Shown: piece after piece, positions 1-38,709 of the stretch
How positions within the stretch are numbered: position 1 is the first letter of the stretch
Layout of the letters: each line of letters starts with the position of its first letter
Source: Bryobacterales bacterium
GTDB taxonomy: Bacteria > Acidobacteriota > Terriglobia > Bryobacterales > Bryobacteraceae
NCBI GenBank assembly: GCA_003169195.1
Contig: PMQB01000600.1
Location: 1 to 38,709 of the forward strand
Length of the DNA stretch: 38,709 bases
Reading direction: 5' to 3'
Position numbers and translations under genes: made by a program
The notes under the pieces: model-generated
Told to the model about the DNA's origin: nothing
Databases searched by the model: none
Seen by the model: the letters and a program-made list of their open reading frames with translations, nothing else

Positions 1-1135
1 CCGTAAACGCTTGTCTGGTAAAAGGTGGCGGCTTGACCGGGTAAGGCTGCGTTTCCGAGAGATGCTCACCATCTAATTGCGACGCGGGCACCGGCCGGTC
101 CTTTACCGGAAACAGCGGCTTACCCGTGCGACGATCCAGCACGTAGACATATCCGGTTTTGGTAATCTGAGCAACCGCCTCCACCTTCTTCCCGTTGCGC
201 GTCACCGATACCAAACTGGGCGCGGCCGGAAAATCGAAATCCCACACATCATGCTTGATCCCTTGAAAGTGCCAGATGCGCTTTCCTGTTCGCGCATCCA
301 ACGCCAGCACGCAATTGGCGAACAAGTTATCGCCAATTCGATTGGCACCATAAAAATCGAAGGACGCCGACCCCGTGGCCGCAAACACCATGCCCAACTT
401 CGGGTCAACACTCAACCCGGCCCAGGCATTAGCACCTCCCGAGATTTTGTACGAATCTTTTGACCACGTCTCATAACCGAACTCACCCGGCCATGGAATT
501 GTATGAAAGATCCAGCGCTGCTTTCCGGTCTTCGTATCAAATGCTCGGATGTGTCCCGGCGAACCAGGCAGTGTCTCCGGTACGGTGCTGCCCATAATGA
601 TCATGTCCTCGAAAATCACGCCGGGCGTGCTCGCGCTGACACTCATGTTCTGCACAGGCCGCTCCAAACCTTCGCGTAAATCAATGCGTCCTTCGCTGCC
701 GAACGAAGGAAGCGGTTTGCCGGTGTTGCGATCCAGCGCGTACAAATAATTGCGATATGTGAAGAACAAGCGGTCATGATCAATCGTTACGCCGCGATGG
801 CGGAATCGCCGCGTGGGTGCCGCACCGCCTGCCGGATCGAAGGCCCACAGCTCTCTGCCCGATTCGGCGTCCAGTGCCACCACGCGCATCTTGGGCGTAG
901 TGGCATAGAGTACGCCGTCCACAATAATCGGATTGCTTTGCATCTCCGAGTCTTTGAACGCGTCGTGTGCGTCATAGCTCCACGCTACTTGCAACCGTCC
1001 AACATTCTGCGGTGTGATTTGTTTCAACGCGGAGTAGCGAATGTTGTACGCGCCGCCATTCATGGGCCAATTGCCGTCGTTTGCAAATGTGACGGTCACG
1101 AACAGTAGGAGGAGGAACAGCTTCGGCAGGTTCAT
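1..1135 (-). CDS. PQQ-dependent dehydrogenase, N-terminal part (runs off left edge)
   Basis: An open frame read from ATG at 1135 down to base 1 without a stop gives about 378 residues; the C-terminus is outside the window. It starts with a short hydrophobic signal-like segment (MNLPKLFLLLLFVTVTFA), followed by WPMNGGAYNIRYS, the usual opening of quinoprotein dehydrogenases, and repeated beta-propeller blades (ALDAESGRELWAF, ALDRNTGKPLP, AFDTKTGKQRW, ALDARTGKRIW, VLDRRTGKPLF). HDVWDFDFPAAP resembles the propeller core near the PQQ site. The expected role is periplasmic oxidation of a sugar or alcohol with electrons passed to a cytochrome or quinone; the substrate cannot be read from this sequence. 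It lies 31 bp downstream of hypF on the same strand and could be cotranscribed with it. No strong ribosome-binding site is visible before the ATG. Confidence 0.88.
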   Translation of the reverse strand, partial: MNLPKLFLLLLFVTVTFANDGNWPMNGGAYNIRYSALKQITPQNVGRLQVAWSYDAHDAFKDSEMQSNPIIVDGVLYATTPKMRVVALDAESGRELWAFDPAGGAAPTRRFRHRGVTIDHDRLFFTYRNYLYALDRNTGKPLPSFGSEGRIDLREGLERPVQNMSVSASTPGVIFEDMIIMGSTVPETLPGSPGHIRAFDTKTGKQRWIFHTIPWPGEFGYETWSKDSYKISGGANAWAGLSVDPKLGMVFAATGSASFDFYGANRIGDNLFANCVLALDARTGKRIWHFQGIKHDVWDFDFPAAPSLVSVTRNGKKVEAVAQITKTGYVYVLDRRTGKPLFPVKDRPVPASQLDGEHLSETQPYPVKPPPFTRQAFT

Positions 1136-1166
1136 GGTTATCAGATTGTAGCTTGCGTTTTGCGAC

Positions 1167-3404
1167 TCATTTTAGAATCACCGCTTGCCCGAGCGCGATC
1201 CCGCCGTCGTTGGGCGGGACCATCCGCTGGGTTAGAACTCGAAAGCCTTCTTTCGCCAATAAATCATTGGCCAGCGTTAGAAGATATACATTCTGAAACA
1301 CGCCGCCGGTTAGGGCGATTGTTTGCACGGCGAACTCCTGGCGCATGCGACGGCTGTAGTGAAGAATTACCTCCGCCATCGTGCGATGAAAACGCGCTGC
1401 GATGACTCTTGCCTCAGCGCCTGCTCGGAAATCCGCCACCATTTCCACCCACATGGGAGTGACATCAAACTCGTCAGTGCCCAACGTGACTGGATACGTA
1501 CTTTCAGTTGTTCCAGCCGCTAGTGCTTCTAACTCAATCGCTGCCTGTCCTTCATAACTCACATTCGCTCGCAACCCCAGCAGTCCCGCTACTGCATCAA
1601 ACAGCCGACCCATACTGCTCGTCGGAATCGAACGCGCGCCCGAACTTAGCTGCTGCCGCAAGACGCGCAATTCTACCGTGTTGCAGGCTCGCACGCAGGG
1701 TAAATCGTCACTCCACTCAAGGCCGGCCGCGAACAAATGCGCCAGTGCCACGCGCGCCGGATGTCGAATCGCCGTATCGCCCCCAGGCAGCGGCACATAC
1801 TTCAAATGGGCCACTCGCTGAAACCCGTCATAGCGCGCCAGCAACACCTCGCCGCCCCAAATTGCTCCGTCCGTTCCATAACCAGTTCCATCAAACGTAA
1901 AGGCCAGCATTGTGGCATCTTCCGGCAATCCATGCTCTGCCATTACAGACATTGCATGCGCATGATGATGCTGCACTTCTATCAAGGGCAACTCGCGCTC
2001 ATGCGCATATCCGCGCGCCCAACGTGTGGAAAGATACCCCGGATGCGCATCGCAAATCACTCGTTCTGGCTCGCATCGGAACAGGGATTTCATGTGCTGC
2101 AGAGCGCGTTCAAACGCGTCCAGCGTCTCCAGGTTTTCCATGTCGCCAATGTGCTGGCTCATGTACGCGTACTGCCCGTGCGTCAAACAAAAGCAGGCCT
2201 TCAATTCCGCACCCACCGCCAGCGTCATCGGCCGTTCCACGGGGAGCTTCACCGGCATCGGACTGTATCCGCGCGAACGCCGGATCGGCAACTCGTGGGT
2301 CACTACTGAGTCATCAACGGGCACATGAATCTCTCGATCATGAAAGAGAAATGCATCGGCGATATCGCCTAGTCTTGCCAGTGCATCTTCATTCCGATAC
2401 ACAATCGGTTCCTCACTAAGATTGCCCGACGTCATCACAAGTGGCCCATCATCCAGCAGCAAATAATGCAGAGGCGCATAGGGAAGCATGAAGCCGATCA
2501 TCGGATTGCCAGGCGCCACCGAGGCAGCAAGCCTAGATGCCTCGCGCCGCCTCAGCAATACGATGGGCCGCTGTCTACTGCGCAGCAACTGACTATCTTC
2601 GTCGCCCACGATCGCGTATTGCGCGATCCCCTCCGCATCTCGCGCCATCAATGCAAACGGCTTATCCCGCCGACCTTTGCGAACGCGCAAACGCGCCACT
2701 GCGGCTTCGTTCTGCGCATCTACCGCTAAAACGAACCCGCCGATCCCTTTGATGGCCACAATCTGACCATGCGCCAGTGCCTCCCGTGCACCCGCAAACG
2801 CCGGCTCCTCCCAAACAGTCTCGCCACTTTTCTCGAACCAAACCTTCGGTCCACAAATCCTGCACGCATTGGGCTGCGCATGAAATCGCCGGTTCGTTGG
2901 CGAATGATATTCTTCCTCACACGCCGCACACATCGGAAACGCCGCCATCGTTGTGTTCGGCCGGTCATACGGGATATCGCGAATAATCGTGAACCGCGGC
3001 CCGCAATTCGTGCAATTAATGAAGGGGTAACGGTAACGGCGGTCGTTCGGGTCGAAGAACTCGCGCAAACAATCCTTACAGGTCGCGATGTCCGGCGAAA
3101 TCGGCGTGCTTACATTTGCCTCACTCACACTTTCGACAATGCGAAACTCCGATTCCGCGAAAGGCGCGATGTCCTCAACGCGAATTTCGTCAATCATCGC
3201 TAAAGGAGGCGCTTCGGTTCGTAACGAGTGAACGAAGCTTTCCAAAGCCGGAGGTGCACCCTGCACCTCTACAGAAACGCCGTCACTGCGGTTCGCCACA
3301 AAGCCGGTCAATCCGTTCTTCGCCGCCAGCCCGTAAAGAAACGGCCGAAAGCCCACCCCCTGCACGATGCCCCGCACAAAGATTCGCCGCCTCTGCATGT
3401 CCAC
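1167..3404 (-). CDS. hypF: HypF carbamoyltransferase for [NiFe]-hydrogenase maturation
   Basis: 745 aa, the usual HypF length. HypF makes thiocarbamate on HypE from carbamoyl phosphate, the source of the Fe-bound cyanides of the [NiFe] site. Domains in order: acylphosphatase (about 5-92, VRGIVQGVGFRPF at 10-22); two zinc fingers (C109, C112, C131, C134 and C159, C162, C181, C184); YrdC/Sua5-like adenylation domain (about 200-385, KGIGGF and KGRRDKPFALM); and a Kae1-like C-terminal domain with the HHHAH metal site at 479-483, then FDGTGYGTDG and LTGGVFQN. It is separated from the other hyp genes and transcribed away from them. The start at 3404 (MDMQRRR) was kept; a start two codons later is equally possible. 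A TetR palindrome lies 28 bp upstream. Confidence 0.97.
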   Translation of the reverse strand: MDMQRRRIFVRGIVQGVGFRPFLYGLAAKNGLTGFVANRSDGVSVEVQGAPPALESFVHSLRTEAPPLAMIDEIRVEDIAPFAESEFRIVESVSEANVSTPISPDIATCKDCLREFFDPNDRRYRYPFINCTNCGPRFTIIRDIPYDRPNTTMAAFPMCAACEEEYHSPTNRRFHAQPNACRICGPKVWFEKSGETVWEEPAFAGAREALAHGQIVAIKGIGGFVLAVDAQNEAAVARLRVRKGRRDKPFALMARDAEGIAQYAIVGDEDSQLLRSRQRPIVLLRRREASRLAASVAPGNPMIGFMLPYAPLHYLLLDDGPLVMTSGNLSEEPIVYRNEDALARLGDIADAFLFHDREIHVPVDDSVVTHELPIRRSRGYSPMPVKLPVERPMTLAVGAELKACFCLTHGQYAYMSQHIGDMENLETLDAFERALQHMKSLFRCEPERVICDAHPGYLSTRWARGYAHERELPLIEVQHHHAHAMSVMAEHGLPEDATMLAFTFDGTGYGTDGAIWGGEVLLARYDGFQRVAHLKYVPLPGGDTAIRHPARVALAHLFAAGLEWSDDLPCVRACNTVELRVLRQQLSSGARSIPTSSMGRLFDAVAGLLGLRANVSYEGQAAIELEALAAGTTESTYPVTLGTDEFDVTPMWVEMVADFRAGAEARVIAARFHRTMAEVILHYSRRMRQEFAVQTIALTGGVFQNVYLLTLANDLLAKEGFRVLTQRMVPPNDGGIALGQAVILK

Positions 3405-3431
3405 GAGTGTAAGCCTCAGCTTGCAGGGCTA

Positions 3432-3451
3432 TTTTTGACCGTGGTCAAAAA
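3432..3451. promoter_or_regulatory. Palindromic operator candidate between hypF and TetR gene
   Basis: Perfect 9-bp inverted repeat, TTTTTGACC-GT-GGTCAAAAA, of a size typical for TetR-family dimers. It lies 28 bp upstream of the hypF start and 41 bp upstream of the TetR start. Its centre is 51 bp, about five helical turns, from that of a second degenerate copy at 3485-3500. That binding is by the adjacent TetR protein is inferred. Confidence 0.65.
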
Positions 3452-3456
3452 ATCTC

Positions 3457-3485
3457 TTGACATCCACCAGCTAACAGCTCAATAT
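3457..3485 (+). promoter_or_regulatory. Putative sigma-70 promoter of the TetR operon
   Basis: TTGACA at 3457-3462 matches the consensus -35 exactly. It is followed after 17 bp by a weak -10 candidate CAATAT (3480-3485). It sits between the two palindromes, as expected for an autorepressed promoter. If used, the transcript would begin at or very near the ATG at 3492, implying a leaderless or near-leaderless mRNA. The -10 matches only three of six consensus bases, so this is tentative. Confidence 0.35.
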
Positions 3486-3500
3486 TTGAACATGGTCAAA
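3485..3500. promoter_or_regulatory. Second TetR operator half-palindrome overlapping the start codon
   Basis: TTTGAAC-AT-GGTCAAA has the same core as the palindrome at 3432-3451 with one mismatch between the 7-bp arms. It covers the ATG at 3492, so a bound repressor would block transcription or initiation of the TetR operon. Function is inferred from position and similarity. Confidence 0.5.
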
Positions 3501-4187
3501 AATGAGCGCACCACCGACAAAGCGGAACAAACGCGCCGCCACATTTTTGAAAGTGCTCTGGAACTCTTCCGCGAAAAAGGCTTCGATGCCACCACCATGC
3601 AAGAAGTCGCCAGCCGAGCCGAAGTAGTCAAAAGCGCGGCGTATTACTATTTCCCCAGTAAAGAAGCCATCATTCAGGCCTATTACGAAACCGTTCAGAA
3701 TGAGCAAGATTCCATCTGCGCCACACTCTTCGCTCAGACCAAGAGCCTGAAGGCTCGCATATCCGCTGTCTTTCACTCCAAGTTCGATCTCGTGCAGAGC
3801 GACCGCAAACTGCTCGGCGTCGTCTTCCGCTATACAGGCGAGCCTGAGCATCCTCTCTCTTGTCTAGGGCCTGGAACCGCCGAGGTCCGTCGGCGCAGCA
3901 CCCAAGCGTTCAGAGATGCCATCGCGCTGGAGAAACTGCCCAAAGATCTGCAAGAGCTCCTCCCGCTCGCTTTGTGGGCCCTTCAAATGGGCCTTCTTGT
4001 TATGTTTCTTTACGACTCATCGGAACATCAGCAGCGCACGCGGCGAATGACTGACGGCTCAGTAGATCTCACTCTGAAACTTCTTGGTCTCGCAAAGATA
4101 TCTGTCTTGAAGCCTATCCGCACCAAGATCCTGACGCTCTTGCGTGATTCAGACCTGCTGCCAACCAACCGAACGGAGACGCCATGA
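3492..4187 (+). CDS. TetR/AcrR-family transcriptional regulator
   Basis: 231 aa from ATG 3492. The frame is open further upstream but would then overlap hypF and the operator, so this start was chosen because it begins the TetR fold (MVKNERTTDKAEQTRRHIFESA). The N-terminal helix-turn-helix is typical: ALELFREKGFDATTMQEVASRAEVVKSAAYYYFPSKEAII, about residues 17-57. The C-terminal ligand domain is not assignable. The gene overlaps the next by ATGA (4184-4187) and heads a three-gene operon. It probably represses itself and that operon through the palindromes just upstream, and might also affect divergent hypF. No ligand can be proposed. Confidence 0.93.
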   Translation: MVKNERTTDKAEQTRRHIFESALELFREKGFDATTMQEVASRAEVVKSAAYYYFPSKEAIIQAYYETVQNEQDSICATLFAQTKSLKARISAVFHSKFDLVQSDRKLLGVVFRYTGEPEHPLSCLGPGTAEVRRRSTQAFRDAIALEKLPKDLQELLPLALWALQMGLLVMFLYDSSEHQQRTRRMTDGSVDLTLKLLGLAKISVLKPIRTKILTLLRDSDLLPTNRTETP

Positions 4188-5101
4188 AAGAAACCGCCGC
4201 CGAGTCATACAAGATCACCCGTTCCCAATGGATGCTTATTGGGCTGATCGTCTCATTAACAACTGCTGCTCTATTCTATAGATTTCTGCGGGACGAACAA
4301 CTGGGTCATAGTGCCGCCATGTTCCTTGGCGTCCCGGCAGTCCTGGCCATCTTACTTGCCCTTACTCCCAAAGCCACCTCTGCTACCGGCGGCATCCTCA
4401 AAGGCATTACCCTCGCTCTCCTTCTTGTCGCACCACTGGTTGGGGAAGGGTATCTGTGCATTATCGTTGCGTCGCCTCTTTTCTACTTGGTCGGCATTAT
4501 CGTGGGCCGCATAACCGATCATCAGCGAAAAAAGCGAAATGCCGCGCTAAATTGCATGCTTCTTTTTTTATTACCTCTCTCTCTGGAGGGGGTTTTTCCT
4601 GAGTTGACATTCAATCGATCTCAATCGGTTGAGGTCACTCAGATCATTGCCGCTCCTCCAGATTCTGTAGAGAATCATCTCGCCCAGTGCCTGAAAGTAG
4701 AGACCCCGTTGCCCCGATTCTTACGCATCGGTTTTCCACGCCCGCTCTCGGCTTCGGGCCACGGACTCGCCGTCGGCGACACTCGCACTGTTCATTTCTC
4801 GGGCGCAGAGGGCGATCCTCCGGGAGATTTGATCATGCGCGTTGCGGAGCATCGACCTGGTTCTCTCCGCTTCGAGACAGTGAGTGACGGAAGCAAGTTA
4901 ACGCAGTGGGTCCGCTGGACAAGTTCCGAGGTGCAATGGAAACAACTGAGCGCTGGTCGAACAATGGTGACTTGGCGGATTAACTTCGACCGCCAACTCG
5001 ATCCCGCGTGGTACTTCACTCCCTGGGAGAAAGCAGCCGTTCGTGAAGCAGCAAACTATCTTATCGACGCCAACATGAATCCAGCGAGAGCCACTAGATG
5101 A
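4184..5101 (+). CDS. Membrane protein with C-terminal SRPBCC/START-like domain
   Basis: 305 aa, not a protein I recognise by name. Residues about 14-140 hold four or five hydrophobic segments (14-35, 42-62, a long one at 71-111 that may be two helices, 119-140). A soluble part from about 145 follows, whose beginning (SVEVTQIIAAPPDSVENHL) and pattern of short beta strands ending in an amphipathic helix resemble SRPBCC/polyketide-cyclase lipid-binding folds. It is translationally coupled to TetR upstream and to the methyltransferase-like gene downstream by ATGA overlaps, so the three are almost certainly one operon. A role in binding or modifying a lipid-like compound is a guess based on the neighbour. 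The fold call would need a structure prediction. Confidence 0.75.
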   Translation: MKETAAESYKITRSQWMLIGLIVSLTTAALFYRFLRDEQLGHSAAMFLGVPAVLAILLALTPKATSATGGILKGITLALLLVAPLVGEGYLCIIVASPLFYLVGIIVGRITDHQRKKRNAALNCMLLFLLPLSLEGVFPELTFNRSQSVEVTQIIAAPPDSVENHLAQCLKVETPLPRFLRIGFPRPLSASGHGLAVGDTRTVHFSGAEGDPPGDLIMRVAEHRPGSLRFETVSDGSKLTQWVRWTSSEVQWKQLSAGRTMVTWRINFDRQLDPAWYFTPWEKAAVREAANYLIDANMNPARATR

Positions 5102-6372
5102 ATCGCGCGGATCTTGTGAGAGCAGCAGCAATCTACCTCCCACTCACAGCGGCCGTGATCGCGAGGCTACTAGTCGGCCGCCACCCACGTCAGTTTGTCG
5201 CATGTCTCTTGAGCATTCTTTGGACAATCCCCTCGCTGCTTCTCCTCCAAATATGCAATCAACACGCTCATTGGTGGAGCTTCGCACCCGGCTATGCGGC
5301 TGAGTTCCGGGGCATGCCATTGGAACTGTTTCTCGGATGGATAATCCTCTGGGGACTTCTCCCGCAATTAGCGTTCCCGCGTCTGGGGATTATTGCGAGC
5401 GCCGCGCTGCTGGCCGCTCTTGATTGCGTGCTCATGCCGATCTCAACGTCAATCGTTATCTTAGAATCGAACTGGCTCATGGGCGAAGCACTAGGTGTCA
5501 CCATTGTTCTCTTCCCATCACTCTGCTTAGGGCATTGGACCTCTCAAAACACTAATCTCCGTGCCCGAGGTGCCCTTCAAATTGCTACTGCCGGATTGTT
5601 GTTTCTCTTCCTCATCCCCGAGATTATCTTCGCAACGCGCGATGGCAACGGCTGGACACCCATGCTGGGTCTGCCGAGTTGGCTGCTGCAGACCAGCCTG
5701 CAGTTGATCTTTTTGCTGGCGCTGCCGGGCAACTCCGCCGTCTTCGAGTTCGTCGACCGTGGGCGAGGAACTCCGATTCCCTACGACCCGCCACAACGCC
5801 TCGTCACCACAGGTATCTATCGCTATAGCGCCAATCCTATGCAACTCTCCGCTATGTTGGTGATGCTGGCTTGGGCGGCCTTATTGAGAAACGGTTGGAT
5901 GGTCGCAGCCGCTAGCACAGCCTTTCTCTACAGTACAGGCATCGCTCAGTGGGATGAAAAGCAGGATCTCGCTGATCGGTTTGGGCAACCTTGGCATGAC
6001 TATCGCGCCAGCGTAGGCAATTGGTTGCCTCACTGGATTCCCTACCACGCTGGTCCCTCGTCGATCATTTACGTATCCCGCACTTGTGGACCCTGCAGCG
6101 AGGTCCGCGAATGGCTCGAAAGACGAAGACTGACGGGCTTACAAATTGTCGATGCCGAAACCTTGCCCGCTAATTCCATTAGCCGTGTGCGTTACGAGCC
6201 GGCAGATGGTACCCCGGCCGTTGAGGGTGTTCTTGCCATTGGCCGCGCGCTGGAGCACATCAATCTAGGCTGGGCGCTCTGCGGAATGTTCCTGCGGCTG
6301 CCAATTCTCTGGAGAATCATCCAGCTTCTGATTGACGCCAGCGGTCTCGGCCCGCGCCAACTCCCCGCCTAA
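5098..6372 (+). CDS. ICMT/PEMT-like membrane methyltransferase fused to a DCC/thioredoxin-like domain
   Basis: 424 aa. Residues about 1-320 are strongly hydrophobic with many membrane segments. They contain LVTTGIYRYSANPMQ (about 233-248), the signature of isoprenylcysteine carboxyl methyltransferase/phospholipid methyltransferase-type enzymes, and a following WDEKQDLADRFGQPWHDYRASVGNW block typical of the same family. The last 100 residues begin IIYVSRTCGPCSEVREWLERR, with a CxxC at C330 and C333. They end with a hydrophobic helix like DUF393 (DCC) thiol oxidoreductases. The ATGA start overlap couples it to the SRPBCC-like gene. The methyl acceptor is unknown. The fusion is unusual and both halves appear intact. 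Confidence 0.8.
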   Translation: MNRADLVRAAAIYLPLTAAVIARLLVGRHPRQFVACLLSILWTIPSLLLLQICNQHAHWWSFAPGYAAEFRGMPLELFLGWIILWGLLPQLAFPRLGIIASAALLAALDCVLMPISTSIVILESNWLMGEALGVTIVLFPSLCLGHWTSQNTNLRARGALQIATAGLLFLFLIPEIIFATRDGNGWTPMLGLPSWLLQTSLQLIFLLALPGNSAVFEFVDRGRGTPIPYDPPQRLVTTGIYRYSANPMQLSAMLVMLAWAALLRNGWMVAAASTAFLYSTGIAQWDEKQDLADRFGQPWHDYRASVGNWLPHWIPYHAGPSSIIYVSRTCGPCSEVREWLERRRLTGLQIVDAETLPANSISRVRYEPADGTPAVEGVLAIGRALEHINLGWALCGMFLRLPILWRIIQLLIDASGLGPRQLPA

Positions 6373-6450
6373 TGCGCGCATATAGCATGTTGAAGCCATA
6401 GCAAATTGCCCCGCTGGGCTGTACGCTCTCGACAGGAGCGAGTCCCAGCC

Positions 6451-7293
6451 ATGCCCACTACCACCAACGGCGCCACCACCCTCACGCCGCCGGAGCAATT
6501 ACAAGCCAGACTCTCCGACCCAAAAATTCTCGACGCCCTGAACCGCCTCCTCGACCGCGCCGAACTGCTCGCCTTCAGCGCCGATGCCCTCGACGGCCTG
6601 ATCCGCCGCGGTGACGAAATCACCAACTCTGTGAACGAAATGGTGGTCGACGCCCGCAACGGCGCCTCGCCCAATGAATTCATGGACGTCGCCGGCAAGC
6701 TTCCTCAACTCGCCCGCGCTGGTGTCCAAGTCGCTAACACCGTCGACAAACCTGAATTTGGCGCGCTTCTCAATTCCGGCCTGCTCGAACAACTCGCCAA
6801 TCCCGCGGTTATCGAATCTTTGAAACTCGTTCTCAGCAAGATCGACCTCATCGCGTTCGCCGTCAAAGCCGCGGACGAATTCTTCAAACGCGGCGACATC
6901 ATCACCGACAACATTGGCGAGAGCATCGGCGATCTTCGCAAACTCGCCTCCAGTGTGGATGTGGAGAAGGTGCGCACCCTTGCCGCCGAACTGCCCGTTC
7001 TCTTGGACGCCAGCAACGAGCTGATCAATGCCGGCGTTCCCGCCAAGCTCAAACAACTGGTTGACGCCAGCGGCATCGTCGTCGATTCCGGCATGCTTGA
7101 TCCGGATACCGTCAAACTTCTGGCCCACGCCGGCAAGATCGCCGCATCCAGCTACATAGAAACGCAGGCCGCCCCGCGTCGCGACATCAAAGGCATTTTC
7201 GACCTCCTCGGCGCTCTTAAAGACCCCGGCGTTCAACACGCCCTCGGCTTCTTTGTCGAATTTATGAAACGCTACTCGGCGAAAATGAAATAG
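6451..7293 (+). CDS. DUF1641-like protein with internal duplication, first gene of the hydrogenase locus
   Basis: 280 aa from ATG 6451, preceded by AGGAG at 6434-6438. A TTG at 6406 could extend it by 15 residues but has no ribosome-binding site. The C-terminus (IKGIFDLLGALKDPGVQHALGFFVEFMKR) resembles DUF1641/YrhD proteins, which are found beside formate dehydrogenases and hydrogenases. Two related copies lie in tandem: LSDPKILDALNRLLDRAELL followed by LIRRGDEITNSVNE, and LANPAVIESLKLVLSKIDLI followed by FFKRGDIITDNIGE. The protein is helical, soluble and without a signal peptide. It ends one base before hypA, so it should be cotranscribed with the maturation genes. Its role is unknown; a structural, assembly or partner-docking function is only a guess. 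Confidence 0.85.
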   Translation: MPTTTNGATTLTPPEQLQARLSDPKILDALNRLLDRAELLAFSADALDGLIRRGDEITNSVNEMVVDARNGASPNEFMDVAGKLPQLARAGVQVANTVDKPEFGALLNSGLLEQLANPAVIESLKLVLSKIDLIAFAVKAADEFFKRGDIITDNIGESIGDLRKLASSVDVEKVRTLAAELPVLLDASNELINAGVPAKLKQLVDASGIVVDSGMLDPDTVKLLAHAGKIAASSYIETQAAPRRDIKGIFDLLGALKDPGVQHALGFFVEFMKRYSAKMK

Positions 7294-7294
7294 C

Positions 7295-7642
7295 TTGCAT
7301 GAACTGTCCATCGTTCTCGGCGTCATAGAAACCGTTTCCGAATCGGCCAACGCCGCCAACGCCAAAAAAATTATCGCTACCTATCTCCGTGTGGGTGCTC
7401 TGGCCGGCGTCGTGAAAGATGCGTTGCTCTTTAGCTTTGAAATCGCTAGCAAAGACACCCCACTCGAAGGTTCGGACCTGGTCATCGAAGAATTGCCGCC
7501 CCTCATTTTTTGCAGAGTTTGCGACAAAACTGTAGAACTCGACAGCATTCAGAGCTTTCGCTGTCCGGTCTGCGATACCCCGAGCGCCGACCTCCGCCAA
7601 GGCAAGGAACTGGAGATACGCTCCATCGAGATAGAAGTGTGA
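7295..7642 (+). CDS. hypA: HypA nickel insertion factor
   Basis: 115 aa, full length for HypA/HybF, which delivers nickel to the hydrogenase large subunit together with HypB. The start is TTG at 7295. It is secure because it gives the invariant N-terminal MHELSI, whose His2 is the nickel ligand. The zinc site is present as C73, C76, C90 and C93 (FCRVC and RCPVC). It lies one base after the DUF1641-like gene and 4 bases before hypB. Confidence 0.96.
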   Translation: MHELSIVLGVIETVSESANAANAKKIIATYLRVGALAGVVKDALLFSFEIASKDTPLEGSDLVIEELPPLIFCRVCDKTVELDSIQSFRCPVCDTPSADLRQGKELEIRSIEIEV

Positions 7643-7646
7643 AACG

Positions 7647-8318
7647 ATGTCGGTTATGACCACTCGCGTTCTCGAAGTGCGCAAGAACGTTCTCAACAAG
7701 AACGACGAACTTGCGCGCGAGTTGCGAAGCACCTTCCAATCGGCTGGTGTTTTCGTCCTGAATCTAGTGTCCAGCCCAGGCACCGGCAAGACCATGCTGC
7801 TCGAAAAGACTCTCGCCGCCTTGCGCCAGCGCGGTCATCGCGTGGCTGCACTCGTGGGCGATCTCGAAACCGACAATGACGCCAAGCGCCTGGCCCAAAG
7901 CGGTGCGCCCGTTCGCCAAATCAAAACCGACGGCCGTTGCCATCTTGAAGCCACCATGATTCGCACTCACTTGGAGGGCTGGTCTCTCACTGACTTGGAT
8001 TTTCTCTTTATCGAAAACGTCGGCAATCTTGTCTGCCCCGCCAGCTACGACCTCGGCGAGGCCGTTCGTGTCGCGCTCCTCTCCGTCAGCGAAGGCGAAG
8101 ACAAACCTCTCAAATATCCCACCATGTTCAACAGTGCCGACGCCGCCGTTGTCACCAAGATGGATCTCGCTGAAGCCTGCGAATACGATCGTGAAACTGC
8201 CTTGCGCAATATCCGCGAAATTCGTCCCTCCATTGAGATCATTGAGCTTTCTGCGAAGCGTGGCATCGGCGTGGATTCCTGGCTCGACTTTCTGGAACGT
8301 AAAAAACGCGGCGTTTGA
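7647..8318 (+). CDS. hypB: HypB GTPase for nickel insertion
   Basis: 223 aa. P-loop SSPGTGKT at 42-49, GDLETDNDAKRL, TDGRCHLEA (C98, H99), ENVGNLVCPASYDLGE (C130) and TKMDL guanine-binding motif; C98, H99 and C130 correspond to the metal site in the G domain. It lacks the histidine-rich nickel-storage stretch and the N-terminal CxxCGC site of some HypB proteins, so it is a minimal form that probably gets nickel from HypA or SlyD-like donors. The start ATG 7647 lies 4 bp after hypA; a second Met three codons in is possible. Confidence 0.96.
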   Translation: MSVMTTRVLEVRKNVLNKNDELARELRSTFQSAGVFVLNLVSSPGTGKTMLLEKTLAALRQRGHRVAALVGDLETDNDAKRLAQSGAPVRQIKTDGRCHLEATMIRTHLEGWSLTDLDFLFIENVGNLVCPASYDLGEAVRVALLSVSEGEDKPLKYPTMFNSADAAVVTKMDLAEACEYDRETALRNIREIRPSIEIIELSAKRGIGVDSWLDFLERKKRGV

Positions 8319-8337
8319 TTACGATAAACTCTAGTGG

Positions 8338-10113
8338 ATGAGCGCTGGAACGGCACTACCGGGTCGAATGGATTTCGATTCAGTGGGTCCCGGCTCGGAT
8401 GACGAACTGGTGCGCTTGCGCGCTGAAGTGGCCCACCTGCGCCGCGAAAATCTCTGTCTCACGGGCGAGTCGGAATTGCTCCGCGCTGCTGCGCGCATTG
8501 TCGTCGAAGAACTCGACACCCGCGTCCTCATCCAGGAAATAGCTCGCCTCGCCGCAGCCGTCCTGACCGCCGATCACGCCGTGATTGGCCTCTGCGACGA
8601 AGATGTGTTCGCCCAGGAAACAGGCTATTCTCACGGAGTCGGCCCCACCAGCGATGCCGGAGTCGCTAGTGATCCGGTCGCCAATTGGGTCTGCAAGCAT
8701 CGCGCGGCTTTTCTCTCCAACAGTCCAGCCGTTGATTCCCGACTGACAAAAACTCCGACACCTCCCACCTACCGGAACGTGCTCGCAGTTCCGATTCTCA
8801 ATCACCAGCGCCTGGTGATTGGCGTACTCGAAGTGCAGAATCGCCGCACCGGTGTATTTACGGAGCGCGACCGAAACGCTGCCGAAACACTTGCTCTGCT
8901 CGCTTCCACCGGCTTATCTCGGGCCAAGCTCTATGACCGCATGCAGGAATGGTCTCGCTCTCTCGAAATGCTTCTTGCCTTCAACGCCGCCGTCAACCAG
9001 CACCTCGATCCCAAGTCCTTGGTGAAGAAGCTCGTCGAAAATGCCGCGCAGTTTTTAGAGGCACAAGGCGGCATGGCTGGGTTGGCCATCTCCTCCAAAG
9101 AAGGCGAGACACAGATGGTTTCGGAGAGTTACTGGTTCCGGGGCACCTGGCATGAGCGCCAGCGGCGTTGGGATCGCTTCGAAGGTCTGCCCGGCACTCT
9201 TCTCGAAAACGAGTTTTCCTATCTTTCAAACGACTATCAGTCCGATCGTCTAGCCGACGAAGAGTTAAAAGCTAATTTCGAAGTGCGCCGCGCTCTTTGT
9301 GTGCCCATCAAAGATGTGGACGATCGTTTGGTGGGATTCTTCGAACTCCACAAAAGCGGCAGTACAGCGCCCTTCACGTGGCAAGATACGGCGTTTCTCG
9401 AATCTCTTGGCAACACAACGGCTGTAGCCTTGCAAAACGCTCAACTCCTCAAGACGCTGGAAATTCGCGGCCGTGAAATGGAAAATCTCTCCCGGCGTCA
9501 CGTGACTCATCTTGAGGAAGAAAGAGCGCGCATCGCCCGGGAGTTGCATGACGAAGCCGGCCAATTGCTCATTGGCATCAAGCTGAGTCTCCAAGTGCTT
9601 GCCCACCAAATGCCGGAAGACATACCGGAGGTGAGACAGGAACTAGATGAGTTGCGTAACCAAGTGAATCAAGCGACCTCCCGCTTCAAGGATCTGGCGA
9701 AAGGTCTCCGTCCTCCCACACTCGACAAACTCGGACTCAATGTATCTCTCCGCCAACTCGCTGCCGACCACGAACGCCGCACCTGCATTCCGGTTCATTT
9801 GGAGTTAAGCACCAACATGTCCCGCTTAAGTCAGTCGGCAGAGATTGCGCTGTACCGGATTGTCCAAGAAGGCCTAACGAATGCGGCCAAGTATGCCAAT
9901 GCCACCGAGATTTTCATTTACCTGCAAAAGACCGGCGCTGACATCGAACTGGACATTCGCGACAATGGAACGGGCTTTGATCCAGGCCGAATAAGTTCGG
10001 GCTTGGGTCTACTCGGCATGCGGGAGCGCGCCAGTATGCTGGGCGCTCGCTTTTACGTCAAGAGCTTGCCCAACAAAGGGACGGAGATTCAGGTAAGAGT
10101 GCCCAACGTATGA
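8338..10113 (+). CDS. Soluble GAF-domain sensor histidine kinase (HisKA_3 type)
   Basis: 591 aa from ATG 8338, 19 bp after hypB. There are no membrane segments. A short coiled-coil-like start (LRAEVAHLRREN) precedes two GAF-like domains (about 55-200, FTERDRNAAETLALLAS; and about 205-375, ending LGNTTAVALQNAQLLKTL). A NarX/DesK-type dimerisation domain follows with the phospho-acceptor H404 (EERARIARELHDEAGQ), and an HATPase domain with DNGTGFD and SGLGLLGMRERA. The layout resembles that of the mycobacterial redox/gas sensors DosS and DosT, but haem binding cannot be judged here. The stop overlaps the response-regulator start. Its position between hypB and the hydrogenase structural genes suggests it controls them in response to redox, oxygen or energy state; that is inference. 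Confidence 0.95.
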   Translation: MSAGTALPGRMDFDSVGPGSDDELVRLRAEVAHLRRENLCLTGESELLRAAARIVVEELDTRVLIQEIARLAAAVLTADHAVIGLCDEDVFAQETGYSHGVGPTSDAGVASDPVANWVCKHRAAFLSNSPAVDSRLTKTPTPPTYRNVLAVPILNHQRLVIGVLEVQNRRTGVFTERDRNAAETLALLASTGLSRAKLYDRMQEWSRSLEMLLAFNAAVNQHLDPKSLVKKLVENAAQFLEAQGGMAGLAISSKEGETQMVSESYWFRGTWHERQRRWDRFEGLPGTLLENEFSYLSNDYQSDRLADEELKANFEVRRALCVPIKDVDDRLVGFFELHKSGSTAPFTWQDTAFLESLGNTTAVALQNAQLLKTLEIRGREMENLSRRHVTHLEEERARIARELHDEAGQLLIGIKLSLQVLAHQMPEDIPEVRQELDELRNQVNQATSRFKDLAKGLRPPTLDKLGLNVSLRQLAADHERRTCIPVHLELSTNMSRLSQSAEIALYRIVQEGLTNAAKYANATEIFIYLQKTGADIELDIRDNGTGFDPGRISSGLGLLGMRERASMLGARFYVKSLPNKGTEIQVRVPNV

Positions 10114-10760
10114 TGTCAAACTGGCGCGTAATGTTAGTGGATGACCATAAATTGGTCCGTCGTGGCTTAGCCGCTCTCCTTCGTCTGGATGGTCGATATC
10201 ACGTGGTGGCCGAAGCAGACGATGGCGAAGAAGCCCTCCAGCAATTGGAGACCGTTCCCGTGGACGTCGTGATTCTCGACCTTTCCATGCCGCGCCTCAA
10301 TGGCATGGAAACGATTAAACGCATAGTGAAAAAGTTTCCTAAAACGAAAACGATGGTACTGTCGATGCACGAAGACGAACAGTTCGTTGCTCGTGCTTTC
10401 CAAGACGGTGCGCGCGGCTACGTCTTGAAGCACGCCATGGATGACGAGCTTTTCAAGGCCCTCGATACGATCCTCCGCGGTAACCAGTTTGTTAGTTCCG
10501 CCATCGATAGGGCCAGCGTAGACGCCCACGCCCTTGAGTCCGACGAACTCACCGCCCGCGAACGCGAAGTGCTACAACTCATTGTCGACGGCCACACCAC
10601 TCAGGCCGTTGCCGATATTCTTTCCATCAGTCCCCATACTGCTACCCGACATCGCGCCAACCTCATGCAGAAACTCGCCGCCCACAGCCAGGTCGAACTC
10701 GTTCGCAACGCCGCTCAGCGCGGCCTCATTATCATGCCCAAAGCGTCCCTCGAAGGTTGA
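10110..10760 (+). CDS. NarL/FixJ-family response regulator
   Basis: 216 aa. Receiver domain with acidic pair D11, D12, phospho-acceptor D57 (VVILDLSMPRLNG) and K at LKHAM; LuxR-type helix-turn-helix near the C-terminus (LTAREREVLQLIVDGHTTQAVADILSISPHTATRHR). The start overlaps the kinase stop (ATGATG), so kinase and regulator are coupled and are cognate. It is followed by 121 bp and then hhyS, making that gap the most obvious target for the regulator. A second Met directly follows the first. Confidence 0.96.
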   Translation: MMSNWRVMLVDDHKLVRRGLAALLRLDGRYHVVAEADDGEEALQQLETVPVDVVILDLSMPRLNGMETIKRIVKKFPKTKTMVLSMHEDEQFVARAFQDGARGYVLKHAMDDELFKALDTILRGNQFVSSAIDRASVDAHALESDELTAREREVLQLIVDGHTTQAVADILSISPHTATRHRANLMQKLAAHSQVELVRNAAQRGLIIMPKASLEG

Positions 10761-10881
10761 CCGTTGCGTCTCTTTTTCGTTCAACCCGCAACTCTACATA
10801 CTTCTTGCTATTGAGTATTCCGTCAGTCCCTATAGACTTGCCATTGGAGCCTCAGTCGTCTTTTCTATAGGAGTCAAAACC
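10761..10881 (+). promoter_or_regulatory. Leader region of the hydrogenase structural genes
   Basis: This 121-bp gap is the only sizeable one between hypA and hypE, so it is the likely site of a promoter for hhyS onward. TATAGA at 10831-10836 is a possible -10, but no well-spaced -35 is visible. An 8-bp inverted repeat, CCTATAGA (10829-10836) and TCTATAGG (10864-10871), is present. Its second arm overlaps the AGGAG (10869-10873) ribosome-binding site of hhyS, so a folded transcript could hide that site. Both points are weak and could be chance. Confidence 0.35.
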
Positions 10882-11853
10882 ATGGCATCAGTTTTGTGGC
10901 TACAAGGCGGAGCGTGCAGCGGCAATACCATGTCGTTCTTAAACGCCGAAGAACCGAGTGCGTGTGATTTAGTAACTGATTTCGGGATTGACCTCTTGTG
11001 GCATCCCTCTCTCGGTATGGAGATGGGCAACAACGCCAAGAAAATTTTTGAAGATCTCGCCACTGGCCGCAAACCCCTCGACATTTTCGTTTTTGAAGGT
11101 ACCGTCATACTGGGCCCCAACGGCAGCGGTCGTTTCAACATGTTTGCCGATCGCCCTATGAAAGACTGGGTGAAGGAACTCGCCGCACAAGCCAACGCTG
11201 TGGTCGCTTTAGGTGACTGCGCCTGCTGGGGCGGCATCCCCGCCACTGAGCCTAACCCCGTCAATAACGTCGGTCTCCAATATCTGAAACGTGCGCAAGG
11301 CGGCTTCTTGGGTTCCGACTTCCGCTCTAAGTGGGGCTTGCCTGTTGTCAATATTCCAGGTTGCCCGGCTCACCCTGATTGGGTCACACAAATCCTCGTA
11401 GCCATCGCCTCCGGCCGCGCCAAAGATATCGCCCTCGACGATCTCCAACGTCCCCAAACCTTCTTCAAAACCTTCACTCAAACGGGTTGCACCCGCGTTC
11501 AGTTCTTCGAATACAAACAATCTCCCACGGAGTTCGGCCAAGGCACTCGCACTGGGTGTCTCTTCTATGAATTCGGCTGTCGCGGACCTATGACTCACTC
11601 GCCGTGCAACCGTATTCTTTGGAATCGGCAGTCCTCCAAAACCCGCGCCGGCATGCCTTGCACCGGTTGTACCGAACCTGAGTTTCCCTTCCACGATCTC
11701 AAGCCGGGAACAGTATTTAAGACTCAAAAAATCAGCGGAACCATCCCCAAAGAAGTGCCATCTGGCACTGACCACGTCACCTACATGGCGCATGCGGCAG
11801 CCGCTCGGATCGCAGCTCCTAAGTGGGCCAAAGAAGACATGTTCGTCGTGTAA
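10882..11853 (+). CDS. hhyS: [NiFe]-hydrogenase small subunit, group 1h (actinobacterial/high-affinity type)
   Basis: 323 aa from ATG 10882, with AGGAG 8 bases before it. The longer upstream frame is rejected because it runs through the response-regulator gene. It carries the Fe-S clusters that take electrons from the [NiFe] site. LQGGACSGNTMSFLNAEEP is characteristic of group 1h/5 small subunits. The usual proximal CxxC is C12-S-G-N15, so one normal Cys ligand is missing; C113 (GDCACWGG) and C161 (IPGCPAHPDW) keep the others. Published work on the Ralstonia homologue, as I recall it, describes an Asp ligand there. Further cysteines at 203, 226, 233, 242, 260 and 263 would serve the outer clusters. 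There is no twin-arginine signal or membrane anchor, so a cytoplasmic enzyme is predicted. Confidence 0.96.
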   Translation: MASVLWLQGGACSGNTMSFLNAEEPSACDLVTDFGIDLLWHPSLGMEMGNNAKKIFEDLATGRKPLDIFVFEGTVILGPNGSGRFNMFADRPMKDWVKELAAQANAVVALGDCACWGGIPATEPNPVNNVGLQYLKRAQGGFLGSDFRSKWGLPVVNIPGCPAHPDWVTQILVAIASGRAKDIALDDLQRPQTFFKTFTQTGCTRVQFFEYKQSPTEFGQGTRTGCLFYEFGCRGPMTHSPCNRILWNRQSSKTRAGMPCTGCTEPEFPFHDLKPGTVFKTQKISGTIPKEVPSGTDHVTYMAHAAAARIAAPKWAKEDMFVV

Positions 11854-11881
11854 GACCCTTATTGAAAACTGGAGCCTCCCA

Positions 11882-13504
11882 ATGTCGACTACGTTAGTCT
11901 CTCCCTCAAAAATGCATATCAGCCCATTGGGCCGCGTGGAAGGTGACCTCGATCTCACCATCACCGTTAATGATGGTGTTGTCACAGACGCTTGGACCAC
12001 GGCCAGCATGTTCCGCGGCTTCGAGATCATTCTCAAGGGTAAAGATCCTCAAGCCGGCTTGATTGTTACACCGCGTGTGTGTGGCATATGCGGCGGCAGC
12101 CACTTGTATAAAGCAGTCTATGCTCTTGATACCGCCTGGAAAACCCACGTGCCCAAGAACGCCACGCTTGTCCGCAATATTGCTCAGGCTTGCGAAACAC
12201 TGCAATCCATCCCGCGTTGGTTCTACGCCCTGTTTGCCATCGATCTTACTAACAAGAACTATGCCCAAGCCAAGGAATACGACGAAGTGGTTCGCCGCTT
12301 CGCTCCTTTCGTTGGGACTAGTTATGAAAAAGGCGTCACGCTCTCCGGCAAGCCCGTCGAAGTCTACGCCCTCTTTGGCGGTCAATGGCCGCATTCCAGC
12401 TTTATGATTCCTGGCGGCGTCATGTGTGCGCCCACTCTCTCCGATGTCACTCGCGCCATTGCCATACTTGATTATTGGAAAAGGGAATGGCTAGAGGCCA
12501 CTTGGCTCGGTTGCTCCATCGACCGTTGGCTGGAAAACAAGACTTGGGCCGACGTCATGAAATGGGCCGACGAAAACGACAGTCAGCGTAATTCTGATTG
12601 CGGCCTGTTCTTGCGCTTTGGTCAGCGCGTCGGTCTCGATAAATTCGGCCAGGGTTGCGGCGCTTATCTCGCAACTGGCACCTACTTTCAGCCCGAGTTA
12701 TATGAAAATCCCACGATCGACGGCCGCAACGGCGCTCTTATCAATCGTTCAGGTATTTATGATGGCTCTGGCTATCACGATTTTGACCATCTTCGCGTAA
12801 AAGAAGACATCACCAACTCCTTCTACCGCGGCGCCTCCCAACTCCATCCTTGGGACGGTGTTACGGAACCGATCGATCCCATCGATGGTGAGAAACAAGG
12901 GAAATACAGTTGGGCCAAATCTCCGCGTTACGACGTGCCGGAAAAGGGCTTTCTCCCCCTCGAAGCGGGTCCGCTCTCTCGCCAGGTCATCGCTGGCAAA
13001 CCGAACCCCGCTCCCCACCAGGATTTCGATCCTCTCTTCCTCGATGCCATCCGTACCGTGGGTCCCAGCGTCCTCGTCCGGGTCATGGCTCGCATGCATG
13101 AAGCCGCCAAGTACTACAAAATAGCTCGCAAAGCACTCGATGATCTGGAACTCCACGACAAGTACTACACCAAACCCGTCGAATTGCCCGAAGGCAAAGG
13201 GTTCGGATCGACCGAGGCCGCGCGCGGTTCTCTCTCCGACTGGATTATTCTCAAGAACGGCCGCATTGAGAATTACCAAATCGTGACTCCCACCGCCTGG
13301 AACATTGGCCCGCGTGACAATCGCCAAATCAACGGTCCTATGGAGAAAGCCTTCATCGGTGCACATATCACCGACCCACAGGACCCCGTAGAAATGGGTC
13401 ACATTGCCCGTTCGTTCGATTCTTGTCTCGTATGCACCGTGCACGCATACGATGGCAAGACTGGCAAAGAACTCTCTCGCTTCCGTATCGGCGAAGGTTC
13501 TTAG
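11882..13504 (+). CDS. hhyL: [NiFe]-hydrogenase large subunit, group 1h
   Basis: 540 aa from ATG 11882, 28 bp after hhyS; the longer open frame overlapping hhyS is not used. It begins MSTTLVSPSKMHISPLGRVEGDLD. The four nickel-site cysteines are present: C67 and C70 (TPRVCGICGGSH) and C515 and C518 (DSCLVCTVH). The 19-residue tail after H521 is the cleavable C-terminal extension removed after nickel insertion, and the protease gene follows directly. DSC replaces the more common DPC at the second motif, as I would expect for this subgroup. The enzyme is predicted to oxidise hydrogen at very low, atmospheric-type concentrations in air; that property is known for characterised relatives and is inferred here. 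Confidence 0.97.
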   Translation: MSTTLVSPSKMHISPLGRVEGDLDLTITVNDGVVTDAWTTASMFRGFEIILKGKDPQAGLIVTPRVCGICGGSHLYKAVYALDTAWKTHVPKNATLVRNIAQACETLQSIPRWFYALFAIDLTNKNYAQAKEYDEVVRRFAPFVGTSYEKGVTLSGKPVEVYALFGGQWPHSSFMIPGGVMCAPTLSDVTRAIAILDYWKREWLEATWLGCSIDRWLENKTWADVMKWADENDSQRNSDCGLFLRFGQRVGLDKFGQGCGAYLATGTYFQPELYENPTIDGRNGALINRSGIYDGSGYHDFDHLRVKEDITNSFYRGASQLHPWDGVTEPIDPIDGEKQGKYSWAKSPRYDVPEKGFLPLEAGPLSRQVIAGKPNPAPHQDFDPLFLDAIRTVGPSVLVRVMARMHEAAKYYKIARKALDDLELHDKYYTKPVELPEGKGFGSTEAARGSLSDWIILKNGRIENYQIVTPTAWNIGPRDNRQINGPMEKAFIGAHITDPQDPVEMGHIARSFDSCLVCTVHAYDGKTGKELSRFRIGEGS

Positions 13505-13528
13505 TCTTTCTGTGATCAACAGAGGGCT

Positions 13529-14017
13529 ATGCACGCCAAAGTTCAAACACTCATCATTGGCTGCGGCAATCTATTGCGCGGTGACGATGCCGCTGGCCCG
13601 GTCCTGATTCGCCGTTTATGGGAGATGGGCCTTCCCCCCGGCGTCCAATGCGCCGATGGCGGCACTGGCGGTATGGACGTCGCCTTTCAAATGCGCGGTG
13701 TCCCCAACGTCATTCTTATTGATGCCTCCCACACGGGTTCCGAGCCGGGTGCCATCTTTTGCGTACCCGGTGATGAATTAGAACGGCTGCCTCCCCTCAC
13801 CGGCCTCAATCTACACTGTTTTCGCTGGGATCACGCACTCGCTTTCGGTCGCTGGTTACTCAAAGACGAATATCCAAAACAAATTACGGTATACCTAATT
13901 GAAGCGGCCAATCTGGAGTTTGGAGCCGAGTTGTCCACCCCAGTAAAAGCCGCAATCGAAAGCTTGGCGAAACAGCTTTTGCACGGATGTACAGCACATG
14001 CCTGTGTCGAGGTATGA
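13529..14017 (+). CDS. Hydrogenase maturation endopeptidase (HyaD/HybD family)
   Basis: 162 aa. It starts with MHAKVQTLIIGCGNLLRGDDAAGP, the signature of nickel-dependent hydrogenase maturation proteases. D20 stands at the position of the first metal ligand (Glu in HybD), with later metal-ligand candidates in LIDASHTG and CFRWDHAL. It should cut the 19-residue tail of HhyL after the last His. It lies 24 bp downstream of hhyL and its end overlaps the next gene by 20 bases. Confidence 0.94.
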   Translation: MHAKVQTLIIGCGNLLRGDDAAGPVLIRRLWEMGLPPGVQCADGGTGGMDVAFQMRGVPNVILIDASHTGSEPGAIFCVPGDELERLPPLTGLNLHCFRWDHALAFGRWLLKDEYPKQITVYLIEAANLEFGAELSTPVKAAIESLAKQLLHGCTAHACVEV

Positions 14018-14522
14018 GGTGGAAATAACAAACCGCGGCTATCTCTACCTAAGCGCTGACCTCGCCTCAACTCGTTTCCCGTACGATGCTCTATTCGCTA
14101 CCCTCGAATCCGGCAATCTGGTCTTATGGCCCACCAGCGGCGCTACTGCCGGCGGCCTTCTGCTCAAGCAACGCAACGTCTCTGGTGATCGTTGTGTTCT
14201 GATGTCCGAAATCTTCCATGCCGATACAACTCCCGGTAAACGAGAAGCTGTTTGGGATGATCGACGCTGTCATCTCTCCATTCCTCTGATCGCGAGGAAG
14301 GCTCCGCAAGCCGTCGCCGCCAACACACTCATCCAAGAAGAGTGCGGCCGCTGGGTCGTTTACCTGGAAGTGGGCTTCTGGGAGCCTTCAGGTAGCGCTC
14401 CTCTCAAAGTCACTCGCAATAGAATCAGAGATTATCCAACACGCCGAGACGCAGAAGTCGCGGCCTCTTGGATTCAGCGTTCGGCCGAACGAAACGTCAG
14501 TCGTCCTGTGGAAGGAAGCTAA
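13998..14522 (+). CDS. Unknown 174-aa protein of the hydrogenase operon
   Basis: 174 aa, not recognised. The ATG at 13998 overlaps the protease gene by 20 bases; an in-frame GTG at 14019 would nearly remove the overlap. No signal peptide, membrane helix or metal-binding cysteine motif is seen. The composition is that of a small mixed alpha/beta soluble protein, with short beta-like runs such as GYLYLSADL and GRWVVYLEVGFWEP. It sits in the middle of the structural and accessory genes, tightly packed, and must be cotranscribed with hhySL. An accessory role in assembly or electron transfer is inferred from position only. Confidence 0.8.
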   Translation: MPVSRYEVEITNRGYLYLSADLASTRFPYDALFATLESGNLVLWPTSGATAGGLLLKQRNVSGDRCVLMSEIFHADTTPGKREAVWDDRRCHLSIPLIARKAPQAVAANTLIQEECGRWVVYLEVGFWEPSGSAPLKVTRNRIRDYPTRRDAEVAASWIQRSAERNVSRPVEGS

Positions 14523-14524
14523 CT

Positions 14525-15739
14525 GTGACACAGCCTATCGGCATCTTTCCTCCACCTGCCGCTCTTCTTGTCTTGCCTCCTGCCGGAGATCCCGATGCCC
14601 TCGCCGCTTTACTCCGTGGCGATATCACTCATCTACTCCCTCCCGAATGGAACTTCTTTGAAGCCGCGGTCCACGGGCGAACGAAGGAAGCCTTAGAAAT
14701 CCTTGCAAGCCTTGACGCCCCCATCGCTCATTACAATCTCTTTGTTCTACAAGGTGGCGACCTCGCGCGCTACCGTCACCTGCGTGCCAACCTCACTCCT
14801 GACCTAGCCAGCCTCCTCCAAGTAGCCGCCTTTCAATTCGGTCTGATAGAAGAACTGCCGCTTGCCGAATCCCTTGAGGGTGAATGGAAGGCTGTCCTAC
14901 TTCTAACACGCGCCTCGCGCCATCTGGAAAATCAAGAAACCACCCGAGCCATCGTCGATCTCGAGCAGGCCGTCGAATGCGTGCGAACTTCATCTCCTGT
15001 GTTCGCAGCCCAACTACTCGGTCAGATAGCAGGCCTTCGTTGGAGCGCTCCCGGCCAAGATGTCTCCCAAGTCATCGACAATTACAGTGAAGCGATCAAA
15101 CTCGCCGGCAACACACCACTCGATGGACTCTGTGCCGAACTCTGGCTCAACCTTGGCTCGTGTTATCAGGAACACTCCGACGGTCGTCGCGACTATCTCA
15201 CTCACGCCATCCAGGCATACCAGCAAGCCATTCAGTGCGACCTTTCCGAAACCAATCACCCTGAAATGTACGCCCTCGCGCAAAATAATCTTGGCTTGGC
15301 TTATCTTACTATGCCCATGATCGAAGCGAGCGACGATCTCCGCAAAGCCGTTGCTGTTCAATCCTTCCGCGAAGCTCTGAAGGTCTACCAGTCCCACACT
15401 CATCGCCTCGAATGGGTCAGCGCCAAGCTCAACCTCGCTAACGCTCTCCAGCATCTCCCGTCCTCCCACCCCGAAGAAAATCTAGTTCAGGCAGTCGATA
15501 TCTACGAAGAGCTATTGCAAACGCGCAGCCGCGCCGAAGACCCCGTAGGTTATGCGCGCCTATTAGCGAATCAAGCCAACGCTCTCGCCCATTTGGGCTT
15601 GTTTTCCCAATCCTTAGAAAAAGCCAACGAAGCGTACAAACTATTCCACTGGCACAATGAAGCCGATTCCGCTGCTAGCGTCCTGGAATTGGTGGGCAAA
15701 GTTCATGAAAGCCTTGGAAACAAACAGGTCACAGCCTAA
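14525..15739 (+). CDS. Tetratricopeptide-repeat protein of the hydrogenase operon
   Basis: 404 aa from GTG 14525, chosen because GGAAGG at 14511-14516 lies 8 bases before it and the upstream extension overlaps the preceding gene. The last 250 residues are helical TPR-like pairs, for example AELWLNLGSCYQEH, YALAQNNLGLAYLTM, AKLNLANALQHL and ARLLANQANALAHLGLFSQSLEKANEAYKLF. The first 130 residues (AALLRGDITHLLPPEWNFFEAAVHG) are specific to this protein. There is no signal peptide, so it is probably cytoplasmic. TPR proteins usually act as docking platforms, so it might hold the hydrogenase or its carrier in a larger complex. The stop directly abuts the next start codon. Confidence 0.9.
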   Translation: MTQPIGIFPPPAALLVLPPAGDPDALAALLRGDITHLLPPEWNFFEAAVHGRTKEALEILASLDAPIAHYNLFVLQGGDLARYRHLRANLTPDLASLLQVAAFQFGLIEELPLAESLEGEWKAVLLLTRASRHLENQETTRAIVDLEQAVECVRTSSPVFAAQLLGQIAGLRWSAPGQDVSQVIDNYSEAIKLAGNTPLDGLCAELWLNLGSCYQEHSDGRRDYLTHAIQAYQQAIQCDLSETNHPEMYALAQNNLGLAYLTMPMIEASDDLRKAVAVQSFREALKVYQSHTHRLEWVSAKLNLANALQHLPSSHPEENLVQAVDIYEELLQTRSRAEDPVGYARLLANQANALAHLGLFSQSLEKANEAYKLFHWHNEADSAASVLELVGKVHESLGNKQVTA

Positions 15740-16126
15740 ATGGACCTCCACGAAAAACAGCAATTCGATTTCCTTCTCAATACCGCGGTAGAGCGCTATG
15801 TTGAACGTTTGGAACAGCGTAACGGCGGTGTGGAAATCGCATTGCAGCGTCTGCGCCATGATCCTGACTCCGAGGGAATTTGGCTCACTCGATTCACTCA
15901 GGCGATATTTGATGATTTTCTCCTTTCCAACGTCGAAGGCGCTTGCTTCATTCTGAAAGCCCTAGCAAAGCGCCCCGCACGCACTATTGCCCCCGGCAAA
16001 GTCGAGTTCACGCTATTGGCTATGGCGCAGCAGATCTTCGCGGATCTACTCCGCCAAAAAACTGAAGAAGCCTTAGAGCAACGCTCCGGTCGGGAAGTCG
16101 CATCTATTAAGGAAGGCTCTGCATGA
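15740..16126 (+). CDS. Unknown 128-aa helical protein of the hydrogenase operon
   Basis: 128 aa, not recognised. It begins at the base after the TPR gene's stop and overlaps the NifU-Rieske gene by 4 bases (ATGA, 16123-16126), so coupling is strict. It is predicted helical (LLNTAVERYVERLEQRNGG, AIFDDFLLSNVEGACFILKAL) and has one cysteine. Helical content and position next to the TPR and Fe-S proteins suggest a small adaptor, but nothing shows a function. Confidence 0.82.
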   Translation: MDLHEKQQFDFLLNTAVERYVERLEQRNGGVEIALQRLRHDPDSEGIWLTRFTQAIFDDFLLSNVEGACFILKALAKRPARTIAPGKVEFTLLAMAQQIFADLLRQKTEEALEQRSGREVASIKEGSA

Positions 16127-16977
16127 TACAGTCCGTCTTGGATCAGACAGAACTACAAGATCTTGCCAAACGCGTGGATACCGCAGTGCAAGCAGTTCGC
16201 GACCTCAAGGGCGATGCTCGTGAAAAAGCGCTTGCCATGAAAACGGCCATTGAAGAGTTTCACAAGAGTGCACTTACTCGCATGATTCAGTCACTCAAGT
16301 CTGATCCGCATGGCAAAGAATTGCTCTTCGCCATGATTGACGAGCCTGAGATCTATGCCATGCTCTCCATGCACTCGCTCATCCGCCCGGATCTTGCCAC
16401 CCGAGTGCGCAGCGTTATCGAAAACGTTCGGCCCTACATGCAGTCTCACGGCGGTGATGTGGAACTTTTAGAGGTCACTACCGACACCGTCAAGTTACGT
16501 CTCGCCGGCTCTTGCAATGGATGTTCCCAATCCGCTGTTACCCTCCGCAATGGCGTAGAAGAAGCTCTGCGTGAAAGCGTTCCGGAAATCTCTCACATTG
16601 AGGTAGCCCCAAACGAACCAGGACCCTCACTGATTTCTGTTGAAAGCCTGCTGCACGCCAATCAAAAAGGTTGGATAGCTGGACCCGCTCCCGAAGAACT
16701 CACAGACGGCAAGCCATTTCGGATCGAAGGCGAAAATAGTGGAGTCATCCTCCTACGCTCGGGTAATGAGATTCAAGCCTTTCGAAACGCATGCGCCCAC
16801 ATGGGCCTGCCTCTTGATGGCGCTATGGTCGATCGCGAAGCCGGCACCATCACTTGCCCCTGGCACGGCTTCCGTTTTGATTGTCGGACTGGTGAGTGTC
16901 TCACAGCTCCGCACGCCCAACTCGAGGTGCTCCCGTTGCGGCTGGAGGGCGGCATCATTCATGTGAGGCCCTCATGA
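16123..16977 (+). CDS. NifU-like and Rieske [2Fe-2S] fusion protein, candidate hydrogenase electron carrier
   Basis: 284 aa. Residues about 1-90 are helical and unassigned. About 92-163 is a NifU C-terminal-type domain with CNGC (C131, C134; YMQSHGGDVELLEV before it). About 180-284 is a Rieske-type domain with CAH (C224, H226) and CPWHGF (C245, H248), giving two Cys and two His for a [2Fe-2S] cluster. Rieske-type proteins such as HhyE and HucE of mycobacterial hydrogenases have been proposed to carry electrons to the respiratory chain, and this is the equivalent candidate here. The NifU part may instead help build Fe-S clusters of HhyS. There is no signal peptide or membrane helix, and it shares an ATGA overlap with the next gene. 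Confidence 0.93.
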   Translation: MIQSVLDQTELQDLAKRVDTAVQAVRDLKGDAREKALAMKTAIEEFHKSALTRMIQSLKSDPHGKELLFAMIDEPEIYAMLSMHSLIRPDLATRVRSVIENVRPYMQSHGGDVELLEVTTDTVKLRLAGSCNGCSQSAVTLRNGVEEALRESVPEISHIEVAPNEPGPSLISVESLLHANQKGWIAGPAPEELTDGKPFRIEGENSGVILLRSGNEIQAFRNACAHMGLPLDGAMVDREAGTITCPWHGFRFDCRTGECLTAPHAQLEVLPLRLEGGIIHVRPS

Positions 16978-18131
16978 AGCCTCAATTATGGCTAGGTGCA
17001 CCCGCTCCCGGAGGTTTAGCTCTTCCTGCCGCGAATCCCACGCCTTCGCAGTTCTACGGGCCCCGCGGCGTGTTCCTCAACGATGAACTCCTTATCGTCG
17101 CCGATTCTGGCAATCACCGAGTTCTCATCTGGAGCCACCCTCCCACTCAGAGTCACCAGCCTGCCGACATCGTCCTAGGTCAACCGGATTTCTACACCGA
17201 AGGCCCTAATCGCCATCGCACTAACATCCTCAAGGGCTTCTTCCTGCCCACCAGCGTCGCCGTCTTCAATCACAGGCTCTTTGTCGCTGACGCCTGGAAT
17301 CACCGCATTCTTGTTTGGAACTCCGTACCTACCGTCAGTGACACAGCTCCAGACTTTGCCATAGGTCAACCCGATCTCTCTTCCGGTGAGCCAAACCAGG
17401 GGGAAGCCGTCAGCGCGTCCACTCTCTATTGGCCGTACGGGATCGCGTTTATCGAACAGAATTTCTACGCGGCCGATACCGGCAATCGCCGAGTGCTAGT
17501 CTGGCGCGGTCTTCCCACCTGCAATCAACCCGCTGACATCGTCCTCGGCCAAGATGATTTCAACCAGAACGGTGAGAATCGTAACGTGGGCGTCGGCCCT
17601 TCTTCGTTTCGCTGGCCCCACGCTCTCGCGGGGAATGCCGATATTCTCTATGTCGCCGATGCGGGTAATCATCGCATTCTGGGTTGGTACCCACCTCTGC
17701 CTAGAGATCGACCCGCCGACTTCGTCCTTGGCCAACCTCGCTTCGATTCCGCAACCGAATTCCCCTACGCCAAACAATCCGCCGAAAAACTGCGTTTTCC
17801 ATACGATATCGCCTGTAATAACCAAATCGTCGCCGTTTCCGACAGCGCCAACAATCGCATCTTACTTTGGAAAGCGCCACTGCAGCGGTCCTGTGGCGCC
17901 GCCGCGACGGCGGTCTTGGGCCAGCCCGATTTCGCCCTCAACGGCGAAAACCACTGGAAAGAAGTGAATGAGAAAACTCTCTGCTGGCCTTATGGAATTT
18001 CTCTTCATCGCTCCGCCCTTGCTGTTGCCGATTCGGGTAATAATAGAGTCATGATCTGGGATCTCAGCGAAATGCTCAATTTTGAGCTTGAGAAACTAAC
18101 CGCCGAACAAAGAAGCCTTATATGTGTCTAG
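16974..18131 (+). CDS. NHL-repeat six-bladed beta-propeller protein of the hydrogenase operon
   Basis: 385 aa from ATG 16974, which overlaps the NifU-Rieske stop (ATGA); the longer frame upstream is a shadow. Six NHL signatures occur at regular spacing: VADSGNHRVLIW (42-53), VADAWNHRILVW (104-115), AADTGNRRVLVW (166-177), VADAGNHRILGW (227-238), VSDSANNRILLW (288-299) and VADSGNNRVMIW (351-362). Linkers of the form VLGQPDF separate the blades. Together they make one closed six-bladed propeller. There is no signal peptide, which is unusual for NHL proteins and agrees with a cytoplasmic partner of HhySL. Its role is unknown; protein-protein docking is the likeliest use of such a fold. It overlaps hypC by 10 bases. 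Confidence 0.93.
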   Translation: MKPQLWLGAPAPGGLALPAANPTPSQFYGPRGVFLNDELLIVADSGNHRVLIWSHPPTQSHQPADIVLGQPDFYTEGPNRHRTNILKGFFLPTSVAVFNHRLFVADAWNHRILVWNSVPTVSDTAPDFAIGQPDLSSGEPNQGEAVSASTLYWPYGIAFIEQNFYAADTGNRRVLVWRGLPTCNQPADIVLGQDDFNQNGENRNVGVGPSSFRWPHALAGNADILYVADAGNHRILGWYPPLPRDRPADFVLGQPRFDSATEFPYAKQSAEKLRFPYDIACNNQIVAVSDSANNRILLWKAPLQRSCGAAATAVLGQPDFALNGENHWKEVNEKTLCWPYGISLHRSALAVADSGNNRVMIWDLSEMLNFELEKLTAEQRSLICV

Positions 18132-18403
18132 CCGTTCCAGGACAAGTAAAAGAAATATTCGAACAAGGTGGCACCCGCATGGGTCGGGTCAACTTTGGCG
18201 GCATCACAAAAGAGGTCTGCCTTGCTTATCTGCCAGATATCGTTGTCGGAGATTACACCATCGTTCACGTTGGTTTTGCCATCAGCAAGATCGACGAAGA
18301 ATCTGCGCAAAAAACTCTTCAGATGTTCCGTGATCTCGGTATCCTCGAAGAAGAGTTAGGCGTCGAACCTGTTGCTGCCCCGTTGTCAGTGAGTGGCCCA
18401 TGA
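18122..18403 (+). CDS. hypC: HypC/HybG hydrogenase maturation chaperone
   Basis: 93 aa. It begins MCLAVPGQV with the essential Cys2, which binds the Fe(CN)2CO unit and the large-subunit precursor. The middle [39 protein letters not shown] is standard HypC. It overlaps the NHL gene by 10 bases and hypD by 4. Confidence 0.96.
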
Positions 18404-19524
18404 AGTATCTGAACGAATTTCGAGACGGCGAGACCGCCCAAAAACTATTTCGCGAAATCGCCCGCGTCACAACCAGGCCGTGGGCGATGATGGAAGTCTG
18501 CGGTGGACAAACTCACTCTATCATCCGCAATGGTATTGACCAACTTCTGCCGCCGGGCATCGAACTCATTCACGGTCCGGGCTGCCCTGTCTGTGTCACT
18601 CCTCTGGAGATGATCGACAAAGCCCTCGCCATCGCCTCCAAACCGGGCATCATCTTCTGCTCTTTCGGCGACATGCTGCGCGTCCCCGGCAGTGACAAAG
18701 ATTTGTTCCGCGTCAAAAGCGAAGGCGGCGACGTGCGCATCGTCTATTCTCCACTTGATGCCCTCAAAATCGCCCGCGAAAGTCCCACGCGTCAGGTCGT
18801 CTTCTTCGGCATAGGTTTTGAAACCACCGCACCTGCTAACGCCATGGCTATCAGTCTAGCGGCAAAGGAAAATCTAACCAATTTCTCTGTATTGATCTCC
18901 CATGTCCTTGTCCCCCCCGCTATGGAAGCCATCATGAGATCTCCCATCAATCGCGTGCAGGCGTTTCTGGCCGCCGGCCATGTCTGCAGCGTCATGGGTT
19001 ATTGGCAATATCCACCGCTGGCCGAACGCTTTCAAGTGCCCATCGTCATCACTGGCTTCGAACCTCTCGACGTGCTTGATGGCATCCGTCGCGCCGTCAT
19101 CCAACTCGAATCAGGCCGCCATGAAGTTGAAAACGCATATGGCCGCGTTGTCAACTTCGATGGCAACAAGCCTGCGCAACAAATGCTCGAGAACGTGTTT
19201 GAAATCACAGACCGCACCTGGCGCGGTATCGGCATGATTCCCAAGAGTGGTTGGCATCTGCGCCCCGAATATCGCAATTTCGACGCTGAATATAAGTTCG
19301 AAGTGCGCGGTATCGTCACCAAAGAGTCACCTCTTTGCCGCTCAGGCGAAGTCCTGCAAGGTGCCATCAAACCAAACCAGTGTTCTTCGTTCGGCACCGT
19401 CTGCACGCCTCGTTCGCCCCTGGGCGCTACCATGGTGTCTAGCGAAGGCGCCTGCGCTGCTTATTACAATTACGGCCGCTTCATTCAAGTGGAGGATCTT
19501 GCAACGGCATGTCCAGTCAAATAG
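18400..19524 (+). CDS. hypD: HypD Fe-S scaffold for Fe(CN)2CO assembly
   Basis: 374 aa, full length. Conserved motifs are MEVCGGQTH (C34), [11 protein letters not shown] (C62, C65), [10 protein letters not shown] and the C-terminal cluster-binding cysteines ([30 protein letters not shown]). HypD works with HypC to assemble the iron-dicyanide-carbonyl group. Its start overlaps hypC by ATGA and its end overlaps hypE by 16 bases. Confidence 0.97.
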
Positions 19525-20567
19525 ATTTCTCTTCTTGGACCTGTCCGCTTCCCCTTCGTGATTACCCAAATATCGTTCTCGGTCACGGTGGCGGTGGTAA
19601 ACTCTCTGCTGAGTTAGTAGAGAATCTGTTTCTGCCAGCCTTCCGCAATCCTGCCATTGAGTCTCTCGGAGACTCGGCCGTTCTCCGTGTTCCTCCTGGC
19701 CGTCTCGCCTTTTCAACTGATTCCTACGTCGTTCGTCCTCTCTTCTTTCCCGGCGGCAGCATTGGCGACCTAGCCATCAACGGCACTGTGAATGACATCG
19801 CCATGAGTGGTGCACAACCTCTTTACCTCAGCGTCGCATTCATTATTGAAGAAGGACTCCCGATGGCCACTCTCGGTCAAATTGTCGACCGCATGCGCAT
19901 CGCCGCTAACTCCGCTGGAGTTCAAATTGTCACCGGCGATACCAAGGTGGTTGAAAGGGGCCACTGTGATGGCTGCTTCATCAATACCGCCGGCTTCGGT
20001 ATCATTCCCGAGGGCAGGGAAGTGGGTCCTGCCCTCGCCAAGCCTGGCGATGCCGTTATTGTCAGTGGCACCGTCGGAGATCACGGCATGGCCGTCATGA
20101 GTGTGCGTGAAGGTCTCGAGTTCGAAACCATTATTCAGTCCGACTCCGCAGCGCTAAACAGTCTGGTAGAAGCTATTTTCACCGCTTCGAACGACATTCA
20201 CGTCTTACGCGACCCCACTCGCGGAGGTCTTGCTTCCTCGCTGAACGAAATCGCCGCTCAATCCAAAGTCGGCATCGCCCTCATAGAAGACCAAATCCCA
20301 GTCAAGCCAGACGTTCAATCAGCCTGTGAACTTCTAGGTATGGATCCCATCTACGTGGCAAACGAAGGAAAATTAGTAGCCATCGTCAGCCATTCCTCGG
20401 CCGACTCTGTCTTAGCTACTATGCGCCGCCATCCTCTTGGCATCGACGCCGCCATCATCGGCACGGTGATCTCCGAACGCCCGGGACTGCTCAGCGCCAA
20501 AACGAAAATCGGCGGCACCCACGTGATCCCTATGCAAATCGGCGAACAACTCCCGCGCATCTGCTAA
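19509..20567 (+). CDS. hypE: HypE, cyanide-forming hydrogenase maturation protein
   Basis: 352 aa, an AIR-synthase-like (PurM) ATPase that dehydrates the thiocarbamate made by HypF into a thiocyanate on its C-terminal cysteine. Seen here: [81 protein letters not shown] and the terminal PRIC with C352 as the acceptor. It is the last gene of the plus-strand hydrogenase locus. Confidence 0.97.
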
Positions 20568-20854
20568 GCATCCCGAGGCCCCACTCACTGCGCCACGCTT
20601 CAATAGGACTCGTTAACTTGTTACACAGATGCGCCGGCAACTCCGCATCTAAATAATCCGAAAGCAGCGCAAAACCGGGCAACTCAGTCCCTCAAACTCC
20701 GCATCCTCGCGTTGCCCGCACATTAAGTAGCTGTATTGAACCAGCATCGTATGATAAGCATCTACACACCGATCAGACGCACCGGCCTTCCGCTTTCAGT
20801 TCGCTCGCCAGTTCCAGGTCTTGGTCCAATCACAACCATTGTAGAGAGCGTTCC
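20568..20854. other. Convergent intergenic region after hypE
   Basis: 287 bp between the ends of hypE and the opposing OsmC gene. No open frame of note and no recognisable RNA gene. Apart from the stem-loop at 20627-20650, described separately, I see nothing in it. Confidence 0.6.
20627..20650. terminator. Stem-loop, possible bidirectional terminator
   Basis: AGATGCG (20627-20633) and CGCATCT (20644-20650) form a perfect 7-bp stem with a 10-base loop, between two convergent genes where a terminator is expected. There is no clear U-tract on either strand, so intrinsic termination is uncertain. Confidence 0.35.
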
Positions 20855-21268
20855 TTAAACAGTCTTCAGCGCCCCCGCCTCACTCATCGCAATTTCAATC
20901 GCAGGCGTGTGCAGCATCGTATTGTGGATCAAGCAATTCTTCGCCGCTCGGATCACGCCATCACGGTGCCGCTCGTCCTCCAACCCTGGAGCATCAATCA
21001 CAATACGAAACTGGTCCATACGCGCCGGCTGAGTCGCTTTCCCTGCCTCCACTTTTACGGTCAACCCGTCAGTTGCGAGTTTCCGCGCTTTTAAATATTG
21101 CATTGCGTAGTAGCCCGCGCATGTGCCCAACGCCGCCAAAAGAAATTCTGGCGGAGTCATGCCTGTATCCCTGCCGCCATTTTCGGCCGGTTGGTCGCAC
21201 ATCACCCTATGCCCGCGCGCCTCCGCCTCAAAGCGCACTCCATCCAAAAAACGGATTGTACTTTCCAT
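20855..21268 (-). CDS. OsmC/Ohr-family protein
   Basis: 137 aa from ATG 21268 (MESTIRFLDGVRFEAEARGH). An in-frame TTG at 21304 could add 12 residues, but the ATG gives the normal family start. It contains GGRDTGMTPPEFLLAALGTCAGYYAMQYL with the first redox Cys and NCLIHNTML with the second, the pair used by OsmC/Ohr proteins to reduce peroxides with a dithiol partner. It may be a general OsmC-like protein rather than OsmC or Ohr proper. It converges on hypE and probably is not part of the hydrogenase unit. Confidence 0.9.
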   Translation of the reverse strand: MESTIRFLDGVRFEAEARGHRVMCDQPAENGGRDTGMTPPEFLLAALGTCAGYYAMQYLKARKLATDGLTVKVEAGKATQPARMDQFRIVIDAPGLEDERHRDGVIRAAKNCLIHNTMLHTPAIEIAMSEAGALKTV

Positions 21269-21885
21269 ACTTACCCAGATGCGGAAATCTCCGCGAAGTG
21301 ACAACCAGTAGGAGCGAAAGTTTTCTGGTCACAGATTCTGAAAAATAGAGTTTAGCCTCTTATCCGCATCAACAACCGAGACAGGTTAGGGCGGCAGTCG
21401 TGTTTTCCCTCCAACTCGCGCGCCTTCCGTTTACTTATTTTCCAACCAGTGGAGAAATTCCAACTGCAGCCTGAAAACATCACCGGTTCCACGTTGCCTC
21501 CGCAATCAGCGCAAGGCAGATTTCTTGGAACTCAGAACTCTACAGCAGGAAAGCCTCGAAAAGAAGAAAGCGGAGGGCGAACACGTGAAAACCTCTGCTT
21601 ACCGACCCGGCTCAGCCTCCTCTCTTTCTACCAGTGAAGGGCACGCCGTGAGCGATTTGCCAGTAGCAAATCCGAAGTGGGTCTCCGCTCTTCCTCCCAA
21701 ACCTCACATTAAATTGGACTTCCGCGCCAATTTACTGTAAAGTAAAGAAGGGTGAGCACTGTAGCCCATTCTTCCGGCCTTGTGCGCTAAGGCATATTGT
21801 CGGAATCTTGCTTTCTTAGAGCTAACATCCGGGCTGAAGTTACTTCAGGACTCGGGCGCAATTCGCGCAATGAAAGCGGGCATGT
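21269..21885. other. 617-bp stretch without a convincing gene
   Basis: Contains only short frames (longest 71 codons, 21525-21740, with low-complexity, non-conserved-looking sequence and a non-ATG start). Two small palindromes are visible: TTTACT-GTAA-AGTAAA at 21731-21746 and CTGAAG-TTA-CTTCAG at 21834-21848, the second 37 bp before the next start codon. They could be regulator sites for the downstream gene. No tRNA, IS end or CRISPR repeat is seen. Confidence 0.5.
21834..21848. promoter_or_regulatory. Small palindrome upstream of the 128-aa gene
   Basis: CTGAAG-TTA-CTTCAG, a perfect 6-bp inverted repeat with a 3-bp centre, 37 bp before the start at 21886. A regulator site is possible; chance occurrence is also possible at this length. 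Confidence 0.3.
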
Positions 21886-22272
21886 ATGGTTTTTGCGTAC
21901 CAAGGCTTCACTCATGAGTCTGGCCGGCGGTGTTTTTTGTTCAACAGCGTCGAGGCGAACGTACCAGCAATGGCTTTTACCATTGAGGTCGATTTGCGAT
22001 TGTTCTCTCAATATAAAATTCCGGTCCAAGACGGTCCTTCGTTCTGTCTCCAAATGCTGACTCGTGCTTCGGCCATCGGCTCCTCTAATCTGGACAAGCT
22101 TCGCCGATATGAGGTAGTGGGAGAAGACTTCCAGCCTATGGTCGTTGAGCGCGAAAAGAAAGAAGCCGAAAAAACGATGAAGTGGCGCGAACAGAAGCGT
22201 ATCCGGACCGCCACCATGATGCAAGCCGCAAATGCCAAGCAGGAACTGGCGGTGGCTAAAAGTGCCGTTTGA
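21886..22272 (+). CDS. Conserved-looking small protein of unknown function
   Basis: 128 aa from ATG 21886. Not assigned to a named family. It reads as a real protein: MVFAYQGFTHESGRRCFLFNSVEA, then FTIEVDLRLFSQYKIPVQDGPSFCLQML, then a charged helical tail (EREKKEAEKTMKWREQKRIRT). Nearly the same bases are open on the opposite strand (21787-22449), but that frame shows no family features. Its end overlaps the next gene by 11 bases, suggesting coupled translation. No membrane segment or signal peptide. Confidence 0.65.
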   Translation: MVFAYQGFTHESGRRCFLFNSVEANVPAMAFTIEVDLRLFSQYKIPVQDGPSFCLQMLTRASAIGSSNLDKLRRYEVVGEDFQPMVVEREKKEAEKTMKWREQKRIRTATMMQAANAKQELAVAKSAV

Positions 22273-22555
22273 GCAGGGCGCCCCTTCCTCCTTCACCGCT
22301 ATTTCCATCCAGAACAACGCGCCGGATTCCTCCGGCGTGTATGGTCTTTCCAACTCTCGCGAGTGGATTTTCATTGGCGAAGCAAACAACATCCGCACAG
22401 CTTTAATGGAACACTTGCGCCAAGCTAATACTGCCGGAATCCCTCGCAAACCAACTGGTTTTAGCTACGAAAAGTCTCCCGCCACCCAGCGCACTGCCCG
22501 CAAGAACCAACTCATTCGTGAGTTGACTCCTGCGCATGCCAACAGCCGAGCCTAA
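22262..22555 (+). CDS. GIY-YIG-like small protein, catalytic Glu apparently replaced
   Basis: 97 aa if read from GTG 22262; an ATG at 22232 would add ten residues but deepen the overlap with the preceding gene. SGVYGLSN followed by WIFIGEANNIRTALMEHLRQ matches the GIY-YIG fold (GVY at 25-27, FIG at 37-39, R45). At the C-terminal helix, where UvrC-type domains have ENNLI, this protein has KNQLI (K81), so the metal-binding glutamate is missing. It may therefore bind rather than cut nucleic acid. It ends 4 bases inside the convergent PQQ dehydrogenase gene. Confidence 0.65.
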   Translation: MPFEQGAPSSFTAISIQNNAPDSSGVYGLSNSREWIFIGEANNIRTALMEHLRQANTAGIPRKPTGFSYEKSPATQRTARKNQLIRELTPAHANSRA

Positions 22556-24126
22556 GGCTTCCACATCGCGAAGGCGTAAAGTGTGTCGCCGGCTCCAACT
22601 AGCAAATATTGGGTGCCGTCTAACTCATAAGTAATCGGACCGTTGCTCGGTCCCTGTCCCAAGCCGGCGTGCCAAAGGGCCTTTCCATTGGAAGCGTCCA
22701 ACGCTACCAAGTTGCCTTGTGGATCGCCGGTGAACACCAGGTTTCCCGCCGTGCTCAACACACCCGAACGAACTCCAGACGTCGCCCATTTGTGACTCCA
22801 GCGGATTTTGCCCGTCTTATAATCAATCGCCTGCAGCATCGATTCGCCCCAACCGCCTTGATCATTGCCGCCCCAACCCTCAGGCTTCTCGTCATCGTCA
22901 TAGATGTAGTAGACGCTGAACGCCCGGGTGGCATTCACATAGAACAAGCCAGTCGCCGGACTGTAACTCGGAGGCGGCCAATTCGCTCCTCCTCCCTGGT
23001 TCGGAGACACCAAAGCTCCATCTAGCTGGGGCTCCTTCGCCGGGTTCGGAATGGGCTGCCCCTTCGCATCCACACCCTTCGCCCAATTAGTCTTTACATA
23101 CTCAGACGTCACAAGATTCTTGCCGTTCGTCCTGTCCAGCACAAAGAAATAGCCGTTGCGGCTTGCTTGCGCCAGTAACTTCCTGGGTGCTCCCTTGATC
23201 TCTCCGTCAAACAAAACGGGCGTCTGCACTGCATCCCAGTCATGTGTATCATGCGGCGACGGTTGAAAATGCCAAACCAGTTTGCCAGTATCCAAGTTCA
23301 GTGCGACAATCGACTCCGTATATAGGTTGTCGCCCTTCCTGCCTTTACCCGCAATCACCGGCTGTGGATTCCCTGTCCCCACATAGACCAAATTCAACTC
23401 AGGATCATAGGTGCTCGGTACCCACGTCATCCCGCCGCCGTGCTCCATCGCATCCGCACTCGGCCACGTCTCCGCTCCCGGCTCCCCTGGCTTCGGCACA
23501 CTCGACCAATGCCATTGCAACTCACCCGTCTCCGGATCCCGAGATTCCAGATACCCGGGAATGTCTAAGTCGTCGCCACTCACTCCCACGAGCACATGGT
23601 TCTTGATCACGATCGGCGCTACCGACGCATAATAGAACTGGTCGATATCACAAATCTTCTGGTGCCAGCGTTCCTTGCCCGTGTTGATATTCAACGAAAC
23701 CAAGTTGCAGTCGGGAGTCTCGAAGTACAACCAGTTCTCATAGATCCCAACGCCGCGGTTTCCGAGATGAATCCCACCCTTCGTGTCCCACGTGTAATTC
23801 CAGATCTCCTGTCCAGATCTCGCATCCACCGCCCAAACCTTGTCCGGAATCGTAAAGTATAAGACGCCATTCACCAGCAAAGGCGTCGCCTTGATCGATC
23901 CCCCCGGTCCCGACGCACCAATCCTAAACGTCCACGCCAGACTTAACGACGTGATGTTGCCATCGTTGATCTTCGTGAGTGAACTGAACCTCCGTCCAGA
24001 GTAGTCGCCGTTATACGTCGGCCACATGTCTGTCGGCTTTTGAAGTAGCTTCTCTGGCGGCAATCCCTGTGAGAAAGCAGACACCACACTGAGCATCAAA
24101 ACTGCTGCGCGCCCGTAATACTTCAC
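22552..24126 (-). CDS. PQQ-dependent (quinoprotein) dehydrogenase
   Basis: 524 aa with a signal peptide (MKYYGRAAVLMLSVVSAFSQ). Quinoprotein features: MWPTYNGDYSGRRFSSL, AWTFRIG, AVDARSGQEIWNY, VGTGNPQP, ALNLDTGKLVWHFQPSPHDTHDWDAVQTPVL (acidic residues likely at the active site), LFYVNATRAFSVY and the last blades LVALDASNGKALWHAGLGQGPSNGPITYELDGTQYL. The adjacent-cysteine pair of methanol/ethanol dehydrogenases is not seen, so substrate and subtype are open. It is shorter than most such enzymes and has no fused haem domain. The upstream cytochrome gene overlaps it by ATGA and probably supplies that function. Confidence 0.93.
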   Translation of the reverse strand: MKYYGRAAVLMLSVVSAFSQGLPPEKLLQKPTDMWPTYNGDYSGRRFSSLTKINDGNITSLSLAWTFRIGASGPGGSIKATPLLVNGVLYFTIPDKVWAVDARSGQEIWNYTWDTKGGIHLGNRGVGIYENWLYFETPDCNLVSLNINTGKERWHQKICDIDQFYYASVAPIVIKNHVLVGVSGDDLDIPGYLESRDPETGELQWHWSSVPKPGEPGAETWPSADAMEHGGGMTWVPSTYDPELNLVYVGTGNPQPVIAGKGRKGDNLYTESIVALNLDTGKLVWHFQPSPHDTHDWDAVQTPVLFDGEIKGAPRKLLAQASRNGYFFVLDRTNGKNLVTSEYVKTNWAKGVDAKGQPIPNPAKEPQLDGALVSPNQGGGANWPPPSYSPATGLFYVNATRAFSVYYIYDDDEKPEGWGGNDQGGWGESMLQAIDYKTGKIRWSHKWATSGVRSGVLSTAGNLVFTGDPQGNLVALDASNGKALWHAGLGQGPSNGPITYELDGTQYLLVGAGDTLYAFAMWKP

Positions 24127-25175
24127 TTTAAAGTCTCCAGATAAGCCACAATGTCGTGCATGTTCTTGTCGGTGTACTGATCGAGCAAGGCGATATGCTC
24201 CGCATATGGATCGTTCTCTGTCACCTTCATCTCGGGCGTCCGCGTGAACGATCGATATGTCCCGTCCATAGCCCGCAGAGCCACCGTGAAGTCATCCATG
24301 CGAATCAAGTCGCCCGTTATTGACGGCCCATCCGCCCCAGTCACCGTCACCGTCACCGGTTTCTGGCTAAAGCGCGCACTCTTCGGAAAGAGGAAGCGCG
24401 TCTGGAGCGCGGGCGGGTCGTACTTGCTCGCCACGTGCGCCAGATCGCCCGTCACCGAATGGCAACTGCTGCACTTGCCTGCGCCGTTGAAATACATCTC
24501 CCCGGCTTTCGCATCTCCGGTCAGCACGTTCAGCGGTTTGTCGAACGGAGCACGGTGCAGCGTGTCTTCGAATCGTTGATGCAGGAAGTTCGCCAAGTCC
24601 TGGATCTGCGCAGGATTCAAACTGCTTGACGCCGCCCCACTTTGCATCGGATGACCCTTCTTCAAGAATGGTCCAATCTCATTTCCATACCGGTCATGCA
24701 GCACAACCAGCGAACGCACCAGATCCGTGCCCTTCTGTCCATCGCCATTGTTTGGGTTCGCCCCGCGCGCCTTCGGCCCGTGACAGTTAATACACTCTTT
24801 GAAATAGATCGCTTTCCCCAGGGCAGCCGATGCAGCATCCACCACCTGCCTGTCTTGCGGTCCCGCCGACAATCCACCTGTCGGCTTGCGTGGCACCACG
24901 TGGCCAGGGCCAACGGGCCCCAGTGTCGTCGTCAAGTAATCCAACACTTGGTTGAACTCTTCCGGCGTTCCTTTGGCCCCCTTTGAAATCATGTTCGAAA
25001 TCATTTCGTTCCATTGATCTCGGGTCATGCCGCGGCCCAAGACGATATTGGCCGAATGGCAAGTGCCGCAAATCTTCAAAGCCGTTTCTTTATGCGGGCC
25101 GTCCGGCAATTGCGCATACGCCAGTCCGCAGCCAAGCCATAAGCTCAGTATCCACACGATTCGCGGTGTGCTCAT
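24123..25175 (-). CDS. Triheme c-type cytochrome, partner of the PQQ dehydrogenase
   Basis: 350 aa with a signal peptide (IVWILSLWLGCGLAYAQ). Three haem c sites: CGTCH (C36, C39, H40), CINCH (C128, C131, H132) and CSSCH (C235, C238, H239). The C-terminal 90 residues form a small beta-rich domain without haem (TVTVTGADGPSITGDLIRMDDFTVALRAMDG) that often accompanies such cytochromes in Acidobacteriota. The dehydrogenase start overlaps its stop, so both should be made together. This protein is the likely periplasmic electron acceptor passing electrons towards a terminal oxidase. Confidence 0.94.
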   Translation of the reverse strand: MSTPRIVWILSLWLGCGLAYAQLPDGPHKETALKICGTCHSANIVLGRGMTRDQWNEMISNMISKGAKGTPEEFNQVLDYLTTTLGPVGPGHVVPRKPTGGLSAGPQDRQVVDAASAALGKAIYFKECINCHGPKARGANPNNGDGQKGTDLVRSLVVLHDRYGNEIGPFLKKGHPMQSGAASSSLNPAQIQDLANFLHQRFEDTLHRAPFDKPLNVLTGDAKAGEMYFNGAGKCSSCHSVTGDLAHVASKYDPPALQTRFLFPKSARFSQKPVTVTVTGADGPSITGDLIRMDDFTVALRAMDGTYRSFTRTPEMKVTENDPYAEHIALLDQYTDKNMHDIVAYLETLK

Positions 25176-25204
25176 AGATACTGTTCAGCTTATCGCGTTA
25201 CAAA

Positions 25205-26644
25205 TTAATGTCCTGCGCCCATCGGTACCGAACGCAGTGATTCCGCCTTGCTCAACTTCGGCCACGCGAAACCGTAGACCGCCACCAACACGAAGCAAAG
25301 CATCGGCACAACGAACCCACGCGACATGTCGAATCGGTCCGCCACCGCGCCCATCAGCTTCGGCAGAACCGCGCCACCCATAATCGCCATCACAATGTAC
25401 GATGAAGCTCGCTTCGCCCGCGTTCCCAAACCAAAGATGCCCAAAGCAAAGATCGTCGGGAACATCACCGACATGAAAAAATAGCTCAAGAACACACAGA
25501 CCGCCGACACCCAGCCAAACTTGCAGAACACAATGAACGTCGTCACCACGTTCAGCGCCGCATACGTTCCCAGCACCTTGTGAGCCGAATATTTACGCAA
25601 CAGCCCAGCGCCCGTGAACCGTCCCATCAGGAAGCAAACGAATGCCAGTGAGGACAAGTTCGATGCACCCTTATCGGTCACCTCCAGGCCCCCGTTTTTC
25701 GTCGCAACCAGCCATCCCGACAACCAGTCGCGCAGAATGCCACTGTGAGCCGCTATGGAATTCAATGTTTCACTCCACGAAACTGGAACTGGCGGAAGTT
25801 CCGCCGTCATATAGTTGATGAAAAAACTGAAGATCCCCGCCTGAGCCGCAACATAAAAGAACTGCGCCGCAATCGCAAACACAAAATGTTTGTGTGTCCA
25901 AATCGAATGCGAAACGTTCGGCGTCGCATCGTCCAAGTGATAGTCATCTTCTGTCTTGATGTCCGGCACCGGCGCAAAATAAAAGACCGCCGCCAGCACA
26001 ATCACCACCGCCGCAATGCCCAGGTAAGGAATGTAGATCGTCTGATTCCCGGTGCTGTGGCCAAGCTTGTCCGTCTGATAGAAAAACGTGCCAGCCACGA
26101 TCGGACCGAAAATCCATCCCACGCCATTGCTCGATTGCGCTAAGTTGATGCGCGTGGCCGCGTAATGCGGGTCGCCCAAAACCGTCGTGTAGGGATTTGC
26201 AATCGTCTCCAAGAACGTCAAGCCCGTCGCAATTAAGCAAACCCCAGCCAAAAAAGCTACGAATGCGCCTGTTGCCGAAACTCCACCGCTCTGCACCATA
26301 TTGCTGATATGCGTCGCTGGCAGAAACCAAAACCCGCCCAAACCCACAATCAGCAATCCAGTAATGATCCCTCCCTTATAGCCAAGTTTCGTCGCTAGCC
26401 AACCCGCCGGAATCGACATCAGAAAGTAGCCCAGGTAATGCGCAAACTGTACCGACGCCGATTGCGATTTCGTCAAATGCAATTCATTCTGAAAGTGCTT
26501 GTCCATCGTGTCAATCAAGCCATTGCAGAATCCCCAGAGCAGAAACAAAGAGGTGACAAGAATAAACGTGAACATGACATTCTGGCCCTCGTTCGTAATG
26601 AACAGGCCTTTCTTTTGCGCAACAGTGGTGGTTTCCATTTCCAC
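25205..26644 (-). CDS. FucP-family sugar:proton symporter (MFS)
   Basis: 479 aa, about 12 membrane helices. FILVTSLFLLWGFCNGLIDTMDKHFQNEL and AHYLGYFLMSIPAGWLATKLGYKGGIITGLL match FucP/GluP-type permeases, which import fucose, glucose, galactose or related sugars with protons. ETIANPYTTVLGDP and MGRFTGAGLLRKYS are further family blocks. A long loop at about 210-290 is present. The sugar cannot be told from sequence. It is divergent from the MetE-like gene with only 28 bp between start codons, and follows the cytochrome gene's own start by 29 bp. Confidence 0.92.
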   Translation of the reverse strand: MEMETTTVAQKKGLFITNEGQNVMFTFILVTSLFLLWGFCNGLIDTMDKHFQNELHLTKSQSASVQFAHYLGYFLMSIPAGWLATKLGYKGGIITGLLIVGLGGFWFLPATHISNMVQSGGVSATGAFVAFLAGVCLIATGLTFLETIANPYTTVLGDPHYAATRINLAQSSNGVGWIFGPIVAGTFFYQTDKLGHSTGNQTIYIPYLGIAAVVIVLAAVFYFAPVPDIKTEDDYHLDDATPNVSHSIWTHKHFVFAIAAQFFYVAAQAGIFSFFINYMTAELPPVPVSWSETLNSIAAHSGILRDWLSGWLVATKNGGLEVTDKGASNLSSLAFVCFLMGRFTGAGLLRKYSAHKVLGTYAALNVVTTFIVFCKFGWVSAVCVFLSYFFMSVMFPTIFALGIFGLGTRAKRASSYIVMAIMGGAVLPKLMGAVADRFDMSRGFVVPMLCFVLVAVYGFAWPKLSKAESLRSVPMGAGH

Positions 26645-26672
26645 CTGATACTGTATCGTTGACGTATTCGAT

Positions 26673-27776
26673 ATGCAAACAGCCCCGTTTAGAGCTGATC
26701 AAGTAGGCAGCCTTCTTCGTACCGAAGAGTTGAGAAAAGCCCGCGCCGCCAAAGAAGCCGGCACTATCGACAATGCCGATCTCCAAGCCATCGAAGACAG
26801 CGAAATCAAGAGGATCATCGCCCGCCAAGAAGAGATTGGTATGCGTGCCGTCACCGATGGCGAATTCCGCCGCTCCATGTGGCATTACGATTTTCTCGAA
26901 CGCCTGGATGGCGTCGAAGCCTATCAATCTGATCAAGGCATCGCCTTCAAAGGTGGAATCGCTACAAAAGCCAAAGGTCTCCGAGTCAATGGCAAAATCG
27001 GTTTCTCCGATCATCCCATGCTTGACCATTTCCGATTCTTGAAAGAGAACGCGCACGTGACGCCGAAGATGACCATTCCTTCGCCCAGCGTTCTTCACTT
27101 TCGTGGTGGGCGCAAAGCGGTCAGCGAAACCGTTTATCCCGATATGGCCGATTTCTTTCGAGATCTCGGCCTCGCTTATCAGAAAGCCGTGCATGCTTTC
27201 GCCGATGCTGGTTGCCGCTACTTGCAGCTCGACGAAACCAATCTCGCTTACCTCTGCGATCCGGAACAATGCAACATGCTACGCGCCCGCGGCGACGACC
27301 CCGACAAGCTGCCCCTCGCCTACGCAGAAATGATCAATACAGCTATCGCGGGCCGTCCCTCGGACATGCGCATTACCATGCATCTCTGCCGTGGCAACTT
27401 CCGCTCTAGCTTTATCGCGACTGGCGGTTACGAACCTGTGGCCGATGTGCTCTTCAATCGCATCAATGTAAACGGCTACTTCATGGAATGGGATACCGAT
27501 CGTGCTGGCGGCTTCGAACCCCTGCGCTTGCTACCAAAAGGTAAAATGGTGGTGTTGGGCCTCGTTACCTCCAAAACCGGCACGCTTGAATCGAAAGACG
27601 ATCTGAAGCGCCGTATCAATGAAGCCGCGCGCTTTGCCGATATGGATCAGCTCTGTCTCAGCCCGCAATGTGGCTTTGCTAGTACAGAAGAAGGCAACAC
27701 CCTTGCTGAGGCGGAGCAGTGGGCCAAGTTAGGCAGAATTGTCGAAGTTGCACGCGAATTGTGGGGCGGTGCTTAA
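26673..27776 (+). CDS. MetE-like cobalamin-independent methyltransferase (core domain only)
   Basis: 367 aa, half the size of MetE, matching the YxjG/YxjH group that has only the catalytic C-terminal barrel. RADQVGSLLR opening, AVTDGEFRRSMW, LQLDETNLAYLC and a zinc site made from H237 and C239 (MHLCRGN) and C333 (SPQCGFAS), with E272 (MEWD) possibly the fourth ligand. It may transfer methyl groups to homocysteine or act on another thiol; the methyl donor is unknown. Its last 8 bases overlap the downstream L,D-transpeptidase start. Confidence 0.92.
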   Translation: MQTAPFRADQVGSLLRTEELRKARAAKEAGTIDNADLQAIEDSEIKRIIARQEEIGMRAVTDGEFRRSMWHYDFLERLDGVEAYQSDQGIAFKGGIATKAKGLRVNGKIGFSDHPMLDHFRFLKENAHVTPKMTIPSPSVLHFRGGRKAVSETVYPDMADFFRDLGLAYQKAVHAFADAGCRYLQLDETNLAYLCDPEQCNMLRARGDDPDKLPLAYAEMINTAIAGRPSDMRITMHLCRGNFRSSFIATGGYEPVADVLFNRINVNGYFMEWDTDRAGGFEPLRLLPKGKMVVLGLVTSKTGTLESKDDLKRRINEAARFADMDQLCLSPQCGFASTEEGNTLAEAEQWAKLGRIVEVARELWGGA

Positions 27777-29382
27777 GTTAGCCGCTCTCCTCGTTTTCTC
27801 GGCCGCGCTCGTTCCCGCGCAGTCTCCTGAATCCGAGGCTTGTTCCAATAACATCTGTCGACTAGTTGAGCACGGCCGCTCGACAGATCTCCACTTCCCC
27901 GATTTCGTAGATTTCCGCAGCCGCCTCGTCGCTTTCTACGCACCCGCTTACTCTCCTGCATGGCTCACCGACAACGGCCTAACTCCACAAGCATTCGCTA
28001 TGATTGCCCTCCTCAAGGCCTCTGAACTTAAGGGACTTAAACCCGAAGACTATAATGCGGATCTATGGGATGTGCAAGTTGCCCATCTCGATCGTTCGCA
28101 GTTCGACGTCTGCCTGACTGTTTCGCTGATGCGTTATTTGGCCGACCTACACTTCGGCAAAGCGAATCCTGGTTTCTTCCACCTTGACCCCAAGTACAAA
28201 GATTTCGACATTCCCAACTTCTTACGGCTGAAACTCATGAATTCGGCTGATCCCGAAGCCATAATCGCGGCGGAGGTCGAGCCCCCTTATGCAGGCTACA
28301 AGCGCACCCAAAAGGTTTTGGCGGATTATCTTGTCAAAGCGCGCGCACCGGAAACGAAACTGTCCGATGTGGTCGCCACTGTTGAACCTGGAAGCCCATA
28401 CGCGGAGGTGCAGATTCTCTCTCAACGTCTTGAGCAACTCGGCGATCTGTCTGCTCCCGTAAATGAAACGGAATACCGTGGCGCTCTAGTTGATGCCGTA
28501 AAGCATTTCCAGTCCTGCCACGGTCTCGAACCCGACGGCCGCCTCGGCAAAGCCACCATTGAACAATTAAACGTTCCGTTGTCTCAGCGCGTAGTGCAAC
28601 TTCGTCTCTCCCTCGAACGCTGGCGCTGGGTCCCTCATTACTTCCCGCATCCTCCCATTGTTGTGAACATTCCCGAGTTCACTCTCCGCACGTTAGACAG
28701 CAATTACGAAACAGATCTTGAGATGAAAGTAGTAGTCGGTTCTTCATATGAAAATCAAACACCTGTTTTCTCCGCTGATCTCGGCTACATTACCTTCCGG
28801 CCCTACTGGAATGTTCCCCGCAGCATTCTTGAAAACGAAATGTTGACAAAACTCGATCAAGATCGCAGCTATCTCGCCACTCACCGTTACCAGTTGGTCA
28901 ACTTGTCCGAAAAAATCATCCCCACTCCGAACGGTTTGACTGATGCCATGATCAAGGGCCTGAGTAACGGACGATATCGAATACGTCAAATGCCAGGCCC
29001 TGACAACGCGCTAGGTCTCGTTCGTTTCGGTATTCCCAACGAACACAACGTTTATCTCCACGACACTCCGTCCCAAACGCTTTTCTCCAAGGCCCGCCGC
29101 GATTTCAGTCATGGCTGCGTGCGCGTTGAACATCCAGTGCAGCTAGCCGAATGGAGTCTGCGCGGAACAGATTCCTGGACCCAGCCGAAAATCCGTGCTG
29201 CCATGCATGGCCTGAAAACGTTTCAGGTGAATCTCAATAATCCTATCCCTGTGTTGTTGGTTTATGCCACGGCTGTTGTCTTGCGCAACGGTGAAGTTCA
29301 CTTTGCGTCAGACATTTACCTGCAAGACGCTTTGCTTGAAAATCGTTTGGCGCAAGGTTATCCCAGTCGCACCACTGAATAG
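27769..29382 (+). CDS. L,D-transpeptidase (YcbB/YkuD family) with peptidoglycan-binding domain
   Basis: 537 aa from GTG 27769, chosen because it opens directly into a signal peptide (VLKLAALLVFSAALVPAQ); a TTG at 27739 would add ten polar residues. Order: unknown helical domain (about 30-230), peptidoglycan-binding domain (VDAVKHFQSCHGLEPDGRLGKATIEQLN), then YkuD catalytic domain with HDTPSQTLFSKARRDFSHGCVR, H448 and the nucleophile C450. This is the layout of large YcbB-type enzymes that make 3-3 crosslinks in peptidoglycan. It acts outside the cytoplasmic membrane. It has no evident relation to the methyltransferase gene that overlaps it. Confidence 0.93.
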   Translation: MLKLAALLVFSAALVPAQSPESEACSNNICRLVEHGRSTDLHFPDFVDFRSRLVAFYAPAYSPAWLTDNGLTPQAFAMIALLKASELKGLKPEDYNADLWDVQVAHLDRSQFDVCLTVSLMRYLADLHFGKANPGFFHLDPKYKDFDIPNFLRLKLMNSADPEAIIAAEVEPPYAGYKRTQKVLADYLVKARAPETKLSDVVATVEPGSPYAEVQILSQRLEQLGDLSAPVNETEYRGALVDAVKHFQSCHGLEPDGRLGKATIEQLNVPLSQRVVQLRLSLERWRWVPHYFPHPPIVVNIPEFTLRTLDSNYETDLEMKVVVGSSYENQTPVFSADLGYITFRPYWNVPRSILENEMLTKLDQDRSYLATHRYQLVNLSEKIIPTPNGLTDAMIKGLSNGRYRIRQMPGPDNALGLVRFGIPNEHNVYLHDTPSQTLFSKARRDFSHGCVRVEHPVQLAEWSLRGTDSWTQPKIRAAMHGLKTFQVNLNNPIPVLLVYATAVVLRNGEVHFASDIYLQDALLENRLAQGYPSRTTE

Positions 29383-29387
29383 GGATG

Positions 29388-31046
29388 CTATCTGCTCAGA
29401 CTCCATACTACCTGTTTGCCCTGTTCCAGCCAGCTCGGAATCGATTTCCCGTAATAAGTCTCCAACGGTGTTCTCCGCAGCTTCATCGTCGGAGTGACAA
29501 ATCCCGTATCGATCGTCCAGTGATCCGCGGTCAGCACAATAAATGCTAAATGTTCGTGAGCTTCCACTCTCTTGTTAATTGCATCTAGCAAGTCGCGGAA
29601 GGATGTCTCGAGTGCATTTCGGCCGGCTTCGTTCGACGATTGAATCAACGCTTCACGAGTCAGCACAACCACTGCACCTGGTGCTGCCAATTCCGAACCC
29701 AGAACCAAACAATTCTCTACCGCAGGATGTGCGCTCACCAGCGCTTCGATTTTCGAAGGTGCAACATATTTACCCTTCGACGTCTTAAACTGTTCTTTGA
29801 TTCGCCCCGTAATCTTTAGCCAGCCATCGTCCGTGAGTTCGCCCAAATCCCCGGTTCGAATAAATCCATCGTCCGTGAAAACTTGCCGCGTGTCCTCCGG
29901 ATTCTTGTAATAACCCACCATGTTCATCGGACTGCGCAGTAATACCTCGCCTATCTCGGATATCTTCGTCTCAACGCCAGGCGTATTCTTGCCGCAATAA
30001 CCCAGACGACTCTCGCCATTCGGCGCAGTGTGAGTAATGCCTGTTTCTGTTGTACCGTAGCCTTCCGTCAAAGGAAGTCCCAGCGAACGGAACCACTTCA
30101 GCAAGTCCCCGGGTATCGGCGCTGAACCGGAGGCAGCGAACTTCACATCACTGAAGCCCATCCCCTTCAAAACAGCTCTGCGGACCAGCGTATTGATCAG
30201 AGGTATAGCTAGCAGCCCATCCAGCGTTTGGCGCGAAATCTTTTCGAACACCTTCTGCTGGAACTTCGTGTACAACCTAGGGACAGAAAAGAAAACCGTC
30301 GCCCGCGCTCGTTTCAAGTCCGTCAGGAAAGAGGCTGTACTTTCCGTGAAAAACAAATTCCAGGAATAATAGATCGCCGTCGTTTCCGTCAGGCTACGTT
30401 CTGCAATATGAGCGAGCGGCAGGTACGAAAGTTCCCGCTGGCGTTCTTCCCCTGAAACCTGTGCGATTGCCTTTGCCAGATAAGGGAACGTCAGAAAACG
30501 GTGCATGGCCCCTTTGGGTAATCCGGTGGTGCCTGATGTGTAGATCACAGTAGCAATTTCTTCGGCCCCGCGCGTCGGTTCACCACTAATCGGTTCTGTT
30601 GTGTGCACGATTTCATTCCAGTTCATTCCGTCCGACCATGACGAATTCGGAAAGCGGATACAGTAAATGCCGGCCGGAACCGTTTGTTGTGTGATGTCCG
30701 CCGTATCCAGCGGCCCAATAAAACAAGCAACCGGATCGCAGTGCGCAAACAAATCACGTGCCGACTGAGGCGTCAGGGAGGGATAGATCGGAACCGTGAC
30801 GTGCCCAGACATCCAGATAGCGAGTTCGGCAAGAATCCACCATGAACAATTCTTCGAATAAATAACAATGCGGGAACCCGAGGGCCATTTTTGAGCAATC
30901 AAATGATTGGCCATCCGTCGCGCTTCCTCCGCAGTTTGCTTCCACGTCCAATCGCGCGCGAGCCCGTTTATCGGCTGAGTGAGAAAAACTTCGTCTGGCC
31001 TGGTTTTCTCCCAGTGATAAACGCGGTCGAGCGGCAAATGAATCAT
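29388..31046 (-). CDS. AMP-forming long-chain acyl-CoA synthetase
   Basis: 552 aa. ATP-binding motif TVIYTSGTTGLPKGAMH at about 167-182, GYGTTETGITH, RTGDLGELTDDGWLKITGRIKEQFKTSKGKYVAPSKIE. The layout (early EKTRPDEVFL and YSKNCSWW, bulky middle domain) fits bacterial FadD15/FAA1-type long-chain ligases. It should activate fatty acids for the oxidation genes around it. Its start overlaps the stop of the EtfD-like gene by ATGA, so both form one minus-strand operon. It converges with the L,D-transpeptidase gene, 5 bp away. Confidence 0.93.
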   Translation of the reverse strand: MIHLPLDRVYHWEKTRPDEVFLTQPINGLARDWTWKQTAEEARRMANHLIAQKWPSGSRIVIYSKNCSWWILAELAIWMSGHVTVPIYPSLTPQSARDLFAHCDPVACFIGPLDTADITQQTVPAGIYCIRFPNSSWSDGMNWNEIVHTTEPISGEPTRGAEEIATVIYTSGTTGLPKGAMHRFLTFPYLAKAIAQVSGEERQRELSYLPLAHIAERSLTETTAIYYSWNLFFTESTASFLTDLKRARATVFFSVPRLYTKFQQKVFEKISRQTLDGLLAIPLINTLVRRAVLKGMGFSDVKFAASGSAPIPGDLLKWFRSLGLPLTEGYGTTETGITHTAPNGESRLGYCGKNTPGVETKISEIGEVLLRSPMNMVGYYKNPEDTRQVFTDDGFIRTGDLGELTDDGWLKITGRIKEQFKTSKGKYVAPSKIEALVSAHPAVENCLVLGSELAAPGAVVVLTREALIQSSNEAGRNALETSFRDLLDAINKRVEAHEHLAFIVLTADHWTIDTGFVTPTMKLRRTPLETYYGKSIPSWLEQGKQVVWSLSR

Positions 31047-32953
31047 GCAGGTAACTCAGTTTGCTTAGGAGGAAGTGACCTTGCGGCAATCTGTGCGATA
31101 TCCAGCAACTGCGGCGGTGTGCTCGAAGTGGCGGAAAGAGCATCACGCAGCATTGTATTGCAGAATGGGCATGCTGCTCCCACAACACTAGCGCCGGTGG
31201 CGGCCAACTCTTTTGCGCGCGCGTGACTCACTCGCTCGCCCTTTTCTTCGCCTAAGAAAGCCAATCCTCCGCCAGCTCCGCAGCAGAAACTCCGTTCGTG
31301 GTTTCGCTCGGCTTCTATGACTGTGCCCGAAAGCGCAATAACTTGCCTGGGCTCATCGTACACGTTTCTGTAGCGGCCTAAGTAGCAGGGGTCATGAAAG
31401 ACAACATCCAACCCTTTACTCTGTGGAAGCTTGTCTTTGTGCCGCGCCATAAACTCGCTGTGATGTTCAATCTCGGGCGGCGCCCCGAAATCCTTCCAGT
31501 CAGTCGAAATCGTCCTTACACAGTGTGGGCAAATTGAGACGATCTTCGTAACTTTGTTCTGTTTTATATTTTCTAAATTCTCTTCTGCGAGCTGTTGGAA
31601 TACCAGATCGTTTCCCAGGCGCCGCGCCGGATCGCCTGTGCACTTTTCCTTCTTGAGGACACCGAAGGTGGCCCCTAGATGGTTCATAACGTGCGCGAAC
31701 GATGTGATGATATCGCGTCCCTGCGGATCATATCCCCCCATGCATCCCAGCCACAAGCAATATTCCTGCGTTCCGTCAAACATGGGAAATTGCTGCTTTT
31801 GTATGAATTTGGTCCGTTCATTACTCGAAAGTCCCAACGCATTGCCATTCTTCTCCATGGCCAGAAACAGCTTCGTTCCGTAATCGTCCTCCCACGCGCC
31901 GGTATTCACACTGCCGCGCCGTAGACCAATAATGATCGGCAAATGTTCAATTCCCACCGGGCACTGAAATTCGCAGGAACCACAAGTCGTGCACTGAAAC
32001 GCCGCTTCTTGCGAGTTGTACTTGCCCAGTAACGGTTCCTCCGACTTAGGACCTAGGTCATTCAGGTAACTGCGAACCCCGAGAATAATCTCTTTCGGAT
32101 TCAACTCCTTTCCTGTATTGGCTGCAGGACAGTGTTCCGTGCACCGCCCGCACTCCACACATGAATACGCTTGCAAGGAAACTAGTTCTGTAAGGTCGGT
32201 ACCCTTCACCAATCCGAAATCGTCATCTCCTTCCAGCTTAGGAATCGCGCTGAATTCACCTCGTGAAAGAAAAACGGTGAGTGGGCTCAATACCAAGTGA
32301 AGATGTTTGGTGTGTGGAATAAGGGGAAGAAAAACTAAAATCGAAAGCGAGTGTAGCCACCACAAAGTCTTCGCCGTGCCGCTCGTGCCTGGAACAAAAA
32401 ATGCACCGAGATAGGTCACCATCAAGAGGAAAATCAAGAACGCGATGAATCCTGATTCATAAGAAACTTTCTTTCCCAGCCAGATCGGATGGACGACAAA
32501 TCGCCTGATAAACAAACCGAAGATTGAAAAGGCAACGAGCAAAGCAAAGAGCGCCGCGAAATCGTAATAGAAGCGGCCGAACAAGCCATCGGGTGACAGA
32601 AAGCCTAAGCCAAAACCAGCCGCAAAATGGTTAAGCGAAACAAGGGCGAAAATGCAAAATCCCCAGAATACAAAAGCATGAGCTAAGCCAGGCAGTGGGC
32701 GCTGCTGAATCACCTTGGCTTGGCAGATCACTTCCCAGAAAAAATCCCAGACTCGCTTTCCAACATTTCCAATCTTGAAATTTGGGTCTTTCTTCGAAGC
32801 CCGTATCCGCGCCACAACTTGGCCGAAACGAGCCCAGAAGAGGCCAAGCGAAGCTACGACGAACATCCCCAGGAGCACCATCTCCCAAGTTGAGAAATGC
32901 GTGGGTTCCGCATAGCTGAAAGTCAGTAAAGCGAGGACGTTGCAAGCAACCAT
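31043..32953 (-). CDS. etfD: EtfD/HdrD-like membrane iron-sulfur protein, ETF:quinone oxidoreductase candidate
   Basis: 636 aa. Residues 1-230 hold about five or six membrane helices of the NarI/HdrE cytochrome b type. Two ferredoxin-type clusters follow: C265, C268, C271, C275 (CVECGRCTEHCP) and C321, C324, C327, C331 (CTTCGSCEFQCP). Two CCG-type halves come next (CLWLGCMGGYD; FHDPCYLGRYRN; SFCCGAGGG; CPFCNTML), as in HdrD and the mycobacterial EtfD (Rv0338c). This family moves electrons from electron-transfer flavoprotein to (mena)quinone during beta-oxidation. The genes on both sides agree with that. It is divergent from TetR across a palindrome. Confidence 0.9.
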   Translation of the reverse strand: MVACNVLALLTFSYAEPTHFSTWEMVLLGMFVVASLGLFWARFGQVVARIRASKKDPNFKIGNVGKRVWDFFWEVICQAKVIQQRPLPGLAHAFVFWGFCIFALVSLNHFAAGFGLGFLSPDGLFGRFYYDFAALFALLVAFSIFGLFIRRFVVHPIWLGKKVSYESGFIAFLIFLLMVTYLGAFFVPGTSGTAKTLWWLHSLSILVFLPLIPHTKHLHLVLSPLTVFLSRGEFSAIPKLEGDDDFGLVKGTDLTELVSLQAYSCVECGRCTEHCPAANTGKELNPKEIILGVRSYLNDLGPKSEEPLLGKYNSQEAAFQCTTCGSCEFQCPVGIEHLPIIIGLRRGSVNTGAWEDDYGTKLFLAMEKNGNALGLSSNERTKFIQKQQFPMFDGTQEYCLWLGCMGGYDPQGRDIITSFAHVMNHLGATFGVLKKEKCTGDPARRLGNDLVFQQLAEENLENIKQNKVTKIVSICPHCVRTISTDWKDFGAPPEIEHHSEFMARHKDKLPQSKGLDVVFHDPCYLGRYRNVYDEPRQVIALSGTVIEAERNHERSFCCGAGGGLAFLGEEKGERVSHARAKELAATGASVVGAACPFCNTMLRDALSATSSTPPQLLDIAQIAARSLPPKQTELPA

Positions 32954-32996
32954 TGAGTGCCACCGGAAGGGCCAGGAAAATGACCCCTTGCGTTTT

Positions 32997-33014
32997 TCTT
33001 ACCGATGAGTAAGA
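32997..33014. promoter_or_regulatory. Palindromic operator candidate in the etfD-tetR divergent region
   Basis: TCTTAC-CGATGA-GTAAGA, perfect 6-bp arms with a 6-bp centre, 43 bp upstream of the etfD-like start and 13 bp upstream of the TetR start. Inner bases TTACC/GTAA resemble sites of TetR regulators of fatty-acid or branched-chain acyl-CoA catabolism. Binding is inferred. Confidence 0.55.
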
Positions 33015-33027
33015 TATCAAGAGGGAG

Positions 33028-33780
33028 ATGTCTCTGTCAATAGCGGGCCGAAAACGAAGCAAGCCTTCTGCCAGGAAGACGCCACCGCCGGAACCGCTGG
33101 CGTATTTGGCTGCTTTTGCAGACCGTCGCCGCGACCCCGACGGCAAGAAAGAAGCGGTTCTCCAGACTGCCGTGCAGATGTTTATCGAGAATGGTTATCG
33201 GCAGACCTCCTTGGACGACGTAGCCAAAAAACTGAAAATTACCAAGCCGGCGCTCTATTACTACTTCCACAATAAAGAAGAACTCTATCTGGAATGTTAC
33301 CGGCGTGGCATTGCTCTAACTCAGCAGAGCTTAGAGAGAATCCGCTCTCATCAAGGCCCTGGTTTGGAAAAAGTGGCCGGTTTCATTCAAACCTATACCG
33401 TGATCATCGCTCGCGATTTCGGGCGCTTTCTGGTTCGACAAGATGATCGCGAACTATCGCCAAAGGCCCAAGCAGAAGTACGTGCAGAGAAGCGCAAAAT
33501 TGACCAAAGCCTTCGCTCCTTCATTGAGCAAGGTATTGCCGATGGCTCAATTCGGCCGTGCAGCGTTCGACTCATATCCTTTTCGATAGCCGGCGCCATT
33601 CATTCCCTTGCAACTTGGTTTGAACCTGGAGGTTCGTTGACAGCAGAGGAAGTGGCCATCGAATTCGCCCAGACGTTGACCCAGGGCGTCGCAAACCGTC
33701 GCTCGGCCAAGTTACGAATTCCAGATTTCGAACCTCTTCAGATTTGCCAAAAACTTTCAAACGGAGAAATGCGGAGTTAG
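33028..33780 (+). CDS. TetR-family regulator of fatty-acid oxidation (FadR/FadP-like)
   Basis: 250 aa with a basic N-terminal extension of about 40 residues, then a TetR helix-turn-helix (KEAVLQTAVQMFIENGYRQTSLDDVAKKLKITKPALYYYFHNKEEL). The C-terminal part (AKRKIDQ-type helices, IEQGIADGSIRP) resembles acyl-CoA-responsive regulators. ATG 33028 directly follows a purine-rich GAGGGAG. It sits between acyl-CoA oxidation genes on both strands and next to a palindrome, so it probably controls both units and is released by acyl-CoA; the ligand is inferred. The fadN-like gene follows 24 bp later. Confidence 0.92.
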   Translation: MSLSIAGRKRSKPSARKTPPPEPLAYLAAFADRRRDPDGKKEAVLQTAVQMFIENGYRQTSLDDVAKKLKITKPALYYYFHNKEELYLECYRRGIALTQQSLERIRSHQGPGLEKVAGFIQTYTVIIARDFGRFLVRQDDRELSPKAQAEVRAEKRKIDQSLRSFIEQGIADGSIRPCSVRLISFSIAGAIHSLATWFEPGGSLTAEEVAIEFAQTLTQGVANRRSAKLRIPDFEPLQICQKLSNGEMRS

Positions 33781-33804
33781 CCCTCCTGCTAATAACTTTC
33801 AGCC

Positions 33805-36276
33805 ATGATCGCCGAAACACTTGAAAAGACAACCGCCCGCTCAACGCCAATCAGTGCTTACTTGATTCGAAAAGTGGGCGTTCTAGGCGCGGGCAACATG
33901 GGTTCTCGCATTGCGGCCCACTTTGCCAATGCAGGTACGCCCGTCGTTCTGCTTGATATCGTGCCTCCGAACGCACCCCCGGATAACAAAGCGGCACGTA
34001 ACGGAATCGTAAACGCTGCGCTGGACGGTTTGAAGAAATCTAAGCCTGCGGCGTTTTTCGACCCTGCTAATATTCGCCTCATTCAAAACGGCAATTTTGA
34101 AGATGATCTCGAACTTCTTCGTAGTTGCGACTGGATCATCGAGGTTGTAGCAGAGAACCTGGAGATCAAGCGCACACTCCTCGCAAAAGTGAATCAATTC
34201 CGCCGCGCCGATGCCATCATTACTACCAACACCAGCGGCTTACCCATCTCGCAGATTGCCGAAGGCATGGACGCCGGCTTCAAGAAGCACTGGTTCGGCA
34301 CTCACTTTTTCAATCCACCTCGGTACATGCGCCTATTGGAGGTCATCCCTACACCGGACGCCGACCCGGGGGCGATCGCCGCGGTAGAACAGTTTGTCGA
34401 TAAACGCCTAGGCAAAGCAGTTGTTACCGCCAAAGACACGCCGAACTTTATCGGCAATAGGATTGGAACGTTCGCCATGATGAACGCCGTCCGCATTATG
34501 CAATCGATGGATATGTCCATTGAGGAGGTCGATGCTCTCACCGGCGCGACTCTGGGCTGGCCGAAATCCGGAACCTTCCGCCTGAGTGACATGGTGGGCA
34601 TTGATGTCCTGGCTCACGTAGCAAAGAACTTCTTCGAACGCGTGACAGACGAACGGCCCGATGTTGCACCACCCGCATTTATCGGCCAGATGCTTGAACG
34701 GAAATGGCTGGGCGACAAAACCGGGCAAGGCTTCTACAAAAAAGTGAAGGGCAAAGACGGCATCGAGGACCGCCTAGGACTTGATTGGAAAACGCTCGAA
34801 TATCGGCCATCCGTTCGTGTCAAGTTTCCCTCCCTTGAGTTAACCAAGAATACCGATTCGGTCGCTGAGCGTTTGCGGATGGTGCTGGCGAACGATCCCA
34901 AGAAAGATCGCGCCGCCGCGTTCTATTGGCAAGTTCTGCCGGAGTTGTGGAACTATGCTGCGAATCGCGTGCCTGAAATCTCCAATGACATCGTCGGTAT
35001 CGATGAAGCCATGAGGAACGGTTTCAACTGGGAACTTGGTCCATTTGAAATGTGGGATGCCGCGGGTGTTACAGCTACTGCGGAGAAGATGAGATCGGCT
35101 GGCGTGACTCTCGCGCCCGCTGTCGAGAAGCTTCTACAAAGCGGCAACACTGGTTGGTATCAAGATGACTTAACCGTTCCGTCCGGTCGCCAATTCTTTG
35201 ACGTTGCCAGCGGAACCTATAAACCAGTGCCAGCGACAGAGGGCGTGACTTCTGCCGCGATTCTTAAGAAATCTCACGGCGTCGTAAAGAAGAACGCCGG
35301 CGCGTCTTTGATCGATTTGGGTGATGGCGTGGCCTGCATCGAATTCCACAGCAAAATGAATGCGATTGGCGGAGACATCGTTTCCTTGATCACACAAACA
35401 CTCAAGCCTGGGAGCGATGTCCTTGCTCAGTTCGACGCGTTCGTGATTTCAAACGATAGTGACAATTTCTCCGTCGGCGCCAACGTGATGCAGTTGTTGC
35501 TCGGCATTCAGGAACAGGATTGGGACGAAATTGATTCTGGAATTAGAGCATTTCAGAAGATGACCCAAGCCATCAAGTTCTGTCCGAAGCCCGTTGTTGT
35601 TGCGCCGTTTGGTATGTGCTTGGGTGGAGGCTGTGAGATTTCGCTGCACGCTGCCGCCCGTCAGCCGCACGCGGAGTTGTACATGGGCTTGGTGGAGACC
35701 GGAGTGGGCTTGGTGCCAGGTGGCGGCGGTTGCAAAGAAGTTGCCTTGCACGCAATTGATACAGCCGCTGCTGTTCGTGAAGGTGGCCGGAATGAGTCTG
35801 TCGAATTGATTGAATCTCTGCGTCGCGGCTTCGAAAATATCGCGATGGCAAAAGTGTCAACGTCGGCGGCTGAGGCTCGCACCATGGGTTATCTCTCAGC
35901 GACCGATCTCATCACTATGAACTGCGAACGGGTCTTGCTGGACGCCAAAACTCGGGCTCGCGAGTTAGCGGATGCTGGTTACTCTGCACCTTTGCCGCGG
36001 ACCGATATTCCCGCTCCAGGCGAAAATATTCTGGCTACTCTCAAGATCGGTGTCCGTTTGATGCGCGAAGGTGAGTACATCAGCGATCACGATGTGAAAG
36101 TTGCCAATCATGTGGCTAATGTTCTGTGTGGGGGCAAGGTCACCCCAGGCACCCCAGTGAGCGAACAGTATTTTCTCGACCTGGAGCGTCAGTCATTCCT
36201 CTCACTGTGTGGTGAGAGAAAAACGGCCGAGCGGATTGCACACACCTTGAAAACCGGAAAGCCACTGAGGAACTAG
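33805..36276 (+). CDS. fadN: FadN-like 3-hydroxyacyl-CoA dehydrogenase/enoyl-CoA hydratase
   Basis: 823 aa. NAD-binding Rossmann motif [11 protein letters not shown] (G28, G30, G33) near the N-terminus, [20 protein letters not shown], two dehydrogenase C-terminal repeats (about 215-480) and an enoyl-CoA hydratase domain at the end ([17 protein letters not shown] and [19 protein letters not shown], about 600-640). This order, dehydrogenase first and hydratase last, fits FadN of Bacillus rather than E. coli FadB. It performs the hydration and second oxidation of beta-oxidation. No clear ribosome-binding site. It directly precedes fadA-like. Confidence 0.95.
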
Positions 36277-36278
36277 TG

Positions 36279-37460
36279 ATGAAAAATGCTGTCATTGTAA
36301 GTGCTGTTCGTACCGCAGTCGGCAAAGCTCCCAAGGGTGCGCTACGCTCTACACGGCCTGACGACTTAGCCGCCATCGCCATTAAGGGCGCGTTAGCTCG
36401 CGTGCCACAACTTGATCTCAAAGAGGTGGAGGACGTGATTATCGGCTGCGCCATGCCCGAAGGGGAGCAGGGTATGAATGTGGCGAGAATTGCCGCGCTG
36501 CGCGCAGGCTTGCCCATCGAGTCTGCTGCATTCACTGTTAATCGCTTTTGCGCATCCGGTTTGCAATCGATCGCGCTTGCCGGTGATCGTATTCGCGCAG
36601 GTGGTGCCGACGTGATTGTCGCAGGTGGTGCAGAATCCATGTCCATGGTGCCCATGACTGGCAACAAGCCATCTATGAATCCGTGGCTCGAAGAAAACTA
36701 CCCGGGCACCTACACTTCCATGGGCTTGACCGCCGAACGAGTGGCCAAACATTATGGCATCTCACGCGAAGAGTCGGACGAGTTTGCTCTCGCGAGTCAC
36801 AAGAAGGCATTGGCTGCGCAGGCGGCCGGTAAGTTTGACGATGAAATTGTGACTGTGCCTGTGAGCTTCACGGTGCCTGACGAAAAATCTAAACTCAAAA
36901 CTACAGAGACCCAATTCAAGACCGACGAGGGTCCACGCGCCGATACCTCTCTCGAAGCTCTTGCCAAACTTAGACCAGCATTTCATGTGAAAGGAGTGGT
37001 GACCGCCGGAAACTCTTCCCAAACCTCCGACGGCGCAGCAGCGGCCGTAATTATGTCAGAAGAGCGAGCCGCGGCGCTAGGGCTGAAACCTATGCTGCGC
37101 TATCTTTCGTTTGCTTACGCGGGCTGTATGCCGGAAGAGATGGGAATTGGTCCGGTGTATGCCATTCCGAAAGCACTCAAAATGGCCGGATTGACGCTGG
37201 ACCAGATTGACCTGTTCGAACTGAACGAAGCATTCGCAGCTCAGTCATTGGCAGTGATCAAGACGCTTGGGATTGATCGCGAAAAAGTAAACGTGAATGG
37301 CGGCGCGATTGCGTTAGGCCATCCGCTTGGCTGCACGGGCGCAAAGCTTACTGCTACGCTCTTGCGTGAGATGGACCGCCGGAAATCGCGCTACGGCATG
37401 GTGACCATGTGCGTGGGTGGGGGCATGGGAGCTGCAGGCATTTTTGAACGTGTGAATTGA
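36279..37460 (+). CDS. fadA: Acetyl-CoA acyltransferase (beta-oxidation thiolase)
   Basis: 393 aa from ATG 36279, two bases after the fadN-like stop; a GTG at 36276 would add one residue. Thiolase catalytic residues are present: nucleophile C91 ([10 protein letters not shown]), H348 ([12 protein letters not shown]) and C378 ([11 protein letters not shown]). It cleaves 3-ketoacyl-CoA to acetyl-CoA and a shortened acyl-CoA, and forms a complex with the FadN-like protein in related systems. Confidence 0.95.
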
Positions 37461-37481
37461 GATCAGAGAGGAGAACAATAA

Positions 37482-38709
37482 ATGGTAACGAGCGTAGAAA
37501 CAAAAGTGAAGGCGGCCAAAGGCGGCAGCTTCCTCATTCAAGCCACCCAGGCGGACGAGATATTTACGCCTGAAGATTTCACGCAGGAACAGAAAAGCAC
37601 CGCGAAGACGGCCAGTGAATTTGCCACGAACGAAGTGTTGCCCGCTGCGGCAGAGATCGAAGAGAAGAACTTTAAAGTCACAAAAGGCTTGATGCGCAAG
37701 GCGGGCGAGTTAGGCCTGCTGGCTGTTGATATTCCTGAAGCTTATGGTGGTTTGGAACTCGATAAGGTGACCTCCGCGCTAGTGGCAGAATCACTCAGCA
37801 AGAACGGTAGCTTCTCTGTCGCGTTCTCGGCGCACACTGGAATCGGCACGCTGCCCTTGGTTTGGTACGGTACTGAGGAACAAAAAAAGAAGTACCTCCC
37901 GAAACTCGCGAGTGGTGAGTGGGTAGCGGCCTACGCTTTATCGGAGGCCAGCTCCGGCTCCGACGCCATGAACATTCGCACCAAGGCCACGCTCTCGCCT
38001 GATGGCAAAGAATATATTCTGAACGGCGAAAAGATGTGGATCAGTAACTGTGGCTTTGCTGATCTCTATACAGTCTTCGCCAAGATCGACGGAGAGAAGT
38101 TTTCAGCCTTCTTGATTGAGCGCAACGCTCCTGGTCTTTCGGTTGGCAAGGAAGAACACAAGTTGGGCATTCGCGGCTCTTCCACTTGTCCGCTGATTTT
38201 GAATGATTGCCGCGTGCCGGTGGAAAATCTTCTGGGCGAAGTCGGCAAAGGTCACCACATAGCGTTCAACATCCTTAATATCGGCCGTTTCAAGCTCGGT
38301 GCGGCCGCCGTGGGCGGAGCGCGCACTTCGTTCCAGCACGGTTTGCAATACGCGAAAGAACGCAAGGCTTTCGGCAAACCCATCTGTGAGTTCGGACTCA
38401 TCCAAGAGAAACTAGCTGACTGCGCCACGGGCATCTACGTCGGCGAGTCACTCAGCTACCGTACAATCGGCATGATCGATTCGGCCTTATCCGATGTCGA
38501 CCATCACTCCCCCACGGCATCACGCGACATTCAAAAGCGAATTGAAGAGTACGCCGTTGAGTGTTCCATTCTCAAGGTTTGGGGATCGGAGATGCTCGAT
38601 ATGGTGGTTGACCATGTTGTTCAGATATACGGAGGATTCGGCTATGTGGAGGAGTATCCAGCTACTCCCGCCTATCGAGATGCTCGGATCAATCGCATCT
38701 TCGAAGGCA
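37482..38709 (+). CDS. fadE: Acyl-CoA dehydrogenase, partial (runs off right edge)
   Basis: 409 residues present from ATG 37482, with AGGAG at 37469-37473; the C-terminus is outside the window. It matches the large FadE of Bacillus and Acidobacteriota (about 600 aa). Motifs: [69 protein letters not shown], and [28 protein letters not shown]408 in the last motif is the likely catalytic base, 1 residue before the window ends. It carries out the first oxidation of beta-oxidation, giving electrons to ETF and so to the EtfD-like protein. Third gene of the fadN-fadA-fadE unit. Confidence 0.95.

Follow-up and report, generated by a model that had tools for sequence, protein, structure and literature searches.

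Organization of the locus

The window, i.e. the whole stretch of 38,709 nucleotides analyzed here (contig PMQB01000600.1, Bryobacterales bacterium, phylum Acidobacteriota), carries a [NiFe]-hydrogenase operon in which three ORFs lie between the gene of the maturation protease and a gene encoding a NifU-Rieske protein (Table 1). The source genome is a fragmented assembly, with an estimated contamination of 6.34%. A preliminary description of this DNA had pointed to the tight packing of the three ORFs, and the coordinates bear this out. The 174-aa ORF overlaps the protease ORF by 20 nt and is separated by 2 nt from the ORF encoding the TPR protein; the 128-aa ORF follows with zero spacing, and overlaps the NifU-Rieske ORF by 4 nt. 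Residues Q3, P4 and G6 are near-invariant at the N-terminus of the TPR family, and because of this conservation the GTG at 14525 is preferred as start codon over an upstream TTG. Translation of the NHL gene probably begins beyond the hucE stop region. Homologues of the three ORFs recur in the same order in Acidobacteriota, Planctomycetota, Gemmatimonadota, Chloroflexota, Actinomycetota, Bacillota and Deinococcota, some members being missing in some lineages, and the ORFs are therefore taken as conserved genes.

Table 1. Genes and domains of the hydrogenase operon in the window
Feature	Position	Strand	Remarks
hucM homologue (DUF1641), two tandem HucM domains	6406..7293	+	counterpart of known scaffold/membrane subunit
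hypA and hypB	7295..8318	+	Pfam HypA, cobW/HypB
GAF histidine kinase and LuxR-type response regulator	8338..10760	+	between hypB and hucS
hucS, group 2a small subunit	10882..11853	+	618.8 bits to M. smegmatis HucS; NiFe_hyd_SSU_C
hucL, group 2a large subunit	11882..13504	+	887 bits to 7uus_A, 11-521 aligned to 5-515 of 515
Maturation protease	13529..14017	+	TIGR00072 E 9.3e-38; HycI
174-aa protein A, fusion of A1 and A2	13998..14522	+	ATG start
Domain A1, residues ~7-97 of 174-aa protein	14016..14285	+	MraZ/AbrB-like predicted fold
Domain A2, residues ~101-171 of 174-aa protein	14307..14507	+	3 strands and helix in model; mostly own small gene elsewhere
404-aa TPR protein	14525..15739	+	GTG start; weak TPR Pfam matches
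128-aa helical protein C	15740..16126	+	AF2 model, five helices
hucE-type NifU-Rieske protein	16123..16977	+	NifU and Rieske domains
NHL-repeat protein	16896..18131	+	NHL E 3.6e-22; longest ORF
hypC, hypD, hypE-position AIR-synthase-type protein	18122..20567	+	Pfam HupF_HypC, HypD, AIRS

The enzyme is a group 2a hydrogenase

The enzyme had been named HhySL, a name that has to be corrected. The large subunit scores 887 bits to HucL of M. smegmatis vs 130 to the group 1h protein HofG (5aa5_C), the small subunit 618.8 bits to M. smegmatis HucS vs 106.6 to HofK. Both subunits are thus far nearer to HucL and HucS, which rules out a group 1h (Hhy) identity, and the window enzyme is a group 2a (Huc-type) [NiFe]-hydrogenase. 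Other features of group 2a operons are present, namely hucE, the NHL protein, the hyp genes and a HucM-type membrane subunit. Group 2a hydrogenases are described as a widespread means by which aerobic bacteria exploit hydrogen from the atmosphere (PMC7784904). In the solved structure of mature HucL, the chain stops at the residue that aligns with His521 of the 540-residue HucL of the window, and for this reason the 19-residue tail is expected to be cut off by the adjoining protease.

Known operons with a similar order

A gene order of protease, hypothetical, TPR, hypothetical, NifU/Rieske, NHL and hypCDE has been described before in Parageobacillus, and in part in Nostoc. In the group 2a Phb locus of Parageobacillus thermoglucosidasius, genes are arranged as DUF1641, hypA, hypB, small subunit, large subunit, protease, hypothetical, TPR, hypothetical, NifU, NHL, hypC, hypD, hypE (PMC12976888, Table 1; PMC6036681). 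The likeness to the window is one of gene order as published; the Phb locus belongs to another phylum, and the window differs in the two-component pair inserted between hypB and hucS and in hypF, which is on the opposite strand. In Nostoc PCC 7120, the extended hyp-operon (asr0689-alr0693) includes co-transcribed genes for TPR, NifU-like and NHL proteins, located between hupSL and the hyp genes, and the authors proposed a role for them in the maturation of the small subunit (PMC2408588, PMC3126725). Here too the similarity is one of published gene placement. The small proteins Asr0689 and Asr0690 are reported to have two transmembrane regions each, whereas the 128-aa protein of the window is not hydrophobic (GRAVY -0.3). 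HucS, HucL and HucM, encoded by the huc operon of M. smegmatis (MSMEG_2261-2270), all have homologues in the window. Among the 68 full loci (see below) from the best 80 of 280 HucL matches, 21 are from other mycobacteria, M. smegmatis not being among them. These share A1, A2 and the TPR gene with the window, but differ from it in that the protease carries A1 as a fusion, A2 is a gene of its own and C is absent.

Association with HucL across genomes

Named genomes were scanned with HucL, and the best 80 of 280 matches were kept. Full loci are those with 4.2 kb or more of sequence after hucL, 68 including the window. The sample leans towards mycobacteria and close relatives of HucL, and locus counts are not independent because 21 of the 68 are mycobacterial. 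In this set (best 80 of 280) protease and TPR genes were found in 68/68 full loci, the NifU-Rieske gene in 67/68, A1 in 59/68, A2 in 46/68, and the 128-aa protein C in 41/68.

Whole genomes of two phyla were searched as well. HucL was detected at E <= 1e-100 in 3 of 247 Acidobacteriota genomes (100%, 84% and 39% identity). The 174-aa and the 128-aa profiles matched two genomes each, the same two which encode a close HucL, and neither matched the genome (G158) with the 39%-identical large subunit. A single-sequence search with the TPR protein matched 18 of the 247 genomes. The two strong matches mark the two group 2a genomes; in the other 16 only weak matches were found (E 1.9e-14 to 8.6e-4), and these are read as generic TPR similarity. 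The genome of the window itself has one further weak TPR place (E 9.6e-6). Of 166 Chloroflexota genomes, the same 6 match HucL, the 174-aa profile and the TPR profile (E <= 1e-30), and 5 of these 6 also match the 128-aa profile; in the sixth (G343) A1, TPR and NifU-Rieske occur together without protein C. In the samples of both phyla, the 174-aa and 128-aa profiles thus match only genomes with a close HucL (at least 74% identical).

Variants of the arrangement reside on plasmids of Thermus, Sulfobacillus, Bradyrhizobium, Mesorhizobium, Sphingopyxis, Octadecabacter, Runella, Hymenobacter and M. intracellulare. In 36 plasmid records the large subunit found a match at E <= 1e-60; 6 of these records were placed by organism tally. 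A tblastn match to the TPR protein was obtained in 16 of the 17 plasmids with HucL of at least 51% identity (the exception is Hymenobacter), and in 0 of the remaining 19 records. Plasmid TPR matches outside the group 2a records are mostly to proteins annotated as CHAT-domain or TPR-repeat proteins. Profile searches of 9 of the 17 plasmids detected A1 and TPR in all 9, with weak A1 scores in the two from Bacteroidota (E 0.003 and 0.006), and protein C in one (Thermus).

The co-occurrence check proposed in the preliminary description was run against HucL, and homologues of the three genes are not mostly found away from hydrogenases in the 247 Acidobacteriota and 166 Chloroflexota genomes. The expectation that the three genes go with the hydrogenase thus holds, and their link to the group 2a enzyme is strong.

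HucM, the known scaffold in M. smegmatis

TPR proteins are commonly part of complexes. The tight packing of the genes, and the occurrence of the TPR gene in all 68 full loci (best 80 of 280), also fit the earlier suggestion that the three proteins are structural scaffold subunits, which keep the NifU-Rieske carrier attached to HucSL. The known scaffold is, however, another protein. In M. smegmatis HucM scaffolds the 833-kDa Huc oligomer, high-mass species are removed by hucM deletion, and the purified enzyme is described as made of three subunits only, HucL, HucS and HucM (PMC10017518). A HucM homologue is encoded in the window, and protein C was found in 0 of the 21 mycobacterial loci (best 80 of 280), a set that does not include M. 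smegmatis, the source of the solved oligomer. A scaffold made by the three proteins is accordingly regarded as unlikely.

The 174-aa protein

The 174-aa protein is made by two domains, A1 and A2, which are separate neighbouring genes in most lineages. The two were found in one ORF in 5 Acidobacteriota loci including the window (best 80 of 280), two of which (L038 and L039) are identical over the stretch compared, and in Sulfobacillus. The fusion of two domains usually encoded apart is a new observation.

Domain A1 follows the protease domain in 65/65 loci featuring both, at a distance of 31-288 nt (median 55), and the two share an ORF in 27 of the 65 (best 80 of 280 matches). The fusions were found in 24 Actinomycetota (21 mycobacteria), 1 Acidobacteriota and 2 Planctomycetota loci; in 2 loci of the same best 80 of 280, A1 and TPR are in one ORF. 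The most conserved stretch of A1 reads K-Q-R-N-x-x-G-D-R (K in 70, Q in 61, R in 69, N in 56, G in 71, D in 69 and R in 68 of 72 sequences), and is still recognizable in two Bacteroidota. A1 went undetected in 10 loci (long or short contigs, best 80 of 280) which have a TPR gene, and therefore cannot be strictly needed for protease action. In 5 of these 10 loci fewer than 190 nt separate the protease and TPR domains; a relaxed search of the 10 gave sub-threshold hints in two only (E 0.07 and 0.13).

The 174-aa protein has no Pfam or NCBIfam family, and no sequence relative among solved structures, at E <= 1. It was modelled by AF2 with pLDDT 93.0 and pTM 0.70, and a Foldseek search of the PDB with the model returned nothing at E <= 0.001. 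VIA-align was run on the top chains from Foldseek. The A1 model aligns to MraZ, a protein of SpoVT/AbrB-like fold, with Z 8.7 (rmsd 3.2, 86 residues, 12% identity), a value just above the best Z of 7-8 which the tool gives as usual where a model has no clear match. Five MraZ entries range from Z 7.8 to 8.7, and the next A1 match is at Z 2.7. For A2 the best candidate, YaiA, has a Z of only 4.5 and was set aside. When profiles were compared, with 30 MraZ sequences, the first half of A1 aligned to the second repeat of MraZ with E 0.003 and a probability of 10%; this was the strongest of 11 family pairs, and common descent with MraZ is not demonstrated by it. The MraZ-like fold predicted for A1 is best viewed as a lead.

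These structural and profile matches would fit A1 being a DNA-binding autoregulator of the operon, as MraZ/AbrB proteins, with the TPR protein and C as unrelated helpers. The DNA-binding signature of MraZ is DxxxR. At the columns aligned to its D and R, A1 sequences feature T in 63/72 and Y in 61/72, respectively, and Pfam MraZ matched none of the 63 members of the A1 alignment, a set in which 35 sequences include this domain. The sharing of an ORF with the protease, and the two-component pair located upstream in the window, also speak against a regulator, which we consider quite improbable. The literature search retrieved no study of the A1 fusion or of the A1 fold.

The TPR protein

The 404-aa protein matches four Pfam TPR models (E 5e-4 to 9e-3), in each case under the cut-off, and two homologues on plasmids carry a TPR annotation. 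In the expression table for Parageobacillus, the TPR gene is flat at 0.03-0.04 FPKM, and flanking genes reach hundreds, which weighs against the role proposed below; hypB and NHL are equally flat near zero (PMC12976888). In M. smegmatis, the protease MSMEG_2264 and the TPR protein MSMEG_2267 have been detected at the protein level, and both appear, together with HucL, in a list of proteins of lower abundance under rifampicin (PMC5338346).

The 128-aa protein

Protein C has no Pfam or NCBIfam family, and sub-cut-off matches only. The preliminary description had noted no obvious catalytic motif in the three proteins, in agreement with the lack of a family for the 174-aa protein and the sub-cut-off matches of the other two. 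The AF2 model of the 128-aa protein (pLDDT 95.7, pTM 0.87) consists of five helices. Searches of solved structures by sequence gave four chance-level matches (best E 0.059), and Foldseek nothing in the PDB at E <= 0.001. Ocr was rejected as a fold match, as its VIA-align Z of 7.7 is under the level that the tool deems meaningful for helical bundles. Kinship with HucM (hhalign probability 1.0%, 18 columns) and with the NifU-Rieske or TPR proteins (probability at most 1.8%) was dismissed as well.

The whole genome of M. rhodesiae likewise yielded no protein C. Its presence was compared with the type of HucM in 65 loci (best 80 of 280): 34 have tandem HucM and C, 2 tandem HucM without C, 5 single HucM and C, 24 single HucM without C, a distribution confounded by the fact that 21 of the latter 24 are mycobacterial. 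Four more loci, with TPR and NifU-Rieske genes and no HucM hit, were excluded from the count.

The C gene adjoins the NifU-Rieske gene, and both C and the TPR protein may help the NifU-Rieske protein to load the three [3Fe-4S] clusters into HucS, in line with the small-subunit maturation proposed for Nostoc asr0689-alr0692 (PMC2408588). Against this, protein C of the window has a single cysteine, and its resemblance to Pfam FeS_assembly_P (E 0.12) is under the cut-off; cluster loading is held as possible, if doubtful. As to the NifU-Rieske protein itself, deletion of hucE or hhyE lowers H2 oxidation, and the double deletion abolishes it (PMC6883350). The operon protein for which a deletion effect is reported there is HucE, not one of the three proteins.

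Proposed role of the three proteins

We favour a role in assembly or maturation, the three ORFs probably encoding accessory proteins of the group 2a operon which serve to build the enzyme and are not subunits of it. As adjacency and fusion suggest, A1 would work with the maturation protease trimming HucL after His521. The TPR protein may be a chaperone holding precursor HucL or HucS and their partners during assembly, a role suggested by the type of repeat and by its presence in every full locus (best 80 of 280). The 128-aa protein and domain A2 may be lineage-dependent helpers. The finished oligomer would be scaffolded by HucM, as established by others in M. smegmatis, through the homologue encoded here, and not by these proteins. 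The literature search retrieved no interaction or knockout result for the 174-aa, TPR or 128-aa protein.

A more specific version is put forward tentatively. A1 could be a dedicated partner of the group 2a protease, built on a DNA-binding barrel of MraZ/AbrB type which lost the DNA signature and was diverted to handling proteins; it would recruit or position the HucL tail. The 128-aa protein would add a helical component to a larger Huc assembly in those lineages whose HucM is duplicated in tandem.

Group 2a operons encode proteins whose role is described as unclear in the literature (PMC6036681). The split of the 174-aa protein into domains, the fusion to the protease and the fold lead turn an unknown function into testable steps. 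These are relevant to the production of Huc, an enzyme of the kind able to draw hydrogen from air, in another host.

Small proteins in alphaproteobacterial operons

Pairs of adjacent, mutually similar proteins (103–128 aa) reside between hucL and the protease gene in Alphaproteobacteria. Both members feature conserved cysteines in the HiPIP-like pattern CxxCMYY...C...C; the pairs may be small iron-sulfur carriers. Very hydrophobic small proteins mark the TPR-NifU interval, the slot that C (the 128-aa helical protein) occupies in other operons, in four alphaproteobacterial group 2a operons, and are possibly the counterpart of Nostoc asr0689/asr0690.

Coordinates of features in the window and in compared group 2a loci (L-numbers)
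Feature	Position	Strand	Remarks
HucM homologue	6406-7293		two HucM domains in tandem
GAF histidine kinase + LuxR-type response regulator	8338-10760		hypB-hucS interval
OsmC-like protein	20855-21304	minus	directly past hyp genes
Cysteine protein pair	L135:10686-11337		hucL-protease interval
Cysteine protein pair	L138:10689-11398		hucL-protease interval
Cysteine protein pair	L140:10650-11361		hucL-protease interval
Hydrophobic small protein(s)	L135:13297-13506		TPR-NifU interval
Hydrophobic small protein(s)	L138:13289-13734		TPR-NifU interval
Hydrophobic small protein(s)	L140:13274-13699		TPR-NifU interval
Hydrophobic small protein(s)	L141:13320-13768		TPR-NifU interval

Regulation, gene copies and HucM domains

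The kinase and response regulator are possible regulators of the hydrogenase operon. In Parageobacillus thermoglucosidasius 23.6, TPR, NHL and hypB have flat, near-zero expression according to Table 1 of the source, which reports the remainder of the group 2a cluster as strongly induced (PMC12976888). The flat values could stem from faulty read mapping, or these genes could truly escape the regulation of the cluster.

Two more [NiFe]-hydrogenase-like large subunits are encoded by contigs C44 and C249 of the window's assembly. Within this assembly, profiles of C and of the 174-aa protein A match the window's copy only.

Tandem HucM domains, as in the window, were found in 36 of the 65 loci counted, whereas mycobacterial homologues have a single domain. 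Oligomer geometry may differ between two-domain and one-domain HucM lineages.
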